DNA from: Micromonospora sp. NBC_01796
GTDB taxonomy: Bacteria; Actinomycetota; Actinomycetes; Mycobacteriales; Micromonosporaceae
Direction of reading: 5' to 3'
Assembly: GCF_035917455.1 (NCBI RefSeq)
Contig: NZ_CP109078.1
Span: forward strand, 868,001-932,000
Length of the DNA: 64,000 nucleotides
The position numbers were made by a program, and so were the translations under genes. The notes under the pieces are model-generated. The model was not told the origin of the DNA, did not search any database, and was given only the letters and a program-made list of their open reading frames with translations. Shown piece by piece: positions 1 to 64,000 of this stretch (position 1 is the first letter of the stretch; each line of letters starts with the position of its first letter).

Positions 1-139
1 ACGATGTGTACAGTGGCCGCGTCAGCGACGAGGGGAGGTGAGCCCGGTGAAGACCCGACGTGACGCCTGGGCGCTCCACCCGGCCATCCCTGTCCGCTGA
101 CTTCGCGTCGGGGAGAGCGCCCTCCTGACCGGAGGAACA

Positions 140-1291
140 ATGACCTTCTCCCCGTTCCGCATCGACGTTTCCGACGAGACCCTCGATGACCTGCGGGCAC
201 GACTGGCCCGTACCCGCTTCACCGCCGCCAGCGGCGATCGGCCGTGGCAGGCCGGCACCGACCCCGACTACCTGCGCGATCTCGTGTCCTACTGGGCCGA
301 CGGGTTCGACTGGCGCGCCCGGGAAGCCGAACTCAACACCCTGCCGCACTACCGGGCCCGGATCGACGGCCGCCGGCTGCACTTCCTTCGCGTACGCGGG
401 AAGCGTCCGTCCGGCGCGCCCGCGCCGCTGCCGCTGATCCTGACCCATGGCTGGCCCAGCAGCTTCGTGGAGATGCTGCCGCTGGTCGACCGCCTGACCG
501 ACCCCGCCGGCCACGGGGGCGACCCCGCCGACGCGTACGACGTGGTGGTGCCCTCACTGCCCGGCTTCCTCTACTCGGAACTGCCGGAGGGTCCGCTCAC
601 CCGCGCGGCGATGGCGCGGACGCTGCACCTGTTGATGACCGACATCCTCGGCTACCACCGGTACGGCGCCTTCGGTGGCGACATCGGCGGTGCGGTCACC
701 GGCTGGCTGGGCGCCCTGTATCCCGAGCAGGTCGCCGGCATCCACCTGATCCACCCGCCGTTCCCAGCCAGCTTCGACGCCCACCCGCTCTCCCCCGCCG
801 AGCAGGCGTACCTGGATGCCGAAGCGGCGTACGACCTGACCGACGGCGGTTACAGCGCCATCATGGGCACCCGGCCGGACACCATCGCGGCGGCGTTGGG
901 TGACTCCCCGGCCGGACTGGCGGCCTGGCTGGTGGACAAGTACCGGGACTGGAGCGACAACCACGGGGACCTGGAGAGCCGTTTCGACCGGGACACCCTG
1001 CTCACGGTCATCACCCTGTACTGGGCGAGCGGCTCGATCGGCTCGACGTTCCGGCAGTACGTCGACTTCGAGCACAACAGCCCACGACCCGACATCACCG
1101 TCCCTGCCGCGTTCACGGTGAGCACCGAACCGTCCCAGGCCAACTTCCCGCGCGAGATCGCCGAACGCGCCTGCACCGACATCCGGCACTGGAACGAACC
1201 GGGTAGGGGCGGACACTTCATGCCCCTGGAGGAACCGGACCTGCTCGCCGGCGAACTGAGGCGGTTCTTCACGTCGCTCCGCCCGTACTGA
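140..1291 (+). CDS. Epoxide hydrolase, alpha/beta fold (EHN N-terminal domain)
   Basis: A 383-residue protein of the microsomal-type epoxide hydrolase family, which opens epoxides to diols through a covalent ester on an Asp. The first 110 residues match the EHN lid domain (start FRIDVSDETLDDLRARL). HGWP at 103-106 is the oxyanion-hole motif. GGDIGG at 179-184 places the nucleophile at Asp181, and GGHF near 357-360 carries the catalytic His359. Length is normal for the family. The ATG follows a good ribosome site (CGGAGGAAC). No signal peptide, so probably cytosolic. A strong hairpin directly follows the stop, so it looks monocistronic. The substrate cannot be told from sequence. Confidence 0.85.
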   Translation: MTFSPFRIDVSDETLDDLRARLARTRFTAASGDRPWQAGTDPDYLRDLVSYWADGFDWRAREAELNTLPHYRARIDGRRLHFLRVRGKRPSGAPAPLPLILTHGWPSSFVEMLPLVDRLTDPAGHGGDPADAYDVVVPSLPGFLYSELPEGPLTRAAMARTLHLLMTDILGYHRYGAFGGDIGGAVTGWLGALYPEQVAGIHLIHPPFPASFDAHPLSPAEQAYLDAEAAYDLTDGGYSAIMGTRPDTIAAALGDSPAGLAAWLVDKYRDWSDNHGDLESRFDRDTLLTVITLYWASGSIGSTFRQYVDFEHNSPRPDITVPAAFTVSTEPSQANFPREIAERACTDIRHWNEPGRGGHFMPLEEPDLLAGELRRFFTSLRPY

Positions 1292-1295
1292 CGGG

Positions 1296-1330
1296 TCAGG
1301 GGGCCGGGTGGAATCGGCCCGGCCCCCTGA
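1296..1330 (+). terminator. Intrinsic-type hairpin after the epoxide hydrolase
   Basis: A perfect 13-bp stem, 1296-1308 pairing with 1318-1330, with a 9-base loop starts five bases after the stop codon. No T-tract follows, as is usual in high-GC actinomycetes. Confidence 0.65.
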
Positions 1331-1418
1331 GCGGGGTTCCTCGGCGCGTCCCGCCGCACGGTGGCGTCAGCCGGCCTCGGCCCGGGAACCTGACGCGCAC
1401 GTGGTGACTCGCAGGTGC

Positions 1419-1913
1419 ATGAGACTTCCGCAGTCGGCCGCTCTGCTCATTTCGGCCGTTGTCATTCTGCTTGCCGGGTGCACGACCGGGGCCCCCTCCG
1501 TACGGTCGGCTCCCGCTGTTCCGGCGGCGCCGAGCCCGACCAGGACGGGCTGCGGCTCCCCGGTTGACACCGGCCCGCTACCCGAATGGGCTCGGACCGG
1601 GTTCTCCGGCGACTCGAGCATGCCGCACGTTCTGGGCGACCGGGGTGACATCGTCGGCGCGATCTTCGGGTACCCGCTCACCGTGTCCCGGCCGGAAGGC
1701 CCCACCAACAAGATCCTCTGGGTGTCCAAGGTCTCGGACCCGCCCGGCGATCTCGTGATCGAGGCGAAACTCGACGCCTCGGACACCTCCGCGACCCGTC
1801 GCGTCACCGGCGGGCCCGGACCCTCCATCATCGACCTGCCCCAGCCCGGCTGCTGGCATCTCACCCTCACCTGGCCGGGCCACACCGACACCATGGATCT
1901 CATCTACCGATGA
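1419..1913 (+). CDS. Small secreted lipoprotein of unknown function
   Basis: About 164 residues from ATG 1419. The N-terminus (MRLPQSAALLISAVVILLAGC) is a lipoprotein signal peptide ending in an LAGC lipobox, so the mature protein should be anchored to the outer face of the membrane. After a short Ser/Pro/Thr-rich stretch comes a small beta-rich domain with two Cys and the ending PGCWHLTLTWPGHTDTMDLIYR-like pattern seen in actinobacterial hypotheticals. I know no function. GTG codons at 1401 and 1404 are alternative starts in the same frame; the longer upstream reading (from 1308) overlaps the terminator and is unlikely. It converges on the SDR gene. Confidence 0.7.
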   Translation: MRLPQSAALLISAVVILLAGCTTGAPSVRSAPAVPAAPSPTRTGCGSPVDTGPLPEWARTGFSGDSSMPHVLGDRGDIVGAIFGYPLTVSRPEGPTNKILWVSKVSDPPGDLVIEAKLDASDTSATRRVTGGPGPSIIDLPQPGCWHLTLTWPGHTDTMDLIYR

Positions 1914-1941
1914 CCGGCGGAAACCGGTACCGGTGCCATGC

Positions 1942-2694
1942 TCAGCCGGGCAGTGAGCTGCGCTCGCCTCCGTTGGCGACCACCACTGTTCCGTTGAGGT
2001 AGCTGCTGCGGCCGTCGACCAGGAACAGGACCACATCGGCGATCTCATCGGGCTCGCCCACCCGACCGCGAATGTTGACCTGCCCGAGCACCTCGATGTT
2101 CTCGCCGAGCATCTGCTCGGTGCCGGCGGTGCGTACCGGGCCCGGCGAGACGCCGTTGACCCGGACTCCGTTGGCACCGAATTCGGTGGCCCAGGAGCGG
2201 GTGAGCAGTTCCACGGCAGCCTTCGACGCGCCGTACGCGGCACCGACGGGTGCGGCCGAGGTGGCCGCGGTCGAGGTGACGTTGACGACGACACCGTAGC
2301 CGCGCTTCGCCATCGCCGGCGCCAGGGCACCCACCAGGAGGAAGGGTGCCCTGGTGTTGATCGCGACGTGCCGGTCGAAGCTTTCCGCGCTCGTCTCCGG
2401 CGTGCTGGTGAAGACGTAGATGCCGGCGTTGTTGACCAGGATGTCCACCTGACCGGCGTTGTCGGCCAGCCGGGCGACCTCCTCGGGGTTCGCCAGGTCG
2501 GCAACCACGAAGCGCGCCCGGCCGCCCCGCGCGACGATCTCGGTCACCACCTCGCTCCCCCGGCCCGGATCGCGCCCGTGCACGACGACCTCGGCGCCGC
2601 GGTCGGCCAACTTGAGGGCCACGGCGCGGCCGATGCCGGCGGTCGCGCCGGTCACCAGCGCGGTACGACCTGCGAGATCAGTGTCGACAGACAT
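1942..2694 (-). CDS. SDR-family NAD(P)-dependent oxidoreductase
   Basis: A 250-residue classical short-chain dehydrogenase. TGATAGIG at about 15-22 is the cofactor glycine motif, NNAG follows the DILV strand, a Ser in VNVTST and YGASK form the catalytic Ser-Tyr-Lys set, and the SPGPVRT segment follows. The C-terminus (SYLNGTVVVANGG) is standard. ATG 2694 has an AGCAGG ribosome site about seven bases upstream; the 20 extra residues upstream would run through the operators and are not expected. It is divergent from a TetR gene, with two near-identical palindromes between them, so it is probably repressed by that regulator. Substrate unknown. Confidence 0.85.
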   Translation of the reverse strand: MSVDTDLAGRTALVTGATAGIGRAVALKLADRGAEVVVHGRDPGRGSEVVTEIVARGGRARFVVADLANPEEVARLADNAGQVDILVNNAGIYVFTSTPETSAESFDRHVAINTRAPFLLVGALAPAMAKRGYGVVVNVTSTAATSAAPVGAAYGASKAAVELLTRSWATEFGANGVRVNGVSPGPVRTAGTEQMLGENIEVLGQVNIRGRVGEPDEIADVVLFLVDGRSSYLNGTVVVANGGERSSLPG

Positions 2695-2708
2695 GACAAC
2701 CTGCTTTC

Positions 2709-2758
2709 TGGGTTGGGCTACCCAATTTTTAGCAGTAAGTTTTGGGTTGCGCAACCCA
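2709..2758. promoter_or_regulatory. Twin TetR operators between SDR and TetR genes
   Basis: Two 16-bp sites, TGGGTTGGGCTACCCA (2709-2724) and TGGGTTGCGCAACCCA (2743-2758). The second is a perfect palindrome and the first matches it at 14 of 16 positions. Their starts are 34 bp apart, about three helical turns. They lie in the divergent promoter region, the normal place for TetR autorepression and control of the partner gene. Confidence 0.75.
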
Positions 2759-2777
2759 TTCCGGTAGGGTGGTGTCC

Positions 2778-3404
2778 GTGACAGACAGCGCGGACAAGCC
2801 CCGTCGGTTGACGCGCAAGGGGCAGGCGACCCGTGAGCGGATCCTGCAGGCGGCCACCGACCTCATCGCCGTACACGGGGTCGCGGGCACCGGCACCGAG
2901 GATGTCCGCAGGGCGGCCGGGGTGAGCGGCTCGCAGATCTACCACTACTTCGACAGCAAGCAGGCCCTGATCCGAGCGGTCATCACCCGTCAGGCCGACG
3001 CGGCACCGGTCCCCGGCCAGCCGATGATGGGCCTGCTCGACAGCTTCGACGCCCTCCGGGCGTGGGCCGACGCGGCGATCGAACGTCAGGAACAGAACGA
3101 CGGTCGCGGTGAATGCACGCTCGGCTCACTGGCCGGGGAACTCAGCGCGACCGACGAGGAGTCGCGGGAGGATCTCAGCAAGGGGTTCCTCCGATGGCAG
3201 TCACTGCTCCACGACGGCCTGTTCGCCATGCAGGACCGGGGAGAGCTGCACCCGGACGCGGACCTGGACGAGCTGTCCCTCGCCCTGCTGACCGCGCTGC
3301 AGGGCGGGACCCTCCTCAGCCAGACGATGCGGGACACCCGACCGCTCCGGGCATCGATGAACGCGGCGCTGGCCTACATTCGCTCCTTCGCGCCTCCTGC
3401 TTGA
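2778..3404 (+). CDS. TetR/AcrR-family transcriptional regulator
   Basis: About 208 residues. The N-terminus (LTRKGQATRERILQAATDLI, then VRRAAGVSGSQIYHYFDSKQALI) is a typical TetR helix-turn-helix; the C-terminal half resembles the TetR_C domain seen in regulators of SDR and quinone-reductase genes. I chose GTG 2778 because an AGGGTGG ribosome site sits about six bases before it; GTG 2769 and 2772 are alternatives and the TTG at 2742 lies inside the operator. It probably represses itself and the divergent SDR, released by an unknown small molecule. Confidence 0.85.
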   Translation: MTDSADKPRRLTRKGQATRERILQAATDLIAVHGVAGTGTEDVRRAAGVSGSQIYHYFDSKQALIRAVITRQADAAPVPGQPMMGLLDSFDALRAWADAAIERQEQNDGRGECTLGSLAGELSATDEESREDLSKGFLRWQSLLHDGLFAMQDRGELHPDADLDELSLALLTALQGGTLLSQTMRDTRPLRASMNAALAYIRSFAPPA

Positions 3405-3417
3405 GCGCCGGGAGCAG

Positions 3418-3434
3418 CCGCTCGGTACGAGCGG
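3418..3434 (+). terminator. Short hairpin after the TetR gene
   Basis: CCGCTCG, a three-base loop GTA, then CGAGCGG form a perfect 7-bp stem 14 bases past the TetR stop. Confidence 0.35.
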
Positions 3435-3440
3435 ACACCG

Positions 3441-3660
3441 TCAGAGGCCGAACATCGGCAGGCAGGCCGCCATGCCGTCGACCGTCACGGTCGGCCGCTC
3501 CTGCCGGTTCCACTTCTCTCGGGTGAGCCGCAGGCGGTCGGACACCACGGCCTCGCCGTAACGGGCGTCGACGGAGTGCCGTCGTTGTCGTAGCCGAGCT
3601 TGCGGGACACACCCTGGGAGGAGTGGTTGTCCTGGAACACCTCGCCGACAGGCGGGAACT
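3441..3660 (-). pseudogene. Frameshifted C-terminal remnant of a GNAT acetyltransferase
   Basis: On the minus strand one frame reads VFQDNHSSQGVSRKLGYDNDG, the ending of a RimJ-type GNAT fold (Asn, then SxxVSRKLGY). Near 3575 the homology jumps to a second frame reading VDARYGEAVVSDRLRLTREKW and ending ACLPMFGL before a stop at 3441. The two pieces together match the last 70 or so residues of such enzymes. I see no intact N-terminal acetyl-CoA domain upstream (3660-3811 holds nothing recognisable). It therefore looks like a decayed gene with a frameshift, or a sequencing error within a fragment. Its base composition, like the neighbouring methyltransferase, looks a little less GC-rich than the flanks. 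Confidence 0.6.
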
Positions 3661-3811
3661 GACGTGTCCACAATCAGTACGGCCACCGTTGAGCGCTCGG
3701 GTTCGCGAACTGGCGCGGCGACCTGGCTCGTGCGGCCAAGCTGGAGAGGCTCCGTCCGTTCGCCGTCTGCCCCGAGGTGACAGCAGTGCGCAGATCGGAT
3801 GCCGAGCCGAG

Positions 3812-4609
3812 TCACCGTGTCTTCTGAGCGATGGCGAGCCGGGTCCGGTACTGCTTGGTGATTTCTCCGTTGTAGACGTCGTCGATCAGGTGGGTGATGC
3901 ACGCGAACAGGCCGCTGCGTGCCTGCGGTGCCATGGCTCGATTGCCGGAGTAGGTCATGAGCAGGTTCAGATACTCGTGGGCCGTGTAGGTCTGTTGCCA
4001 CTCGTAGCGCCGGAATTCGACTGGCCCGAATCGTGCCGACCGATCGAACTCTGCCGCCTCCTCGGGGGTCTCGTCATCGGTCGTCAGGCGCATGCCGGGC
4101 GGTGTTGTGGGGTCGAAACGTTCATAGCATCGTTGGGCGTCGGCGAAGAAGGCGCTCGTCCCGCCGGCGATGTGGTGGGTCGAGACGATGCCGAGAGATC
4201 CGCCGGGACGCAGCAGGTCAGCGGCTTTGATCATGCGGACGTCGGGGTCAAGCCAGTGGAACGCGGTCGCGGAGAGAACCGCGTCGAAGGTTCCGTCCGA
4301 GGGCTGCCAGTCCTCGAAGGCCGCCGCGACCACGGTGACGTTCGGAAACCGTGCGAGGTTGCGTCGGGCGATGGCGGCCATGTCGGGGCTGAGGTCCATC
4401 GCGACGACATGGCATCCCAGTTGTGCCAGGGGCAGGGTCGCTTGGCCGGTGCCGCATCCGATCTCCAGCACCCGAGTGTGTGGACCGAGATCTGCGAATG
4501 TGGCGAGGTCGGTGAACAGTTGGGGCGGATAGGTCGGACGGCATTGGTCGTAGAGTTCGGCGTCCTGGCCGAATGTGGTGCGCAGTATTTCTCGGTTGGT
4601 GTCGGTCAT
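3812..4609 (-). CDS. Class I SAM-dependent methyltransferase
   Basis: A 265-residue methyltransferase of the Methyltransf_11/25 type. VLEIGCGTGQAT at about 46-57 is the SAM-binding motif I, MDLSPDM follows as motif II and an FDAVLSATAFHWLD stretch is the post-I region; LLRPGGSLGIV is motif III. The C-terminal half (QQTYTAHEYLNLLMTYSG) is typical of small-molecule methyltransferases whose substrate cannot be guessed. The ATG at 4609 follows a GAGGGGAT ribosome site at slightly long spacing. Codon choice looks less extreme than in neighbours, which together with the adjacent broken GNAT may mark an acquired or decaying patch. Confidence 0.8.
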   Translation of the reverse strand: MTDTNREILRTTFGQDAELYDQCRPTYPPQLFTDLATFADLGPHTRVLEIGCGTGQATLPLAQLGCHVVAMDLSPDMAAIARRNLARFPNVTVVAAAFEDWQPSDGTFDAVLSATAFHWLDPDVRMIKAADLLRPGGSLGIVSTHHIAGGTSAFFADAQRCYERFDPTTPPGMRLTTDDETPEEAAEFDRSARFGPVEFRRYEWQQTYTAHEYLNLLMTYSGNRAMAPQARSGLFACITHLIDDVYNGEITKQYRTRLAIAQKTR

Positions 4610-4691
4610 AGTTGCTGGTTATCCCCTCAAGTCGCGCGGAACCGGAGGACCACCACGAGCCGGATCAGCTTGACACGATAGTTTGGCGATC

Positions 4692-5150
4692 ATGGCGGAC
4701 TGGGAGATCCGGCCGGCTTCGGTGGCGGATATCGAGGCGGTGGCCGAGTTGCGGGCCGTGGTGCTGCGGGCAGACCTGGAACGGCTCGGGCGGTACGACG
4801 AGCAACGGGTCCGGCAGCGACTGCGGCACGGGTTCGCACCCGAGCACACCTGGGTGATCGAGGTGGACGGGGCGTTCGCCGGCTGTGTGTCGCTGCGGCC
4901 GGCCGAGGACGCCCACTGGCTGGAGCACTTCTACCTGGTCCCGCACCTGCAGGGCAGCGGCATCGGTACGGCCGTGCTGCGTGGGCTGCTGGAGCGGTGC
5001 GACCGCGCCGGCACCCTGGTCCGGCTGAACGTGCTCCAGGGCAGTGCGGCCCGTCGGCTGTACGAGCGGCACGGGTTCAGACCTGAGACCGAGGATGCGG
5101 TGGACGTCTTCATGGTGCGCGAGCCGGCCTTCGCCGCGCCTGACGTGTGA
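4692..5150 (+). CDS. GNAT-family N-acetyltransferase
   Basis: About 152 residues covering one complete GNAT domain: beta-strand VIEVDGAFAGCVSLRP, the HFYLVPHLQGSGIGTAVLRGLLE acetyl-CoA loop (the Q/R-x-x-G-x-G/A motif) and the terminal NVLQGSAARRLYERHGFRPE segment. It transfers acetyl from acetyl-CoA to an unknown amine. ATG 4692 is preferred over an in-frame TTG at 4683; no clear ribosome site is present. It ends at a bidirectional terminator facing the ACT-GNAT gene. Confidence 0.8.
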   Translation: MADWEIRPASVADIEAVAELRAVVLRADLERLGRYDEQRVRQRLRHGFAPEHTWVIEVDGAFAGCVSLRPAEDAHWLEHFYLVPHLQGSGIGTAVLRGLLERCDRAGTLVRLNVLQGSAARRLYERHGFRPETEDAVDVFMVREPAFAAPDV

Positions 5151-5191
5151 TCACCGTAAGTGATCATTGGTGCTGCTACCGAAGTAGCGGA

Positions 5192-5233
5192 GAGAGGGTT
5201 CCTTCCTGCCGTCCCACAGGAAGGAACCCTCTC
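5192..5233. terminator. Bidirectional terminator between convergent genes
   Basis: A perfect 17-bp stem, 5192-5208 with 5217-5233, and an 8-base loop. It lies between the GNAT stop on the plus strand and the ACT-GNAT stop on the minus strand, so it can end both transcripts. Confidence 0.8.
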
Positions 5234-5246
5234 CCCTTCGCCCCAG

Positions 5247-6419
5247 TCAGGCTGTTCCGGCGGCCCGGCTCCGCACCGGAGCCGGGCCGCTGGGGTCTTC
5301 GTCCGCCGCATCGGCGGAAGCATCGGCCGGGTCGGCGACTGTCCGCCCGGTGGTCGGGTCGGCGCCGAGGCCGGCCGCGACGGCCAGGTCGGCGCCGTTC
5401 AGCGGCAGGGTGACGGTCACCAGGTCACCGTCGGTCTCGACCGGTTCCGGCCGACCCACCCGGTGCAGCACCCGCAGCAGGCCGAGGTTGTCGGCGTACG
5501 CGTGCGCCACCAGCGCCGCGCACCCGCCCCGGCTCGCGTACGCGACCAGCCGGCGCATCAGCGCGCCGCCCAGCCCACGCCGCTGCCAGGCGTCCTCGAC
5601 CAGCAGCGCCACCTCGGCCAGCGCACCCTCGGGCACCAGGTTGGCCATCGCCACCACCCGTTCCGGGGTGCCGTCGACACCGCCGGCCACGGCCAGCAGG
5701 GTCATCCCCCGCGCCGGCTCCAGCAGTTGGCGCAACCGGTCCGGGGATGGGGTCGCCGCGCCCAGGTAACGCTGCCAGCGGGTCCGGGCCGAGCAGCGGT
5801 TCTGCATCGCCAGCACCGCCGGCAGGTCGTCCGCGGTCGCCGGTCGTACGGTCAGTTCGGCGCCGTCGGGCAGGACCAGGGTGACCTGGTCGGCCGTACG
5901 CCGTACCACGTTCGCGGCCAGGTCCACCAGCGCCTGGGCGCGGGCGTACTCGGCCGGGGTGAAGCCGGGCGCGGCGCGGAGCACCTCGTAGGAGCCGCCG
6001 GCCGGGTCGGCGAGTCGCATGGTCTCCAGTCCCGGCTGCGGACGGCTCTGTCCGGGTGCCGGGCGCCAGGTGACCGCGTCGGCCCCGAGCAGTGCCCGCA
6101 ACGCCTCACCGAGCGCGTCCGGGTCCCGGACCAGCCTGCTGGCCAGCCCCAACGCGCGGGTCGGCTGGTCCACCAGGCCACGCGCCTCGCTGCGCGCCAC
6201 CCAGCAGTTCCGTCCGCGTCCGCGTTCCACCGCCGCCACCAGGTCGGCCGCGGTCAGTCGTTCCGGTGCGTCGACCAGGAAGTCGTCGAGCGCGCCGGCC
6301 TCGGTGGTGTGTACCTGCACGCTGAGGATGTTGACTCCGCGCAGCGCGAGACTGGCGGTCAACACCGCCAGGTAACCTGGCCGGTCATCGACCGTCGCCC
6401 TGATCCGCCATAGCGCCAT
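5247..6419 (-). CDS. ACT-domain and GNAT-domain fusion protein
   Basis: A 390-residue protein. Residues about 3-75 form an ACT fold (WRIRATVDDRPGYLAVLTASLALRGVNILSVQVHTTE), the amino-acid-sensing module. After a linker of about 110 residues, residues about 190-330 are a GNAT acetyltransferase (TVRPATADDLPAVLAMQNRC, then ALLVEDAWQRRGLGGALMRRLV with the acetyl-CoA loop). The domain pairing resembles amino-acid-regulated protein lysine acetyltransferases of actinobacteria, though those usually place ACT after GNAT or use another sensor. The tail is Asp/Ala-rich. ATG 6419 has a GAGAGGAG ribosome site. The upstream ACT gene, 75 bp away on the same strand, is probably co-transcribed. Sensing role is inference. 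Confidence 0.8.
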   Translation of the reverse strand: MALWRIRATVDDRPGYLAVLTASLALRGVNILSVQVHTTEAGALDDFLVDAPERLTAADLVAAVERGRGRNCWVARSEARGLVDQPTRALGLASRLVRDPDALGEALRALLGADAVTWRPAPGQSRPQPGLETMRLADPAGGSYEVLRAAPGFTPAEYARAQALVDLAANVVRRTADQVTLVLPDGAELTVRPATADDLPAVLAMQNRCSARTRWQRYLGAATPSPDRLRQLLEPARGMTLLAVAGGVDGTPERVVAMANLVPEGALAEVALLVEDAWQRRGLGGALMRRLVAYASRGGCAALVAHAYADNLGLLRVLHRVGRPEPVETDGDLVTVTLPLNGADLAVAAGLGADPTTGRTVADPADASADAADEDPSGPAPVRSRAAGTA

Positions 6420-6494
6420 CTCAGCTCCTCTCCCGGGTCCGCCCGGCCCATCGGCCGGGCTCGTCACGGGTCACTCCGCGTCAGCGTCGAGCGG

Positions 6495-7217
6495 TCACGA
6501 TCGGATGGCCGCCGGGGGCGCACTGACCAGGTCGAGCCGGTCACCGAGGATGACCGCCGCGGCCCGTACCAGTTGCGCCACCCGGTCCACCTCGGTGATG
6601 TGGAAGCCTGCCGCCGACAGGCCTTCCGCATCCACCCGAGCCACCATGAGCACCAGCCCGGCCCGGCCGAACGGCGCCGCCACGTAGTGGGTGCCGACCG
6701 GCCCGTCCATCGCCCGGGCCCGTAGTGGCGTCACCTCCGGCAGGGTCAGCGGGTTCGGCGCACGCCAGCTCGCGTACGCCACCGCCGGTGCCCCACCGGG
6801 CGCCCCGGGAAGCGCCGCCCCCCGCCGGGACGCCCAGTCCGCCGGGACCACCGCGGCCGCCGCCCAGTCCGCCGCCAACAGACCGGGTACGGCGTCCACC
6901 AGCGTCGCCAGCCCGTCGCCGGGATTCCCCGCCACCTGGGCCAGCAACTCGGCATCCTGTCCCCCACTGGTGGGCGCGCCGATCGCCCGCCAGACGCCGT
7001 CCACCTGCACGCCGGGTATCGCCGCCAACCCGGCCATCAGCCGTTCGACCCGGGATGCACCGGGCCAGACCACGGTAAAGTCGTCGACAGCTCGCCCGCC
7101 GAGCCGCTCCAGCACGATCACCTGGACGATGTCGGCGCCCGCCACGCCCAGCGTGCGGGCCACCTGACCGAGCGCGCCCGGTCGGTCCGGCAGGGTCACC
7201 CGAACCCTCAGCAACAT
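6495..7217 (-). CDS. ACT-domain regulatory protein
   Basis: A 240-residue protein. The first 75 residues (MLLRVRVTLPDRPGALGQVARTLGVAGADIVQVIVLE) are a clear ACT domain with the conserved DRPGALG ligand loop. The rest contains a probable GAF-like or degenerate second sensor region (THYVAAPFGRAGLVLMVAR). No catalytic motif is visible. ATG 7217 follows a CGGAGGAAC ribosome site; upstream residues in the open frame are Arg-rich and unlike coding sequence. It lies directly upstream of the ACT-GNAT gene, and the two probably act together in an amino-acid response. Confidence 0.75.
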   Translation of the reverse strand: MLLRVRVTLPDRPGALGQVARTLGVAGADIVQVIVLERLGGRAVDDFTVVWPGASRVERLMAGLAAIPGVQVDGVWRAIGAPTSGGQDAELLAQVAGNPGDGLATLVDAVPGLLAADWAAAAVVPADWASRRGAALPGAPGGAPAVAYASWRAPNPLTLPEVTPLRARAMDGPVGTHYVAAPFGRAGLVLMVARVDAEGLSAAGFHITEVDRVAQLVRAAAVILGDRLDLVSAPPAAIRS

Positions 7218-7362
7218 CTCTCTGTTCCTCCGTCGACGAGTCGGCGCGGGAACCCCGGGCGCCTGCTGACGGCGTCTGCACGCCGCTTTACCTGAACCAA
7301 GATTGCCCGCTGACCATTTCGCCCCTGTTGCCGCACCATGTCCCGGCCGCAAACACCCGTCC

Positions 7363-7398
7363 TTGACAAGTTGGCCCAGGTGCCATCAACTGTTCGGA
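7363..7398 (+). promoter_or_regulatory. Candidate promoter giving a leaderless transcript
   Basis: TTGACA at 7363-7368, a 17-base spacer, then TCAACT at 7386-7391. A transcript from this promoter would begin at about the ATG at 7398. The -35 is perfect but the -10 is weak (three of six), so this is suggestive only. Confidence 0.4.
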
Positions 7399-8534
7399 TG
7401 ACCGAGCCGCCGGGCAGCGCCGTCCGGCCGGAGCCGACGTCGGCCGCCCCGGATCCGGGGCCCGTACCGACGGAGGAGTCGCCGGCCGGTCTCGATCTCG
7501 ACCGGCTCGCCGGGCACCTGAGCGTCCACCGTCCCGACCTGCTCGACGGCGCACCCCGGGCCCGACTGATCCCCGGTGGCCGGTCCAACCTGACCTACCG
7601 GGTACGAACCGGTGCCCGCGAGTTCGTGCTGCGCCGTCCCCCGCTGGGCCACGTCCTGGCCACCGCGCACGACATGGCCCGCGAGTTCCGGGTGATCTCC
7701 GCCCTGTCCGGCACCGGTGTCCCGGTCCCGGCCGCGCTGCTGCTCTGCCCGGACCACACGGTGATCGGGGCCCCGTTCTACCTGATGGAGTGGGTGCCCG
7801 GGGTGGTCTACCGGGACCGGGCGCAGACCGACCGGCTCGGCCCGGGTCAGCGGCGTGCGTTGGCGCTCGCGATGATGGACACCCTGGCCGTGCTGCACGG
7901 GGTCGACCCCGCCTCGGTCGGCCTGGCCGACTTCGGCCGCCCCGAGGGTTTCCTCGCCCGGCAGGTACGTCGCTGGGGCGGGCAGCTCGACCAGTCCCGC
8001 AGCCGACCCCTGCCCGGCATGGCGGAACTGCGCGAGCGGCTGGCCGCCACCGCGCCCGAGGGCGCCAACGCGGGCCGGATCGTGCACGGCGACTACCGCC
8101 TGGACAACCTGCTGGCCGAGGCCGGTCCCGAGGAGAACGCGGAGCCGGCGGGGGCGACCATCCGGGCGGTGCTGGACTGGGAGATGGCCACCCTCGGCGA
8201 CCCGCTGGCCGACCTCGGGCTGCTGCTGACGTACTGGGAGGTGCTCGGTGACCGGGAGGAGACGGTCGGCAACCCGGTCGCCGACGGCCTCGGCCCCCGG
8301 GCCGGGTTCCCGTCCGGTGCCGAGCTGATCGAGCGGTACGCCGACCGCAGCGACGTCGACGTCGGCCCGCTGGACTGGCACATCGCGCTCGGCTGCTTCA
8401 AGCTCGCGGTGATCTGCGAGGGCATCCACTACCGGCACACGCTCGGGCAGACCGTGGGCGACGGCTTCGACCGGATCGGCGAGATGGTGTTCCCGCTGGT
8501 CGAGCACGGGCTGACCGCCGTACCCCGGGGCTGA
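7398..8534 (+). CDS. ACAD10/11-like phosphotransferase (APH fold)
   Basis: About 378 residues from ATG 7398. The protein-kinase-like phosphotransferase fold shows a glycine-rich loop (LIPGGRSNLTYRV), the catalytic loop HGDYRLDN at about 230-237 and the metal-binding VLDWEMATLGDPLADLG. This subfamily resembles the kinase part of ACAD10/ACAD11, which phosphorylates 4-hydroxyacyl-CoA so that an acyl-CoA dehydrogenase-like domain can process it. The acyl-CoA dehydrogenase two genes downstream fits that idea. ATG 7338 is an alternative start but its first 20 residues look non-conserved. Confidence 0.8.
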   Translation: MTEPPGSAVRPEPTSAAPDPGPVPTEESPAGLDLDRLAGHLSVHRPDLLDGAPRARLIPGGRSNLTYRVRTGAREFVLRRPPLGHVLATAHDMAREFRVISALSGTGVPVPAALLLCPDHTVIGAPFYLMEWVPGVVYRDRAQTDRLGPGQRRALALAMMDTLAVLHGVDPASVGLADFGRPEGFLARQVRRWGGQLDQSRSRPLPGMAELRERLAATAPEGANAGRIVHGDYRLDNLLAEAGPEENAEPAGATIRAVLDWEMATLGDPLADLGLLLTYWEVLGDREETVGNPVADGLGPRAGFPSGAELIERYADRSDVDVGPLDWHIALGCFKLAVICEGIHYRHTLGQTVGDGFDRIGEMVFPLVEHGLTAVPRG

Positions 8535-8538
8535 CGCG

Positions 8539-9237
8539 GTGGCCGACGCGGAATCCCGCGCACCGATGCGCCCGCCCGGCGAGGACCACGCGCTCCGGGC
8601 ACCGGCCGCCCCCGCTCGGCAGGCGCTGGTTGTCTTCGCCCTCGCGTACGGGCTGCTGCACCATCTCGGCGGGGCGCTCGGCGGGCTCGGTACGGTCGGC
8701 CCGACCCGGTGGGCCGACTGGGCCGAGCTGCTGGTGCCGTACGCGGTGCTGGTCCCGGCGGCGGTGGCGCTCGCGGCCGGCGGCGCGCGGCGGACGGTGT
8801 GGGCGGTCTACCTGGTCGGGGCGCTGCTCTACGCCGAGGGTAAGGGCGTACACGTGGCCGCGAACTCGATCGGGAACGTGGCTCCGGGGCCGGCGTCCCA
8901 CCTCTGGGACGAGGTGGTCGGGCACTACCTCTGGTACGCGGGAGCCGCGCTCGTCCTCGCCGCGCTGGCCGCCACCTTCGCCCGGTCCGCCCCGCCGCAC
9001 GGGATCGGGGGTTACCTGCTGGCGCTGCTGGTCGGGCTCACCCACGCGACGAACTCGCTGGAGGGCGGCACGGCGGTCTTCGGTGTGGTGGTCGCGATCG
9101 TCGGCTGCGGCTGGGGCTGGTCGACCCGGGCCGGGCTGGGCCGGCTGCTGCTGGTCGTGTACGCCCCGGCGGTGTTGGTGCTGGTCGGGTACGGGCTGTG
9201 GCACGGCGGCTTCCCGCAACCCTCGGAACTCGGCTGA
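8539..9237 (+). CDS. Multi-pass membrane protein of unknown function
   Basis: A 232-residue protein with about six or seven hydrophobic segments ([122 protein letters not shown]), split here for description. Conserved-looking His residues lie at LLHHLGG, VHVAAN and THATN. It begins with GTG four bases after the phosphotransferase stop, so it is in the same transcript, and the acyl-CoA dehydrogenase follows. I do not recognise a function; a metal or haem role for the His residues would be guesswork. Confidence 0.7.
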
Positions 9238-9275
9238 GCCCTCGGAGACCCCCTGAGGCACAAGGAGGAAAGCAG

Positions 9276-10493
9276 ATGGACTTCGGATTCGACGCCCGTA
9301 CCGCCGAGCTGCACGAGGCCCTGGGCGACTTCATGGTCGACCATGTCTACCCGGCCGAGCCGGTGCACGCCGCCCAGGTGGCCGGGGCGGCCGACCCGTG
9401 GACCCGGCCGCCGGTGCTCGACGAACTCAAGGCCCAGGCGCGCAAGCGGGGCCTGTGGAACCTCTTCCTGCCCGATCCCGAGTACGGCGCCGGCCTGACC
9501 AACCTCCAGTACGCGCCGCTGGCCGAGCTGACCGGGCACAGCCCGTACCTGGCGCCGGAGGCGCTCAACTGCGCCGCGCCGGACACCGGCAACATGGAGC
9601 TGCTGGCCGAGTTCGGCTCGCCGGAGCAGCGGGAACGGTGGCTGCGTCCGCTGCTCGACGGGGAGATCCGGTCCGCGTTCTGCATGACCGAGCCCGAGGT
9701 GGCCTCGTCGGACGCGACGAACATCGCGACCCGGATCGAACGCGACGGCGACGAGTACGTGGTGACCGGGCGCAAGTGGTGGTCGTCCGGTGCGATGGAC
9801 CCTCGGTGCGAGATCTTCATCGTGATGGGCAAGACCGATCCGGGCGCCGAGCGGCACCGGCAGCAGAGCATGGTGCTGGTCCCCCGGAACACGCCCGGCG
9901 TGACGGTCGAGCGCGGGATGACCGTCTTCGGTTACACCGACGGGGCGCACGGCGGGCACGCCGAGGTCAGCTTCGACGGCGTACGGGTGCCGGCGGAGAA
10001 CCTGGTCGGTGCGGCCGGGGACGGGTTCCCGATCGCCCAGGCACGGCTCGGGCCGGGGCGGATCCACCACTGCATGCGCCTGGTCGGGATGGCGGAACGG
10101 GCGCTGGAGCTGCTCTGCCGGCGTACGTCGGAGCGGGTCGCGTTCGGTCGTCCGCTGGCCGAGCAGGGGGTGATCCGGGACTGGATCGCCGAGTCACGGG
10201 TCCGGATCGAGCAGGCCCGGTTGCTGGTGCTCAAGACCGCGTGGCTGATGGACACGGTCGGCAACCGGGGTGCGCACACCGAGATCCAGGCCATCAAGAT
10301 CGCCACCCCTGCGATGGCCGAGTGGGTGATCGACAAGGCGATCCAGGCGTACGGCGCCGCCGGCGTCAGCCAGGACACCCCGCTTGCCGCTCTCTGGGCC
10401 CAGGCCCGCACCCTGCGCCTGGCCGACGGCCCCGACGAGGTCCACCGCGCCTCCCTCGCCCGCCGCGAACTCCGCCGCTGGTCCCCCGCCTGA
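9276..10493 (+). CDS. Acyl-CoA dehydrogenase
   Basis: A 405-residue flavoenzyme that introduces an alpha-beta double bond in an acyl-Co[23 protein letters not shown] is the FAD-contacting middle domain signature, RKWWSSGA follows, and [23 protein letters not shown] begins the C-terminal helical domain with the RVAFGRPL segment and the terminal [13 protein letters not shown]. This matches the ACAD11-like clade, often found with an APH-fold phosphotransferase as here. The ATG at 9276 has an excellent AAGGAGGAAAGC ribosome site, supporting it over the longer upstream frame. The gene ends in a hairpin that contains its own stop codon. Confidence 0.9.
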
Positions 10494-10504
10494 CGCTCAG
10501 GCGG
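10486..10504. terminator. Hairpin enclosing two convergent stop codons
   Basis: CCGCCTGA (10486-10493) pairs perfectly with TCAGGCGG (10497-10504) across a three-base loop. The TGA of the acyl-CoA dehydrogenase and the TGA of the minus-strand LacI gene form opposite arms of the same 8-bp stem. Confidence 0.5.
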
Positions 10505-11543
10505 AGGCGCGGTGGACCAGGTGGGTGTCGAGGAGGATGTAGGGGGTTTGCAGGTCCTCGTGGCGGATCCGGGACATCAGCAGGCGGGCCATCTGGCGGC
10601 CCATCTCCTCGACCGGCTGGTACACGGTGGTCAGCGGCGGGTCGGACTGGCGGGCGATCGGCGCGTCCTCGAAGCCGACCACGGACACGTCCTCGGGGAC
10701 CCGCCGGCCGGCGTCGCGCAGGGCCCGCAGGGCGCCGCAGGCCATCAGGTCGGAGGCGACAAAAACCGCGTCGAGGTCCGGGCACTGTTCGAGCAGCCGC
10801 CGCATGGCCGCGGTGCCGCTGCTCTCACTGAAATCGCCGTACGCGATGAGGTGTTCGCTGACCGGCCGGCCGCTGGCCTGCACGGCCTGGCGGTAACCGG
10901 CGAGCCGGGCCACCCCGACGCCCATGTCCTGCGGTCCGGCGATCGTGGCGACCTTGGTCCGACCCTTCTCCACCAGGTATTCGACAGCCTGCCGGGCTCC
11001 ACCGGCGTTGTCCACGTCGACGAAGTAGGCGGCCTGGGCGCCGGGTTGCAGCATCCTGGCCGGGCGACCGCCGAGGACCGCCGGCAGGGACCGCTGCTCC
11101 AGCAGGGTCGGCAGCGGGTCGGAGTCGTGCAGGGAGAGCAGGAGTACGCCGTCGACGTGCTGCGGGGTGAGGTGGTGCTCGACCCGTTCCCGTTCGGCGG
11201 GCGACTGGGCCATGGCGAGCCAGAGCTGCATCGGGGTGTCGAGCAGTCCGGAGCTGATGCCGCGGACGATGCCGGCGAAGAACGGTTCGCCGAAGACCCG
11301 TTCCTCCGACTCCGACACGACCAGCGCGACGGAGTCCGTACGCTGTGTGACCAGCGCGCGGGCGGCGCGGTTGGGTACGTAGCCCAGCTCGGCGATGGCC
11401 TGTTGGACCGCTGCCCGCGCCTCCGGGCTCACCTGGGGTGACCCGTTCACAACGCGGGAGACCGTGCCCCGGCCGACCCCGGCACGGGCGGCGACCGCGT
11501 CCAGGGTGGGCCGCCCGAGTGACCGGGTGCGCTGGGTTGTCAT
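10497..11543 (-). CDS. cebR: LacI-family regulator, CebR-like repressor
   Basis: A 348-residue LacI/GalR repressor. The N-terminal helix-turn-helix reads LDAVAARAGVGRGTVSRVVNG, followed by a hinge and a periplasmic-binding-like sensor domain (VALVVSESEERVFGEPFFAGIVRGI, GVLLLSLHDSDPLPTLLEQ, GFEDAPIARQSDPPLTTVYQP). It lies just after bglC in a cebEFG-bglC locus whose promoter carries two boxes matching the known CebR/CelR operator TGGGAGCGCTCCCA, so it is most likely the cellobiose-responsive repressor. In Streptomyces cebR sits on the other side of cebE; here it is at the 3' end, as celR is in some relatives. ATG 11543 follows GGAGGAGC. Confidence 0.8.
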   Translation of the reverse strand: MTTQRTRSLGRPTLDAVAARAGVGRGTVSRVVNGSPQVSPEARAAVQQAIAELGYVPNRAARALVTQRTDSVALVVSESEERVFGEPFFAGIVRGISSGLLDTPMQLWLAMAQSPAERERVEHHLTPQHVDGVLLLSLHDSDPLPTLLEQRSLPAVLGGRPARMLQPGAQAAYFVDVDNAGGARQAVEYLVEKGRTKVATIAGPQDMGVGVARLAGYRQAVQASGRPVSEHLIAYGDFSESSGTAAMRRLLEQCPDLDAVFVASDLMACGALRALRDAGRRVPEDVSVVGFEDAPIARQSDPPLTTVYQPVEEMGRQMARLLMSRIRHEDLQTPYILLDTHLVHRASA

Positions 11544-11569
11544 GGTGTGCTCCTCCGACGGTGGGGTGG

Positions 11570-11602
11570 GTCGGCACCGACCCGGCGCGGGTTGGTGCCG
11601 AC
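11570..11602 (-). terminator. Hairpin between bglC and cebR
   Basis: A 14-bp stem, 11570-11583 with 11589-11602, contains one G-T pair and a five-base loop. It follows the bglC stop on the minus strand and may separate bglC from cebR transcription. Confidence 0.5.
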
Positions 11603-11626
11603 ACCCCGGTTACTGGCTGGCCCCGG

Positions 11627-13018
11627 TTATTGTGCGGCCAGACCGTTACGTCGGATCACGTCGGCGTACCACCTGGCACTGGACTTGGGGGTACGAAGCT
11701 GACTGTCGTAGTCAATGTGGATCATGCCGAAGCGCTTCGTGTAGCCCCATGCCCATTCGAAATTATCCATCAGGGACCAGGCGAAGTACCCACGCAATGG
11801 CACGCCCGAAGAGATCGCGGTGTGGCAGGCCCTCAGGTGGGCGTCGAAGTAGGCAACCCGGTCGATGTCGTCGACCTCACCGTCGACCACCTCGTCGACG
11901 AAGGCCGCCCCGTTCTCGGTGATGTAGAGCGGCAGCTCGGGGTACTCCCGGTGCACCCGCTCCAGCACCTCGACCAGGCCGGGGGCGTCGATCTCCCAGT
12001 TCATGTCGGTCACCGGCACCCCCCGGGTGACAAAACGGACGTGCTCGCTGCCGGGCCAGTTCGACGGCGCCCGCCAGTACGGCTCCGGCTCCACCCCCTC
12101 GATCGGGGCGGCCACCACGTGCCGGCTGTAGTAGTTGATCCCGAGCACCGACAGCGGGGTGGAGATGATCTCCATGTCGCCGTCGCGTACGTGCTTGAAG
12201 TCGGTCACCTGGGCCAGGTCCTCGACCACGTCCGGCGGGTACTCGCCGAGCAGGACCGGGTCGAGGAAGAACCGGTTGGCCAGCCCGTCGATGCGCCGGG
12301 CGGCGTCCGCGTCGGCCGGGGTGTCCCGCTCCGGCGAGACCGCGTACAGGTTGAGCGTGATGCCCAGGTCGTGGTCGGGCCGGGCCTCCTTGATCGCCCG
12401 TACGGCGAGACCGTGGCCGAGCATCAGGTGGTGACCGGCCTGGACCGCCGCCTCCGGGTCGCTGAGTCCGGGGGCGTGCGCGCCGGAGCCGTACCCGAGG
12501 AAGGCCGAGCACCACGGCTCGTTCAGCGTGGTCCAGTAGCGGACCCGGTCGCCGAGGGCGTGGTGGGCCAGCACCGCGTAGTCGGCGAACCGTTCGGCGG
12601 TGTCCCGCAGCGGCCAGCCACCGGCGTCCTGCAACGGCTGGGGCAGGTCCCAGTGGTAGAGCGTCACCCACGGCTCGATGTCGTGTTCGAGCAGGTCGTC
12701 CACCAGCCGCTGGTAGAAGTCCACCCCCTCGGGGTTGACCGGGCCGACACCTCCGGGCTGGATCCGGGTCCAGGACAGGGAGAACCGGTACGACTTCAGC
12801 CCCATTTCGGCCATCAGCTTGATGTCGTCACGGAACCGGTGGAAGTGGTCGCAGGCGACGTCGCCGGTGTGCCCCTGCTTGGTGAGGCCGGGGGTGTGGC
12901 TGAAGGTGTCCCAGATCGAAGGGGTACGGCCGCCCTCGGTGGCACCACCCTCGATCTGGTACGCCGCGGTGGCGGCACCCCAGAGGAAGGTGCTCGGGAA
13001 GATGAGCTCGTTGGTCAC
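11627..13018 (-). CDS. bglC: GH1 beta-glucosidase
   Basis: A 463-residue family 1 glycoside hydrolase that cleaves cellobiose and cello-oligosaccharides to glucose. The N-terminal FLWGAATAAYQIEGG signature is clear. TLNEPW puts the acid/base at Glu167, and YITENG puts the nucleophile at Glu368; YFAWSLMDNFEWAWGYTKRFGMIHIDY is the standard ending. There is no signal peptide, so it acts in the cytoplasm on imported sugars. GTG 13018 overlaps the stop of the upstream permease gene by four bases (GTGA), indicating translational coupling. This is the expected last catalytic gene of a ceb operon. Confidence 0.9.
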   Translation of the reverse strand: MTNELIFPSTFLWGAATAAYQIEGGATEGGRTPSIWDTFSHTPGLTKQGHTGDVACDHFHRFRDDIKLMAEMGLKSYRFSLSWTRIQPGGVGPVNPEGVDFYQRLVDDLLEHDIEPWVTLYHWDLPQPLQDAGGWPLRDTAERFADYAVLAHHALGDRVRYWTTLNEPWCSAFLGYGSGAHAPGLSDPEAAVQAGHHLMLGHGLAVRAIKEARPDHDLGITLNLYAVSPERDTPADADAARRIDGLANRFFLDPVLLGEYPPDVVEDLAQVTDFKHVRDGDMEIISTPLSVLGINYYSRHVVAAPIEGVEPEPYWRAPSNWPGSEHVRFVTRGVPVTDMNWEIDAPGLVEVLERVHREYPELPLYITENGAAFVDEVVDGEVDDIDRVAYFDAHLRACHTAISSGVPLRGYFAWSLMDNFEWAWGYTKRFGMIHIDYDSQLRTPKSSARWYADVIRRNGLAAQ

Positions 13019-13920
13019 GACTTGACGGCGCCTTCCATGATGCCGCCGATGATCTGGCGGCCGAAGAGTACGAACACGACGAACAACGGCAGCGTCGCGA
13101 TCAACGTGCCGGCGAAGATCTGCGAGTTGTCGGCGAAGTAGGCCGAGTTGAGGCTACGCAGGGAGATCTGCACGGTCGGGTTGGCCGGATCGGCCAGCAC
13201 GACGAACGGCCAGAAGAACTGGTTCCACTGCTCCATGAAGGTGAGCAGCCCGAGTACGGCGGCGGCCGGGCGCAGGGCCGGGGCGACCACGTGCCAGTAG
13301 ACCCGCCAGGTGGAGCAGCCGTCGACCCGGGCCGCCTCGATCAGCTCGTTCGGGACCGCCTGTTCGGCGTACTGGCGCATCATGAAGATCCCGAAGCCGC
13401 CGATCAGGAACGGTACGGTCACCGACGGCATGGTGTTGAGCCACTCGAGCTTCGCCATCAGGATGTAGAGCGGGAGCACCCCGAGTTGGATCGGCACCAT
13501 CATCGAGGCGAGGATGATCAGGAGCAGCGCGTTCTTGCCCTTGAACCGCAGCTTGGCGAAGGCGAAGCCGGCGAGCGAGCCGAAGAAGACGGTGGCGATG
13601 GTGATCGTGCCGGAGACGAGGAACGAGTTCATCAGCCCCTTGACGATGTTCGCGTCCCCGTTGGCGAGCACCCGTTCGATGTTCTCGCCGAGCTTGCCAC
13701 CGGGCAGGAACGGCGGTGGCCAGGAGTTGGCCGCGTCGTTCGTACGCGAGGCGATGACGATCATCCAGTAGAACGGGAAGAGCGACAGGATCACCGCGAA
13801 GACCAGGCCGACCCAGGTCAGCGGGCTGGCCTTCCACAGCCGCTCGGCACGGTTGCGGGGCGGGCGCCCCTTGGGCGGGGTGAGTGGCGAGGGCCGGGGC
13901 CCGAGCGTCGTCGTAGTCAT
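13015..13920 (-). CDS. cebG: Cello-oligosaccharide ABC transporter permease, MalG type
   Basis: A 301-residue inner-membrane permease with six predicted transmembrane segments and the cytoplasmic EAA loop EAARVDGCSTWRVYWHVVAP that contacts the ATPase. The short N-terminal cytoplasmic tail and the C-terminal GRQIIGGIMEGAVKS are typical of MalG-type carbohydrate permeases. No ATPase gene is in the operon; the ceb systems of actinomycetes use the shared ATPase MsiK encoded elsewhere. Spacing to the upstream permease is 10 bases. Confidence 0.85.
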   Translation of the reverse strand: MTTTTLGPRPSPLTPPKGRPPRNRAERLWKASPLTWVGLVFAVILSLFPFYWMIVIASRTNDAANSWPPPFLPGGKLGENIERVLANGDANIVKGLMNSFLVSGTITIATVFFGSLAGFAFAKLRFKGKNALLLIILASMMVPIQLGVLPLYILMAKLEWLNTMPSVTVPFLIGGFGIFMMRQYAEQAVPNELIEAARVDGCSTWRVYWHVVAPALRPAAAVLGLLTFMEQWNQFFWPFVVLADPANPTVQISLRSLNSAYFADNSQIFAGTLIATLPLFVVFVLFGRQIIGGIMEGAVKS

Positions 13921-13930
13921 CGTCGGGTCC

Positions 13931-14917
13931 TCACTTGTCCGAGCTGATGCGGCGGGCCAACAGGTAGTTGATCGCCGACATGGCCGCGATCAGCACGAAG
14001 AGCACGAGCGCCACCGCACCGGCGTACCCCCACCGGAACCGGGTGTTCATGACGTCGAGCAGGTACATGGTGATCGTCTGGAACTGACCCTGCGAGCCGC
14101 CGGAGATGCCGCCGGAACCGCTGGTGAACAGCAGCGGTTCGGTGAAGAGCTGGAGACCGCCGATGGTCGAGATGATCAGCGTGAAGATGATCGTCGGGCG
14201 GAGCTGCGGGATGGTGATCGACCAGAACTGCCGGGTCTTGGACGCGCCGTCGAGCGCCGCGGCCTCGTAGACGTCCTTGTTGATCGACTGCATAGCGGCC
14301 AGGTAGATCAACGCGTTGTAGCCGACCCACCGCCAGTCGACCATGGTGGAGATGGCGAACCAGGAGGCGTACCGGTTGGCCCGCCAGTCGATCGGGTCGA
14401 TCCCGACCAGGTCGAGCAGCCAGTTGGCCAGGCCGAACTCCCGGGAGTAGATCATCGAGAAGATCAGCGCCACCACCGCGGTGGAGGTGATGATCGGCAT
14501 CGCGATGGCCATCCGGAAGAAGGTCTGGCCCTTGATCCGCCGGTTCAGGGCGTTGGCCAGCAGCAGCGCGATCAGCAACTGCGGCACGGTCGACATGGCG
14601 AACATGCCGAAGGTGTTGACCACCGCGTTCCAGAACTGCGGGTCCTGGCCGATCTCGACGAAGTTGTCCAGGCCGACGAAGCTGATGGTGGCGTTCATCG
14701 GCGACCGGTCGGTCAGCGCGATCCAGACGGTGTAACCGATCGGATAGGCGCTGAAGATCGCGAAGATGACAAAGAACGGCAGGATGTACAGGTAGGGCGA
14801 GACCTTGAGGTCCAGCCGGGTGAGCGAACGTCGGGGGGCACGCCGGGGTCCCCGCTCGTCGTCCGTCCGGTGGCTGTGCCGGCCGGTCGGCGGGGCCGGG
14901 TCGAGATCCAGGCTCAT
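13931..14917 (-). CDS. cebF: Cello-oligosaccharide ABC transporter permease, MalF type
   Basis: A 328-residue permease. Six hydrophobic segments begin with LYILPFFVIFAIFSAYPIGY; the EAA loop reads EAAALDGASKTRQFWSITIPQ. The ATG at 14917 follows a GAAGGAC ribosome site. It pairs with the MalG-type permease to form the translocation pore. It is separated from the binding-protein gene by a strong stem-loop. Confidence 0.85.
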   Translation of the reverse strand: MSLDLDPAPPTGRHSHRTDDERGPRRAPRRSLTRLDLKVSPYLYILPFFVIFAIFSAYPIGYTVWIALTDRSPMNATISFVGLDNFVEIGQDPQFWNAVVNTFGMFAMSTVPQLLIALLLANALNRRIKGQTFFRMAIAMPIITSTAVVALIFSMIYSREFGLANWLLDLVGIDPIDWRANRYASWFAISTMVDWRWVGYNALIYLAAMQSINKDVYEAAALDGASKTRQFWSITIPQLRPTIIFTLIISTIGGLQLFTEPLLFTSGSGGISGGSQGQFQTITMYLLDVMNTRFRWGYAGAVALVLFVLIAAMSAINYLLARRISSDK

Positions 14918-14938
14918 CGGAAGTCCTTCAACTAGGGC

Positions 14939-14971
14939 GTGGCGCCGACAGGGCGAACCTGTCGGCGCCAC
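14939..14971 (-). terminator. Intra-operon stem-loop between cebE and cebF
   Basis: A perfect 14-bp stem (14939-14952 with 14958-14971) and five-base loop GCGAA sit between the cebE stop and cebF start. Such structures after binding-protein genes usually act as partial terminators or protect the upstream mRNA, giving more binding protein than permease. Confidence 0.7.
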
Positions 14972-14989
14972 CCGCGCTCACGGCCGGGG

Positions 14990-16303
14990 TCACTTACCGG
15001 CGGCCGCACCGTTCTTCAACGCGTCCTTCCAGGCCGCGTCGGCGGCCTGTCCCTGCTCGACCGCGCGCAGCGCGTTCTCCACCGCGGTCCGTACGGCCTG
15101 GTTCTTCGGGCCGAGGTAGACCGGCTTCAGCTCGGTGGCACCGGCGGCGAAGATCTTGCCGATCGGCGCGTTGCTGAAGTACGCGTTGGTCGCGGCGGTC
15201 ACGGCCGGGTCGCTCAGCGCGGCCGGCTGCGAGGGCAGGTTGCCCAGCTTCTTGAAGACCTCGATCTGGCTCTGCGCGCTGGTCAGGTACTTGGCCAGCT
15301 CGGCCGCCGCCTTCTGGTGCTTGCTCGACTTCGGTACGGCGAGGAAGCTGCCGCCCCAGTTGCCGCCGTTGCCGGGCGCCTTGGCGACGTCCCACTTGCC
15401 GGCCGCCGCGTCACCGGCCTGGCCCTTGATCACACCGGTCATCCAGGCCGGGCAGGCGATGGTGGCGAAGGTGCCGTTCTTGAAGCCGGCGTTCCACTCG
15501 TTGGAGAACGACTGGAGGTTGTTGGAGAGCTTCGCCTCGATCATCTTGGTGGTCAGGTTGAACGCCGTCTTGACGTCCGGGTTGCTCTCCAGCACCAGCT
15601 TGTTGCTCTTGTCGTAGTACGTGTAGCCGGTGCCGGCGCCCGCCGTCTGGCTCAGTACGACGTTGAAGAAGTTGGTCGCCGAGTCGACGAACTTGTTCTT
15701 CTGGTCGGCGGCGGCGAACTTGGCGCCCTGCTCGATGAACGCGTCCCAGGTCGGCCAGAGCTTGCCGACCTCTTCGCGGTCGGTCGGGAGGTTGGCGGCC
15801 TTGAACAGGTCGGTGCGGTAGCAGATCGCCATCGAGCCGATGTCGGTGCCGAGGCCGAGGACCTTGCCGTCGGGGGTGGTGCCCTGCTCCCACTTCCACG
15901 GCAGGTAGTTGGCCTTGAGGTCGTTCGCGCCCTCGTCGGCCAGGTTCACGAACTTGTCGGCCTGCGCGTAGAACTGCACGATCGTGCCCTCTTCGAGGGC
16001 GACGACGTCACCGGCGCCGGAGCCGGCGGTGATCTGCTGGGTGAGCCGGGTGTTGTAGTCACCCAGGCCGAGGCCCTTGCCGCGTTCCTGGATCGTGACG
16101 TTCGGGTGGTCCTTCTTGTACGCGTCGTACAGGCCCTCGTACCCGAAACCCTGGTCGCCGAAGACGTCGACGATCAGGGTGATGGGCGCGTTGGGATCGG
16201 CCGGCTCGCTTGACGAGTCGTCGCCACAGGCCGTCGTGGCGAACACGGCGACGGACGCGATCGCGATTGCCGCGAACCGCCGACGGCGGGACGTGACGCT
16301 CAT
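14990..16303 (-). CDS. cebE: Cello-oligosaccharide-binding lipoprotein
   Basis: A 437-residue family 1 extracellular solute-binding protein. The signal peptide (RRRRFAAIAIASVAVFATTAC) ends in a TTAC lipobox, giving a surface lipoprotein. The body carries the SBP pattern DVFGDQGFGYEGLYDAYKKD and LGTDIGSMAICYRTDLFKAA, and DALKNGAAAGK at the end. As the first gene of the operon with its promoter carrying two CebR boxes, it is best read as CebE, which captures cellobiose and cellotriose. ATG 16303 has a GAGAGGGG ribosome site. Substrate is inferred from context. Confidence 0.85.
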   Translation of the reverse strand: MSVTSRRRRFAAIAIASVAVFATTACGDDSSSEPADPNAPITLIVDVFGDQGFGYEGLYDAYKKDHPNVTIQERGKGLGLGDYNTRLTQQITAGSGAGDVVALEEGTIVQFYAQADKFVNLADEGANDLKANYLPWKWEQGTTPDGKVLGLGTDIGSMAICYRTDLFKAANLPTDREEVGKLWPTWDAFIEQGAKFAAADQKNKFVDSATNFFNVVLSQTAGAGTGYTYYDKSNKLVLESNPDVKTAFNLTTKMIEAKLSNNLQSFSNEWNAGFKNGTFATIACPAWMTGVIKGQAGDAAAGKWDVAKAPGNGGNWGGSFLAVPKSSKHQKAAAELAKYLTSAQSQIEVFKKLGNLPSQPAALSDPAVTAATNAYFSNAPIGKIFAAGATELKPVYLGPKNQAVRTAVENALRAVEQGQAADAAWKDALKNGAAAGK

Positions 16304-16416
16304 CCTGACCCCTCTCAGGTCGCATGTATGTGTGGTGGGGGGCGCGGTGGTACGGGTTGGGGACGGCTACCCGGACGAAGATCGTGGATCGATGCTGTGG
16401 CGCGAGCCACACGGGC

Positions 16417-16483
16417 CGGGAGCGCTCCCATGAGATTGCCGGGGGGTTTCCAGGGTGTCAATACCCCGATGGGAGCGTTCCCA
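16417..16483 (-). promoter_or_regulatory. ceb promoter with two CebR boxes
   Basis: CGGGAGCGCTCCCA (16417-16430) and TGGGAGCGTTCCCA (16470-16483) each match the CebR/CelR operator TGGGAGCGCTCCCA at 13 of 14 positions. On the minus strand TTGACA lies at 16461-16456, with CAATCT 17 bases on (16438-16433). The predicted start point, near 16426, falls inside the first box, so repressor bound there would block initiation. The rest of 16304-16548 holds no gene. Confidence 0.85.
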
Positions 16484-16548
16484 TTTCGTTACCGCCGCCG
16501 CCCAAGGTCACCAAGAGCGAAGAAGGTGTTACGGAGCCGCCGGGGCGT

Positions 16549-17118
16549 TCAGCAGAGCCGGCGGGTCAACGTGGTCGCCCGGTCGGCAGCGAACGCCTCC
16601 GCGTCGAAGGACCGGCCGATCCACTCCCGCATCGACTCGTGGTCCGGATGATCGGGATCGGCCAGCGCGACCAGGAAGGTCCGGTACCCGAACGCGCCAC
16701 CCACGTCCTCCGGCGGGCAGGCACGGGCACCGCTCACACAGATCGGGTACCGCTCCCCCGGATCGGCACCGAACGCGTCCTCGACCGTGACGTCGTGCTC
16801 CCACCAGTCACCGAAGTCGTACGTGTAGCGGAACCTGCTCCCCTTGCCGACCACCGCGTCCAGCCGGGTGTCCAGCTCGTCGCGCAGGGTCAGCTCACCC
16901 TCCGGGTCGGGCTCGCCGTACTGGAGACCGTCGATCTCGAACGAGTGCAGGTGGCAGTCCTGCCAACCCATCACGTGCTGGAGGACGCGGTGCAGCCGGT
17001 CCAGGGTGTAACCACCTGGCACCAGCACCCGCCGCCACACCACGGGCGTGACATCGGAAAGCGAGACCTTCAGTTGGAAGATCTGCCGTTGCGGGCTCGA
17101 CAGTTCGCGCACCATCAA
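16549..17118 (-). CDS. Plasmid pRiA4b ORF-3 family protein
   Basis: A 189-residue member of the pRiA4b ORF-3 (MM3350-like) family, recognisable by FQLKVSLSDVTPVVWRRVLVP at the start, LHRVLQHVMGWQDCHLHSFEI, and the YTYDFGDWWEHDVTVE motif. The family is widespread on plasmids and chromosomes, sometimes next to transposase fragments, and has no settled biochemical function. No transposase is seen here. ATG 17118 and 17115 are both possible. It is convergent with nothing and stands alone between the ceb promoter and a small-gene group. Confidence 0.85.
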   Translation of the reverse strand: MMVRELSSPQRQIFQLKVSLSDVTPVVWRRVLVPGGYTLDRLHRVLQHVMGWQDCHLHSFEIDGLQYGEPDPEGELTLRDELDTRLDAVVGKGSRFRYTYDFGDWWEHDVTVEDAFGADPGERYPICVSGARACPPEDVGGAFGYRTFLVALADPDHPDHESMREWIGRSFDAEAFAADRATTLTRRLC

Positions 17119-17195
17119 TCAATACCATGCAGGTCAGCGGCATAGCGCAGACTCAACGGAATAGCCCAAAATCTATCTATCGCGGCGCAGAACTT

Positions 17196-17444
17196 TCACG
17201 GCGGGCGAGGCAGCGGACGGTCACACCAGCCGAGCAACCGCTCGGTGAGCTGCCGGGTGCTCGACTCGCCGAGGTCGGCGCTCGCGTCGGCCAGATAACG
17301 CACCAGGTGCCGGCGCATCCGTACGGCGTCGCACTGGAACAGCACCTTGAGCTGCCGCTTGCGGGTCAGGCACGGCCACGGACTCCCGCAGGCCCGACAC
17401 AGCCAGGTCGGCCTGGTCGGGGCATGGATCACCGCGTCGGCCAC
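17196..17444 (-). CDS. Small Cys-containing actinobacterial protein
   Basis: An 82-residue protein with WLCRACGSPWPCLTRKRQL near residue 14: a CxxC followed by another Cys seven residues later, a probable zinc knuckle. The rest is helical (RRHLVRYLADASADLGESSTRQLTERLLGW). Similar small proteins occur beside DivIVA-like and XRE/DUF397 genes in Micromonospora and Streptomyces. GTG 17444 overlaps the 3' end of the upstream gene by 16 bp, arguing for one transcript. Function unknown. Confidence 0.7.
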   Translation of the reverse strand: MADAVIHAPTRPTWLCRACGSPWPCLTRKRQLKVLFQCDAVRMRRHLVRYLADASADLGESSTRQLTERLLGWCDRPLPRPP

Positions 17445-17776
17445 GGCCAGCCCCGTTGGTTGCGCCGGTCGCCGGTCGCCGCCCCTTCCGCCGTACGCCG
17501 ATCAGCCGGCACCTCGCGCGGACAGCGACCGTGCCGGGACTGCCATTCGCGCAGCGCCGCCCGGTGATGCTCGGCCTCGTCGTGGGCCGCGGCCAGTTCC
17601 CGGTAGAGCGCGGAGAGTTCCCGCTCGACCCGCCACAGGAAGCCCCGCACCTCGGCCGGCGCGTAACCCCGTCGACCGATCCGGGTCCACCCGAAGCAGA
17701 TCCCCCGGACGTCCCCCGGGACCAGGCGCCCCCGGCCGCCCCGGTAGACGCCATTCCGACCCGCGTTTCGATCCAT
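17429..17776 (-). CDS. DivIVA-domain-like small protein
   Basis: About 115 residues. GRRGYAPAEVRGFLWRVERELSALYRELA resembles the DivIVA N-terminal membrane-binding signature (GYDxxEVDxFL), followed by a short coiled coil (AAHDEAEHHRAALREWQSRH). The C-terminal tail is polar and probably disordered. In such short proteins the role is unknown; full-length DivIVA proteins mark curved membranes and growing poles. ATG 17776 was chosen because it starts just before the recognisable region. It overlaps the downstream small gene. Confidence 0.6.
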   Translation of the reverse strand: MDRNAGRNGVYRGGRGRLVPGDVRGICFGWTRIGRRGYAPAEVRGFLWRVERELSALYRELAAAHDEAEHHRAALREWQSRHGRCPREVPADRRTAEGAATGDRRNQRGWPWPTR

Positions 17777-17805
17777 CCGGCCCCCTCTCGGCTCTGCGAT
17801 CCGAC

Positions 17806-17961
17806 TCATTCCAGGTGGCCCAGGCGCAGGCAGACGAGGCAGCGCAGTCCCGAGCCGCAGACCGTGCACCAGCAACGCGACTTCCGATAGGTCACCAGCC
17901 CGGCAACGAAGCCGAGCAACACCGCCCCCACCACCACGAATCCCACCTGATACATCGACAC
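17806..17961 (-). CDS. Small single-pass membrane protein with Cys motif
   Basis: About 51 residues from GTG 17961, which lies six bases after a GAGGGGGA ribosome site; ATG 17955 is an alternative. One transmembrane helix (VGFVVVGAVLLGFVAGLVTY) is followed by a Cys-rich tail with CWCTVCGSGLRCLVC, containing two CxxC pairs likely to bind zinc. It begins the three-gene minus-strand group 17961-17196 and is divergent from the XRE regulator. I do not know a function. Confidence 0.6.
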   Translation of the reverse strand: MSMYQVGFVVVGAVLLGFVAGLVTYRKSRCWCTVCGSGLRCLVCLRLGHLE

Positions 17962-18027
17962 GACATCCCCCTCGTCTGATCGAAGTCGCCAAGGCCGATC
18001 GAAAGTCATCGTGCCAAAGCAAATCCG

Positions 18028-18050
18028 GGAAGTCGAGACTTCCATGGAAG
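18028..18050. promoter_or_regulatory. Overlapping palindromes upstream of the XRE regulator
   Basis: GGAAGTC-GA-GACTTCC (18028-18043) is an inverted repeat with 7-bp arms; it overlaps CTTCCATGGAAG (18039-18050), a perfect 12-bp palindrome. They lie in the divergent space between the small membrane gene and the XRE gene, a plausible operator site. Confidence 0.4.
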
Positions 18051-18136
18051 ATTGGTTTGTGAGACTCTTCGGCCCGAGCTTGTACTTGGAGGATCGGGAG
18101 GCGAGACTGACCATGACCGCTCATTGGGAGGTACAC

Positions 18137-18994
18137 GTGGCGAGGGCAAGCGGCCCCACCATCGCTCGCTGGCAACTCGGCGGGCAGTTGCGACAGCTGC
18201 GCGAGAAAGCAGCGGTCGACCACGCGGAGATCGCGGCCGAGTTGGGCTGCTCCGCCTCGAAGATCTACAAGATCGAGTCGGGTGACGTCGGCACGAGCCG
18301 GTCCGACGTCATCGTGATGCTCAACCGCTACGGGATCACCGACGAACGCCAGCGGCAGACCGCGCTTGACCTACAGAAGCAGGGCAAGGAACGCGGGTGG
18401 TGGGCGAAGTACGGCCAACTGCCGAACCCGTACAGCATGTACATCGGGCTTGAGTCGGCTGCCACGGCGATCCGGAACTTCGAACTGGCCGCCGTACCCG
18501 GCCTGCTTCAGACCGAGGACTACACCAGGGCGCTCTTCGATCAACAACGCCTCAACGACAGCCCGGAGGAGCTGAGCAGGAGACTCCAGGTGCGGATGGC
18601 GCGGCAGGAGTGTCTGGTCGAGGACCCGCCGGTTCAACTTTGGGCAATCATCGACGAAGGCGCGTTGCGCCGAGTAGTCGGCGGACCGGCCGTCATGCGC
18701 GCCCAGCTCGAACATCTCGTCACGCTGTCCCAGCGCAACAACATCAACGTCCAGGCGCTGCCGTTCAGCGAGGGCGCTCACCCCGGCATGCTCGGTTCGG
18801 TATCGGTACTGGAGTTCCCGGAAGAGGTCCACACGCCAGTTGCCTACGTGGAGAGCTTCGCGGGAGACGTGTACTTGGAGAAGGAGGAGGACATGCGACG
18901 GGTTACCGTTGCCTACACGCACCTGCACTCGTCTGCGCTCAGCGCCGCCAAGACACGGGACCTGATCGCGGCGATTGCGCACGAATTGACGTAG
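18137..18994 (+). CDS. XRE-family regulator with DUF5753 domain
   Basis: A 285-residue protein. An N-terminal XRE helix-turn-helix (LGGQLRQLREKAAVDHAEIAAELGCSASKIYKIESG) precedes the DUF5753 effector domain (FELAAVPGLLQTEDYTRALF, VRMARQECLVEDPPVQLWAIIDEGALRRVVG, NNINVQALPFSEGAHPGMLGSVSVLEF). This is the WhiJ/BldA-type regulator usually paired with a DUF397 protein, as here. GTG 18137 follows GGGAGGT by five bases; ATG 18113 is an alternative. Streptomyces relatives influence development and antibiotic production; some pairs behave like toxin-antitoxin systems. The regulatory target is unknown. Confidence 0.85.
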   Translation: MARASGPTIARWQLGGQLRQLREKAAVDHAEIAAELGCSASKIYKIESGDVGTSRSDVIVMLNRYGITDERQRQTALDLQKQGKERGWWAKYGQLPNPYSMYIGLESAATAIRNFELAAVPGLLQTEDYTRALFDQQRLNDSPEELSRRLQVRMARQECLVEDPPVQLWAIIDEGALRRVVGGPAVMRAQLEHLVTLSQRNNINVQALPFSEGAHPGMLGSVSVLEFPEEVHTPVAYVESFAGDVYLEKEEDMRRVTVAYTHLHSSALSAAKTRDLIAAIAHELT

Positions 18995-19010
18995 GCGAAG
19001 GAGAACCGCT

Positions 19011-19199
19011 GTGGAGCTGACCGGCGCCGAGTGGCGCAAGAGCACCAGGAGCCAGACCAACGGCCAGTGTGTCGAGGTGGCCGATCTCAGGGACGTAGTC
19101 GGCGTACGCGACAGCAAGGACGCCAACGGACCGGTCCTCACGATCAGCCGCGCCAGCTGGACCGCGTTCGTCGGCGGTCTCGGCGCTCGCGACAGCTGA
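19011..19199 (+). CDS. DUF397 protein, first of tandem pair
   Basis: A 62-residue DUF397 protein with the family signature (AEWRKSTRS near residue 6, CVEVADL near 21, VGVRDSKD near 30, FVGGL near the end). It starts with GTG 16 bases after the XRE stop, behind a GAAGGAG ribosome site, and is surely co-transcribed. DUF397 proteins bind or antagonise their XRE partner in studied cases. Confidence 0.85.
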   Translation: MELTGAEWRKSTRSQTNGQCVEVADLRDVVGVRDSKDANGPVLTISRASWTAFVGGLGARDS

Positions 19200-19228
19200 T
19201 CGGTCTCCGCGACGTAGGGCGGGCAGCA

Positions 19229-19429
19229 GTGGAGCTTCGCAGCGCCGAGTGGCGGAAGAGCACACGTTCCAGTGGCGGCGGCAACGGAGACTGCGTCGAG
19301 GTGGCCGATCTCCGGGACGCGGTCGGCGTACGCGACAGCAAGGACGCGGGCGGGCCGGTGCTCACGTTCGACCGTGCGGGCTGGGCGGCCTTTGTGCACG
19401 GCCTACGCGACCCGCAGCCGGCCGGGTAG
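19229..19429 (+). CDS. DUF397 protein, second of tandem pair
   Basis: A 66-residue paralogue of the preceding gene. The shared AEWRKSTRS, CVEVADLRD and VGVRDSKDA blocks are intact, with a short Gly-rich insertion (SSGGGNGDC) after the first. It starts with GTG 19229, without a strong ribosome site, 29 bases after the first copy. Local duplication followed by divergence is the simplest reading; both copies lack stops or frameshifts. Confidence 0.75.
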   Translation: MELRSAEWRKSTRSSGGGNGDCVEVADLRDAVGVRDSKDAGGPVLTFDRAGWAAFVHGLRDPQPAG

Positions 19430-19436
19430 TCCCGGG

Positions 19437-19736
19437 TCAGTCGTCTTCGGGCTCGTCTCGATATTCGCGGAGGGTGAACCCGGCGCCGTTGTTGTCGAGC
19501 GAAAACACGGTGACCGGGATCGTGCTGTCGTCGGCGAATCGCAGGCTGAAGAGCGGATCGAGGTCGCGAAGGATCTCGAAGCCTTGCAGGTCGTCGTCCT
19601 CGACCAGGCGCCCCGTCGCCTCCCAACCGGCCTCCGACGTACTGATCACCACCGTGACCTCGGTGCTGAAGCGCAGGGACGAGTTGGTCCACCAGTCGAG
19701 CCAGGCGCTGCCCCGATAAGCATCCACGCCGCCCAC
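19437..19736 (-). CDS. Unrecognised 99-residue acidic protein
   Basis: A short protein with a Trp-rich start (GSAWLDWWTNSSLRF) and an acidic, beta-rich remainder (TVVISTSEAGWEATGRLVEDDDLQGFEIL, SLDNNGAGFTLREY). It converges on the second DUF397 gene with seven bases between stops. GTG 19736 or GTG 19727 can start it; an AGGTGGG stretch lies upstream of the latter. I do not recognise it. Its size and position beside a regulator/DUF397 module would fit an accessory or immunity-type protein, but that is speculation. Confidence 0.5.
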   Translation of the reverse strand: MGGVDAYRGSAWLDWWTNSSLRFSTEVTVVISTSEAGWEATGRLVEDDDLQGFEILRDLDPLFSLRFADDSTIPVTVFSLDNNGAGFTLREYRDEPEDD

Positions 19737-19765
19737 CTAACCACCGAGCGGCGAACAAGGCGTCG

Positions 19766-19838
19766 CCTCGTGTAGAGAAAGAGTGGCTATCCGGCGGGGG
19801 ATAACCACTCTTTCTCTACACGAGGGGTTATCCCCCGC
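19766..19838 (-). repeat. Two overlapping, mutually exclusive hairpins (repeat copy 1)
   Basis: Arms 19766-19792 and 19799-19825 are complementary at 26 of 27 positions. A second, perfect 13-bp pairing joins 19794-19806 to 19826-19838. Both use bases 19799-19806, so only one can form at a time. The element lies 11 bases after the stop of the PhoX-like gene and before the 99-residue gene on the minus strand. A shorter version of the first hairpin, with the same C-A mismatch, occurs at 63306-63345. A terminator is likely; switching is inference. Confidence 0.75.
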
Positions 19839-19849
19839 ACGGATGGGGC

Positions 19850-21010
19850 TCAGGTGCGGAACGGGCCGGTGACGCAGTACGTGATGCCGCCGGACGAGGA
19901 GCCCGAGGTGCCGCGCTGGGACGAGAAGTACAGCCGGTTCCCGGCCGGGGTGAACGCGGGACCGCAGATCTCCGACGAGCCCTGGCCGGTGATCCGGAGG
20001 AACACGGAGATCTTGTCGTCCGGGGTGATCACGCAGATCTCCATGTTGCCGCCGTCCTCGGCGACGTAGAGGTCACCGAACGAGGAACCGGTGATGTTGT
20101 CGACGCCGGTCAGCGGGGCCGAACCGGGGCTGACGAGGTTGTCGTCGTACGCGAGTTCGTAGGTGTTGTTGGCGAGGTTGAGCTGCCAGACCCGGTTGTC
20201 GCCCTTGGTGGTGAACCACAGGGTGTTGTTCGAGTAGTGGCAGCCCTCCCCGCCGTTGAACGACTTGGCGCCGGACACCTGCGACCGGGTCACGGTCGGG
20301 GAGCCGTCCGGATCGGGTACGGCGGCCCAGCTGAACGAGCCTGACGTGGCGCTGCCGGCGACCAGTACCTGGAGCGCACCGGCCGACAGGTCGCCCCAGG
20401 TGTTCGGGATGAACCGGTAGAGCTTGCCGTTGGTCTCGTCCTCGGTGAGGTAGATGACCCGCCGGTCCGGGTCGGCGGCGGCGGCCTCGTGCTTGAACCG
20501 GCCCATCGCCGGGCGTACCACGGCGGTGCCGCCGAGCGGGTACGTCTCCCACACCCGGCCGAGGTTGACCTCCTCGCAGGACAACCAGGTATTCCACGGG
20601 GTCTTGCCACCCGCGCAGTTGTTGTTGGTGCCGGACAGGATCCGGGACGCCCCGGTGACGGCGCCACTGGAGTTGAACAGGATCCGGGACGCGCCGCCGC
20701 CGGAGCCGGAGCTGGTCTCGGAGTTGGAGACGTAGACCCAGCCGGTGCCGTTCGCGTACACCGCGCCGCCGTCGGGCGCGCTGTGCCAGGTGTACGAGGT
20801 GCCGGGCACCACCTGCCCGGAACGGGCGACGATCTGACTGGTGAAGCCGGCCGGGAGCTGGATGCCGTGGCTGTTGGCGGCCTGGAGCGGACCGTACGGG
20901 CCGGTCGCGTTCTGCGCCGGTGCCGCGTACGCCGCCGACCATGCGGTGAACGGGAGCGCTACGGCGCCGGCGCCGAGCACGGTGGCGCGCAGCATGTTCC
21001 GACGATCCAT
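19850..21010 (-). CDS. PhoX/DUF839-family secreted phosphatase-like protein
   Basis: A 386-residue exported protein. The N-terminus (DRRNMLRATVLGAGAVALP, cleaved near AYA-AP) is a Tat-type signal. The body is a beta-propeller of the DUF839/PhoX family: NTWLSCEEV near 140, MGRFKHEAAAADP near 167, YLTEDETNGKLYRFIP, FNGGEGCHYSNNTLWFTTKGDNRVW and VDNITGSSFGDLYVAEDGGNME. Glu and Asp in these blocks are the calcium/iron ligands of PhoX enzymes, which hydrolyse phosphate esters outside the cell. At 386 residues it is shorter than PhoX proper (about 600 to 700), so activity is uncertain. The 160-bp space upstream probably holds its promoter. Confidence 0.75.
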   Translation of the reverse strand: MDRRNMLRATVLGAGAVALPFTAWSAAYAAPAQNATGPYGPLQAANSHGIQLPAGFTSQIVARSGQVVPGTSYTWHSAPDGGAVYANGTGWVYVSNSETSSGSGGGASRILFNSSGAVTGASRILSGTNNNCAGGKTPWNTWLSCEEVNLGRVWETYPLGGTAVVRPAMGRFKHEAAAADPDRRVIYLTEDETNGKLYRFIPNTWGDLSAGALQVLVAGSATSGSFSWAAVPDPDGSPTVTRSQVSGAKSFNGGEGCHYSNNTLWFTTKGDNRVWQLNLANNTYELAYDDNLVSPGSAPLTGVDNITGSSFGDLYVAEDGGNMEICVITPDDKISVFLRITGQGSSEICGPAFTPAGNRLYFSSQRGTSGSSSGGITYCVTGPFRT

Positions 21011-21171
21011 CTGGACCTCCTTGGTGGGGTGGGTCCGAGGAACGTAACGATCCGCCGTTGCCGGAGAACGCTACGTAAATGAACGTCCGTCATCGATATG
21101 TGAACGAGCAGGCCCGGTCCGCCACAAATAGGGCAGCGGCCGGCAGGGCCCCGACCGCTGTCACCGGTCTG

Positions 21172-22038
21172 TCAGTGACGTGCCGGCTCGGAAATGGCGA
21201 AGAACTCGTCGATCAGCCTGGCGGTCTGCACGTCCTGGCTGGTCTTGCCCATCACGGCGGGCCCCTTGGTCGGTCCCGGGATGGTGTGCCCGCCGCCGCG
21301 CACGGTGTAGAGCGCCACCGACGGGTGCCCGTGCTGCCGGTATTCGGCGCGCTCTATCGAGGTCGCCGCGTTCGCGGCCGGGAGTTCGGTGATGGTGGGC
21401 CGCGCGGTGATGCCGTTGCGGGCGGCGAAATAGGTCGCGGACTCGGGCGCGGACAGGCTGCGGCCGCCGACCTTGAAGGCCTTGCGCGCCCACCAGCTGA
21501 ACTCACCCCCGGCGTACTTGACGATCGGGTCTTTCGTGCCGTGGATGAGCAGGATCGGCATCGGCGCGGGTGGTGCGTCGGCGAGAAGGAAGCTCTCGGG
21601 CGCCGGCATGGTCGCGGCGATCACGGTCGCACCGGCGATCAGCGCCGGCGTTTCGTGGGCCAGGCGAATCACCATCTGACCGCCGTTGGAGTAGCCGATC
21701 GCGTACACCTTCGCGGGGTCGATGTCGTGACTGTGGGTCAACCTCTCGATCAGCGCCCGGGTGAAGCCGACGTCGTCGCTGCTGTCCCTGCGGGCCGGGA
21801 AGGAGTTCTCACGCCGGGCGTCGTTCCAGTTGCCCTTGTACCCGTCGAGATAGACCACCACCGCGGCGCCGCTCTCGGCGAGCGCGTCGTAAGCCCGGCC
21901 GATGAACTTCCGGTGCTTGGCACCGGTCTGTCGCGATCCGTGGAACACGAGCAGGAGACTCCGTCCGGGTCTGCCGTCCGAAGGCCCGATGATCCCGTAC
22001 GTCCGCCGCGTGCCGTTCACCGTGATGCTCTCGATCAT
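21172..22038 (-). CDS. PHB-depolymerase-like esterase (LpqC type)
   Basis: A 288-residue alpha/beta hydrolase of the polyhydroxybutyrate depolymerase/feruloyl esterase type. LLLVFHGSRQTG gives the oxyanion region, IGYSNGGQMV holds the nucleophile Ser, HGTKDPIVKY the Asp, and VRGGGHTIPGP the His. No signal peptide is visible, unlike secreted LpqC. ATG 22038 follows AGGAGG. It is divergent from a TetR gene with paired operators between, so it is probably under that repressor. Confidence 0.8.
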   Translation of the reverse strand: MIESITVNGTRRTYGIIGPSDGRPGRSLLLVFHGSRQTGAKHRKFIGRAYDALAESGAAVVVYLDGYKGNWNDARRENSFPARRDSSDDVGFTRALIERLTHSHDIDPAKVYAIGYSNGGQMVIRLAHETPALIAGATVIAATMPAPESFLLADAPPAPMPILLIHGTKDPIVKYAGGEFSWWARKAFKVGGRSLSAPESATYFAARNGITARPTITELPAANAATSIERAEYRQHGHPSVALYTVRGGGHTIPGPTKGPAVMGKTSQDVQTARLIDEFFAISEPARH

Positions 22039-22050
22039 GGGAGCCTCCTG

Positions 22051-22107
22051 AAGTGGATAGGTCATCCACTTCAACGTAGCAGAACCGGATAACCTATCCG
22101 GTATGCT
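22051..22107. promoter_or_regulatory. Paired TetR operators and -10 element
   Basis: AAGTGGAT-AGGTC-ATCCACTT (22051-22071) and ACCGGATA-ACC-TATCCGGT (22084-22102) are inverted repeats. Their cores, GGATAGGTCATCC and the reverse complement of the second, GGATAGGTTATCC, differ at one base, so they are the same site in opposite orientation, 32 bp apart. TATGCT at 22102-22107 lies seven bases before the TetR ATG and would make that transcript leaderless. Confidence 0.7.
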
Positions 22108-22114
22108 TGTGGGC

Positions 22115-22708
22115 ATGACCACTGCTCCACTGCGTAAGGACGCCGCCCGCAACTGGCACCGGATCGTGGAGGTCGGCCGCCGCTTGGTGGACGAGGAGGT
22201 GCCGATCCAGCTCAACGACGTCGCGCGGGCAGCCTCGGTCGGCGTGGCCACGGTCTACCGCCACTTTCCCACCCCGGAAGCGCTGGTCGAGACTGTGGCC
22301 ACGCCCGGCCTGGAGTCGCTGGAGCAGCACGCCGAGCAGGCCCTGGCCGGTGACGACGCCTGGCTGGCGCTCCGCGACTTCCTGTACGCGGCCATCGATG
22401 CCCAGATGACCGACGCGTCACTCGCTCCGGTCTTCGCCGCGCCGCAGCATGCCCTGACACGCACCGCCGAACTCATGCGGCACCTGAACGAGTTGTTCGC
22501 GGGGATCCTCGACCGTGCCCGTGCGGCAGGAGTGGTTAACCCATCGGTCACACCTGCCGACGTGGGCCCCCTGATGTGCGGCCTGACCTTCGCGGCGCGC
22601 GTGCGCTCCGCCGCCGGCGACCACGCACCCGCCGTCATCGCCCGCCGGTACCTCGACGTGCTGCTGGAGGGGCTACGAGTCCACGAAGCTGGGCAACCGC
22701 CTAGTTGA
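22115..22708 (+). CDS. TetR-family transcriptional regulator
   Basis: About 197 residues. The HTH is short but clear (VPIQLNDVARAASVGVATVYRHFPTPEALVE), and the C-terminus resembles SbtR-like TetR_C domains (YAAIDAQMTDASLAPVFAAPQ, LNELFAGILDRARAAGVV, LTFAAR). The first ATG at 22103 touches the operator; ATG 22115 fits a leaderless start after TATGCT. It probably represses itself and the divergent esterase. Its 3' end overlaps that of the convergent DUF1877 gene by eight bases. Confidence 0.85.
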   Translation: MTTAPLRKDAARNWHRIVEVGRRLVDEEVPIQLNDVARAASVGVATVYRHFPTPEALVETVATPGLESLEQHAEQALAGDDAWLALRDFLYAAIDAQMTDASLAPVFAAPQHALTRTAELMRHLNELFAGILDRARAAGVVNPSVTPADVGPLMCGLTFAARVRSAAGDHAPAVIARRYLDVLLEGLRVHEAGQPPS

Positions 22709-23240
22709 TCCAGCAGATGACGGCGTCGCCGCGCCTGGCGGCGGTGGCGAAGAACCGGCGGGCGTCGGGCAGGAAGTGGGCGACCCAGACGAGTTCGTCG
22801 GGCCGGTCCCAGCGGTTCGGGTAGATGTCGGCGCGCTGCAACTCGGCCGGGTCGACGCCCCGGATCAGGTCTTCCGGAGTGATGGTGGCGAGTTCGGCCG
22901 CAGCCGTGGCGACCTGCTCGGGGGTGAGGTAGCTGGGCGGCCCGTAACCCCAGTCCTTGCCCGACTCCTCGAGATGTTCGAGGAACTCCTGGAACTCCTC
23001 GTCCTCCGGATCCGCGTCGGGATATTCGACGAAGCCCTCGGCGCCCTCCACGATCGGGACGTCGAAGGCCCGACGCTCCAGCAGGAAGGCGAAAGCCTGC
23101 CACGCCTTGCCCGTACCCGACGATCGGTCGTCACCGGCTTCACCGGCGGCCTCGGCCAACTCGTACGCCCATTCGAGGTCGTCCTTTGCCCGTGCCAGCT
23201 CGGCCGGGGTCACCCGTAGCCAGTTCCCGTTCATGCTCAC
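22701..23240 (-). CDS. DUF1877 (YfbM-like) protein
   Basis: A 179-residue acidic protein of the DUF1877 family: NWLRVTPAELARAKDDLEWAYEL at the start, a Trp residue in GKAWQAFAFLLERR, and YLTPEQVATAAAEL then IYPNRWDRP near the end. The fold is known from YfbM but no function is established. GTG 23240 and ATG 23234 are both possible starts. It overlaps the convergent TetR gene tail to tail. Confidence 0.75.
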   Translation of the reverse strand: MSMNGNWLRVTPAELARAKDDLEWAYELAEAAGEAGDDRSSGTGKAWQAFAFLLERRAFDVPIVEGAEGFVEYPDADPEDEEFQEFLEHLEESGKDWGYGPPSYLTPEQVATAAAELATITPEDLIRGVDPAELQRADIYPNRWDRPDELVWVAHFLPDARRFFATAARRGDAVICWIN

Positions 23241-23283
23241 GGACGGCAGGTTAGGCGTACGGTCCGACAGGATCCGGCGCCGC

Positions 23284-24063
23284 TCAGAAGATGCGGTTGG
23301 CGCCTTCGGTGCGGGCGCGGGACTCGGCGGTGCCGGGTGCGAGGTTGTGGCAGAGGATCACCGACGCACCGGCGAACAGTGGGGCGAGCAGCCAGATGAC
23401 CGGTTGTTCCTGCCCGGCCGTGTCGACCAGCACCCGGTCGCCCGGCCGCAGGTCGCGGGACTCGGCGATCCCCTGTGCCACCGTTGCCCACTCCCGGTAG
23501 CTGGTGCCGTCGACCGTGGCCGCGTCGGTGGGCCGGACCGAGGCGTACGGCGGCGCGCTGTCACCGTGCTCGCGGACCTCGACCAGGTAGTCCCGGTAGC
23601 CGGCGGGCACCTCGCGCATCGGTTCGGCCCCCGGCGCGAGCCCGAGCACGAACTGGTGTTCCGCCTCGGGTACGTCCTCCAGCCAGTTGTCGAGCCGGTC
23701 GTGGGCCACGAAGGTGACGTCGGCCGGCAGGTCCGCGCCGGGGCCGATGCGCGGCAGACCGGCGGTCGCGGCCAGGTGGAAGGCCACCGAAACGCCGGCC
23801 GACCAGGCGCCGAGCAGCACAGCGGCGGTCTGCCAGTGCGGCGGGAGCAGCACCGCCGCGCGGTCGCCGGGGTTCAGCCGGCAGCCGTCGACGAGCAGGT
23901 TCGCCGTCCTGGCCACCCACCCGCCCAGTTCGGCCACGGACAGCTCGGTCCGCTCCCCGGTCGCGTCGTCACAATAGGTGAGCAGTGGCCGCGAGGTGTC
24001 GACCGCCGCCGCGTCCAGCAGGGCGGGAACTTCCTCGGTACGGCGTGCAGCAGTCACGTCCAT
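23284..24063 (-). CDS. TIGR03089-family protein (AMP-binding-like N-half)
   Basis: A 259-residue actinobacterial protein that resembles the N-terminal half of acyl/acetyl-CoA synthetases (LLTYCDDATGERTELSVAELGGWVARTANLL, NPGDRAAVLLPPHWQTAAVLLGAWSAG) but lacks the C-terminal lid and the phosphate-binding SGTTG loop. This matches TIGR03089, common in actinomycetes next to cell-wall glycosylation genes. It cannot be a complete adenylate-forming enzyme. ATG 24063 is the first plausible start. Role unknown. Confidence 0.75.
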   Translation of the reverse strand: MDVTAARRTEEVPALLDAAAVDTSRPLLTYCDDATGERTELSVAELGGWVARTANLLVDGCRLNPGDRAAVLLPPHWQTAAVLLGAWSAGVSVAFHLAATAGLPRIGPGADLPADVTFVAHDRLDNWLEDVPEAEHQFVLGLAPGAEPMREVPAGYRDYLVEVREHGDSAPPYASVRPTDAATVDGTSYREWATVAQGIAESRDLRPGDRVLVDTAGQEQPVIWLLAPLFAGASVILCHNLAPGTAESRARTEGANRIF

Positions 24064-24125
24064 CAGGGCGACGATACCGAATCCCGCCCGAAAAGGACTC
24101 ACCCGGAGCGGTAACGCGAATTTGT

Positions 24126-24147
24126 CGTACATCAAAAACGATGTACG
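24126..24147. promoter_or_regulatory. Inverted repeat related to the 63.2-kb palindrome
   Basis: CGTACATC-AAAAAC-GATGTACG is a perfect 8-bp inverted repeat in a locally AT-rich patch upstream of the TIGR03089 gene. The 19 bases at 24129-24147 match 63217-63235 at 16 positions. Apart from this and the tandem repeat below, 24064-24326 holds no gene I can see. Confidence 0.5.
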
Positions 24148-24210
24148 TACTCGCCTGGAGATGTAAAGGAAAAACGCGATACGGCTTCCAGTGAGGTTAC
24201 GCATCGTGAC

Positions 24211-24288
24211 CGGACGGACGGAGGCCGGCAGGAGCGGGCGGACGGACGGAGGCCGGCAGGAGCGGGCGGACGGACGGAGGCCGGCAGG
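24211..24288. repeat. 28-bp tandem repeat, about 2.8 copies
   Basis: The unit beginning CGGACGGACGGAGGCCGGCA is 28 bases long; copies lie at 24211-24238, 24239-24266 and, truncated, 24267-24288. The copies are identical where they overlap. It lies just beyond the 3' end of the minus-strand phosphotransferase gene, so it is a transcribed or intergenic minisatellite, without a visible coding role. Confidence 0.8.
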
Positions 24289-24326
24289 CGGGGCGCAGGC
24301 GGAGCGGGCGGTGGGCGCGGGGGGGG

Positions 24327-24986
24327 TCAGTCGGGGCGGGTTCGGACCAGGGCGGCGGCGCGGTCGAGGGCGGCCTTCTCGGTGGCGGTGAGGGTGGGAT
24401 TGACCCGGCGCAGGTCCAACGCCCGCCGGAGCTGGCTGGCCCGGGGCGGCTGCGCCCGTTGCTGGAAGGCGGTCAGTGCCAGCCGGCCGGGGTCGGCGAG
24501 GACGCCCAACTCGCCGACGGCGACCTCGGCGAAGATCAGCGCGGTCATCGCCACGTCGAAGTCGGCCGGTCCCTCGATCGCGTTGCGCCAGTCGATCACG
24601 ACCGGGCCGCGCGAGGTCAGCATGACGTTCAGCGGATGCAGGTCGAGGTGCAGGATCCGGTCGGTCGGGTCGGTGCTGAGCCGGGCCGGCAGGGCGTGCA
24701 GCCGGTCGTGCAGGTCCACCAGCAGGTCGGCGGCCGGGTCGACGTCGATCCGGCCGGCGAGCAGGGCGTCCAGGAGGGTTTCGCCGTCGAGTCGTTCGAG
24801 GACCATCTCGGGCCCGACGGCGGAATGGACCTCCGGCACCGGGTAGCCGGCGCCGGAGAGGTAGGCCATCACCGCCGCCTCCGGGGCGGTGTCACCGCCC
24901 TCCCGGTAGCGGCGCAGCACCCGCCTCCGGTCGAGCGCGAACACGTCGGCGTCCCGACCGGAGGCGAGCAGGGTGGGTTCGTTCAC
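24327..24986 (-). CDS. APH-fold phosphotransferase
   Basis: About 219 residues, shorter than most aminoglycoside phosphotransferase-like proteins. The nucleotide-binding strand ASGRDADVFALDRRRVLRRY is followed by LHLDLHPLNVML (catalytic loop HxDxxxxN) and VVIDWRNA (metal-binding Asp). The C-terminal helix ends in LDRAAALVRTRP. GTG 24986 begins just before conserved sequence but has no strong ribosome site. It probably phosphorylates a small hydroxylated molecule. It is downstream of the endonuclease gene, separated by 11 bases, so the two may be co-transcribed. Confidence 0.75.
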   Translation of the reverse strand: MNEPTLLASGRDADVFALDRRRVLRRYREGGDTAPEAAVMAYLSGAGYPVPEVHSAVGPEMVLERLDGETLLDALLAGRIDVDPAADLLVDLHDRLHALPARLSTDPTDRILHLDLHPLNVMLTSRGPVVIDWRNAIEGPADFDVAMTALIFAEVAVGELGVLADPGRLALTAFQQRAQPPRASQLRRALDLRRVNPTLTATEKAALDRAAALVRTRPD

Positions 24987-24997
24987 GGCTGCTGACG

Positions 24998-26194
24998 CTA
25001 GTTGCCCCAGATCGCCGTCGCCCACTCCGGGTGGTCGATGAACGGGTTGCGGTTGCCCTGCCACTCGTCGTAGATGACCTGGTTGCGGCGCTTCTCGAAG
25101 GCGTCCGGCGGGTCCGACCGGTTCCACTGCAACAGCACCGACAACTTCCCGATGTACGGGTTGCTGCCGTTGTTGACCGACTGGTTCATCTCCAGGTTGG
25201 GCCAGCCGTCGCCGCCCTCGTACCGGACCGCCATGTACATGATCATGCGGGCCACGTCGCCCTTGACCGCGTTGCGCGGTTCGAACGAGTCGCTGTCGGT
25301 GTAGTTGCCCGGTGCCTCCGCGACGGTGCTGCCGCCGCTGTCGAAGTCCTTGTTGCCGCGCGAGGAGTTGACCGAGACGTCCTCGGGGCGCAGGTGGTGT
25401 ACGTCGGTGCCCGGACCGGTCGCGGTGCCGAAGTCTCCGTGCGACTTGGCCCAGACGTGCTCGCGGTTCCAGTCGTTCGGGTTGCCCCCGTTGGTGTTCT
25501 TGCTCTGCGACCGCCCGCTGTAGAGCAGGATGACGTTGCCCGAGTTGCCGGGATCCTGGTCGGTGTCCTTCAACGCCTCCCAGACCTGGTCGTAGGTGAG
25601 CCTGGTCTGGACCCTGATCACGTTGTGCAGGGCGGTACGCAGCGCGGGGCCGGTCTTGCCGATCGCGCTCGCGTAGTACGTCCGGTCGTAGTCGCCGCCC
25701 GGTGGGCTCGTGGTCGGACCGGCCGTCGGGGTACGGGTGGGAGTGGGGGTCGGGGTGGAGCCGCCGAGGGTCATCGCCGTCGGATCCTTCAACCCCCCGT
25801 GGGCGAAGTACGCGGTCAGCGTCCCGGTGACGGTGACCAGCCGCCCGCGCAGGCTCGGATTGGACTGGAGACCGAAGGTGCTCCGGTAGGAGCTGGTCAC
25901 CTGGACGTAGAGCATCCTCGACGTCGCGGTCTCGCTCGCCACGTCGGCGATCGCGATGGCGGTGTCGCCGGTGAAGCCCGACCTGAGCACCGTGTTGGTG
26001 GCCGTCGGCTGACCGATGACGTACCCGGTGACCGAAGCGGACCTACCGTCCTGGGCGGCGAGTGCGCCGGCCACCGTCAGGCTCGCCGCCGCCGAGGCGG
26101 AGATCGCCGCGACCGGCAACCCCACCCCGAGTACGAGCGCGAGCCCGGCCGCCAGTCGCCACGTACGGGCGCCGGCGATCCTCCTGATATCCAT
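24998..26194 (-). CDS. Secreted endonuclease I with N-terminal OB-like domain
   Basis: A 398-residue exported nuclease. A signal peptide (about 1-36, ending SASAAAS) is followed by a DUF6359/OB-like domain (SVTGYVIGQPTATNTVL to VTVTGTLTAYFAHGGLKDPTAM), a Thr/Pro linker (TPTPTPTRTPTAGP), and a C-terminal Endonuclease_1 domain. The active-site region NDWNREHVWAKSHGDFG to TDVHHLRPEDVSVNSSRGNKDFD shows the His and Asn residues of the beta-beta-alpha-metal nucleases (EndA, Vvn). It degrades extracellular DNA or RNA. Length is above that of plain EndA because of the extra domain. Confidence 0.85.
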   Translation of the reverse strand: MDIRRIAGARTWRLAAGLALVLGVGLPVAAISASAAASLTVAGALAAQDGRSASVTGYVIGQPTATNTVLRSGFTGDTAIAIADVASETATSRMLYVQVTSSYRSTFGLQSNPSLRGRLVTVTGTLTAYFAHGGLKDPTAMTLGGSTPTPTPTRTPTAGPTTSPPGGDYDRTYYASAIGKTGPALRTALHNVIRVQTRLTYDQVWEALKDTDQDPGNSGNVILLYSGRSQSKNTNGGNPNDWNREHVWAKSHGDFGTATGPGTDVHHLRPEDVSVNSSRGNKDFDSGGSTVAEAPGNYTDSDSFEPRNAVKGDVARMIMYMAVRYEGGDGWPNLEMNQSVNNGSNPYIGKLSVLLQWNRSDPPDAFEKRRNQVIYDEWQGNRNPFIDHPEWATAIWGN

Positions 26195-26243
26195 ATCTGG
26201 CGATGCTAATCGAGATCATCACGTTCACGTCATGCGTGCATGG

Positions 26244-26726
26244 TCATACTTCCGGCGTGGCGGCCACGACAACGGTCGGCTCGTGACGTACCGGGAAGTT
26301 GACCGAGTTGGCGATGAAACAGGCCCGGTGCGCGTCGGCGTGCAGCCCGGTCGCGGGTTCGACCATGGCCGGCTCGGCCACGGTCACCTCGGGCCGGAGC
26401 AGCACCTCGGTGAACCGGCCGCCGTCGGCGTCCTCGGTCATCGCGCCCACCGCCCGGTCGACGTAGCCGGTGACCACCACCCCGGACTCGGCGCAGAGGT
26501 GCAGGTACCAGAGCAGGTGGCACTGCGAGAGCGAGGCGACCAGCAACTGTTCCGGGTTCCACCGGGTCCTGTCCCCCCGGAACGCCGGGTCGGAACTGCC
26601 GGCGATGGTGACCGGGCCGTCGGCGGCCACCTCGTGGTCTCGGTGGTAGTCCCGGTACCCGCTGGTGCCGGTGCCCCGGTTACCGGTCCAGGTGACGACG
26701 GTGTCGTAGTGGTGCTGTCGGGCCAT
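26244..26726 (-). CDS. OsmC-family peroxide-resistance protein
   Basis: A 160-residue OsmC/Ohr-like protein. The family's reactive thiol lies in SLSQCHLLWYLHLCAESGV, with the second Cys in AHRACFIANSVNFP. HYDTVVTWTGNRGTGTSGYRDY is the usual start. Such proteins reduce organic hydroperoxides using these Cys residues. ATG 26726 was chosen; the frame upstream is the antisense of the Nudix gene. It is divergent from that Nudix gene across 102 bp. Confidence 0.8.
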   Translation of the reverse strand: MARQHHYDTVVTWTGNRGTGTSGYRDYHRDHEVAADGPVTIAGSSDPAFRGDRTRWNPEQLLVASLSQCHLLWYLHLCAESGVVVTGYVDRAVGAMTEDADGGRFTEVLLRPEVTVAEPAMVEPATGLHADAHRACFIANSVNFPVRHEPTVVVAATPEV

Positions 26727-26828
26727 CTGCGGTCCACCCCTCCACCGGAACGCGTCCGGAAATCCGCGCGCGGGTCCGGGCAATCTCATGATCGGATGGG
26801 GACCAGCCAACCATGGGGAGCGCCACCG

Positions 26829-27302
26829 ATGACAGCCGGTTTCGGACGGGAGGCGGCGGGCCGTACGCCGTCGGTTTCCTGTGTTTTCGTCTGCCACGAC
26901 GGTGCCGGGCGGGTGCTGCTGGCCCGGCGCGGCGCCGGTGCCCGCGACGAGCCCGGCACCTGGGACACCGGCGCCGGGGCACTGGAGTTCGGCGAGACCT
27001 TCGAGGCCGCGGTGCGCCGCGAGGTCGGCGAGGAGTACGCGACCCGCCCGCTCGACATCACCACCCTCGGCGTACGGAACGTGCTGCGCGACGAGCCGCC
27101 CTCGCACTGGGTCGCGGTGGTCTTCGCGGTACGGGTGGACCCGGCGACGGTGACCATCGGGGAGCCGCACAAGTTCGACGAACTGGGCTGGTTCACGCTC
27201 GACGCCCTGCCCGCACCGCTGCACTCCCAGGTGCCACCGACCCTGGAACTGTTCGGCCGGACTGGGGCCGACCCGCAACGCGCCGCCGGTCGTACCGCAT
27301 AG
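26829..27302 (+). CDS. Nudix hydrolase
   Basis: A 157-residue Nudix protein. The Nudix box reads GALEFGETFEAAVRREVGEEYA, with the REVGEE metal-binding core intact but Ala at the place of the usual last Gly. VSCVFVCHDGAGRVLLARRGAGARDEPGTWDTGAGA precedes it. Nudix enzymes cleave nucleoside diphosphates linked to another moiety; the substrate here is unknown. ATG 26829 has a GGGAGCG ribosome site. A 39-residue Cys-rich ORF begins 10 bases after its stop. Confidence 0.85.
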   Translation: MTAGFGREAAGRTPSVSCVFVCHDGAGRVLLARRGAGARDEPGTWDTGAGALEFGETFEAAVRREVGEEYATRPLDITTLGVRNVLRDEPPSHWVAVVFAVRVDPATVTIGEPHKFDELGWFTLDALPAPLHSQVPPTLELFGRTGADPQRAAGRTA

Positions 27303-27311
27303 GGTTTCGAC

Positions 27312-27431
27312 ATGATCTGCCGAGCGTGCCGCGAACGGCGGCATGACCAGTGCCCCGGCCGGAACTGGTGCGACTGCCAGCACCGGGTCCCGGTGCCGAC
27401 CCCTCCGGTGACCGGGCCGGCCGGCGAATGA
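27312..27431 (+). CDS. 39-residue Cys-rich protein coupled to the RibD-like gene
   Basis: A very short ORF: MICRACRERRHDQCPG, then RNWCDCQH, ending in a Pro-rich tail. CxxC at 3-6, Cys14 and CDC at 20-22 plus His24 look like a compact zinc-binding knuckle. It lies between the Nudix and RibD-like genes and overlaps the latter by ATGA (27428-27431), strong evidence that it is translated. I recall similar small proteins upstream of pyrimidine-reductase-like genes in actinomycetes. Function unknown. Confidence 0.65.
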   Translation: MICRACRERRHDQCPGRNWCDCQHRVPVPTPPVTGPAGE

Positions 27432-28306
27432 CCGAGCCGACCTCGGCCGCACCGGCCCCGACCACCGACCCGCGTACGCCGATCCACCGGCTCTGGCCGG
27501 CACCGGACGGTACGCCGCTGGACAACGACGCCCTCGCCGCGCTGTACGGCCGCACCGAACAGCCGCACCTGCGGGTCAACTTCGTGTCGAGCATCGACGG
27601 GGCGGTGGCCGTCAACGGGTTCTCCGCCGGGCTGTCCAGCGGCCCGGACAAGCGGGTCTTCGGCGTACTTCGGATGCTCTGCGACGCCCTCGTGGTCGGC
27701 GCCGGCACCCTGCGTCAGGAGAACTACGGCCCGTTACGCCTCGACGAGCGTCGCCGGGCGTGGCGGCGGGCGCACGGGATGTCCGAGTATCCGACCCTGG
27801 TGGTCGTCTCCGGGGCGCTGGACCTCGACCCCCGGCAGGCGGCGTTCGCCGAGGCCCCGGTCCGCCCGGTGGTCCTCACCCACGCCCGCTCCACCGCCCC
27901 GGCGGGGCTGGCCGCCGTCGCCGACCTGATCAGGGTCAGCGCGGACACCGCCGACCCGAACACCCGGTTCGAGGAGTCGACCGAGATCGGCCTGGTCAAC
28001 CAGGTCGGGCTGGTGGACCAGAACGACCGGATCGACCTGGTGGACCGGGTCGACCTCACCGCCGGGCTCGCCGAGTTGCACCGGCGGGGCCACCGGCAAC
28101 TGCTCTGCGAGGGCGGGCCGTACCTGTTCGGGGCGCTCACCACGGCGGACCTGGTGGACGAGGTCTGCCTGACCGTGGCGCCGCTGCTGGCCGGGGCGGG
28201 CGCGGGCAGGATCACCGCCGGTACGCCCAGTCCCCCGCGCGGGATGGGGTTGCGGCACCTGCTCGCGGCCGAGTCGACACTGTTGCTGCGCTACGCCCGG
28301 GACTGA
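27428..28306 (+). CDS. RibD C-terminal-domain reductase (pyrimidine reductase family)
   Basis: A 292-residue RibD_C/DHFR-like reductase. LRVNFVSSIDGAVAVNGFSAGLSSGPDKRVF is the N-terminal signature, CDALVVGAGTLRQENYGPL follows, and GHRQLLCEGGPYLFGALTTADLVDEVCLTVAPLLAG is the NADPH-site block. Stand-alone copies like this in actinomycetes may act on flavin or other pyrimidine-like intermediates. An unusual 25-residue insertion (about 182-208), built of LVNQVGLVDQ and DLVDRVDL motifs, separates two core strands. Translationally coupled to the 39-residue ORF. Confidence 0.8.
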   Translation: MTEPTSAAPAPTTDPRTPIHRLWPAPDGTPLDNDALAALYGRTEQPHLRVNFVSSIDGAVAVNGFSAGLSSGPDKRVFGVLRMLCDALVVGAGTLRQENYGPLRLDERRRAWRRAHGMSEYPTLVVVSGALDLDPRQAAFAEAPVRPVVLTHARSTAPAGLAAVADLIRVSADTADPNTRFEESTEIGLVNQVGLVDQNDRIDLVDRVDLTAGLAELHRRGHRQLLCEGGPYLFGALTTADLVDEVCLTVAPLLAGAGAGRITAGTPSPPRGMGLRHLLAAESTLLLRYARD

Positions 28307-28373
28307 TCGGCGGCGGATCGGAGCCGCGACTCAGCCGGCCGGCCGATATTGATCTACGTTCGTCTATGGAATG

Positions 28374-28386
28374 GGAAACGGTTTCC
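28374..28386 (+). promoter_or_regulatory. Palindrome upstream of the membrane-protein gene
   Basis: GGAAAC-G-GTTTCC is a perfect inverted repeat with 6-bp arms, 63 bases before the ATG at 28449 and in an AT-rich stretch. A regulator-binding site is possible. Confidence 0.35.
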
Positions 28387-28448
28387 TGTCAGTCTGCGTG
28401 AGGCGGATCTCTACGGCCCGCCCAGCCGACGCCACGGGGAGACTGTCG

Positions 28449-29915
28449 ATGACCGCGCCTGTAGCCGACCGCCCGGACGGACCGGAGGCAGCCCCGGAGG
28501 CAGCCGCCGAGACGGTTGCGGAGACACCTCCGGAGCCGCTCCCCGAGACGGCGGCGCAACCCGATCCACCGGCCGGGAGGTCGAGGGCTGGCCGGATCGT
28601 GGCCGCGGTGGAGACGGCCCTGCTCGCGGTCGGGGTGATGCTGCTGGCCGTCACCCCGAAACCGCCGATGATGGGCGACGGGCTCGCCCGCTACCAGGCC
28701 CTGCTCGAACTGCTCGAACAGCGGCAACTGCCGGGCACCCAGTACTCGATGATCGGGCCGCTGTTCGCGACGCCACTGTGGCTGGTGGGGGACTGGTACG
28801 GCAACACCCAGATCTGGCTCGTGCAGTACAACTTCCTGCTGCTCATGATCGGACTCGCCGCGATCCACCTCCTGCTCCAGGGCCGGATGGCACCGCGTAC
28901 GCACCGGCGGTTGCTGTTGCTCCTGGTCGCCGGGAGCATGGTCGCCGCGCACGTACAGGACTTCTACGGCGAGATGTTCACCGCGATCGCCGTCGGGGTC
29001 GGCCTGCTGGCGGTGACACTCCCGGACACCAGGTGGGCGACGAGGGCCGCCGGTTGGGTCGCCGTCGTCCTCGGCGTCGCCAACACCCCCGGGTCCATCG
29101 TGGCGCTCGGACTGGTCGTCGTCGTGCTCTGCCTGATGCGGCGCCGGTTGCGTTACCTGGCGGCTCTGCCGGCCGCCGCCGCCCTGATCGTCGGGGAGAA
29201 CTGGTGGCGCTTCGGCGATCCGCTGCACACCGCGTACGCCGGGCACGGCGGTGGCGCGACGGTCATGCCGTACTCCGGGGACCCCGGTTTCTCGTACCCG
29301 TTCCTGGTGGGCCTGGTCGCGATCGTGTTCTCGTTCGGCAAGGGCCTGCTCTGGTTCACCCCGGGGCTGTTCCTGCCGGCCCGCACCCGGCTACGGGAGG
29401 CCGGCACGGACCTGTGGCGGGTCTGGCTGCTCTGGGCGGTGTTCGTGGCCGGCCTGGTGCTGCTCTACTCCCGCTGGTGGGGCTGGTACGGCGGCATGTA
29501 CTGGGGGCCGAGGTTCTTCCTCATCGCCATGCTGCCCGCCGCCCTGGCCCTGGCCGTGTGCCTGGAACCGGGCCGGGCCGGCCCCTGGTTCAACGTCGCG
29601 ACCGTGGGCGTGGCCGTGCTCTCCGTGTGGGGGGCCGCGAACAGCCTCGTCTTCGGCCAACTCCGACCGTGGACCTGTTACGAGAACAACTACCACCTGG
29701 AAGCCCTGTGCCATTTCACGCCCGAGTTCAGCCCCCTGTGGTTCCCGTTCGTCGACACCCCTGAGCTGACCAGCCTGCAACGCGGCACCCTGCTGTTCTA
29801 CGCCGTGGTGCTGCTGTGGCTGGTCGCCCCGGTGGTCGGTCGGCTCGCCGGCCAGGCCCGGTCGGCGTTGGGCGGACACCGCGACCTGCTGGCCCGACGC
29901 AGCTGGCACTGGTAG
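28449..29915 (+). CDS. Multi-pass membrane protein, GT-C glycosyltransferase-like
   Basis: A 488-residue protein. A Pro/Glu-rich cytoplasmic tail (about 1-45) is followed by roughly eleven transmembrane segments. MGDGLARYQALLELLEQRQLPG lies just after the first segment, in the place where GT-C enzymes (PMT, ArnT, mycobacterial arabinosyl/mannosyltransferases) have their catalytic acidic loop; GENWWRFGDPLHTAYAGH and SRWWGWYGGMYWGPRFFL resemble other extracytoplasmic loops of that fold. The call is by topology and loop pattern only; I know no direct homologue. ATG 28449 follows a GGGGAG ribosome site. Confidence 0.55.
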   Translation: MTAPVADRPDGPEAAPEAAAETVAETPPEPLPETAAQPDPPAGRSRAGRIVAAVETALLAVGVMLLAVTPKPPMMGDGLARYQALLELLEQRQLPGTQYSMIGPLFATPLWLVGDWYGNTQIWLVQYNFLLLMIGLAAIHLLLQGRMAPRTHRRLLLLLVAGSMVAAHVQDFYGEMFTAIAVGVGLLAVTLPDTRWATRAAGWVAVVLGVANTPGSIVALGLVVVVLCLMRRRLRYLAALPAAAALIVGENWWRFGDPLHTAYAGHGGGATVMPYSGDPGFSYPFLVGLVAIVFSFGKGLLWFTPGLFLPARTRLREAGTDLWRVWLLWAVFVAGLVLLYSRWWGWYGGMYWGPRFFLIAMLPAALALAVCLEPGRAGPWFNVATVGVAVLSVWGAANSLVFGQLRPWTCYENNYHLEALCHFTPEFSPLWFPFVDTPELTSLQRGTLLFYAVVLLWLVAPVVGRLAGQARSALGGHRDLLARRSWHW

Positions 29916-29927
29916 CCGGCGGGACCG

Positions 29928-30488
29928 TTATCCCTCGTCACCGGCCCGCGAAGGCGCGGTCGGGCCGGCGAAGAGGTCGGTCTGCTCGTCGACCCGGAGG
30001 TCCGTGGTGGCGTGTGCCGGCGCGGGGCGGTCGCTGACCGGCAGCCGGGAGTAGAGCCGTACCTTCGGGTCGGGGCCGCGCCGGGAGGTCACCGGGCAGG
30101 TCACCAACCGCACCGGAAGCGGCGGCGTCTCGAAGCCCCTGCTCCCCCACCGCAGCCAGATCGGGATCCGGCCGGCACCGGCCTCGGCGAGCAGCTTCTC
30201 CACCGAACGGCGGCGGTCGGTCTTGTCGATCTCGACGGCGACCGGCGGGCCGTCCGGCCGGGCGCAGGCCACGTCGAGGAACGAGTGCCGATGCTGGTAC
30301 GGCGGGGGCAGCGGCAACACGCTCGCCGCCCGCCGGTAGACCCGCCAGCCCCGACCGGTGGCCCAGGCGGCGACCTCCTCCACCAGCAGCGCGGTGACCT
30401 GCTCCGGTGTCCGGTCGACGAAGGTGAGCGCGGCCAGCCGGTCGGCCAGCGACGCGGCGATCAGTTCACCATCCCCGGCAACGTCCAC
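29928..30488 (-). CDS. Conserved hypothetical protein, possible nuclease fold
   Basis: A 186-residue protein unknown to me. The core (HSFLDVACARPDGPPVAVEIDKTDRRRSVEKLLAEAG, then RIPIWLRWG) has the strand-Asp72, strand-Glu86-Ile-Asp-Lys89, helix layout of restriction-endonuclease-like (PD-(D/E)XK) proteins, though spacing is not exact. The ending (TDLFAGP) is polar. GTG 30488 starts it, after a hairpin that ends the upstream TetR gene. A nuclease role is a guess from pattern. Confidence 0.5.
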   Translation of the reverse strand: MDVAGDGELIAASLADRLAALTFVDRTPEQVTALLVEEVAAWATGRGWRVYRRAASVLPLPPPYQHRHSFLDVACARPDGPPVAVEIDKTDRRRSVEKLLAEAGAGRIPIWLRWGSRGFETPPLPVRLVTCPVTSRRGPDPKVRLYSRLPVSDRPAPAHATTDLRVDEQTDLFAGPTAPSRAGDEG

Positions 30489-30495
30489 CGCGTCA

Positions 30496-30536
30496 CGCTA
30501 GCGCCTCCGGCCGCGACGCAGCCAAAGGCGCTAGCG
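30496..30536 (-). terminator. Hairpin overlapping the end of the TetR gene
   Basis: CGCTAGCGCC (30496-30505) pairs perfectly with GGCGCTAGCG (30527-30536) across a 21-base loop; the right arm includes the TetR stop codon region. Confidence 0.45.
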
Positions 30537-31139
30537 AACGGTTCGCCCGCCCTTACGGAGGTTCTCGATGGTCAGGTCGAGTGCGGCTTCGAGGTGGGTG
30601 ATCCGGCCGGTGGAGAGCATCATCAGCACCCCGCCCTGGATCCCGGCGAGCAGGGCCGCCGCCGTCCGGTCGGTGTCCAGATCCGGATCGACCTCGCCGG
30701 TGTCCCGCATGTGGCGCAGGCCCCTGTTGATCTCCGACTCCCACTGGTGCATCAGGGCGCGTACGACCGCCTGGGCGCCGGGGGTGCTGCGACCGAGTTG
30801 GGAGACCAGCACGTTGAGCGGGCAGTGCTGGCCCTGCTCCAGGTAGCGGGCGACGACCGCGTCGCGCCAGGCGTACCAGGCGGGCCAGGAGGTGAGGTCG
30901 CCGAGGAAGGGTTGCTGGTCGGTGAGCACCCGGTCGGCCTCGAACTGGGCCACCGCGAGCAGCAGTTCCTCCTTGCCCTCGGGAAAGTAGTGGAAGAGCT
31001 GGCTCTTGCTGGTGCCGGTCCGGGCGCGTACGTCGTCGAGGGTGGTGACGGCGATCCCGCGCTCCCGGATCTCCTCGGCGGCGCCCTCGATGATCCGTTG
31101 CCGGGTCGCGGCGCCCTTGCGGGTCAGTGTCCCGGCCAC
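30531..31139 (-). CDS. TetR-family transcriptional regulator
   Basis: A 202-residue TetR regulator (LTRKGAATRQRIIEGAAEEI, DDVRARTGTSKSQLFHYFPEGKEELLLAV), with a C-terminal domain of the TetR_C_6-like kind. GTG 31139 sits six bases after GAGGAGG; the frame open to 31175 would cross the putative operator. It is divergent from the CE1 esterase gene, but whether it controls it is unknown. Cys138 in GQHCPLNVLVSQLG is a conserved position in this subgroup, which often responds to reactive or electrophilic compounds. Confidence 0.8.
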   Translation of the reverse strand: MAGTLTRKGAATRQRIIEGAAEEIRERGIAVTTLDDVRARTGTSKSQLFHYFPEGKEELLLAVAQFEADRVLTDQQPFLGDLTSWPAWYAWRDAVVARYLEQGQHCPLNVLVSQLGRSTPGAQAVVRALMHQWESEINRGLRHMRDTGEVDPDLDTDRTAAALLAGIQGGVLMMLSTGRITHLEAALDLTIENLRKGGRTVR

Positions 31140-31159
31140 ACCGGCCACCTCCTCTTTTA

Positions 31160-31173
31160 GGACCAGCGGGTCC
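31160..31173 (-). promoter_or_regulatory. Candidate operator for the TetR gene
   Basis: GGACC-AGCG-GGTCC is a perfect 5-bp-arm inverted repeat 20 bases upstream of the TetR start, overlapping its expected promoter. Confidence 0.4.
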
Positions 31174-31292
31174 ACTTTACCCCGCGCCCGGCACCACCGG
31201 CGACCATCCGGCGGCGCAGCCCGTACCGATAATTTGCGGTCGCAATATGGCTTCCCACCTGAGGATACCTATGACCATCTATCTCTTGTGTA

Positions 31293-31328
31293 GTGAAAAC
31301 TTTCGATCCATACTTCGGAATGTTTCAC
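31293..31328 (+). promoter_or_regulatory. GAAA/TTTC repeats upstream of the esterase
   Basis: GAAAACTTTC (31295-31304) resembles the CGAAACTTTCG element reported before xylanase genes of Streptomyces. GTGAAAAC (31293-31300) also pairs with TGTTTCAC (31321-31328) at 7 of 8 positions. It lies about 60 to 95 bases before the ATG in an AT-rich stretch. Confidence 0.4.
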
Positions 31329-31387
31329 CACCATGGGCGATCCGGCAAGCCCTGCGGCCCGATCGGCCACCACCAGAAGGGGAACGC

Positions 31388-32761
31388 ATGAAACGACTCC
31401 TCCGGTCGCTCGCCGCGGCCGGGGCCGCGGCGGCGCTGGCAGTGCTGAGCCTGATCGTGGCCACACCCGCGTCCGCGGCCACCCTGACCGAGGTGACCAA
31501 CTTCGGGACCAACCCCAGCAACCTGCGCATGCACCTGTACGTGCCGGACCGGGTCGCCGCCCGACCCGCGATCCTGGTGGCCGTGCACTACTGCACCGGA
31601 ACCGGTCCCGCCTTCTACTCCGGCACCCAGTTCGCCCAGCTCGCCGACCAGTACGGGTTCATCGTGATCTACCCGTCGGCGACCCGCAGCGGCCAGTGCT
31701 TCGACGTCTACTCGCCGCAGGCCCTGCGCCGCGACGGCGGCAGCGACCCGGTGGGGATCCTGTCGATGGTCCGGTACGTCCAGCAGCGCCACAACGGCGA
31801 CCCGGACCGGGTGTACGCCACCGGCGTCTCCTCCGGCGCGATGATGACCAACGTCCTGCTCGGGAACTATCCCGACGTGTTCAAGGCCGGTGCCGCCTTC
31901 GCGGGCGTGCCGCACAGTTGCTTCGCCACCACCGATGGCTCGACCTGGAACAGCCAGTGCGCCAACGGACAGGTCATCCGAACCGCCCAGCAGTGGGGTG
32001 ACCTGGTACGCAACGCGTACCCCGGTTACACCGGCGCCCGGCCGAGGATGCAGTTGTGGCACGGCACCAACGACGAGACGCTGCGTTACCCGAACTTCGG
32101 CGAGGAGATCAAGCAGTGGACCAACGTCCACGGGCTGAGCCAGACCCCGACGTTCACCGACACCCCGCAGTCCGGTTACACCCGCACCCGGTACGGCAGC
32201 AGCGGAGGCAACGCCCCGGTCGAGGCGATCAGCATGCAGGGCGTGTCGCACAACCTGCCGGTGAACGCGGCCGAGGCGATCCGCTTCTTCGGCCTGAACA
32301 GCACCACCCCGCCGACGACCCCGCCGCCGACCACTACTCCCCCGCCGACGACTCCCCCGCCCACCACTCCTCCGCCGACGACCCCGCCCCCGACCACGCC
32401 GCCCCCGACCACTCCCCCGCCGACCACGCCGCCGCCGGTGGGTGGGACCTGTGCGGTCGGTTACACGGTCAACGCCTGGAACACCGGCCTGACCACCGCC
32501 GTCACCATCAGCAACCGGGGTAGTGCCCCGATCAACGGCTGGACCCTGGTCTTCACCCTGCCGTCCGGGCAGACCATCACCTCCGGGTGGAACGCCAGCT
32601 ACAGCCCGACCAGCGGCGCGGTGAGCGCCCGCAACGTCAGCTACAACGGCACGATCCCGCCGAACGGCTCCACCAGCATCGGCTTCCAGGCCACCCACAC
32701 CGGCAACACCGGTCGGCCGGCCGCCTTCACCCTCAACGGCGTCGCCTGCACCGTCGTCTGA
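31388..32761 (+). CDS. Secreted CE1/PHB-depolymerase-type esterase with CBM2
   Basis: A 457-residue exported enzyme. Signal peptide 1-30 ends ASA. Residues about 35-305 form an alpha/beta esterase of the acetylxylan/feruloyl or PHB-depolymerase group: VAVHYCTGTG (oxyanion), TGVSSGAMM with nucleophile Ser148, HGTNDETLRYPN (Asp) and GVSHNLPVNAAE (His). A Thr/Pro linker of TPPPT repeats leads to a C-terminal family 2 cellulose-binding module (GTCAVGYTVNAWNTGLTT to GVACTVV) with a terminal disulfide. Anchoring to cellulose points to removal of acetyl or feruloyl groups from plant-wall xylan. ATG 31388 follows GAAGGGGAAC. A terminator follows. Confidence 0.9.
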   Translation: MKRLLRSLAAAGAAAALAVLSLIVATPASAATLTEVTNFGTNPSNLRMHLYVPDRVAARPAILVAVHYCTGTGPAFYSGTQFAQLADQYGFIVIYPSATRSGQCFDVYSPQALRRDGGSDPVGILSMVRYVQQRHNGDPDRVYATGVSSGAMMTNVLLGNYPDVFKAGAAFAGVPHSCFATTDGSTWNSQCANGQVIRTAQQWGDLVRNAYPGYTGARPRMQLWHGTNDETLRYPNFGEEIKQWTNVHGLSQTPTFTDTPQSGYTRTRYGSSGGNAPVEAISMQGVSHNLPVNAAEAIRFFGLNSTTPPTTPPPTTTPPPTTPPPTTPPPTTPPPTTPPPTTPPPTTPPPVGGTCAVGYTVNAWNTGLTTAVTISNRGSAPINGWTLVFTLPSGQTITSGWNASYSPTSGAVSARNVSYNGTIPPNGSTSIGFQATHTGNTGRPAAFTLNGVACTVV

Positions 32762-32768
32762 TCCGGTG

Positions 32769-32811
32769 ACTGTCCGGGGTGACAGCAACCCGTCCCGTCA
32801 CCCCGGACAGT
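32769..32811 (+). terminator. Terminator of the CBM2 esterase gene
   Basis: A perfect 15-bp stem, 32769-32783 with 32797-32811, and 13-base loop, starting eight bases after the stop. Confidence 0.8.
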
Positions 32812-32974
32812 GCCGTACCGCCCCGCAGGCGCGTCAACTTGGCGTGCTGTCGTACAGGTGGGGCAGGATGCAACACGTGTCGTGTCTTGAGCAAGAATCG
32901 CCCGTGGTCCGCGCGTCGGACCCGACCCACGGACCGAAGCCGGTCCGGGCGTCGGCGCCGACCGGAGCCCGGCG

Positions 32975-34744
32975 GTGAGCACCCCGCCGATCGGCGACGA
33001 GTCGACCGACCCCGGCACGGTGGTCGGCCGGGTCCTGGGCACCGCCGACGCCACCCCGTTGCAGTTCTGGACCGCCGTCGGACCGGACAGCTACCTGCAA
33101 CTCGACGACGTGGTGGTGACCCGGCGTGAGCTGCCCGACCGGGAACCGGTGACGATCGCCGGGGTGGTCACCCAGGTCCGGGCCCGGCACGAGGGCGCGC
33201 AGTTCGACTCGGACGTCTTCGCAATCGCCGACGGCACCCTGCCGGCCCAGGTGCAGGAGGCCGCCGAGATCACCACCACCCGGGTCGACCCGGAGTTCTA
33301 CGTCCCGCCGTCACCCGGCGCGCTGGTCTACCGGGCGCAGGGCGAGGCGCGTGACTCGGCGCTGCACTTCGACCGGATGGAGCGGCGGGTGCCGATGGGC
33401 ACCGGCCGGGACGGGGTGCCGGTCTTCCTCAACGCCGACTTCCTCGACGGGAGCCGGGGCGCCCACGTGTCGATCTCCGGCATCTCCGGGGTGGCGACCA
33501 AGACCAGCTTCGCCACCTTCCTGCTCTACTCGGTGTTCCGCTCCGGGGTGCTCGGCGGCGACGCGGTCAACGCCAAGGCGCTGATCTTCAACGTCAAGGG
33601 TGAGGACCTGCTCTTCCTCGACCACCCGAACACCCGCCTGGACGCGGCCACCACCGCGGCGTACGCGAAGCTCGGGCTCACCGCGGGCGCGTTCCCCGAC
33701 GTTCGGGTCTACGCCCCTCCCCGGGCCGGTGACGCCTCCGGCACCCCGGACGTGAGCAGCAGGCTGACCGGGGTGGACAGCTTCTACTGGACGCTGACCG
33801 AGTTCTGCGCCGACCGGATGCTGCCGTACGTCTTCGCCGACGCCGACGACGAACGCCAGCAGTACACGATGGTGGTCCACTCGGTCACCGCCCACCTGCA
33901 CCGGTACGCCCAGCCGGCCGACGGCGGGGTGAGCATCGACGGGGTACGGGTGCACTCCTACCCCGACCTGGTCGACCACATCGTGGAGCAGCTCACCGAC
34001 GAGGAGACCCGGTCCACCTGGGCCGGCAGCGCGATCAACACCGGCACGGTGAACGCGTTCGCCCGACGGCTGATCAACAGCAAGAAGGACCTGGCCCGGC
34101 TGATCCGGGGCGACCTGGCCACCCGCCGCCCGCACCGGATCAACACCGCCGAGAGCGCCCAGGTCACCGTCGTCGACCTGCACAACCTGCCGGACCGGGC
34201 GCAGCGGTTCGTGGTCGGTGTGACGCTGAAGACCGAGTTCGAGAACAAGGAGAAGACCGGCACCGCCAAGCCGCTGCTCTTCGTGGTGCTGGACGAGCTG
34301 AACAAGTACGCCCCCCGCGAGGGCTCCTCCCCGATCAAGGAGGTGCTGCTGGACATCGCCGAGCGCGGTCGCTCCCTCGGGGTGATCCTGATCGGCGCCC
34401 AGCAGACCGCCAGCGAGGTGGAACGGCGGATCGTCACCAACTCGGCGATCCGGGTGGTCGGCCGGCTCGACCCGGCCGAGGCGTCCCGCCCCGAGTACGG
34501 CTTCCTCCCCCCGGCGCAACGCCAACGCGCGCTGCTCGCCAAACCCGGCACCATGTTCGTCAACCAGCCGGACATCCCGGTCCCGCTCTGCCTGGAGTTC
34601 CCCTTCCCGGCCTGGGCGACCCGGGTCTCCGAGGCCGGCCAGGCCCCGTCGGAGACGCTGCGTTCGATCACCCAGGCGGCCGACCCGTTCGCGGTGGTCG
34701 GCTCCGGGGCCGGCGCGCTGACCGACGACGACATCCCGTTCTGA
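32975..34744 (+). CDS. herA: HerA-like hexameric DNA-translocating ATPase
   Basis: A 589-residue ATPase. Residues about 15-125 form the small HAS-barrel typical of HerA (TVVGRVLGTADATPLQFWTAV, TIAGVVTQVRARHEG), followed by the FtsK/HerA RecA core. The P-loop is the variant GISGVATKTS (169-178), with Thr where canonical Walker A has Gly before Lys. Walker B is LLFVVLDE (434-441), and GAQQTAS (474-480) fits the sensor Gln. HerA pumps DNA and drives NurA during 5'-end resection. Start GTG 32975 has a CGGAG site. It is the first gene of a four-gene run with SbcD, SbcC and a NurA-like protein; next gene 10 bases on. Confidence 0.85.
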   Translation: MSTPPIGDESTDPGTVVGRVLGTADATPLQFWTAVGPDSYLQLDDVVVTRRELPDREPVTIAGVVTQVRARHEGAQFDSDVFAIADGTLPAQVQEAAEITTTRVDPEFYVPPSPGALVYRAQGEARDSALHFDRMERRVPMGTGRDGVPVFLNADFLDGSRGAHVSISGISGVATKTSFATFLLYSVFRSGVLGGDAVNAKALIFNVKGEDLLFLDHPNTRLDAATTAAYAKLGLTAGAFPDVRVYAPPRAGDASGTPDVSSRLTGVDSFYWTLTEFCADRMLPYVFADADDERQQYTMVVHSVTAHLHRYAQPADGGVSIDGVRVHSYPDLVDHIVEQLTDEETRSTWAGSAINTGTVNAFARRLINSKKDLARLIRGDLATRRPHRINTAESAQVTVVDLHNLPDRAQRFVVGVTLKTEFENKEKTGTAKPLLFVVLDELNKYAPREGSSPIKEVLLDIAERGRSLGVILIGAQQTASEVERRIVTNSAIRVVGRLDPAEASRPEYGFLPPAQRQRALLAKPGTMFVNQPDIPVPLCLEFPFPAWATRVSEAGQAPSETLRSITQAADPFAVVGSGAGALTDDDIPF

Positions 34745-34754
34745 GGACCCCGCC

Positions 34755-35900
34755 GTGAAGATCCTGCACACCTCCGACTGGCACATCGGCAAGGTCCTCA
34801 AGGGACAGTCACGGGTCGCCGAGCAGGTGAAGGTGCTGACCCAGGTGGTGGAGGTCGCCCGCGCCGAGCAACCCGACCTGGTGATCGTCGCCGGTGACCT
34901 CTACGACACCGCCGCGCCCACCCCGGAGGCGACCCGGCTGGTCACGCGCGCGCTGACCGCGCTGCGCAACACCGGGGCGCAGGTGGTCGCGGTCGGCGGC
35001 AACCACGACAACGGGCCGGCACTGGACGCCCTGCGCCCGTGGGCCGACGCGGCCGGGGTGGCGCTGCGCGGCAGTGTCCGGGACACCCCGGAGGAACACC
35101 TGGTCGACGGGGTCACCGCCGGTGGCGAGCGGTGGCGGTTGGTCGCCCTGCCGTTCCTGTCCCAGCGGTACGCGGTCCGGGCGACGGAAATGTACGAGCT
35201 GACCGCCGCCGAGGCGAACCAGACGTACGCCGACCACGTCGGGCGGCTCATCCGGCGGCTCACCGAGAGCTTCAGCGAACCGGACCGGGTGCACCTGGTC
35301 ACCGCCCACCTGACCGTGGTCGGCGCGATGGCCGGCGGCGGCGAGCGGGAGTCGCAGACCGTACTCGGGTATGCGGTGCCGGCGACGGTCTTCCCGACCA
35401 ACGCGCACTACGTGGCGCTCGGCCACCTGCACCGGTCCCAGCAGGTGCCCGGACCGGCCCCGATCCGCTACAGCGGGAGCCCGCTCGCGATCGACTTCGG
35501 CGAGGAGGAGAACCGGCCCTCGGTCACCATCGTCGAGGTCGGCACCAGCACCGCCGCCCGTACCCGTGAGGTGCCGATCACCGCCGCCTCGCCGCTGCGT
35601 ACGGTCCGGGGCACCCTCGCCGAACTGGCCGAGATCGAGGCGCCGGACGGGTGGCTGCGGGTGTACGTACGCGAGACACCCCGGGCCGGGCTGCGCGAGG
35701 AGGTGCAGGCCCTGCTCCCCCGCGCGCTGGAGGTCCGGGTCGATCCGGAGCTGCTGGCGGCGGCCACCCGTACCCGGGCCGCACCCCGGGCCGGTCGCTC
35801 GGCGCGGGAACTGTTCGGCGACTACCTGGACAGTCGGGGCCCGGAGGACGACGGCGTACGCGACCTGTTCGACGAGCTGTACGAGGAGGTGGGCGGGTAG
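34755..35900 (+). CDS. sbcD: SbcD (Mre11-type) nuclease subunit
   Basis: A 381-residue calcineurin-like phosphoesterase. The metal-binding motifs are intact: SDWH (Asp8, His10), AGDLYD (Asp48), GGNHD (82-85), the VTAHLTVVG segment and GHLHRSQ. With SbcC it forms an ATP-dependent nuclease that opens hairpins and trims blocked DNA ends. GTG 34755 begins 10 bases after the HerA stop. The stop codon overlaps the SbcC GTG by one base. Length fits bacterial SbcD. Confidence 0.92.
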   Translation: MKILHTSDWHIGKVLKGQSRVAEQVKVLTQVVEVARAEQPDLVIVAGDLYDTAAPTPEATRLVTRALTALRNTGAQVVAVGGNHDNGPALDALRPWADAAGVALRGSVRDTPEEHLVDGVTAGGERWRLVALPFLSQRYAVRATEMYELTAAEANQTYADHVGRLIRRLTESFSEPDRVHLVTAHLTVVGAMAGGGERESQTVLGYAVPATVFPTNAHYVALGHLHRSQQVPGPAPIRYSGSPLAIDFGEEENRPSVTIVEVGTSTAARTREVPITAASPLRTVRGTLAELAEIEAPDGWLRVYVRETPRAGLREEVQALLPRALEVRVDPELLAAATRTRAAPRAGRSARELFGDYLDSRGPEDDGVRDLFDELYEEVGG

Positions 35901-38392
35901 TGCGTCCGCTCCGGCTGGACCTGGCGGGCTTCACCGTCTTCCGGGAGCCCACCACGATCGACTTCACCGACGCCGACTTCTTCGCCCTGGTCGGGCCGAC
36001 CGGTTCGGGCAAGTCGACGGTCCTCGACGCGATCTGCTTCGCCCTCTACGGCACCGTCCCGCGCTGGGGCGGCAGCCGGGGCATCGCCAACGCCCTCGCC
36101 CCGTCGGCGGTCGAGGCCCGGGTCCGGCTGGTCTTCGACTCCGCCGGCTCCCGTTACGTGGCGACCCGGGTGGTCCGGCGGGACAGCCGGGGCAACGTCA
36201 AGACCGGCAACGCCGGCCTGCAACGGATGCCCGACGGGTTCGACGTGACCAAGCTCGACACCGGGATGAGCCCGGAGGACCTCGGCGAGGCCCTGGCCGG
36301 CACCCCGGCCCAGATGGACGAGGCGGTGCTGACCGCAGTCGGCCTGCCGTACGAGCAGTTCACCAGCTGTGTGGTGCTGCCGCAGGGGCAGTTCGCGGAC
36401 TTCCTGCACGCCAAGCCCGCCACCCGGCAGCAGATCCTGATCAACCTGCTCGGGCTCGGCGTCTACGAGCGGGTGCAGCAGGCCGCCACCGGGCGCGCGG
36501 TCGGAGCCGAGGCGCAGCTCGCCGCGGTCAACCAGGTACTGCAGGGGCTCACCGACGCCGACGAGGAGACCCTGACCGCCGCCACCGAGCACGTCGGCGC
36601 GATGCATCGGCTGGCCGACGACGTGCGGGCCGCCGTACCCGAACTGGAACGGGCCCGTGCGGCGGCGGACGCGGCGGCGGCCCGGCTGACCGCGCTCGAC
36701 GGCGAACTCGCCGAACTGGACCGGATCCACCCGCCGGCCGACGTCGCCGCCGTGGCGCGGGCGGTGACCGACGCGCGGGCCGTGGCGGCGGAGACCGTCG
36801 CGGCGGTCACCCTGGCCGAGGAACGCGAAGAGAAGGTACGCGGCGAGCTGGCCTCGGCCGGTGACCAGACGATGCTGCGGCTGCTGTTGCAGGCACACAC
36901 CGAACGGGACCGGGTGGCCGCCGAGGCGGAAGCCCTCGGGTCCGGGCTGACCGGCGCCGAGACCGACCACACCGCCGCGCTCGCCGCACTCGACCGGGCC
37001 CGCACCGACGCCGAGCGGGCGTCCGTGGAGCTGGAGGCGGCGCGCCGGGCATACCAGGAGGCGCAGACCGCCGACCGGGCCGCCGCGCTGCGCGGACACC
37101 TCGCCGCCGGGGAGCCGTGCCCGGTCTGCGAGCAGGAGGTGCACGTGGTGCCCGCGGTGCCGGCCGGTTCCGCGGTGACCGCCGCCGAGGCCGCCGGACA
37201 CACCGCCAGGACCACCGCCGACGCCGCGACCAAGGTCCTCACCGAACGCGAACGGGCCGCCCGCGCCCTGGAACGGGACCTCGACCGGGCCCGTGCCCGG
37301 CACGACCAGCTCGCCGCCGCACTGTCCGAACTGGACACCCGGCTGGCCGACTCGCCCGGACCGGCCGCCCTGCGTCGTGAACTCGCCGCCCTGGACAGGC
37401 TGCGCGGCCAACTCGACCAGGCCGGTACGGCGGTCCGCACCGCACGGGAGGCGTCCCGGCGGGCCCGGACCGGAGTCGAGGCGGCCGAGGAACGGGTCCG
37501 GCTCGCCGGCCGGGAGTTCGACACCGCCCGCGACCGGATCGCCCGGCTCGGCCCGCCCGCCGCCGACCGGGACGACCTCGCCGCCGCCTGGGAGGTGCTG
37601 CGCGACTGGGCGCAGCGGGAGGCGGACCGCCGACGGGCCGACCGGGTCGACGCCGCGAGTGCGGTGGCGCAGGCACGGGCCGCCGCCGACACCGTCGCCG
37701 CCGGGATCGCCGCCCTGTTCACCGCCGCCGGGGTGCCCGCCGGCAACGCGACGGGCCGGTCCGGCACCGACCCGGTGGCCGCCGCGGCGGTCGCGGTGGT
37801 GGCCGCCGAGGCCGAACAGCGGCGCCTGGCGCAGCGGCGGGAGCAGGCCGACCAGCTCACCGAGAAACGGGTCGAACACGAACGCGCCGCCCGGACGGCA
37901 CGGTCGTTGGCGGGGCACCTACGGGCCAACAACTTCGAACGGTGGCTGCTCGCCGAGGCGCTGGACCTGCTGGTCGACGGCGCCTCCCGGATCCTGCGCG
38001 AACTGACCGGCGGGCAGTACGAACTCACCCACGACAAGGGCGAGTTCTACGTGGTCGACCAGCACGACGCCGGGCTGCGCCGGGGCGTACGGACGCTGTC
38101 CGGCGGGGAGACGTTCCAGGCCAGCCTGGCCCTGGCACTGGCCCTGTCCGAGCAGCTCGCCGGCCTCTCCACCACCACCGCCAGCCTGGAGTCGATCCTG
38201 CTCGACGAGGGCTTCGGCACCCTCGACGTGGCCACCCTCGACACCGTCGCGGCGACCCTGGAAACCCTGGCCGCCCGGGGTGACCGGATGGTCGGCGTGG
38301 TCACCCACGTACCGGCGCTGGCCGAACGGGTGCCGGTCCGGTACGAGGTCAGCAAGGACGCCCGTACCGCACGGGTGGAGCGGATCGGATGA
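35900..38392 (+). CDS. sbcC: SbcC (Rad50-type) SMC-like ATPase
   Basis: An 830-residue SMC-family ATPase. Walker A GPTGSGKST is at 32-40. Long Ala/Glu/Arg-rich coiled-coil arms (about 190-690) meet at a zinc hook, CPVC (Cys407, Cys410). The ABC signature LSGGE is at 733-737 and Walker B ILLDEG at about 767-771. CVVLPQGQFADFLHAKPATRQQIL is the SbcC/Rad50 Q-loop region. It partners SbcD and holds DNA ends. Start GTG 35900 overlaps the SbcD stop (TAGTG); an open frame continues upstream inside sbcD but is not coding. Its stop overlaps the next gene by ATGA. Confidence 0.92.
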   Translation: MRPLRLDLAGFTVFREPTTIDFTDADFFALVGPTGSGKSTVLDAICFALYGTVPRWGGSRGIANALAPSAVEARVRLVFDSAGSRYVATRVVRRDSRGNVKTGNAGLQRMPDGFDVTKLDTGMSPEDLGEALAGTPAQMDEAVLTAVGLPYEQFTSCVVLPQGQFADFLHAKPATRQQILINLLGLGVYERVQQAATGRAVGAEAQLAAVNQVLQGLTDADEETLTAATEHVGAMHRLADDVRAAVPELERARAAADAAAARLTALDGELAELDRIHPPADVAAVARAVTDARAVAAETVAAVTLAEEREEKVRGELASAGDQTMLRLLLQAHTERDRVAAEAEALGSGLTGAETDHTAALAALDRARTDAERASVELEAARRAYQEAQTADRAAALRGHLAAGEPCPVCEQEVHVVPAVPAGSAVTAAEAAGHTARTTADAATKVLTERERAARALERDLDRARARHDQLAAALSELDTRLADSPGPAALRRELAALDRLRGQLDQAGTAVRTAREASRRARTGVEAAEERVRLAGREFDTARDRIARLGPPAADRDDLAAAWEVLRDWAQREADRRRADRVDAASAVAQARAAADTVAAGIAALFTAAGVPAGNATGRSGTDPVAAAAVAVVAAEAEQRRLAQRREQADQLTEKRVEHERAARTARSLAGHLRANNFERWLLAEALDLLVDGASRILRELTGGQYELTHDKGEFYVVDQHDAGLRRGVRTLSGGETFQASLALALALSEQLAGLSTTTASLESILLDEGFGTLDVATLDTVAATLETLAARGDRMVGVVTHVPALAERVPVRYEVSKDARTARVERIG

Positions 38393-39363
38393 CCGGGACC
38401 CAGGAGCCACCGCCCCGGCTCTACGTCGACGGCTGGGACCCCTCCTACGGTGCCTCGTTCGAGGCGGCCGGCGGACCGGCGGCGCCGAGCAGCGCACAGG
38501 TCGACGCGACCGTGGAGATGCCGGCGGACGAGTGGCGGGCGGTGGGCGTACCGGACGGTTTGCGGCCACCGGACGTGGTGCTCCTGGTCGACGGGGTACG
38601 CCGGATCGACGCCAGCGTCTGGACCCGCGAGCACGACGGTGCCTCGTACCCCGGCATCGCCGCCTCGTACGCCGCCGGCGTGGTCCGGTGCGACCTGCGG
38701 CGCGGGGCGGCCGAGCTGGCCGGGTCGCAGGTCAAACGGGGGCTGTTCACCGCCAGCCCGTCGGCCGGGGACGTGCTCGCCGGTCAGGTCCGCTACACGC
38801 TGCACCGGGTCGGCGGGACCGGTGAGCTGAGCAAGCTGCCGGCCGCCGTACAGGGGCCGCTGACCGCCCTGGAGGTCGAGGTCTCCGACGCGGCCAGGAC
38901 CGACGACGACCTGCTGATCCTGGACGGGCCGCTGCGCAACCGGCGCGACCTGCCACGTGCCATCGGCTACATCAAGACCCAGCACAGCCAGTACCTGGAC
39001 GCCGGGCTGACCGCCGTGGTGACCCGGCTGGCGCCGGGGGAACGGTCCCCGGTGTTCAAGCTCGGCACCGCCTGGGGCGGCTACTCCTGGTACCTGCGGC
39101 TGCCGGGGACGACCGGTGCCCCGTGGGCCGGGATCGTCCGGGTCGAGTGCTCGGCCGAGCTGAGCGCCCCGGAGGCGATCGGGCTCGCCGACCGGTCCCT
39201 GGTGACACTGCCCCGGTTCGCCTCGTCGCCGTACAAGGATCCTCGGGCACCGCAGAACCTGATCCCGATCGCCGGGCTGGAGCGCCGGCTGCGGGCCCTG
39301 CTCGGCGACGCCCGGCTGCTGCACCGCACGCTGACCGTGGCCGCCAACCGGCTTCCGCGCTGA
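38389..39363 (+). CDS. nurA: NurA-like 5'-3' nuclease
   Basis: A 324-residue protein usually left as hypothetical. Its pattern fits the NurA domain: VVLLVDGVRRIDASVW (catalytic Asp68 strand), a YAAGVVRCDLRRGAAEL strand, LLILDGPL (acidic strand), RDLPRAIGYIKTQHSQYL helix, and a terminal block with SPYKDPRAPQNLIPIAGLERRLRALLGDARLL. NurA digests 5' ends inside the HerA ring. The start overlaps the SbcC stop by four bases, completing HerA-SbcD-SbcC-NurA. The fold assignment is inferred from motifs plus operon context; direct proof would need structure or profile search. Confidence 0.7.
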   Translation: MTGTQEPPPRLYVDGWDPSYGASFEAAGGPAAPSSAQVDATVEMPADEWRAVGVPDGLRPPDVVLLVDGVRRIDASVWTREHDGASYPGIAASYAAGVVRCDLRRGAAELAGSQVKRGLFTASPSAGDVLAGQVRYTLHRVGGTGELSKLPAAVQGPLTALEVEVSDAARTDDDLLILDGPLRNRRDLPRAIGYIKTQHSQYLDAGLTAVVTRLAPGERSPVFKLGTAWGGYSWYLRLPGTTGAPWAGIVRVECSAELSAPEAIGLADRSLVTLPRFASSPYKDPRAPQNLIPIAGLERRLRALLGDARLLHRTLTVAANRLPR

Positions 39364-39423
39364 TCCGGTGACGCTGGCCATGGTCGCCGGCCCGGTCGGG
39401 GTCCGACCGACGATACTGGCGGT

Positions 39424-40281
39424 ATGGCACGCAAGCGAGGTCCGGACCGGCTCGCCGTACGGGTCGACACCGGGCTCGCCGAGCTGGTGCCCGACCCCGA
39501 CCGGCCGCGATCGTTCACGCTCAACCTCGACGGCACCCCGCAGTCGCACGTCGACCTGGACGACCCGACCCACCTCGAATTCGAGTACATCCGTCGGATG
39601 GCCGCCGCGATCGACCTGGTCGCCCCGGCCGGTACGCCGCTGCGGGTGCTGCACCTCGGCGGCGGCGCGCTGACCCTGCCCCGGTACGTGGCACAGACCC
39701 GCCCCGGCTCCACCCAACGGGTGGTCGAGATCGACGCCGCCCTGGTCGAACTGGTCCGCCGGGAACTGCCGTGGCCGCCACAGGCCCGGCTGAAGGTACG
39801 GGTCGCCGACGCCCGGGAGGCGCTGACCGGATCACCGGAGGACTCCTACGACCTGGTGGTAGCCGACGTGTTCGCCGGTGCCCGGACCCCGGCCCGGCTC
39901 ACCTCGGTCGAGTTCGCCGCCGAGGTGGCACGGGTGCTCCGACCGGCCGGCAGCTACCTGGTGAACGTCGCCGACGGGCCGCCGCTGAAGCACATCCGGG
40001 GTCAGGTCGCCACGATCCGGTCGGTGCTGCCGATGGCCTGCCTGGTCGCCGACGCGGCGGTGCTGCGCGGTCGCCGGTACGGCAACCTGGTGCTGGTCGC
40101 CGGACGGGTGCCACCGCCGGTGGCCGAATTGACCCGCCGTGCGGCCGGTGACTGGTTTCCCGGCCGGGTGCTGGCCGACGAGGAACTGGAACGGTTCGTC
40201 GGCGGCGCCAAAATAGTGGTGGACGCCACCGCGACCGGTTCCGCCGCGCCCCCGGCCGGCACCTTCGGCGTCGCCGGGTGA
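39424..40281 (+). CDS. Spermidine-synthase-like methyltransferase-fold protein
   Basis: A 285-residue protein related to spermidine synthase. VLHLGGGALTLPRYVAQTRPGSTQRVVEID is the nucleotide-binding region, VADAREAL follows and DSYDLVVADVFAG contains the catalytic-loop Asp. Actinobacterial proteins of this group usually lack proof of polyamine synthesis and may act on other substrates. It starts 60 bases after the NurA stop, so it may or may not belong to that transcript. Its stop region carries the first copy of a 17-base direct repeat. Confidence 0.75.
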   Translation: MARKRGPDRLAVRVDTGLAELVPDPDRPRSFTLNLDGTPQSHVDLDDPTHLEFEYIRRMAAAIDLVAPAGTPLRVLHLGGGALTLPRYVAQTRPGSTQRVVEIDAALVELVRRELPWPPQARLKVRVADAREALTGSPEDSYDLVVADVFAGARTPARLTSVEFAAEVARVLRPAGSYLVNVADGPPLKHIRGQVATIRSVLPMACLVADAAVLRGRRYGNLVLVAGRVPPPVAELTRRAAGDWFPGRVLADEELERFVGGAKIVVDATATGSAAPPAGTFGVAG

Positions 40282-40392
40282 TCCGTACCACTCGGGGTCG
40301 GGTGAGCCGCTCCGCATAGGGCTGAATCACGGTCGCCCAGGATCCGGTGCATTGCCGTTGATCCGTTCCCGGTTCTGATCCGTACCCCTCGG
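40279..40392 (+). repeat. 17-base direct repeats in front of the sigma gene
   Basis: TGATCCGTACCACTCGG (40279-40295) and TGATCCGTACCCCTCGG (40376-40392) agree at 16 of 17 positions, 97 bp apart, with a partial copy (TTGATCCGTTCCCGG) near 40360. The second lies 30 bases before the sigma-factor start. They may be promoter or operator elements; nothing else is seen in 40282-40421. Confidence 0.5.
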
Positions 40393-40421
40393 TGGCTGGA
40401 TGACCGGAAGCGGAGGGGTGA

Positions 40422-41114
40422 ATGCACACGGTGACCGAAGAACGGCCCGCCGACCTGGTCCGGGCGGACTGGGTGCGCGCACCCCAGCCGCGACGGGATA
40501 TCGAAGCCGGGGGCGGTATCGACGCCCGGATCGCGGCCCGCAATGATGTTCGCGTGACGCCACGATCGGCTACCGGCCGCCACCAATCCGGATCAGCCGA
40601 GGCCAACCGTTCAGACGATCTGGTCCGGCTCCTATATGAGCAGCATGCCGGCCCTCTGTTGATGTTCGTGCTCCGGCTCACCGGCGGGGACCGACAGCGG
40701 GCCGAGGATGTCGTACAGGAAACGCTTCTGCGTGCCTGGCGAAACGCGCACCGGCTCGGTGCCCAGGGACAGACGTCCCTGCGGCCCTGGCTGGTCACCG
40801 TCGCCCGTCGGATCGTCATCGACGAACATCGCAGCGGGCAGGCCCGGCCGGCGGAAACCTACGACCGCGACCTGGAAACCTTTGCCGAAGCCGACGAAAC
40901 CGAACGGGTGCTACGCCTGATGACGGTTACCGACGCACTCCGCACGCTGAGCGACTCGCATCGGGAGATCCTGGTCGCCACCTATTTCCGGGGCCGTACG
41001 GTCCCGGAGGCCGCCGAGGAGTTGGGGCTGCCGCTGGGCACCGCCAAGTCCCGGGTCTACTACGCGCTACGCGCCCTGCGGACCGCGCTGCAACAGCGGG
41101 GGGTGACCGAATGA
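40422..41114 (+). CDS. ECF-type RNA polymerase sigma factor
   Basis: A 230-residue sigma factor. After a 60-residue polar N-terminal extension, region 2 reads LYEQHAGPLLMFVLRLTGGDRQRAEDVVQETLLRAWRNA and region 4 LRTLSDSHREILVATYFRGRTVPEAAEELGLPLGTAKSRVYYALRAL. It resembles the SigL/ECF19-like group with a zinc anti-sigma factor, encoded next with an ATGA overlap. ATG 40422 has a strong GCGGAGGGG ribosome site, so the long extension is probably real. It should direct RNA polymerase to a small envelope or redox-stress regulon. Confidence 0.85.
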   Translation: MHTVTEERPADLVRADWVRAPQPRRDIEAGGGIDARIAARNDVRVTPRSATGRHQSGSAEANRSDDLVRLLYEQHAGPLLMFVLRLTGGDRQRAEDVVQETLLRAWRNAHRLGAQGQTSLRPWLVTVARRIVIDEHRSGQARPAETYDRDLETFAEADETERVLRLMTVTDALRTLSDSHREILVATYFRGRTVPEAAEELGLPLGTAKSRVYYALRALRTALQQRGVTE

Positions 41115-41875
41115 GCCGGTCCGACCACTTCGACGTCGCCTCGTACGCGCTGGGCGTGCTCGACGAAGAGGACACCATACGGTTCGAGGAGCACCTGGCC
41201 GACTGCTGGGCCTGCGCCGGTGAGCTGGAGTCGATGCTGCCGGTGGTGGACCTGCTCGCCGAGGTCGACCGGGACGACCTGGCGGTGATGGAACGGGCGA
41301 CCGCCGACGACACCATGGTCACCCGCGCGCTGACGGTTGTCGGCCGGGACCGGCGCCGGGCCCGCAGCCAGCGGATCCTGAGCCTGGCCGCGGGTGTCGT
41401 GGTGGTGGCGCTGCTCAGCGGGCTGGCCCTGGTGACCGGCGCGAACTGGGTCGGTGGCGGTTCGAACACCCCCACTCCGTCCGGACCGGTGACCCAGGTC
41501 GGCGCTCCACCGTGGACCAACGGCAGCTTCCCGGACGTACCGAACGCGGAGAAGCTGACCGTCACCGACAAGGACACCGGCGTCCGCGCCGACCTGCTGC
41601 TCGACGCCCGGCCGTTCGGCACCCAGGTCTCGTTCGCGCTGCGCAACCTCACCGGCCCACGGGTCTGCCGGCTGGTGGTGCTGCGCAAGAACGGCGACCC
41701 GGAGGTGCTGTCGAGCTGGACCGTGCCGACCGAGGGTTACGGCACACCGGCCCGCCCGGAACCGCTGCTGCTGCAGAGCACCACCTCGGCGCCCCGCGCC
41801 GACATCGACCGGATGCAGATCCAGGCGCTCGACGACAAGGGAGCCGCGACGGCGCTGGTCACCATTCCCCTCTGA
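41111..41875 (+). CDS. Zinc-finger anti-sigma factor (RslA-like)
   Basis: A 254-residue membrane protein. The ZAS zinc motif is His28-x3-Cys32-x2-Cys35 (HLADCWAC), and SRSDHFDVASYALGVLDEED is the usual N-terminus. One transmembrane helix (LSLAAGVVVVALLSGLALV) at about 95-115 precedes a long extracytoplasmic domain (YGTPARPEPLLLQSTTSAPRADID), probably the signal sensor. It should hold the upstream sigma factor inactive until the zinc thiols or the outer domain respond. Translationally coupled to the sigma gene. Confidence 0.85.
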   Translation: MSRSDHFDVASYALGVLDEEDTIRFEEHLADCWACAGELESMLPVVDLLAEVDRDDLAVMERATADDTMVTRALTVVGRDRRRARSQRILSLAAGVVVVALLSGLALVTGANWVGGGSNTPTPSGPVTQVGAPPWTNGSFPDVPNAEKLTVTDKDTGVRADLLLDARPFGTQVSFALRNLTGPRVCRLVVLRKNGDPEVLSSWTVPTEGYGTPARPEPLLLQSTTSAPRADIDRMQIQALDDKGAATALVTIPL

Positions 41876-41890
41876 ACGCCCGTACGGAAA

Positions 41891-41964
41891 ACAGTGGGCT
41901 GTGCCGGAATCCTCGCTTCCGGCACAGCCCACTGTCGTGCTTCCAGCACAGCCCGCCGTCGTGG
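41891..41964. terminator. 19-bp terminator plus a duplicated right arm
   Basis: 41891-41909 pairs perfectly with 41917-41935 around a seven-base loop, between the convergent anti-sigma and oxidase genes. The 24 bases at 41917-41940 recur at 41941-41964 with 20 matches, so the left arm has two possible partners. Confidence 0.75.
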
Positions 41965-41990
41965 TGGCCGGTGGCGGTTGCCGGTCCGGG

Positions 41991-43598
41991 TTACGGGCGG
42001 ACGGACAGGGTGTGGTGGAAGACGTCGCGGGGGTCCCAGCGGGCCTTGACCCGGCGCAGGCGGGGGTAGTTCTCCTTGTAGTACAGGGCGTGCCAGGGCA
42101 CCCCGGAGGTGTTCCACCCAGGGTCGGCCAGGTCGGTGTCCGGGTAGTTGACGAAGGAGCCGTCGTTGACGGGGCCCGGCACCGGCACGCCGCCGGTGTC
42201 GGCGTACATGTCCCGGTAGAACTCGCGGATCCACCTCAGGTGCCGGGCCTCGTCCTTCGGGTCCGCCCAGGCCACGAGGTAGAAGAGCTTCAGGATCGAG
42301 TCGCGCTGGGCGGCGGCGGTCGCGTCCGGCGCGACGGCGTTGATCTGTCCGCCGTACGAGTTCAGGCTCAGCGTCCCGCCCACGATGTCGTAGTCGTCCC
42401 TGGTGAGGTGGCGGTGTACGACGTCCACCTGTCGGTCGGTGAGGCGCCGCCGCAGGTAACCCGCCTTGGTCTTGAGCCGCCACCGGCCGGGGTCCTCGCC
42501 CGGACCGCGCAGCGCCGAGGCGAGCCACGGTAGTCGCTGCTGCGTGCGGGCCGAGGGCGGAGCGAACCCGGCGCTGAGCGCGGCGACGTGCTCGTCGAGC
42601 AGCCGTTCGGCATTGGCGCCGGCCACCTGCCCGAGCATCAGGATCCGGCCGGACTGGCGGCGGAAGAGGAGCAGCTCGCTGTAGAGGCCGGCGTACGGCG
42701 TACCCGGTCCGCTGTGTCGCTCGAACCATCGCCCGTGGTTGCCTACCAGCCGCGCGAACGCGTCCGGGCCGAGTCCCTCCCAGGACCACTCCATCTCGAA
42801 CGTCAGCACCGAGGCCGGCGGCTGGGGTAGCAGCCGGGTCGGGTCGGTGCCGCGTGCGCCCGGTGTACGGAACCAGTAGCGGGTGACGACGCCGAAGTTC
42901 CCGCCCCCGCCACCGGTGTGCGCCCACCAGAGTTCACGGTTGGGGTCCGACGGCTCCCTGGTGGCGACCACACTCCGTGCGGTGCCGTCGCGGTCCACGA
43001 CGACCACCTCGACCGCGTACAGGTAGTCAACGACCAGGCCGAGCAGCCGGCACAGCGGCCCGTATCCGCCGCCCTGGACGTGCCCACCGGCACCTACCTC
43101 CGGGCAGTAACCGCCGGGGATGGTCACCCCCCACCCCAGGAAGAGCCTCCGGTACACCTCGCCCAGCGTCGCCCCCGCCTCGACCGCGAACGCGTTGTGC
43201 TTCGGGTCGAAGTAGACGCCGGTCATGCCCGACATGTCGATGACCACGCGTACGGCCGGGTCGTCGACGAAGTTCTCGAAACAGTGCCCACCGCTGCGCA
43301 CCGCGACCCGCTTGCCGGCGCGTACGGCCTCCTGGACCGCCCGCACGACATGGTCGGTCGTACCCACGACGCGTATCTGCTCCGGCGTGCCCTCGAACCG
43401 CAGGTTGTAGCGACGCTGTACGAGGTCCTGGTACCGCGGGTCGTCCGGCGTGACCCGGATCGGGCCGAACGGTGGCGGCCACGCCGGTCCCGGCGCGCCC
43501 GACGCGGGTGACGCCGCCAGTCCCTGATGGACGGCCACGCCGGCCGCGGCGGCGACGGCTGTCCTGCGTAACAGGCTCCGCCTGGTGTGATCCCCCAT
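41991..43598 (-). CDS. Exported BBE-type bicovalent FAD oxidase
   Basis: A 535-residue berberine-bridge-enzyme-like flavoprotein with FAD_binding_4 and BBE domains. The N-terminus (TRRSLLRRTAVAAAAGVAVHQGLAASPASG) is a Tat signal. RSGGHCFEN carries His105 and GGYCPEVGAGGH carries Cys165, the two residues that bind FAD covalently in this family. The C-terminal NYPDTDLADPGWNTSGVPWHALYYKENYPRLRRVKARWDPRDVFHHTLSV is the BBE tail. These enzymes oxidise sugars or natural products. It is convergent with the anti-sigma gene and separated from the HTH gene by 187 bp. Confidence 0.88.
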   Translation of the reverse strand: MGDHTRRSLLRRTAVAAAAGVAVHQGLAASPASGAPGPAWPPPFGPIRVTPDDPRYQDLVQRRYNLRFEGTPEQIRVVGTTDHVVRAVQEAVRAGKRVAVRSGGHCFENFVDDPAVRVVIDMSGMTGVYFDPKHNAFAVEAGATLGEVYRRLFLGWGVTIPGGYCPEVGAGGHVQGGGYGPLCRLLGLVVDYLYAVEVVVVDRDGTARSVVATREPSDPNRELWWAHTGGGGGNFGVVTRYWFRTPGARGTDPTRLLPQPPASVLTFEMEWSWEGLGPDAFARLVGNHGRWFERHSGPGTPYAGLYSELLLFRRQSGRILMLGQVAGANAERLLDEHVAALSAGFAPPSARTQQRLPWLASALRGPGEDPGRWRLKTKAGYLRRRLTDRQVDVVHRHLTRDDYDIVGGTLSLNSYGGQINAVAPDATAAAQRDSILKLFYLVAWADPKDEARHLRWIREFYRDMYADTGGVPVPGPVNDGSFVNYPDTDLADPGWNTSGVPWHALYYKENYPRLRRVKARWDPRDVFHHTLSVRP

Positions 43599-43700
43599 GG
43601 ACGTGTCTCCTTCGTGCTCGGTGGCGACCTTGCCGGACCGACGCTACGCAGGGTGATGCGCCCGGAAAATCCCGCTGACCGGAGGCTTGAGCCGGGGGCT

Positions 43701-43732
43701 GGCACCACCATCGATGGGGGCGTGGTGGTGCC
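43701..43732 (-). terminator. Hairpin after the HTH regulator gene
   Basis: GGCACCACCA (43701-43710) pairs perfectly with TGGTGGTGCC (43723-43732), 54 bases past the minus-strand HTH stop and before the oxidase gene. The rest of 43599-43785 holds no gene. Confidence 0.5.
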
Positions 43733-43785
43733 GCGACAACTCTGCCGGCGGCCGCGACGGAGATTCCCGATTCGCGGAAGGGAAC

Positions 43786-44679
43786 CTAGGTGGCGGGCAG
43801 GTCGGCCCGGCCGCCGAGGCGACGGAAGGTGTCGTGGGTGGGCGAGCCGGGCTCGGCCACGTAGACGATCAACCGCTGGTCGGTGTCGGCCAGGAGCAGC
43901 ACCTGGCACTCGAACTCGAGCGGGCCGACCTCCGGGTGCGCCACCCGTTTGACGATCCGCCGACGAACCTCGACGTCGTGGTCCGCCCACAGCTCGGCGA
44001 ACCAGGTCGAGCTGCCGAGCAACTCGGTCACCAGCTCCTCGATCCCCAGGTCCCCCGGGTAACGCCCGTACGCCGCGCGCAGGTCCGCGACCGAACTGCG
44101 GGCGAACCGCACCGCGTCGGCGTCCTCCCAGTGCTGGTCGTCGGCGGGCCGGCGGAACATCCAGCGGACCATGTTCCGGTCCGCGTCCGGGACCGCCGAC
44201 AGGTCCCCGACGAAGTACGTCGCCAGCCGGTTCCAGGCCAGCACGTCGTACTTCGCGTCGACGACGTACGCCGGGGTCTCGACCATCGAGTCGATCAGGT
44301 GCCGCACGCCCTCGGTCACCTCCCGGCTCGGTCCGACCGTCGCGGGCGGGTTCTCCCCGGCGATCCGGAACAGGTACTCGCGCTCGTCCCGGGTGAGCAT
44401 CAGCGCCCGCGCCAGCGCCATCAGCACCTGCCGGGACGGGTGCGGGCCCCGCCGCTGCTCCAGCCGGATGTAGTAGTCGATCGACATCCCGGCGAGCTGT
44501 GCCACCTCCTGCCGGCGCAGCCCCGGCGTACGGCGACCGATCCCCTCCGGCAGGCCGGCGTCACCGGGCCGCAACCGGGCCCGCCGGCTGCGCAGGAACG
44601 CCGCCAGCTCGTCGCGCCGCAGCCCGGACCCGTTGGCCGTGCTCGTCGCCGCACCGTTCGCCGTGTTCATGACTTCCAT
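43786..44679 (-). CDS. XRE-type regulator with MmyB-like ligand domain
   Basis: A 297-residue regulator. An XRE HTH (LRRQEVAQLAGMSIDYYIRLEQRRGPHPSRQVLMALARAL) precedes an MmyB-like domain (ETPAYVVDAKYDVLAWNRLATYFVGDLSAVP, RRIVKRVAHPEVGPLEFECQVLLLADTDQRLIVYVAEPG) that binds fatty-acid-like ligands in known structures. ATG 44679 follows CGGAGCACC; ATG 44670 is also possible. It is divergent from an SDR gene 106 bp away, an arrangement often seen in actinomycetes, so it probably regulates that gene. Confidence 0.85.
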   Translation of the reverse strand: MEVMNTANGAATSTANGSGLRRDELAAFLRSRRARLRPGDAGLPEGIGRRTPGLRRQEVAQLAGMSIDYYIRLEQRRGPHPSRQVLMALARALMLTRDEREYLFRIAGENPPATVGPSREVTEGVRHLIDSMVETPAYVVDAKYDVLAWNRLATYFVGDLSAVPDADRNMVRWMFRRPADDQHWEDADAVRFARSSVADLRAAYGRYPGDLGIEELVTELLGSSTWFAELWADHDVEVRRRIVKRVAHPEVGPLEFECQVLLLADTDQRLIVYVAEPGSPTHDTFRRLGGRADLPAT

Positions 44680-44785
44680 GGTGCTCCGCGTGCCGTGCCC
44701 ACCGCACCCGGCGTGGGTGGTATCGCCAGTCCCAGCCTCGACGCGTCTCTCCCGCCCGGCCGCGCCCGGCGGCACGCTCGGACCC

Positions 44786-45538
44786 ATGACCACCAACATG
44801 ACCGTCCTGATCACCGGGGCGAACAAGGGAATCGGACTCGCCACCGCCAGGCAGCTCGGCGGGCGCGGCTACACCGTCCTGGTCGGCGCTCGGGACCCGG
44901 AGCGGGGCCGGGAGGCCGAACGGGTGCTGCGCGACGGCGGGGCCGACGCGTACGCCGTGGAACTGGACGTCACCGACGAGGAGTCGGTGGCCCGGGCGGC
45001 GAAACAGGTCTCCGACCGGTACGGACACCTGGACGTACTGGTGAACAACGCCGGTATCGCCCGGGGCGACGGGACCGGTCGGCCGAGCGAGACCACCCTG
45101 GCGACCCTGCGCGAGGTGTACGAGACGAACGTCTTCGGCGTCGTCACGGTCACCAACGCCCTGCTCCCGCTGCTGCTGGCCGCCCCGGCGGCACGGATCG
45201 TCAACGTCTCCAGCGAGGTGGGATCGATCGGCATCATGACCGATCCGGCGCATCCCCTGTTCCCGATCGCCTCGGTGCCGTACCCGTCGTCGAAGTCGGC
45301 GCTGAACATGGTCACCGCGATGTACGCGAAGGAACTGCGGGACACCCCGATCAAGGTGAACGCGGCGAATCCCGGTTACTGCGCGACCGACCTGAACGGC
45401 AACAGCGGATTCCGTACGCCGGAACAGGGGGCCGAGGTGAGCGTTCACCTCGCCACTCTGGGTGAGGACGGGCCGAGCGGGCTGCTGTGGGGCTTCCTGA
45501 TGGACGGCAGCGACTCGTACGGGGTAATGCCCTGGTAG
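44786..45538 (+). CDS. SDR-family oxidoreductase, carbonyl-reductase-like
   Basis: A 250-residue SDR. TGANKGIG (10-17) is the cofactor motif of the carbonyl-reductase branch (plant SDR110C/human CBR1-like), NNAG follows, and VPYPSSKSALNM carries the catalytic Tyr and Lys. The ending (SYGVMPW) is typical. ATG 44786 was chosen since the upstream frame crosses the regulator's start. Divergent from the MmyB-type regulator. Substrate unknown. Confidence 0.85.
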   Translation: MTTNMTVLITGANKGIGLATARQLGGRGYTVLVGARDPERGREAERVLRDGGADAYAVELDVTDEESVARAAKQVSDRYGHLDVLVNNAGIARGDGTGRPSETTLATLREVYETNVFGVVTVTNALLPLLLAAPAARIVNVSSEVGSIGIMTDPAHPLFPIASVPYPSSKSALNMVTAMYAKELRDTPIKVNAANPGYCATDLNGNSGFRTPEQGAEVSVHLATLGEDGPSGLLWGFLMDGSDSYGVMPW

Positions 45539-45677
45539 AGCCGTCCATCAGAACGGGTACGGGAAACCGGAGCGAACAGTTCAACGGTTTGCTGTGAAAT
45601 TGTCCACCGTCTATCACCTCATCCGCCGGCCGGTAATCGCCGTACTTCCCCGTGACCTGCCAAGCTGAGGAGGACAC

Positions 45678-46352
45678 GTGGCACTGATCAAGCGAACCGC
45701 GACCATTGCGAGCACGCTGGCCGCAATGACCGTGGTGGCCGCACTGACGGCCTGCGCCCCGGCCGGGTACGACCCGACCCAGGCCGCCGCCGACACCGAG
45801 CCGGTGGCGAACGCGGCGGCCGAGGCGGCGGCAGCGCCGAGTGCGACCCCGGAACCGTCGGCCTCCGCCGCGCCGAACCCGCCGTCGAACGCGCCTCTCA
45901 CCACGGAACTGAACGGCAAGAAGGTCGCCAAGATGGGTTCGGTGGTCACCGACCAGAAGGGCTGGATCCTCTACCGGTTCGACAAGGACTCGGCCAACCC
46001 GCCGACCAGCAACTGCAACGGTGACTGCGCCCGGCTGTGGCCGCCGTCGCTGACCGACGGCAACACCGAGTTGACCGGGGTCGACGAGGACAAGGTCGGC
46101 GAGGTCACCCGCGAGGACGGCACCCGCCAGCTCACCATCGGCGGCTGGCCGGTCTACCGCTACATCGGTGACCTGAAGCCGGGCCAGTGGAAGGGCCAGA
46201 AGGTCGGCGGCACCTGGTTCGTGGTCGCTCCCGACGGCAAGAAGAACCTGAGCTGCCTGCCCGAGGGCACCCCGAAGCCCGTTCCGCTGCCGCCGGCCGA
46301 CGGCGAGGGCGGTGCCGCCGAGAGCACCGGCGGCGACTCCTACTCGTACTGA
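45678..46352 (+). CDS. Lipoprotein with Yx(FWY)xxD repeats
   Basis: A 224-residue surface lipoprotein. The signal peptide ends LTAC; a Pro/Ala-rich spacer follows, then two copies of the COG4315-type repeat, recognisable as GWILYRFDKD and GWPVYRYIGD with CNGDCARLWPP between. GTG 45678 follows GAGGAGGACAC. Proteins with these repeats occur near haem/ferredoxin redox genes in actinomycetes, and here faces a reductase/ferric-reductase pair across 82 bp; an extracellular electron-transfer role is inference. Confidence 0.75.
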   Translation: MALIKRTATIASTLAAMTVVAALTACAPAGYDPTQAAADTEPVANAAAEAAAAPSATPEPSASAAPNPPSNAPLTTELNGKKVAKMGSVVTDQKGWILYRFDKDSANPPTSNCNGDCARLWPPSLTDGNTELTGVDEDKVGEVTREDGTRQLTIGGWPVYRYIGDLKPGQWKGQKVGGTWFVVAPDGKKNLSCLPEGTPKPVPLPPADGEGGAAESTGGDSYSY

Positions 46353-46434
46353 CCGGTGGCCACCGACGCGGCGGCCGGCCGTTGCCGAACAGGGCGCGGC
46401 CGGCCGTCGCCGGTGGTCGGTCGGAGTTGTCCGC

Positions 46435-47742
46435 TCAGCTCGCCGCGGCGAGCCGCCGTGGGGCGGCCGGTTCGACGGCCGGCACCGGCACCGGTGCGGA
46501 GGCCGACACGGAGACGGGCGCGGGCACGGTGATCGTGGTGCTGGCGAGCATGGTCCGGGTGATGGAGGTGAAGGCGTGCGGGGCGTTGACCGCGACCAGA
46601 CCGACGAGTCGACCCTCGTCGTGGTAGCCGACCAGCACACCGGCGCGGGCCACGTCACGACGCCCCGGACGGAGTTCGGTGACGGTCACCTCGGCGTTAC
46701 CCGGCAACTCACCGCAGACCTGGATGCGCAGCCCGTACTGGTCGGACCAGAAGCGCGGCACCAGGGTGACCGGCTCCACCGCACGGTCACCGGCGAGCAG
46801 GGTGTGGGCGGCGGCCCGGCCCTGCTGCAACGCGGCGATCCACTGTCCACAGCGGACGGGCCGGGCGGAGTAGCGCAGGTTCGGCCAGCGGGCGACGGTG
46901 CCGGCGGCGACGATTCCCTCGGCGCCGAGCACGCGCAGGCCCTCGTCGCACAGGACCCCGTCGGTGATGTCCAGACCGGTGCCCTCGAGCCAGTCGACGT
47001 CCGGTCGCTCGCCGGTGGTGGTCACCACCAGGTCGGCCTGGATCTCGTCGCCGTCGTCCAACTCGACCAGCCAGCCCCGGCGGCGCCGGTTCAAACCGGT
47101 GACCCGGCGGCCGAGTCGCAACTGCACCCCGTCGCGGGCCACCTCCTTTCCGACCAGCCGACCGACCGTCTCGCCGACCGCACGCCCCATGACGTACGGC
47201 TTCGAGTCGATCAGCACGGCGTCGCGGGCCAGGGTGCGTACCGCGGAGGCGACCTCGCAGCCGGTCAGGCCGGCACCGATCACCACCACCCGGTCGGCGT
47301 CACGCAGCGCGGCACGCAGCGCCCAGGCGTCGGCGAGCGTGCGCAGGGTGTGCAGGCCCGGTTCGCCCACCGGCCAGTCGCGCGGCAGGGCCGCCCGGGC
47401 ACCGGTGGCGATCACCAGTCCGTCGTACCCGAAGCGTTCGTCGGTGTCGGTGGTGACGATCCGCCGATCCGGGTCCAGGTGCACCGCACGCCGGCCGAGA
47501 TGCCAGGTGATGTCGGCGCCGTCGAGCACCGGCATCCGTACGTCGCTGGGCCGCCGGTGTCCGGTGAGCAGACCCTTCGAGCAGGCCGGTCGGTCGTACG
47601 GAGCCTCCGGCTCGCCGCCGAGCACCCGTACGTCGCCCCGGAAACCGGCCCGGCGCAGTTCCTCGGCGGCGGCCACACCGGCCCGTCCCGCTCCGACCAC
47701 CACCACCCGGTCGTACGCCGAGCGTGGTCCACGCCGCCTCAC
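46435..47742 (-). CDS. FAD/NAD(P)H-dependent ferredoxin reductase
   Basis: A 435-residue pyridine-nucleotide-disulfide-type oxidoreductase. VVVVGAGRAGVAAAEELRRAGF binds FAD, PYDRPACSKGLL follows, VVVIGAGLTGCEVA binds NAD(P), and RCGQWIAALQQGRAAAHTLLAG lies near the C-terminus. It resembles ferredoxin reductases (RhdA/ThcD type). Start GTG 47742 overlaps the stop of the upstream gene by four bases; that gene's C-terminal ferredoxin domain is the obvious partner, carrying electrons toward the membrane. The last 40 residues are Pro/Val-rich and probably disordered. Confidence 0.85.
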   Translation of the reverse strand: MRRRGPRSAYDRVVVVGAGRAGVAAAEELRRAGFRGDVRVLGGEPEAPYDRPACSKGLLTGHRRPSDVRMPVLDGADITWHLGRRAVHLDPDRRIVTTDTDERFGYDGLVIATGARAALPRDWPVGEPGLHTLRTLADAWALRAALRDADRVVVIGAGLTGCEVASAVRTLARDAVLIDSKPYVMGRAVGETVGRLVGKEVARDGVQLRLGRRVTGLNRRRRGWLVELDDGDEIQADLVVTTTGERPDVDWLEGTGLDITDGVLCDEGLRVLGAEGIVAAGTVARWPNLRYSARPVRCGQWIAALQQGRAAAHTLLAGDRAVEPVTLVPRFWSDQYGLRIQVCGELPGNAEVTVTELRPGRRDVARAGVLVGYHDEGRLVGLVAVNAPHAFTSITRTMLASTTITVPAPVSVSASAPVPVPAVEPAAPRRLAAAS

Positions 47743-48680
47743 GGCGCACCGTCGCGGCGGTGCACCCCCGTGCCGCTGCCCGAGGGGACGGATCGCGGAC
47801 CGGGACGGGGTCGCCGGGCGGAGCGGGTGGGCCGGTCAGGTTCGGTGTCCGGATCGGACGGTGGGTCGAGGTCGAGGTCGACCGGGAGCGGGGTCAGCAC
47901 GGTGGTCGGCACGCGGTTGAGGGTAATCGCCCGTGCGGGGCAGACTTCGACGGCTCGGATCACCGCGTTCGTCTGGTCGGCCGGAACCATGGCCTTGTAC
48001 GCCAACCGCCCGTCGCCGCGCAGGGTGAACACGTCCGGCGCCTCGTGTTCGCAGAAGCCGAACCGGGCGCACCGGTTGGCGTCCACGTCGATGGTGATCT
48101 CCTGCCCGCGTCGCCGCCCGGTGAACCGCTCGCCCAGGTCACGACGCAGGTCGGTGGCCCACGGAGTGGTCGTGAACCAGAGCGCCACAGTGGACAACCA
48201 GGCGACCAGTACGCTGCCCCAGACGGCGGGCGGCCCGACATCCGAGCCGGAGATCAGCACGTGTGCGACGAGCAGCATGAACGCCACGTACGTCAGCGCG
48301 TGCAGCGCCCGCCACCGGGAGTACCCCAGCCGACGCTGGATCAGTACGGACAGCGTGGTGGCGAGGAGCAGTTCCAGCGCGATCACCCCGACCCCGATGC
48401 CGATCGGGTCGTCCGGGTTGAGGAAGGGGATGAACTGGTCGACCAGCCGGACCGGGCCACCGGGTGAGGCGAGCTGGACGAGGGCGTGCACCAGGCCGAG
48501 ACAGAGCCCGAGCAGGGCGATCGTGGAATGGGTGGCGTGTGCGGTCGAATGCCGGATCCGGGTCAGCGCCCAGCCGTTGCGAAGGACCAGGCCGGACAAC
48601 ACCGCGAGCCAGAGCAGGAAGAATGAAATAAATCCCACGGTCGCGGCGATGAGATGGACGCTTTCCTGCGCACTGCGCAC
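47739..48680 (-). CDS. Ferric-reductase-like membrane protein with ferredoxin domain
   Basis: A 313-residue protein. About five transmembrane helices (VHLIAATVGFISFFLLWLAVLSGLVL, HSTIALLGLCLGLVHALVQLA, and later ones) carry His residues (RHSTAHATH, LVHA, LHALTYVAFMLLVAH) suited to bind haem, as in ferric reductase-like domains. The C-terminal part is a short ferredoxin (VDANRCARFGFCEHEAPDVF to VEVCPARAI) with three Cys, suggesting a 3Fe-4S cluster. A Pro/Arg tail follows. GTG 48680 has AGGAGG upstream; the earlier ATG at 48875 would add 65 unlikely residues. Coupled to the reductase gene. Confidence 0.8.
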   Translation of the reverse strand: MRSAQESVHLIAATVGFISFFLLWLAVLSGLVLRNGWALTRIRHSTAHATHSTIALLGLCLGLVHALVQLASPGGPVRLVDQFIPFLNPDDPIGIGVGVIALELLLATTLSVLIQRRLGYSRWRALHALTYVAFMLLVAHVLISGSDVGPPAVWGSVLVAWLSTVALWFTTTPWATDLRRDLGERFTGRRRGQEITIDVDANRCARFGFCEHEAPDVFTLRGDGRLAYKAMVPADQTNAVIRAVEVCPARAITLNRVPTTVLTPLPVDLDLDPPSDPDTEPDRPTRSARRPRPGPRSVPSGSGTGVHRRDGAP

Positions 48681-48991
48681 GCCTGCGGTCCTCCTATTCC
48701 CGATGGCACCGGCCCGGGGGTAGGTGTCTATATCATTCCGGGCTACCAGCCAGTATGGTGACCTGGGCGCAAAAGTCAAGGCGACCCTGACCAACGTTGT
48801 GGCCTGGGCATTGAACCCTACCCATCGGCCGAACGGACGATGTCCCGGGTTGACCTTCGCCAACATAAGTTCCACTTAAGTAAGTCCTAAGAATTCCCTA
48901 TCTTGTTGAGCCCGGATTGACGACTGGACAATATGATCCGTACGGTTTCCGGGCAGTCGAAGATTTGCTGATTGTCAGGGGAGGTGAGCCG
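48681..48991. other. 311-bp divergent intergenic region
   Basis: No gene is seen. The stretch is AT-richer than its flanks, with a candidate -10 TATGAT (48932-48937) for the DUF4142 gene and ACTTAAGT-type palindromic bases near 48875. It must hold the promoters of the ferric-reductase-like gene and the DUF4142 gene. Confidence 0.5.
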
Positions 48992-49855
48992 ATGTTGACC
49001 GCACTGTCTCGTTCGCGGCGCCGGTCGAACTGGCCGGTGACGATGATCACCGGAATTGCCGGCGCCCTGCTCGGTGGCATGCTCGTCGCGCCCGTGGCGG
49101 CCATGGCCGCCCCACTCGCCGGCCAGCCGGTGCAGGCCCCGGTCCCGCACTCGTCGGGCGCTCCGATCAGTGGCGAGGTGCCGAACCCGCTCACCGAGCT
49201 GCCGGCCAAGCCGTCCGTCGCCGGGCCGGTCGGTCCGGCCGACCGGGACCTGCTGGTCAAGGTGAAGCTGGCCGGGCTCTGGGAGATGCCGGCCAGCGAC
49301 ATGGCGGTGGCCAAGGGCGCCTCGGCGAAGGTCAAGGAGGTCGGCGGGAAGATCGGCCCGCAGCACATGACGTTGGACGACCTGGTGAACAAGGCGGCGG
49401 CGAAGCTGGGCGTGCCGCTGCCGACCGAGCCGACCCCCGAACAGAAGGGCTGGCTCGCCGAGATGCAGCGCGCCTCGGGCCCCCAGTTCGACCTGGTCTT
49501 CGTGGACCGGCTCCGGGCCGCCCACGGCAAGATCTTCCCGGCCATCGGCGCCGTCCGGGCCGGCACCCGCAACGAAGTGGTCCGTGAGCTCGCCGCACAG
49601 GCCAACGCGTTCGTACTGACCCATATCACGCTGCTGGAGAGCACCGGGTTGGTCGACTACGAATCCCTCCCGTTGCCTCCGGCGCCCGCCCCCGGGGCGG
49701 CTGCGGCGGCGGCAGTCGGCACCGGCTCGCTTCTCAGCGGCGTCGACACCCGCGCCGCCACCGGCGGCATCAACCCGACCGTCGTCTGGCTCGTGCTGCT
49801 GGCCGCGCTGATCGCCGGCGCCTACAGCATGGTCCGCCTGATCCGCCCTCGCTGA
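48992..49855 (+). CDS. DUF4142 exported membrane-anchored protein
   Basis: A 287-residue protein with a signal or anchor (VTMITGIAGALLGGMLVAPVAAMA), a DUF4142 ferritin-like helical domain (VGPADRDLLVKVKLAGLWEMPASDMAVAKG to LLESTGLVDY) and a C-terminal transmembrane helix (TVVWLVLLAALIAGAYSMV) with a short Arg-rich tail, a cell-wall/membrane anchoring layout. ATG 48992 follows GGGGAGGTGAG. DUF4142 proteins are linked to envelope and stress functions; activity unknown. A secreted hypothetical gene follows 30 bases downstream. Confidence 0.8.
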   Translation: MLTALSRSRRRSNWPVTMITGIAGALLGGMLVAPVAAMAAPLAGQPVQAPVPHSSGAPISGEVPNPLTELPAKPSVAGPVGPADRDLLVKVKLAGLWEMPASDMAVAKGASAKVKEVGGKIGPQHMTLDDLVNKAAAKLGVPLPTEPTPEQKGWLAEMQRASGPQFDLVFVDRLRAAHGKIFPAIGAVRAGTRNEVVRELAAQANAFVLTHITLLESTGLVDYESLPLPPAPAPGAAAAAAVGTGSLLSGVDTRAATGGINPTVVWLVLLAALIAGAYSMVRLIRPR

Positions 49856-49885
49856 TTCGACCCTCGAAGGAAGAGGTGGCTCCAC

Positions 49886-50902
49886 GTGTACGACACCCCC
49901 GCCCGCAACGCCCGGCAGAGCCGGTCGCCCCGCCCGCAACGCCGTACCCGGCTGATCGCCGTCATCGCCACCGTCGTCGTCTTCGGCGGCATCGTCGCGG
50001 TCACCCAGGTCTCGTCGGCGGGCACGAACTGGCGCGGTAGAGGCGCGCCATGCCCACCGGCGACCAGCGCGGCACAGCAGCCCCCGGCGAGCGCCTCCCC
50101 CGGCGCGAGCGCTCCGGCGGCGACGCTGAGCCCCGGTGCCGCCGCCCCGACGGGCAGCGCGCCGAACCCGGCGAACCCGGCCGCGGCGTACCACGACCAC
50201 GGTGCCATCCAGCACCCCGGCGACGGCCAGGAAGCACCGGTCGCCGGTGCGCAGAACCGCCAGCAGGACCGCAACCGGGGCCGCAACTGCACCCCCCGCC
50301 CCGGTACGACGAGCGCCGCTCCCCCGGTCGGCAACCCGGCCAACCCGGGTGCCCCGCTGGAGATCCTCGGCAACAGCTGCGAGGGGAGCCAGAAGCAGCC
50401 GCACGACGGCTTCCAGAACGGCGACCGGTGCGTCAGCACCGAGTTCGGTGAGGTCGCCACGGCCGAGGACAACCCGTCGCTGCTGATCACCAACGCACCC
50501 CGCCGGGTACGGGTGAACCAGTCGTTCACCATCCGGGTCAGCACCCGCAACCTGGTCCGGGACCGGTTCCTCGCGGCCGGTCAGGGCGGGTACTACAAGG
50601 AGAGCTCGTTCCTGAACGAGGACGGTCTGGTCCGGGGCCACTTCCACACCGCCTGCCGGATGCTGACCAGCGACCGGGCCGCCCCCGACCCGGCGCCGGT
50701 CCCCGCGTTCTTCGTGGCCACCGAGGACGGCAAGGGCGGCGCCCAGGCCGACGAGGTCACGGTGACCGTGCCCGGTCTGCCGGCCGCGGGCGAGGCACAG
50801 TGCGCCTCCTGGGCGGGCGACGGTTCGCACCGGGTACCGATGATGCAGCGGGCCAACCAGATCCCGGCCTTCGACGTGGTCCGGGTAACCGTCACCAGGT
50901 GA
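49886..50902 (+). CDS. Secreted hypothetical protein with Pro/Ala linker
   Basis: A 338-residue protein. An N-terminal membrane segment (RLIAVIATVVVFGGIVAVTQV) is followed by a long Pro/Ala/Ser spacer (about 55-150) and a C-terminal domain that starts NSCEGSQKQPHDGFQNGDRCVSTEFGEVATA and contains four Cys; HFHTACRML is notable. Similar two-gene sets with DUF4142 occur in Micromonospora and Streptomyces. The function is not known to me. GTG 49886 follows GGAAGAGG. A hairpin directly follows. Confidence 0.65.
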   Translation: MYDTPARNARQSRSPRPQRRTRLIAVIATVVVFGGIVAVTQVSSAGTNWRGRGAPCPPATSAAQQPPASASPGASAPAATLSPGAAAPTGSAPNPANPAAAYHDHGAIQHPGDGQEAPVAGAQNRQQDRNRGRNCTPRPGTTSAAPPVGNPANPGAPLEILGNSCEGSQKQPHDGFQNGDRCVSTEFGEVATAEDNPSLLITNAPRRVRVNQSFTIRVSTRNLVRDRFLAAGQGGYYKESSFLNEDGLVRGHFHTACRMLTSDRAAPDPAPVPAFFVATEDGKGGAQADEVTVTVPGLPAAGEAQCASWAGDGSHRVPMMQRANQIPAFDVVRVTVTR

Positions 50903-50910
50903 TCCGGCTC

Positions 50911-50936
50911 CCCCGGCGCCGATTCCGGCGCCGGGG
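50911..50936 (+). terminator. Terminator of the DUF4142/secreted-protein pair
   Basis: CCCCGGCGCCG (50911-50921) pairs perfectly with CGGCGCCGGGG (50926-50936), four-base loop, nine bases after the stop. Confidence 0.7.
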
Positions 50937-51094
50937 CGGAACTTCCCGGAGCAGGCACGGGCACACCGACGCAGGTCCCCTCCACCGCCGGTGTGTCACA
51001 GGTCCCCAACCATCCCCCACAGCTGGTCCGGCGACCATGCGGACGGACAGGAAGGACGGCCCCACCAGCCAGGACAGCTGACCTGCTCCGGGTA

Positions 51095-51136
51095 GGACAG
51101 GCACCGGGACGCGCACGGGCGTCCCGGTGCCTGTCC
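51095..51136. terminator. Perfect 18-bp hairpin before the glycosylase gene
   Basis: 51095-51112 pairs with 51119-51136 without mismatch around GCACGG. It lies 25 bases upstream of the glycosylase start and downstream of the previous gene's own terminator, so it is either a second terminator or a structured leader. The remainder of 50937-51160 holds no gene. Confidence 0.55.
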
Positions 51137-51160
51137 GTTGCGGTGTCCTAGAGTGGGCCG

Positions 51161-52081
51161 GTGACCGAGACCGGGCCGGCGGCGACGCGGACGATCCGTC
51201 CGCCCGACGGCTACGCGCTGGCCGCCTCGGTCGGACTGCTGGCAATGGGCGGACACGACCCCTGTGCCCGGTTCGCCGACGGGGCGTTCTGGTGGGCCAC
51301 CCGTACCCCGGCCGGGCCGGGGACGCTGGCGCTGCGGCGTACCGGTGGGGAGTTGCTGGCCACCGGCTACGGACCCGGCGCCGACTGGGTGGTGGAGCGG
51401 GCCGACGCGGTCGCCGGGCTCCGCGACGACCTCACCGGCTTCGCCGAACTCGCCGCCCGGCATCCGGTGGTGGCCGAACTCGCGCACGTGCACCGGGGGC
51501 TGCGGCTGCCCGCCACCGGGCAGGTCTTCCCCCGGCTGCTGCGCACGATCATGGAGCAGAAGGTCACCGGCAAGGAGGCGTACCGGGGTTACGCCGCCAC
51601 CGTCCGGCACTTCGGGACCCCGGCCCCCGGGCCGCTGGCGTCGCTCTGGGCACCACCGGACCCGGCCGACGTGGCGGCGGCGCCCTACTGGGTGTTCCAC
51701 CCGTTCGGGGTGGAACAACGGCGGGCCGACACGCTGCGCCGGGCCGCCGCGGTCGCGGACCGGCTGGAGCGGTGCGCGGACTCGGCCGAGGCGACCCGGC
51801 GGCTGACCGCCATCGCCGGCATCGGACCGTGGACCGCCGCCGAGGTCGTCCGGATCGGGTACGGCGACGCCGACGCGGTCAGCGTCGGTGATTACCACAT
51901 CCCGAACACGGTCGCCTGGGCGCTGGCCGGGCAGGCGCGGGCGGACGACGCCCGGATGCTCGAGTTGCTGGAGCCGTTCCGGGGACATCGCGGGCGGGTC
52001 TGCGTACTGCTGGCGGCTGCCGGCGTACACGCGCCGCGCTTCGGCCCCCGGACGCCGATCCGTTCCTTCGCCCGGTTCTGA
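51161..52081 (+). CDS. AlkA-type DNA-3-methyladenine glycosylase (HhH-GPD)
   Basis: A 306-residue HhH-GPD glycosylase. LLRTIMEQKVTGKEAYRGYAATVRHFG begins the domain, and the helix-hairpin-helix LTAIAGIGPWTAAEVVRIGYGDADAVSVGDYHIPN supplies the catalytic Asp (in VGDYH). The N-terminal 100 residues form an AlkA-like beta domain. It excises alkylated purines from DNA. GTG 51161 is the start. It is part of a stretch rich in repair genes (LigC, PolDom). Confidence 0.85.
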   Translation: MTETGPAATRTIRPPDGYALAASVGLLAMGGHDPCARFADGAFWWATRTPAGPGTLALRRTGGELLATGYGPGADWVVERADAVAGLRDDLTGFAELAARHPVVAELAHVHRGLRLPATGQVFPRLLRTIMEQKVTGKEAYRGYAATVRHFGTPAPGPLASLWAPPDPADVAAAPYWVFHPFGVEQRRADTLRRAAAVADRLERCADSAEATRRLTAIAGIGPWTAAEVVRIGYGDADAVSVGDYHIPNTVAWALAGQARADDARMLELLEPFRGHRGRVCVLLAAAGVHAPRFGPRTPIRSFARF

Positions 52082-52091
52082 GCGCTGCCCG

Positions 52092-52589
52092 CTAGCGGGT
52101 CAGGCGGCGCAGGGCGGCGGCGAGGTTCCGGGCGTACAGGTGCTGGAAGGCCACCCCGAACGGCCCGGCGGCGGTCATCAACCACCCGGCCGGACGGCTG
52201 AACGCGGTGACGCTAAACCAGACCTCGCCCCGGTCGTCCCGCTCGACCAGGAACGCCTCCTCGCCCCGGGCCGGATGGCCGGGCAGGGTGCCGTAGCCGA
52301 AGCCGGCCCGCGACGCGTCGGCCACCGCCCACACCACCCGGCAGGGCGCACGCAGCCGCAGCGGGCCGAGACCGAGACCGGCGACCACCGTGACGCCCTC
52401 GGCGGCGCGGGGTCCGGTCGCCTCGATCCTGACCCCGGCGGCCCGGTGCAGGCGCCAGTCGAGTACGGCTTCGCCGGCCGCCGCAAAGTCCACCCGGCCG
52501 ATCGAGGTGCGGTACCGCAGGTGCCGGTAACCCGGCGGAAGCTGGCCGGTACGGGTCGCGCCGACCTCGTCGTACGTCAGTGGATCCAC
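52092..52589 (-). CDS. DUF1990 family protein
   Basis: A 165-residue protein of DUF1990, marked by LTYDEVGATRTGQLPPGYRHL at the start, AAGEAVLDWRLHRAAGV, and GYGTLPGHPARGEEAFLVERDD followed by FSVTAFSRPAGW. The fold is START/SRPBCC-like. No biochemical function is established. GTG 52589 starts it. It converges on the glycosylase gene with 10 bases between stops. Confidence 0.8.
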   Translation of the reverse strand: MDPLTYDEVGATRTGQLPPGYRHLRYRTSIGRVDFAAAGEAVLDWRLHRAAGVRIEATGPRAAEGVTVVAGLGLGPLRLRAPCRVVWAVADASRAGFGYGTLPGHPARGEEAFLVERDDRGEVWFSVTAFSRPAGWLMTAAGPFGVAFQHLYARNLAAALRRLTR

Positions 52590-52661
52590 CCGGGCCGACC
52601 TCCCGCCGTCGCCATCCCGACCGGGTGCGACAGACCCGGGGTCGTCAACATCCGGTACGCC

Positions 52662-52874
52662 TCAGGCGGCCTCGCGGAGGTCCGCCAGGGTGAGCGGGGT
52701 ACGGGCCCGGAGCAGCCGGTCGAGCGCCTCGACGGTCGCCACCTCGCCCAGCACGTTCCGTCCCCCGCCGACCTCGGCCGGATAGCACCGGACCAGCCGG
52801 TACAGGTACCGCCCCTGAATCCGCTCGACACTCACCTGCCACCGCCCGCAGCAGGTGCAAACCCAACCTCGCAT
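52662..52874 (-). CDS. 70-residue zinc-ribbon-like protein
   Basis: A short protein beginning MRGWVCTCCGRWQVSVERIQG, with Cys6, Cys8 and Cys9 and a fourth at 30 (LVRCYPAEVG), a plausible small metal-binding fold. The second half is helical (TVEALDRLLRARTPLTLADLRE). It recurs in Micromonospora-type genomes as a hypothetical. ATG 52874 start. Function unknown. Confidence 0.65.
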   Translation of the reverse strand: MRGWVCTCCGRWQVSVERIQGRYLYRLVRCYPAEVGGGRNVLGEVATVEALDRLLRARTPLTLADLREAA

Positions 52875-52958
52875 CCGGCGAACATAGCTCTGACCTGCGA
52901 AAACGCCGACCCGAACCGGTCGGGTGGGGCCGGCGGGGCAGGCGTGACGGGGGTGACG

Positions 52959-53927
52959 TCACAGTCCCTCGATCCTCCGGTACAGCGCCCGCACGGAGAG
53001 CACCGCCGACCGGATCTCCTGCACCACCGCGTCCGTACGGGAGGGCGGCAGCCAGGGGCTGACGGCGGCATCCAGGCCCACCGTGTCGATCGAGCACCCG
53101 TGCCGGAGACCGAGCATGTGTACGGCGTCGCAGTGCTGGAACGGGACGAACAGGTCCGTGGTGACCAGCAACAACCGCTCCCCCTCGGCGGGCTCGGCCA
53201 TTTCCGCCCAGCCGAACAGGCTGTCCGCGGTGTTGGCGCGCTGACCGGGCCGCGACGACGCCACCGCCAGGGCGTGCACGGCCGGTTGCCGGTCGAGGTA
53301 CGAGCGCACCCACCACCCCTCGCCCAACTCGGTCTCCCCGGACCGTCGCCGGGTCGGCTCGCCCAGTGCGAAGGCCCGCCGCAGCCCCTCGTCGACCGCG
53401 TCGCCCTCGGTGGGGCAGTCGCGCAGACCGATCTCCCGGACGGCGTCCTCCTGGTCGACGAGCGGCCGGGTCCCGCCCAGTCCGGCGACGGTCCCGGTGA
53501 CGACCCCGGCCCGGAGCACGGAAGCGGCGAAGTCGGCGCGGGCCACGGAGGTGCGTACGCCGCCGCCGAGCACCAGCAGGTGGTCGTAGCTCCGGTGGGC
53601 GGGCGTCTGCCTGCCGGCGAGGCCGAGCGACGTCGCCGCCGCGCGGATCAGCTCGTCGACCTCCGGGGCGAAGTCCACCCGCCGGGCCTGGTGGCGTTCG
53701 CGTCCCTCGCGGAAGTTCCAGTGTTCGGCGGTGAACCGTTCCAGCTCGTCCAGGCGGGGGCCGAGCGGGCCCGGCAGGGGTGACGGGTGACCGAACGCGA
53801 CGAGCAGGGCGGACATCGCCGCCGAGCCGGTCCAGGCGTCGATCGTGTCGGCGATCCCGGCTCGGCGATCGGCACCCGGTTCGACGTTCGGCAGCGGCAC
53901 GACGGGAAAAACCGGGACGTCCGTCAT
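52959..53927 (-). CDS. Hypothetical protein coupled to the LigC-type ligase
   Basis: A 322-residue protein whose ATG overlaps the ligase stop by four bases (ATGA), so the two are translated together. It starts TDVPVFPVVPLPNVEPG and contains SYDHLLVLGGGVRTSVARADFAA, ERLLLVTTDLFVPFQHCDAVHMLGLRHGCSIDTVGLD and SAVLSVRALYRRIEG. It looks soluble and alpha/beta, with conserved-looking Asp/His residues near QHCDAVHM. I do not recognise the family. Coupling suggests a repair-related or accessory role, but this is inference only. Confidence 0.65.
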   Translation of the reverse strand: MTDVPVFPVVPLPNVEPGADRRAGIADTIDAWTGSAAMSALLVAFGHPSPLPGPLGPRLDELERFTAEHWNFREGRERHQARRVDFAPEVDELIRAAATSLGLAGRQTPAHRSYDHLLVLGGGVRTSVARADFAASVLRAGVVTGTVAGLGGTRPLVDQEDAVREIGLRDCPTEGDAVDEGLRRAFALGEPTRRRSGETELGEGWWVRSYLDRQPAVHALAVASSRPGQRANTADSLFGWAEMAEPAEGERLLLVTTDLFVPFQHCDAVHMLGLRHGCSIDTVGLDAAVSPWLPPSRTDAVVQEIRSAVLSVRALYRRIEGL

Positions 53928-54991
53928 CGGCTGGTCAGTACGTCGGCCAGGTTGAACCGGACCGCCCGTTCGAGCTGGGCGTACGTGCAGGTGTGCGGGT
54001 CGCGGTCCGGCCGCCAGCGCTCGAACTGGGTGGTGTGCCGGAACCGTACGCCCTCCATGTAGTCGTAGCGGACCTCGACGACCCGCTCGGGGCGCAGGGG
54101 CACGAAGGAGAGGTCCTTGCCGGCGTTCCACCGGCTCACCTCGTTCTTACGCGGGGTACGTTCGCCCTGCTCATGCGCGGCGTAGTTCCACGGGTGCCCG
54201 TCCATCGAGGTGACCAGGGGCTGCAACTCGACGAAGAGTTCCTCCCGTACGGCCATCGAGAACGCGCCGATCACCCCGACCGAGACGAGTACGTCACGCT
54301 CGTCGTAGAGGCCGAGCAGCAAGGAGCCGATCCGGTTGTCGGCGGACTTGTGCACCCGGTAGCCGGCGAGTACGCAGTCGGCGGTGCGCTTGTGCTTGAT
54401 CTTCGTCATGACCCGCTTGTCCGGCTGGTAGGCCAACCCGGGGTCCTTCGCGATCAACCCGTCGAGGCCGGCGCCCTCGAACTCCTCGAACCACCGGCGG
54501 GCGGTCGCCTCGTCCTCGGTGACCGGGGTGACGTGGATCGGTGGCTTCGCGTCGGCGAGACACCGCTCCAGCAGCTCGCGCCGCTGCGCGAACGACCGGT
54601 CGGTCAGGTCGTCGTCGCCGAGTGCCAGCAGGTCGAAGGCGACGAAGCTGGCCGGGGTCTGTTCCGCGAGCAGCTTCACCCGGCTGGCGGCGGGGTGGAT
54701 GCGCTGCTGCAACGCCTCGAAGTCGAGGGTGTTCCGGTCCGTGTCGGCGACGATGATCTCGCCGTCGATCACCGCCCGGTCCGGGAAGTTCGCCCGTACG
54801 GCCTCGACGATCTCGGGGAAGTAGCGGGTCATCGGCTTCTCGTTGCGGCTACCGATCTCCACCTCGTCGCCGTCGCGGAAGATGATGGATCGGAACCCGT
54901 CCCACTTCGGTTCGTAGAGCTGCCCGGCCGGGATGTCCCCGATCGGCTTGGCGAGCATGGGCGCGACGGGTGGCATCACCGGTAGATCCAT
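53924..54991 (-). CDS. ligC: ATP-dependent DNA ligase, LigC type
   Basis: A 355-residue ligase. The nucleotidyltransferase motif I is EPKWDG with the AMP-accepting Lys29; GSRNEKPMTRYFPEI, VIDGEIIV (motif III), EGLDGLIAKD-like GAGLDGLIAKD (motif IV) and MTKIKHKR (motif V) follow, and an OB-fold completes the C-terminus. Mycobacterial LigC enzymes work with a LigD-like polymerase in gap repair; a PolDom gene lies 3.4 kb away. ATG 54991 is preferred, 55000 is possible. No Ku gene is seen. Confidence 0.88.
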   Translation of the reverse strand: MDLPVMPPVAPMLAKPIGDIPAGQLYEPKWDGFRSIIFRDGDEVEIGSRNEKPMTRYFPEIVEAVRANFPDRAVIDGEIIVADTDRNTLDFEALQQRIHPAASRVKLLAEQTPASFVAFDLLALGDDDLTDRSFAQRRELLERCLADAKPPIHVTPVTEDEATARRWFEEFEGAGLDGLIAKDPGLAYQPDKRVMTKIKHKRTADCVLAGYRVHKSADNRIGSLLLGLYDERDVLVSVGVIGAFSMAVREELFVELQPLVTSMDGHPWNYAAHEQGERTPRKNEVSRWNAGKDLSFVPLRPERVVEVRYDYMEGVRFRHTTQFERWRPDRDPHTCTYAQLERAVRFNLADVLTSR

Positions 54992-55138
54992 GCGGCCCAT
55001 CGTCCCCGCTGGGGTGTGGGGATGTCCACGAAATCATCGGCGCGCCGGACAGGACCGCACGGGTGAGCACGGTGACCGGCGATCCGGTACGGAGACGACC
55101 GCGTAGCCTGGCCACTGAGCCGATCGGGAGGATCTCTG

Positions 55139-56758
55139 GTGACCAGCACGCCCCGTCCACCGCTGCGCCGCCGGATGACTCGACGGTGGCGGGTGCTCGC
55201 CACCGTCGTCGCCGCCTCCCTGGTGCTGAGCGGCTGCACGTTGCCGGTCTTCGCGCCGCGTACGGACAACGTCCCGGACCGTGCACCGGCCGGGCCGGTC
55301 GGCGCGGCGGCGAACTGGCAGCCGTGCCCGGAGACGCCGAAGGACCTCGTCGGCCGGTCCGCACCGGACATGCGCTACGACTGCGCCACGATCGCCGTAC
55401 CCCGGGACTGGCAGGCGGCCGGCGCCACGACGGGCGCCACCGCGACCCCCGGCGGGGCCGGGGCGACCTTCGACATCGCCCTGATCCGGGTCCGCTCGAC
55501 CAAACAGAAGGACCGGATCGGCTCGTTGCTGATCAATCCGGGCGGGCCGGGCGGCTCCGGCGTGGACACCGCCGTCTACCTCTCCTTCGGCTCCGCCTTC
55601 GGCGGCCTGCCCGACGACATCACCGAACGGTTCGACCTGGTCGGCTTCGACCCGCGCGGGGTGTCCCGGTCCAGCCCGGTCAAGTGCATCTCCGACGCCG
55701 ACCTGGACTCGAACTTCGGGTACGACCCCGACCCGCAGACCCAGGCCGAGTTCGACGCCTCGGTGGCGCTGTCCCAGCGGATCGGCGAGGAGTGCGGCGA
55801 CAAGTACGGCGACCAGCTCCGCCTCTACTCCACCGAGCAGGCGGCCCGGGACATGGACGCAATCCGGGCGGCCGTGGGCGACGAGAAGATGACCTACCTC
55901 GGGTACTCGTACGGGACCCTGCTCGGGGCGACGTACGCCCAGCTCTTCCCGCGCAACATCCGGGCACTCGTGCTGGACGGGGCGGTCGACCCGGAGCAGG
56001 ACGTGGTGGCCGGCTCGGAGAGCCAGGCCAAGGGGTTCGAGTTGGCGTTCACCAACTTCACCCAGTGGTGCGCCCGGACTCCGGCCCGGTGCCCGATCGC
56101 GCCGGACGCGCGCGGCGCCGTCACCGACGCGCTGGCCAAGGCCGACGTCTCCCCGGTACGCGGACGCAACGGCAGGACCGCGACCGGCGGCTGGGTGATG
56201 TACGCGGTGATCTCCTCCCTCTACACCGAGTCCGGTTGGGAGGAACTGGCCAAGGGCATCGACGAGTTGGCCGGCGGCGACCCGACCCAGGTGTTCGAGC
56301 TGGCCGACTCGTACGCCGAGCGCACCGCCGACGGCCACTACTCCAACCTGTTCGACGCGAACCTGGCGATCAACTGCGCGGACGAGGACAGCGTCCCCGA
56401 CCTGGCCCGGATCCGTGAACTCCAGTCGCAGTGGCGGACGAAGTACCCGCTGTTCGGGGCGCCGCTGGCGGTGGGCCTGCTGAGCTGCCTGTACTGGCCG
56501 GGGCAGCGGGACCCGTACCCGACCGGGGCGGCGACCGGGGCGCCGCCGATCCTGGTGGTCGGCACCACCGGCGACCCGGCCACCCCGTACGAGCAGACAC
56601 CGAAACTGGCCGGCATGCTCGGCGTCGGCAAGGTGCTGACGTGGGAGGGCGAGGGGCACACCGCGTACCCGCAGACGGCGTGCATCACCCGGGCGGTGGA
56701 CGCGTACCTGCTCGACCTCACCGTGCCGGCCGCCGGCCTGCGCTGCCCGCCCCGGTGA
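55139..56758 (+). CDS. Secreted tripeptidyl-aminopeptidase-like lipoprotein
   Basis: A 539-residue alpha/beta hydrolase of the SCO7095/TAP family (peptidase S33). The signal peptide ends LVLSGC, a lipobox. LINPGGPGGSG forms the oxyanion hole, GYSYGTLLG the nucleophile, VVGTTGDPATPYE the Asp and WEGEGHTAYPQ the His, with the TAP C-terminal domain over residues 430-535. It removes N-terminal tripeptides or similar from peptides outside the cell. GTG 55139 follows GGGAGGAT. Confidence 0.88.
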   Translation: MTSTPRPPLRRRMTRRWRVLATVVAASLVLSGCTLPVFAPRTDNVPDRAPAGPVGAAANWQPCPETPKDLVGRSAPDMRYDCATIAVPRDWQAAGATTGATATPGGAGATFDIALIRVRSTKQKDRIGSLLINPGGPGGSGVDTAVYLSFGSAFGGLPDDITERFDLVGFDPRGVSRSSPVKCISDADLDSNFGYDPDPQTQAEFDASVALSQRIGEECGDKYGDQLRLYSTEQAARDMDAIRAAVGDEKMTYLGYSYGTLLGATYAQLFPRNIRALVLDGAVDPEQDVVAGSESQAKGFELAFTNFTQWCARTPARCPIAPDARGAVTDALAKADVSPVRGRNGRTATGGWVMYAVISSLYTESGWEELAKGIDELAGGDPTQVFELADSYAERTADGHYSNLFDANLAINCADEDSVPDLARIRELQSQWRTKYPLFGAPLAVGLLSCLYWPGQRDPYPTGAATGAPPILVVGTTGDPATPYEQTPKLAGMLGVGKVLTWEGEGHTAYPQTACITRAVDAYLLDLTVPAAGLRCPPR

Positions 56759-56789
56759 CCGTACGACGCGCCGTGTCAGGCTGGCCGGT

Positions 56790-57248
56790 GTGACGCAGAC
56801 CAGTTTCCGGGCCGCCCGGCGAACCGACGTACCGGCGATCGTGGCACTGCTCGCCGACGACGAACTCGGCGCCACCCGGGAGATCGTCGGTGAGGGGACC
56901 GACGCCGCGTACTGGGCCGCGTTCGAGGCGATCGACGCGGACCCGCGCAACGTACTGGTCGTGGCCGACGAGGGCGGCGAGGTGGTCGGCACGTTGCAGC
57001 TCACCTTCATCCCGTCGCTCACCCGCGGCGGTGCCGAGCGCGCCGAGATCGAAGGCGTACGGGTACGCGCCGACCGCCGGGGCGACGGCCTCGGCCAACT
57101 CCTGATCGGCTGGGCGGTGGAGCAGGCCCGGGATCGGGGCTGCGGGCTGGTCCAACTGACCACGGACAAACAACGTACGGCGGCGCACCGGTTCTACGCC
57201 CGGCTGGGTTTCCGGGCCAGCCACGAGGGTTTGAAGCTCTCGCTGTAG
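56790..57248 (+). CDS. GNAT-family N-acetyltransferase
   Basis: A 152-residue GNAT. NVLVVADEGGEVVGTLQLTFIPSL, EIEGVRVRADRRGDGLGQLLIGWAVEQARDRG (acetyl-CoA loop RxxGxG) and RFYARLGFRASHEGLKL cover the whole fold. GTG 56790 start. It lies 31 bases after the peptidase stop and ends at a strong hairpin. Substrate unknown. Confidence 0.82.
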   Translation: MTQTSFRAARRTDVPAIVALLADDELGATREIVGEGTDAAYWAAFEAIDADPRNVLVVADEGGEVVGTLQLTFIPSLTRGGAERAEIEGVRVRADRRGDGLGQLLIGWAVEQARDRGCGLVQLTTDKQRTAAHRFYARLGFRASHEGLKLSL

Positions 57249-57249
57249 A

Positions 57250-57288
57250 CGCCGACGGCCCACCGCAGAACACGACGGGCCGTCGGCG
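57250..57288. terminator. Terminator between convergent genes
   Basis: A perfect 12-bp stem, 57250-57261 with 57277-57288, and a 15-base loop, between the GNAT stop and the minus-strand hypothetical gene. Confidence 0.7.
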
Positions 57289-57322
57289 CGCGGGGCGGAT
57301 CCGGCTACCCCGCGAGCGGTGG

Positions 57323-58126
57323 TCAGGTGGTGCGCGAGGTGCTCGCGATCCGTCGGAGCATCGCCTCGGCCAGCTTGTCGTAGTCGATCGGCGTCGGCTT
57401 GAGCGCCGACTCCGCCTGGAACTTCAACACGGCCGTCACGTCGCGACGGAGCTGGTTGAACTCACGGACGAAACGCATCTCCCGAACGCCTCCGTCCGTG
57501 GTCTCCTGCATGTCGAGCAGCGCGTCGGTGGCCTGCCAGGCCACGGACAACGCACCATCCTGCGCCGGGGTCATCATGTCGCTTTCCTCATCCTTGGGTG
57601 GGTCTCCGAGCGCGATCGCGAGGATCCGCTCCATCAACGGGCGGTCGGCGCAGCGGCGTCGGTCGAGGCTCAGGTGCCAGTGCCACAGGTGTGAGCTGTC
57701 CGAGGTGGCCGACACGTTGCGTACGTTGTCCCAGCCGTCCACCACCTTGTCGCCGTCGACGTTGCAGTAGATCTCCCGGACCTCCTCCAGTTCACCGGCT
57801 CTCATCGCGGTGAGCAGCCGTTTCGACTGGGCGATCATGGGTTCGGTGGCACCGGGGGTGAAGTCGAAACCGGCGATGTGCCGTAGTTGCTCGGCGGTCG
57901 GTCCGGTCTGGGCGGTGTACGTGCGGTTGGTGCAGAGTGGACTCTTCTCCACGAATTCCTGCGATCGGTGCGCACCCCTGAGGTGCAGGTGGTCGCCCTT
58001 GGTTCCCGCGGCGGCGCGGGGGCGACCGGTACGCCGGCACAGTTCGTCTCCGAGCCAGTTCAGCTCGGCGGTGACGATCTCGCGGCGTACCCAGGGATCG
58101 GCGTTGAATTCTGCCTGCGTGGCCAT
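57323..58126 (-). CDS. Phage-type hypothetical protein with His-rich motifs
   Basis: A 267-residue protein like ones seen in actinophages and Streptomyces genomes. Motifs: GDHLHLRGAHRSQEFVEKSPLCTNRTYT near 40-67, IAGFDFTPGATE, IYCNVDGDKVVDGWDNVRN and SDSSHLWHWHLSLDRR near 145-160. The His/Asp pattern (HLRGAHRS, HLWHWHLS) hints at a zinc peptidase fold, perhaps like an endolysin, but this is uncertain. The C-terminal 70 residues look like a coiled linker. ATG 58126 was chosen. A 215-bp gap upstream carries only a short palindrome (GCACATTGTGC near 58293). Confidence 0.5.
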   Translation of the reverse strand: MATQAEFNADPWVRREIVTAELNWLGDELCRRTGRPRAAAGTKGDHLHLRGAHRSQEFVEKSPLCTNRTYTAQTGPTAEQLRHIAGFDFTPGATEPMIAQSKRLLTAMRAGELEEVREIYCNVDGDKVVDGWDNVRNVSATSDSSHLWHWHLSLDRRRCADRPLMERILAIALGDPPKDEESDMMTPAQDGALSVAWQATDALLDMQETTDGGVREMRFVREFNQLRRDVTAVLKFQAESALKPTPIDYDKLAEAMLRRIASTSRTT

Positions 58127-58341
58127 GTAGGCACCGCTTCCCGAACACGTACCGACCTGTTCATGGGCAGGGGCGTACCGCCGACGGCGGTGAGCAGCGC
58201 CCGCCCGAGAGGTCGAATGGTCGGTCCGTGGTCTGCTTGTTACTCTAAGCAACGACCGCCCTGACCTGCGGGTTCGTCCCGGCGGGGAGGATGGCACATT
58301 GTGCGATCACACCTAGCCACAACCGGTTGACCAATGCGTCG

Positions 58342-59379
58342 TTATTCGGATTTCCCGTCGGTCTGCCGGGCCCGGCTGGGCTGGACGCGCTTCGGCTCGC
58401 CCGGCATCTTCGGGTGGTCCGGCGGGTACGGCAGGTCCCCCGAGCCGCCCCGGTCATCCCGCTGCGCCCACTCCAGCAGCGGGGTGATGTCCCACGGTGC
58501 CTCGTCCATCCCGGCGTGCGGGTCGCCGATCTTCGCCATCCGTGGCGGGACCGTACGCAGGTCGAAGTCGTCCGGCTCCACGTCCGGCAACTCGTCCCAG
58601 GTGACCGGGGTGGAGACGGTGGCGCGGGCGTTGGCCCGCAGCGAGTACGCGCAGGCGATGGTCCGGTCGCGGGCCATCTGGTTGTAGTCGAGGAACACCT
58701 TCTCGCCCCGCTGTTCCTTCCACCACGAGGTGGTCGCCAGGTCGGGGCGGCGCCGCTCGATCTCGCGGGCGAAGGCGATCACCGCGCGGCGTACCTCGGT
58801 GTACGTCCACCGGGGCTCGATCCGCAGGTAGACGTGCACGCCGCGACCACCGGAGGTCTTCGGCCAGCCGGTCGCGCCGAGTTCGTCGAGCAGTCCCCGG
58901 ACCTCGCCGGCCACGGTCACCGCGTCACCGAAGTCGGTCCCCGGCTGCGGGTCGAGGTCGATCCGGAGTTCGTCGGGGCGGTCGACGTCGGCCGAACGCA
59001 CCGGCCAGGGGTGGAAGACCACGGTCCCCATCTGCGCGGCCCACGCGACGTGGGCCAGGTCCGCCGGGCAGAGCTCGTCGGCGGTACGACCGCTGGGGAA
59101 CTTGATCTCCGCGGTCTGCACCCACGGAGGTACGCCCCGGGCGGGCACCCGCTTCTGGAAGAACATCTCCCCCTCGATCCCGTCGGGGAAGCGCTGCAGG
59201 GTGGTGGGACGCGATCCCAGCGCCTGCATGATCCCGTCGCCGACCGAGAGGTAGTAGTCGAAGACGTCCTTCTTCGTGTAGCCGCGGCTCGGGAACATGA
59301 CGCGGTCCGGGCTGCTCAGCCGTACCTGATGTCCCGCCACCTCGACCTCGACGGGTGGTGCCTTCGCGCTGCCGACCAT
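58342..59379 (-). CDS. LigD-type primase-polymerase (PolDom) protein
   Basis: A 345-residue archaeo-eukaryotic primase-like polymerase of the LigD PolDom family. LRIDLDPQPG gives the metal-binding Asp141 and Asp143; TTLQRFPDGIEGEMFFQKRVP precedes it, TSGGRGVHVYLRIEP is the nucleotide-binding loop, and DYNQMARDRTIACAYSLRANARATVSTPVTWDEL the C-terminal signature. It fills short gaps, preferring ribonucleotides. Stand-alone copies work with LigC or Ku. ATG 59379 was chosen over an in-frame TTG at 59397. Confidence 0.88.
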   Translation of the reverse strand: MVGSAKAPPVEVEVAGHQVRLSSPDRVMFPSRGYTKKDVFDYYLSVGDGIMQALGSRPTTLQRFPDGIEGEMFFQKRVPARGVPPWVQTAEIKFPSGRTADELCPADLAHVAWAAQMGTVVFHPWPVRSADVDRPDELRIDLDPQPGTDFGDAVTVAGEVRGLLDELGATGWPKTSGGRGVHVYLRIEPRWTYTEVRRAVIAFAREIERRRPDLATTSWWKEQRGEKVFLDYNQMARDRTIACAYSLRANARATVSTPVTWDELPDVEPDDFDLRTVPPRMAKIGDPHAGMDEAPWDITPLLEWAQRDDRGGSGDLPYPPDHPKMPGEPKRVQPSRARQTDGKSE

Positions 59380-59470
59380 GCCGCGACCATATGTCAACCA
59401 CGGGCCCCGCAGGTCCCCGGCGGGCCGGTCGGGACCCGTTACTTCGGCTCGCGGCCCCGGCGGCGCGGGC

Positions 59471-60061
59471 TCAGTCCCCGTCGTCGGTCGCGTCGCCCGC
59501 CCTCGGCTCGGGGGTGCAGGCCGGCACCCGCCAGTCCCGGTGGGTCTCCCAGACGTGGCAGATCAGGAAGAGTTTGCGCTCGAATCTCGGGTCCCGGCCG
59601 AGTACCCCGTCGTACGGTGCGCGCAGCCGCAGGGTGGCACCGCTGTGCAGGTAGACGGCGACCAGGGTGCGCCCGTGCCGGCGTTCCGCCCGGATGTCGA
59701 CGACCAGGCGCCAGGGCGCGAAGCCGTCCAGCCCCAGCGGGACGCTGCGTACGCCGAGTTCGTCCAGGCGGGCGCCGATCCGGCGCCGGACGGCCAGGCC
59801 GTAGATCAGGCCGAGCGGCACCGGCGCCAGTACGGCCACCACGATGGATTGCGGCGGGGCGCGCAGCTGCCAGGTCCCGCCCACCAGTACGGCCAGCAGG
59901 GTCGGTCCGGTCAACGCCGACGCGGCGAGCACGATCGTGCCCACGACGCCGGCCCAGAGCCCGCTGACAATCGCTTGGCGCCAGGTCGGCCGGAAACTGG
60001 CCAGCACCGCTAGCTGATGCTTGCCGTCCTGGTCCCCGCCCGGCCTGGTGGCCGCCCGCAT
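59471..60061 (-). CDS. Two-helix membrane protein of unknown function
   Basis: A 196-residue protein with transmembrane segments at AIVSGLWAGVVGTIVLAASAL, GPTLLAVLVGG and IVVAVLAPVPLGLIYGLAV, then a cytoplasmic basic part that includes VDIRAERRHGRTLVAVYLHSGATLRLRAPYDGVLGRD and HVWETHRDW. ATG 60061 has a GGAAGGGC ribosome site. I do not know the family. Confidence 0.6.
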   Translation of the reverse strand: MRAATRPGGDQDGKHQLAVLASFRPTWRQAIVSGLWAGVVGTIVLAASALTGPTLLAVLVGGTWQLRAPPQSIVVAVLAPVPLGLIYGLAVRRRIGARLDELGVRSVPLGLDGFAPWRLVVDIRAERRHGRTLVAVYLHSGATLRLRAPYDGVLGRDPRFERKLFLICHVWETHRDWRVPACTPEPRAGDATDDGD

Positions 60062-60127
60062 GCCCTTCCAACGATCGTCGTCGGCAGTTGGTAATCAGCC
60101 GTTCGGCGGGCGTCGTACCGTTGGAGT

Positions 60128-60541
60128 ATGACTCTTGACAAGAAGGAGCTTCCCCGTACCGAGGACGAGTGGCGGGTACGCCTGTCGCCCGAGGAGTTCC
60201 GGGTGCTGCGTCAGGCCGGGACCGAGCGGGCCTGGACCGGCGAATACGTCGAAACCAAGACTTCGGGGACATATCGCTGTCGCGCCTGCGACGCGGAACT
60301 TTTCGCCAGTGACACGAAGTTCGACTCGCACTGCGGCTGGCCGAGCTTCGACCAGGCGCTGCCCGGCGCGATCCGCTACATCGAGGACCGGTCGATGGGC
60401 ATGGTCCGGGTGGAGGTGCGCTGCGCCAACTGCGACTCCCACCTCGGACACCGGTTCGACGGGGAGGGCTTCACCCCGACCGACGCCCGGTACTGCATCA
60501 ACTCGGTGTCGATGCGGCTCGACCCGACCGACGTACACTGA
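60128..60541 (+). CDS. msrB: Peptide-methionine (R)-S-oxide reductase MsrB
   Basis: A 137-residue MsrB. Zinc Cys residues are Cys51, Cys54 (CRAC), Cys99 and Cys102 (CANC). HCGWPSF follows the first pair, with Cys69 as a possible resolving Cys, HLGHRFDGEG the substrate region, and RYCINSVSM supplies the catalytic Cys123. It repairs oxidised methionine in proteins. Length is standard. Ends at a terminator facing the CBM48 gene. Confidence 0.95.
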   Translation: MTLDKKELPRTEDEWRVRLSPEEFRVLRQAGTERAWTGEYVETKTSGTYRCRACDAELFASDTKFDSHCGWPSFDQALPGAIRYIEDRSMGMVRVEVRCANCDSHLGHRFDGEGFTPTDARYCINSVSMRLDPTDVH

Positions 60542-60557
60542 CCGACCCTGATCCGAC

Positions 60558-60583
60558 GGACGGCCGTCTCCCGGCGGCCGTCC
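60558..60583. terminator. Terminator between msrB and the CBM48 gene
   Basis: GGACGGCCG (60558-60566) pairs with CGGCCGTCC (60575-60583), eight-base loop, 17 bases after the msrB stop. Confidence 0.55.
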
Positions 60584-60622
60584 CGACGCCCCGGTGATGC
60601 CGGCCACCGGCCCGGTGTGGCT

Positions 60623-60901
60623 TCAGTGCAGGAGCAGCCGGCCGCCCTGCTGGTCCACCTGGTCGGCCTGGTCGTCGTCGAGCCAGATCCCACCGGTGGC
60701 CAGGTAGCGGAACCGGTACTCGCCGGGGGCGAGCCGGACCGTCACCGTACGGCTGCCGTCCCGGCGCGGAACCAGCTCGTGCCGGCCGGGTTCCCACCCG
60801 TTGAAGCAGCCGACCACACTGACCGTGCCGGTGGGCGCGTCCTTCGGCAGCGAGAAGGTCACCCGGGTCTGGTTCCCGAACAGTCGGTTCCGTTTGATCA
60901 T
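60623..60901 (-). CDS. Stand-alone glycogen-binding (AMPK1_CBM/CBM48) protein
   Basis: A 92-residue protein that is almost entirely one CBM48/AMPK glycogen-binding domain: VTFSLPKDAPTGTVSVVGCFNGWEP, HELVPRRDGSRTVTVRLAPGEYRFRYLATGGIWLDDD. The carbohydrate-binding Trp in FNGW is present. It lacks any enzyme partner domain, so it probably targets or regulates other proteins on glycogen. ATG 60901. Confidence 0.8.
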   Translation of the reverse strand: MIKRNRLFGNQTRVTFSLPKDAPTGTVSVVGCFNGWEPGRHELVPRRDGSRTVTVRLAPGEYRFRYLATGGIWLDDDQADQVDQQGGRLLLH

Positions 60902-61057
60902 TTCGCCCTCCAGCCCCTGGCCTGCGGTGGTGTCACCCGCTGTCCGGTTCAACGGGCGACCCGGCGGACGAGTGGCGGGCCCGTTTTACCGGTTTCGGCC
61001 GCCTTCACCGGTCCATCCCGTCAAGCTGGACCCAGTGTCCGAAACGGGGGGATTGTC

Positions 61058-61318
61058 ATGGCAACCTGCGAAGTCTGCGGCAACGACTACTGGCTGGCGT
61101 TCGAGGTACGGACGGTGAGCGGCGACTCGCACACGTTCGACTCGTTCGAGTGCGCGATCCAGAGCCTCGCGCCGATCTGCGAACACTGTCAGGTCCGGAT
61201 CGTCGGGCACGGGGTGGAGGTGTCCGGCCGCTTCTTCTGCTGTGCGCACTGCGCCCGTGCCGTCGAGGGCGACCGTGGCGCCGCCATCAAGGACACCGTC
61301 GGCGCCCGCCCCGCCTGA
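61058..61318 (+). CDS. 86-residue zinc-binding protein
   Basis: A short protein with CEVCGNDYW (4-7), CAIQS, CEHC (41-44) and FFCCAHC (59-64): four Cys pairs suggesting two zinc sites, like small metallothionein or zinc-ribbon proteins in actinomycetes. ATG 61058 has GGGGGGAT upstream. The GNAT gene follows 42 bases on. Function unknown. Confidence 0.65.
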   Translation: MATCEVCGNDYWLAFEVRTVSGDSHTFDSFECAIQSLAPICEHCQVRIVGHGVEVSGRFFCCAHCARAVEGDRGAAIKDTVGARPA

Positions 61319-61359
61319 CCCGGCGAACCGGTCGACGCCCGCCCGCCTACGATCGCGGG

Positions 61360-61809
61360 ATGCAACCGCGGCAGCTCACCCTCCACGTCGCCTCCTTCGC
61401 CGACCTCGACGCCCGTACGCTGCACGACCTGCTCCGGCTGCGGATCGACGTGTTCGTGGTCGAACAGGAGTGCCCGTACCCCGAGTTGGACGGGCGGGAC
61501 GTCGAGCCCGGCACCCGGCACCTGTGGCTGGAGCAGGACGGCGCGCCGGTGGCGTACCTCCGGGTCCTGGCCGACCCGGACGGGGTGGAGCGGATCGGCC
61601 GGGTGGTGGTGGCCAAGCAGGCGCGCGGCGACGGCCACGCCGGCCGGCTGATGACCGAGGCGCTTGCCCTGGTCGGCGACCGGACGAGCGTGCTGGAGGC
61701 GCAGGCGCACCTGGCCGGCTTCTACGCCCGCTACGGCTACACCCCCACCGGTCCCGAGTACGTCGAGGACGGCATCCCCCACCTCCCGATGCGCCGCATC
61801 CCCGCCTGA
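61360..61809 (+). CDS. ElaA-like GNAT acetyltransferase
   Basis: A 149-residue ElaA-type GNAT: LLRLRIDVFVVEQECPYPELDGRDVEPGTRHLW is the ElaA signature, IGRVVVAKQARGDGHAGRLM the acetyl-CoA loop and LEAQAHLAGFYARYGYTPTG the end. No known physiological substrate. ATG 61360. Confidence 0.85.
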   Translation: MQPRQLTLHVASFADLDARTLHDLLRLRIDVFVVEQECPYPELDGRDVEPGTRHLWLEQDGAPVAYLRVLADPDGVERIGRVVVAKQARGDGHAGRLMTEALALVGDRTSVLEAQAHLAGFYARYGYTPTGPEYVEDGIPHLPMRRIPA

Positions 61810-61926
61810 CCCCCGCCCCGCTGGGTCCGCTGGCCCCGTTGGTTGGGTCCGTTCGGTCCGGCCCCGGTCACCGCCGCGATGGGCGAGAGCCGGGGCCGTC
61901 CAGCCATCCATCCTGTTGAGACCCGC

Positions 61927-62133
61927 TCAGGCGGGAGTGCCGTGCCCGACGTCCCGGAGGAAACGGGACCAGGGGCCGGGGCTGAAGACCAGAATCGGCC
62001 CGTCCGGGTCCTTGCTGTCGCGTACGGCCACCAGGTGGGGCAGGTTGTCGGCGACCTCGACGCAGTTGCCCTCCGCCCCGCTGCGGCTGCTCTTGTGCCA
62101 GATGGCGCCGGTCAGCTCGGTTCGATCGGTCAT
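61927..62133 (-). CDS. DUF397 protein
   Basis: A 68-residue DUF397 protein (GAIWHKSSRSGAEGNCVEVADNL, VAVRDSKDPDGPILVF, WSRFLRDV). The ATG overlaps the stop of the upstream XRE gene by four bases (ATGA), so it is translated with it. Partner of that regulator. Confidence 0.88.
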   Translation of the reverse strand: MTDRTELTGAIWHKSSRSGAEGNCVEVADNLPHLVAVRDSKDPDGPILVFSPGPWSRFLRDVGHGTPA

Positions 62134-63002
62134 CGTCTCTCCCCTGCGAACGATTTGATCACCTCGCTCGATTCTGCCTCGGGGAGGGCGAGCCGGGCGA
62201 GGTCCTTCCAGATGGCGTCGTAGGCGGCGACGTCCGCCGGCCGGTCGAGGTAGAGCGCTCCGGTCGGCCCCTCCTGGTAGACCATCGGTCGCTCACCCTC
62301 CTCCCGCCTCGGCTGCGGGAAGGTGAGCATGACAAAGGCGCCACCGGTCGAGGCCCGGTGCAGGCCGGCGGCCAGCGGCAGCACCCGGAGGCGGATGTTG
62401 GGTCGTTCGTTGAGCAGGGCCAGATGGGTGAGCTGGTCGGCCATCGCGGCGGGATCGCCCAGTGGCCGGTGCAGCACCGCCTCGCTCAGCACGACGTCGA
62501 ACTGCGGCGCGGTCGGGAGTTTGCGGGTGAGCATGCGCTGCCGCTTCATGCGCAATTCGATCCGGAGTTCACGTTCCTCGTCGGACCAGTCGGGTCGGCC
62601 GATCCGCATGACCTCCTCCATGTAGCGCCGCGTCTGCAACAGCCCCGGTATCAGTTCGCCGTCGTAATGGCGGATCCGCTCGGCGGCCGCCTCCATGCTG
62701 ACGTACAGCTCGAACCAGTCCGGGACGGCGTCGCCGTACGCCTGCCACCAGCCGTCGGTGGTCTCCCGCGAGAGGCTGACGAGCGTCTCGGCCAGTTCCG
62801 CCGGCGCCTGGTAGACGTCGCACAGGGTCTTGACATCGAGGGTACGGACGGCCTGGAGTCCGGTCTCGATCCGGTAGATCTTGATTGTCGAGCAGTCGAG
62901 CGCCTCGCCGGCCGTCTTGATCGACATGCCGCCCTCGTCGCGGAGCTGACGCAGGTAACGACCGAGCTGACGCCGGGGCACGCTGGTGCTGGTTTTTTCC
63001 AC
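62130..63002 (-). CDS. XRE-family regulator with DUF5753 domain
   Basis: A 290-residue XRE/DUF5753 regulator: HTH (LGRYLRQLRDEGGMSIKTAGEALDCSTIKIYRIETG), effector core (GELIPGLLQTRRYMEEVMRIGRPDW, RMKRQRMLTRKLPTAPQFDVVLSEAVLHRPLG), and a C-terminal TYPADVAAYDAIWKDLARLALPEAESSEVI-like region. GTG 63002 follows GAGAGGG by seven bases. It is divergent in sequence from the 18.1-kb copy, so the two modules are separate lineages, not a recent duplication. Confidence 0.88.
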   Translation of the reverse strand: MEKTSTSVPRRQLGRYLRQLRDEGGMSIKTAGEALDCSTIKIYRIETGLQAVRTLDVKTLCDVYQAPAELAETLVSLSRETTDGWWQAYGDAVPDWFELYVSMEAAAERIRHYDGELIPGLLQTRRYMEEVMRIGRPDWSDEERELRIELRMKRQRMLTRKLPTAPQFDVVLSEAVLHRPLGDPAAMADQLTHLALLNERPNIRLRVLPLAAGLHRASTGGAFVMLTFPQPRREEGERPMVYQEGPTGALYLDRPADVAAYDAIWKDLARLALPEAESSEVIKSFAGERR

Positions 63003-63195
63003 CTGAAATCCCTCTCTGTTACGTCCTGAAAGACAGATCGGTTGCGTCACGAAAGACCCGGCGATGCAATCGAGAAACGCGGAGGTCGGCAGCGATCGAC
63101 GCCGAAAAGCGGAGCTGATGCGGGCACGGGTCATTGACGGAAATCATAGTTGGCGGAGGGCCTGCGTGATGGGAAGGCAATTCACCGATTCTCTT

Positions 63196-63233
63196 TACAT
63201 CATCTTTGATGTACGCACATCAAAGATGATGTA
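63196..63233. repeat. Perfect 17-bp inverted repeat
   Basis: TACATCATCTTTGATGT (63196-63212), spacer ACGC, then its exact reverse complement (63217-63233). Each half contains another near-palindromic ACATCAAAGATGATGT, so the site looks like two adjacent operators. Its right half resembles 24129-24147. It lies 194 bases upstream of the XRE gene; the rest of 63003-63405 has no gene. Confidence 0.7.
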
Positions 63234-63305
63234 CGAAGAAACCGCAGTACACGCCCCAGACGATCGGGACCGCCCACCCGACGCCGGTCGCCGCGACTCA
63301 TATGA

Positions 63306-63345
63306 AGAAAGAGTGGCTATCCGAGGCGGGATAACCACTCTTTCT
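63306..63345 (-). repeat. Hairpin repeat, copy 2 of the 19.8-kb element
   Basis: Arms 63306-63322 and 63329-63345 are complementary at 16 of 17 positions, sharing the first 17 bases, the loop position and the C-A mismatch with the element at 19766-19825. It lies 60 bases past the Eis-like stop on the minus strand, again downstream of a minus-strand gene, so a terminator role is likely. Confidence 0.75.
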
Positions 63346-63405
63346 CTACAAGTGTGCGATCTGGAGCGGGGTGGAGTGGGGTGGGCGGGGCAGGGAGCGG
63401 GTGGG

Positions 63406-64000
63406 TTAGAAGTCGGTGAAGAGGTAGGGGACGGCGTGGGGGAAGAGGGAGCGGAGTTCGGTGGCGGCCTCGGGTGGGACGGTGCCGAAGCCGCGCAGGG
63501 GCAGTTCGTCCGGGTCGAGTACGCCGTAGGCCAGGGCGGAGATGCCGGCGGCGGTCAGGGTGGCGACGGGTGGGGCGGTGGCAGTGGCGGGCGCCGCGCC
63601 GGGGCCATGGGTGACCTCCAACCGACCGTCAACCCCGTCGAGGAGGTAGGTGCCGGCGATGAACGGGTCGTCGACGATGTCGACGCGTACCCGGCCGGGG
63701 GCGGTCGGCAGGCCGCGCAGGGCGTCGACCGAGAGCAGCCGGGCCATCGGCGCGACCGAACTCGGGAAGGAGAGCCTGCTCTCGGTGTGGGTGGCGAGAT
63801 CGGTGGCCCACAGTTCCGGAGTCTCGTCGGGGGCGACCACCGTGCTGATCCGGGCCACCTGGTCGACGTGGCGGGCGAAGAACTGCAGCAGCAGCGCCCG
63901 GCCGAGCGGGTTGACGGTGAGCAGGTCGTCGGCGTGCAGCGTGCCGCCGTGCCCGTCGATCGTGTAGGTGACCGCGCCGACCACCTCGCCGTCGTGCCAG
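63406..64000 (-). CDS. Eis-like acetyltransferase, C-terminal part (window edge)
   Basis: The 5' end lies beyond the window; about 198 residues remain. They match the second GNAT/sterol-carrier half of Eis-family enzymes: WHDGEVVGAVTYTIDG, NPLGRALLLQFFARHVDQV, RVRVDIVDDPFIAGTYLLDGVDGRLEV and the ending ELRSLFPHAVPYLFTDF, whose terminal carboxylate takes part in Eis catalysis. It acetylates amines, sometimes aminoglycosides. A potential GTG at 63984 is not the true start. Confidence 0.75.
   Translation of the reverse strand, partial: WHDGEVVGAVTYTIDGHGGTLHADDLLTVNPLGRALLLQFFARHVDQVARISTVVAPDETPELWATDLATHTESRLSFPSSVAPMARLLSVDALRGLPTAPGRVRVDIVDDPFIAGTYLLDGVDGRLEVTHGPGAAPATATAPPVATLTAAGISALAYGVLDPDELPLRGFGTVPPEAATELRSLFPHAVPYLFTDF

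Follow-up and report, generated by a model that had tools for sequence, protein, structure and literature searches.

A herA-sbcD-sbcC-nurA operon of Micromonospora encodes a HerA with an SSB-type C-terminal tip

The handover to RecA of DNA ends cut by enzymes other than RecBCD, AddAB or AdnAB is poorly understood, and the in-cell role of bacterial HerA-NurA is disputed. A four-gene locus in Micromonospora sp. NBC_01796 raises both matters at once: what does a HerA-NurA set do in an actinomycete, and how might its product reach RecA? The locus lies in the window, the whole stretch of DNA analyzed here (64,000 nucleotides; contig NZ_CP109078.1, positions 868,001 to 932,000). A first-pass annotation had described it as an archaeal-style HerA-Mre11-Rad50-NurA operon, possibly an end-processing or DNA-defense machine additional to AdnAB. 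The same genome does contain an AdnAB-type pair (tandem UvrD-PDDEXK), and the operon is indeed additional to it.

The four genes occupy positions 32975-39363 on the plus strand, with junctions of +10, -1, and -4 bases. The gene for the predicted Deinococcus-type HerA DNA translocase (herA, 32975..34744, 589 aa) has a GTG start and is followed, after a 10-base gap, by the gene for the predicted Mre11-type nuclease subunit (sbcD, 34755..35900, 381 aa). The GTG start of the predicted Rad50-type ATPase gene (sbcC, 35900..38392, 830 aa) overlaps the sbcD stop by 1 base, and sbcC joins the predicted Deinococcus-type NurA nuclease gene (nurA, 38389..39363, 324 aa) through a 4-base overlap, ATGA. A longer sbcC start at 35651, proposed by the open reading frame lister, lies inside sbcD; the start at 35900 chosen in the first-pass annotation is preferred. 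The operon as first described, junctions included, is borne out by these coordinates and by the gene order kept in relatives, and the four protein names hold.

A nurA match is present in 147 of 150 sampled genomes of the family Micromonosporaceae. Twenty stretches were fetched from these 147 genomes, and 19 of them preserve both the shared strand and the order of all four genes; the arrangement is therefore more than chance, and a loss of the linkage in relatives, which the annotation had named as a refuting outcome, did not come up. On the HerA tree the family rows group as a single clade with support 99. Within the class Actinomycetes the linked operon is patchy, being found in 23 of 394 genomes, a count that takes in the Micromonosporaceae; among 40 stretches of other actinomycetote classes, 33 keep the four genes together (manual count). 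The operon is thus present in an actinomycete but is not peculiar to this one. Three remote relatives, at 28-29% identity, are found in viral contigs.

The single HerA protein of the window matches D. radiodurans HerA (drHerA; PDB 7f6d_B) with an E value of 1.4e-147 (phmmer). Residues 12-317 and 321-555 align to 10-337 and 364-602 of 7f6d_B, covering the HAS-barrel and RecA-like domains. Counted on the alignments, K176/T177, D440/E441, and R448 correspond to K175/T176, D487/E488, and R495 of drHerA, and R466, R505, K208, and D211 to R513, R552, K217, and D220. The Walker A (GxSGxATKT) lysine and threonine, the Walker B aspartate and glutamate, the trans-acting arginine, and the two translocation arginines are all kept; in D. 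radiodurans, residues for ATPase activity, translocation, and cutting have been shown to be necessary (PMC9960219). In a 20-row HerA alignment, K176, T177, K208, D211, D440, E441, R466, and R505 are invariant and R448 is nearly so. The identification as a HAS-barrel HerA-like ATPase thus stands on the 7f6d match, although the suggested DUF87 profile did not recover it: no Pfam model, including DUF87 and SSB, matched up to E 10, and the NCBIfam HerA models scored 9.7-16.7 bits, under their cut-offs of 800-970.

NurA follows the same pattern. The single window protein matches D. radiodurans NurA (drNurA; 7f6d_H) at E 3.8e-20, a profile search gives E 1.2e-54, and the best Foldseek match in the PDB of the AlphaFold2 model (mean pLDDT 86.9) is 7f6d_G, with the same RNase H-like fold (E 7.7e-17, TM 0.67). 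D68, K196, and R286 align with the catalytic D53, K201, and R309 of drNurA (counted on the alignment) and are invariant in 29 of 29 alignment rows. The NurA-like motifs read in the fourth protein are in this way confirmed by profile, single sequence, and predicted fold. Its score against the NurA model PF09376 is 18.2 bits (E 0.0018), short of the Pfam gathering score of 21, and the whole-genome search gave no Pfam match for it; the protein is filed under the Deinococcus type rather than that model.

SbcD carries the phosphoesterase motifs DWHIG, GDLYD, GNHD, and GHLH and exceeds the TIGR00619 cut-off of 77.65 (178 bits, E 2.2e-52), in agreement with the metal motifs earlier called intact; it is also the sole SbcD match of the genome. 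SbcC has a Walker A motif (GPTGSGKST), an LSGGE signature, and an LDEG Walker B, all ATPase motifs being intact. Its CPVC zinc hook, already noted, is read at 37118..37129 on the plus strand, in frame with the start at 35900. Against TIGR00618, SbcC scores 264 bits (E 2.5e-78), below the model cut-off of 478.5.

Archaeal nurA-mre11-rad50-herA operons (PMC4663267, PMC2288612) group the same four activities, and to this extent the label "archaeal-style" fits. The archaeal proteins themselves are only remotely similar (NurA 3taz at a Foldseek E of 5.4e-03; HerA without a Pfam DUF87 match), and an archaeal origin as such was rejected: the closer matches of HerA and NurA are, by a wide margin, the D. 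radiodurans proteins, and both are of the bacterial Deinococcus type. The homology of each to its counterpart in the D. radiodurans NurA-HerA complex (PDB 7f6d, 7wrw, 7wrx; PMC9960219) extends over the greater part of the protein and takes in the ATPase and translocation residues given above and the D, K, R catalytic set. In contrast to D. radiodurans, the window genes form one operon with sbcD and sbcC (order H-D-C-N), HerA bears an SSB-type tip that drHerA apparently lacks, and the acidic NurA-binding residues of HerA are kept only in part (one of three in place, D80). That the four genes can be linked in a bacterium has been reported before: in the non-actinomycete Oceanithermus profundus, nurA, hepA, sbcD, and sbcC are clustered, with sbcD and sbcC downstream of hepA (PMC5448004). 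A search for a published account of an SSB-type tip on HerA found none, and the first-pass annotation had overlooked the tip.

HerA ends in DDDIPF (codons 34724..34741, plus strand), identical to the SSB C-terminal tip (SSB-Ct; PMC5872125), and preceded by a variable linker. All 96 distinct family-type HerAs have the proline and phenylalanine, and 95 of them an aspartate at -5. Between -7 and -30, 23 of 24 positions have no residue shared by half of the 96 rows, the exception being a glycine at -9 (69 of 96). Like SSB-Ct, the tip runs from acidic residues through a hydrophobic one to Pro-Phe at the free C-terminus, with a variable linker in front of it; the difference is that the window tip sits on a ring translocase rather than an OB-fold protein, and that its binding is putative. 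HerA is not an SSB: it has no match to an OB-fold single-stranded DNA-binding domain and is SSB-like in its tip only. In the 8.56-Mb genome the pattern [DE][DE]xPF followed by a real stop, picked after the tail had been seen, occurs in HerA and in SSB (tail DEEPPF) and at no other site.

The same pattern was scanned in 20 further genomes, 13 of the own family and 7 of other families. It matches HerA in 12 of the 13 family genomes (G023, ending QEFPF, is missed) and SSB in all 10 of these with a known SSB position; in the 7 genomes of other families, HerA does not match the spacing. The pattern is not confined to HerA and SSB in every family genome. On the HerA tree a PF end is found in 55 of 56 rows of the class Actinomycetes clade (support 100). 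In other classes with the same operon, 31 of 34 HerA rows lack it, one of them a broken copy; two PF-ending rows (L036 and L044) fall among these classes on the tree. A comparison of HerA tails with SSB tails outside the class Actinomycetes gave no clear pattern.

Homology suggests that the operon would resect DNA ends, and we consider it rather probable that it forms a chromosomal machine for end resection, with the tail of HerA bringing in partners of SSB, for example RecO. SbcC-SbcD (Rad50-Mre11) would open or clean the broken end. By analogy with the D. radiodurans complex, the HerA hexamer would then pump duplex DNA into the NurA dimer, and NurA would cut the 5' strand, leaving a 3' single strand for RecA; complex formation is likewise suggested by this analogy. 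The six tips on the ring, probably on flexible linkers, may bind proteins that dock on the SSB tail, most likely RecO, and bound RecO would deliver the RecA-loading machinery to the end under resection. Judging by the published domain layout, the tips would probably lie across the ring from NurA, on its opposite face, the linker being needed to reach the new 3' strand. HerA can work without the tip, since drHerA apparently has none; in archaea, the C-terminus of HerA braces the adjacent subunit (PMC9960219).

DrHerA is reported to bind the C-terminal domain of RecJ, also without the HAS domain (PMC4663267), and the SSB-Ct pocket sits in that same domain of RecJ (PMC4846377). RecJ was rejected as the tip partner here: the genome has no RecJ match at E 0.001. 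RecO is therefore preferred, and a RecO was found in the genome. More tentatively, and with somewhat less than an even chance in our estimation, HerA of the class Actinomycetes may have adopted the tail of SSB as its own docking code; the six tips per ring would attract RecO and further SSB partners ahead of SSB or in competition with it, and resection and RecA loading would be coupled by a motif common to two unrelated proteins.

The tip could instead act within the complex, gating the DNA channel of HerA or holding SbcCD or NurA. Several DNA-binding proteins have acidic tails that compete with DNA, and a second motif (DPF, NPF, DAF, or DVF) lies in the linker of 93 of the 96 family-type HerAs. 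Most HerAs from the other classes carry a similar one close to the C-terminus, and at least one short motif may thus serve in something other than an SSB-type tip. Such an internal function is nevertheless unlikely: the free terminal Pro-Phe and acidic residues are kept despite the variable linker, as in the SSB tail of the genome itself, 17 of 18 HerAs found elsewhere in the class Actinomycetes, outside this family, end in PF, mostly as PPF, the form observed in SSB tails of Micromonosporaceae, and the same operon partners occur in classes without the tip. The operon might also be an ordinary resection operon whose tail resembles that of SSB by a coincidence of acidic low-complexity C-termini. 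The tip is short, six residues; the reversed control pattern occurs 7 times in the same genome; three of the 34 other-class HerAs end in PF; and in 7 of the 13 other family genomes the pattern plus a real stop turns up at one to three more places, a second SSB being one of these. Coincidence is very improbable all the same, given an invariant Pro-Phe beside a poorly conserved linker and the absence of PF ends among the partner proteins of the same loci (SbcD 0 of 151 rows, SbcC 0 of 142, NurA 0 of 145).

A further possibility is that the operon serves mainly in defense, its resection parts reused to degrade foreign DNA ends of phages or plasmids. TdpAB is presumably an anti-phage system. One of its chains is NurA-like in fold (PDB 8wfd, 8wet), and the NurA model matches chain 8wfd_G, weakly (8.0e-06) and with far lower similarity than 7f6d. 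Relatives are also borne on plasmids: in Streptomyces sp. BB1-1-1 beside an ImmA/IrrE gene and TIGR02680/TIGR02678/DUF2397 genes, which we take to be of Wadjet type, on a conjugative cyanobacterial plasmid, and on a Chloroflexota plasmid with an ImmA/IrrE gene adjoining nurA. At the window locus, no positive sign of a DNA-defense role was found. Ten neighbors were scanned against Pfam; six have matches (RibD_C, an esterase with CBM_2, a methyltransferase-like protein, a sigma factor, a zinc-finger protein, and an oxidase), four have none, and to our knowledge none belongs to a known defense family. The best PADLOC matches of HerA (mad8, 5.8e-09; HerA, 1.5e-05) are partial and weak, NurA matches no PADLOC model, and no full-length match to the HerA and partner of a known anti-phage HerA system was found. 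Typical defense islands are patchy, whereas this operon is near-universal in the family, keeps its order, has its family HerAs in one clade, and holds the only SbcD match of the genome. We regard a mainly defensive role as quite improbable.

The full HerA-NurA-Mre11-Rad50 set is found almost throughout this family of culturable actinomycetes, and taking away the six residues of the tip should allow resection to be told apart from recruitment. Should the tip bind SSB partners, as argued from sequence alone, HerA would be a motor protein sharing the docking code of SSB.

The operon may be induced by DNA damage. Comparison of relatives points to a promoter-like element, TGTCGTAC-N8-CAGGAT, upstream of herA (32848..32869, plus strand). 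No LexA-like site is present on the plus strand in the 300 bases upstream, with up to 2 mismatches allowed, and LexA control was rejected. In its 8+N8+6 layout the element agrees with the RecA-NDp (PafBC) promoter, which we take to be TTGTCRGTG, an 8-base spacer, and TANNNT; the TGTC core and spacing fit, and of 12 fixed bases 7 match and 5 differ. That consensus itself was not found in the window with up to 4 mismatches. Neither TGTCGTAC nor TTGTC-N12-[CT]ANNNT was found in the stretches with the AdnAB-type genes and recO (L226, L228), which speaks against a shared regulon element. The pattern TGTC[AG]NN[CG]N8[CT]ANNAT, chosen post hoc after the relatives had been seen, was looked for in upstream slices 360 bases long: 50 of the 99 slices of family type, which are related rows, contain it, as against 0 of 48 others, and there are 4 matches in 1.42 Mb of same-strand background. 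One upstream slice (L025) carries the variant TGTCAGTG-N8-CAGGAT.

Four plus-strand genes, herA (32975-34744), sbcD (34755-35900), sbcC (35900-38392) and nurA (38389-39363), span 32975-39363, and their successive junctions measure +10, -1 and -4 bases. The re-read sequence bears out the first-pass annotation on this layout, on the intact metal motifs of SbcD (read in the sequence and matched by profile) and on the CPVC zinc hook of SbcC, whose ATPase motifs are likewise intact. Both SbcD and SbcC are identified by profile search, the SbcC score lying under the cut-off of its model; in a genome-wide search for SbcD only, the operon copy is the sole match. The ten neighbouring genes of the window appear unrelated to the operon by Pfam scan. 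The HerA and NurA assignments made on first reading fared unevenly in Pfam: NurA scores weakly (18.2 bits, under the cut-off of 21), and HerA has no match up to E 10. The identity of both is nevertheless settled by searches of solved structures, since these match the Deinococcus radiodurans proteins. As single sequences, HerA matches 7f6d_B (D. radiodurans HerA) at E 1.4e-147 and NurA matches 7f6d_H (D. radiodurans NurA) at E 3.8e-20, with profile searches reaching 8.4e-199 and 1.2e-54, respectively. A predicted NurA structure (built on 31 sequences; mean pLDDT 86.9) has 7f6d NurA as its top fold match at 7.7e-17, followed by Thermotoga TM1739. Residues required for function in D. radiodurans are described in PMC9960219; counted on printed alignments, K176, T177, K208, D211, D440, E441, R448, R466 and R505 of HerA and D68, K196 and R286 of NurA are kept. 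One of the three NurA-binding acidic residues of the D. radiodurans HerA is kept in place (D80).

The linkage of the four genes, noted earlier, is conserved in relatives: herA-sbcD-sbcC-nurA lie on one strand in 19 of 20 fetched stretches of Micromonosporaceae (the exception, L027, has no herA within the stretch), and a nurA match occurs in 147 of 150 family genomes. The three misses fall in two genera, and two of these assemblies are about 80% complete. Four of the 19 ordered stretches include a long gap, two of which were inspected for content: about 1 kb between sbcC and nurA in L014, L015 and L017 (a carbonic anhydrase gene in L014), and 3 kb between herA and sbcD in L020 (an RNase II-like gene). 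Across the phylum sample a nurA match (E 1e-5) is found in 68 of 296 genomes, about four of them remote; in the class sample it is found in 23 of 394, three from the family itself, and in none of the 20 listed same-order genomes outside the family. In other classes, 33 of 40 fetched stretches carry all four genes at at least 25 bits by our own count, in two orders, herA-sbcD-sbcC-nurA and nurA-herA-sbcD-sbcC. Among the best 80 of 581 confirmed matches, 67 loci have the full order on one strand, 10 have herA-sbcD-sbcC, two herA only and one herA-sbcC-sbcD, counted as they stand, so that incomplete orders may reflect contig ends. Plantactinospora HerAs (93% identity) are nearest among the named matches listed, a list that may omit records still closer to the window. 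In L034, from another class, the HerA frame is split into several pieces beside single sbcD, sbcC and nurA matches, which may be a sequencing error. Judged from sequence, this is a genuine and conserved resection operon of the bacterial kind, one that can be understood from systems already known; its HerA has a new feature that lends itself to testing. Linkage of the same four genes in a bacterium, Oceanithermus, is already published (PMC5448004). A literature search taking in few subscription journals turned up neither this actinomycetote operon nor an SSB-type HerA tip in any title or abstract.

That feature is the C-terminal end of HerA, DDDIPF (codons 34724-34741), which resembles the acidic tip of single-stranded-DNA-binding protein (SSB). 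The family-type group comprises 101 loci (the window, L013-L032 and L116-L195, Glycomyces and Stackebrandtia included; L027 without HerA), giving 100 rows, 96 of them distinct over the last 400 residues. The P and F are invariant in all 96; the I is kept in 94 rows, an acidic residue (D or E) in 95 at -4 and in 93 at -6, and D itself in 95 at -5. Of the 24 positions spanning -7 to -30, 23 have no residue present in as many as half of the rows, the exception being G at -9 (69 of 96), and the end after the last conserved block is 33-42 residues long. Of 20 loci from other families of the class, 16 end in PF with two or more acidic residues among the six before it, one has PF with fewer, one ends PPY and two are without usable HerA. 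In 40 loci of other classes, 31 HerAs lack PF (one of them the broken copy in L034, its true end unread), three have it and six loci are without usable HerA. The tip is absent from two plasmid HerAs of other phyla, a third plasmid copy being cut, and no PF end occurs in the operon partners at the same loci (SbcD 0/151, SbcC 0/142, NurA 0/145). When HerA with the tip at its end is the query, the D. radiodurans alignment stops at residue 608 of 618, which argues that this protein, its last residues unseen, lacks the tip. Many other-class HerAs (L033-L067) have a second short motif near the end, often DPF or DPFxGL, and a DPF-type motif also precedes the tip in family HerAs.

A 91-row HerA tree, rooted for drawing only and with some long branches unsure, has a class clade of 56 rows (support 100), 55 of them with PF ends. 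One branch (support 92) parts the 26 rows with nurA-herA order from PF-ending rows, eight unlabelled rows being uncounted. More than one origin of the PF tip is possible, because two further PF-ending rows, L036 and L044, sit outside the class clade among rows without PF.

Both genomic tip patterns were picked post hoc, after the tail was seen. D-[DE]-[DE]-x-P-F-stop has one site in 8.56 Mb, that of herA; the looser [DE][DE]xPF has four, two with a real stop, herA and ssb, whose product ends DEEPPF. Since a reversed control pattern has seven sites, the argument rests on position at two gene ends and on conservation rather than on count. HerA is among the tip-pattern sites in 12 of 13 other family genomes, and seven of the 13 have further real-stop sites. 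In several other-class genomes (L073, L074, L077, L081, L083) the best SSB match is without a Pro-Phe end (e.g., ETPLDA), so that these genomes seem to have lost or altered the usual SSB tip, as judged from the best match only.

DrHerA binds the RecJ C-terminal domain (PMC4663267), and the same domain holds a pocket for the SSB tail (PMC4846377); given these published findings, it is plausible that HerA and SSB share, or compete for, one docking pocket. The HerA tip would recruit RecO, proposed as partner because RecO is present in the genome, binds the SSB tail in E. coli (PMC7913777), and a genome search has no RecJ match. A tandem UvrD-PDDEXK pair in the same genome constitutes an AdnAB-type machine, and the operon is thus additional to AdnAB, as first suggested.

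Upstream of herA lies a promoter-like element, TGTCGTAC-N8-CAGGAT (32848-32869). Among 99 family rows, which are related to one another, 50 have the pattern TGTC[AG]NN[CG]-N8-[CT]ANNAT ahead of herA; it occurs in 0 of 48 others, against a background of 4 in 1.42 Mb. In layout it follows the RecA-NDp promoter, through which the PafBC regulon responds to DNA damage, though the element in the window departs from the RecA-NDp consensus at 5 of 12 fixed bases, and a scan with that consensus has no site at four or fewer mismatches. In PMC5087735, a printed cloning primer has TGTCAGTG-N8-TACGGT in front of a Streptomyces gene that is inducible by UV. The putative element would fit DNA-damage control of the operon.

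The four-gene module is mobile, because plasmids carry all four genes. HerA relatives lie on six plasmid records, one of which, at 11.85 Mb, looks like a chromosome; complete sets occur on a plasmid of Streptomyces, on a conjugative one from a cyanobacterium and on one from Chloroflexota, where the scores are weaker. Some members of the family may thus serve in defence, although that the operon is mainly a defence machine is improbable. On the Streptomyces plasmid (L196, NZ_CP134205.1) the whole operon adjoins TIGR02680, TIGR02678, DUF2397 and ImmA/IrrE genes, and its HerA ends IDEPPY, without the PF tip. The cyanobacterial and Chloroflexota plasmids (L198, L199) have the order nurA-herA-sbcD-sbcC, and in the latter an ImmA/IrrE gene lies directly 5' of nurA. 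Remote HerA relatives (28-29% identity) are also found on three viral contigs (L223-L225), and a weak NurA match lies close to one of them.
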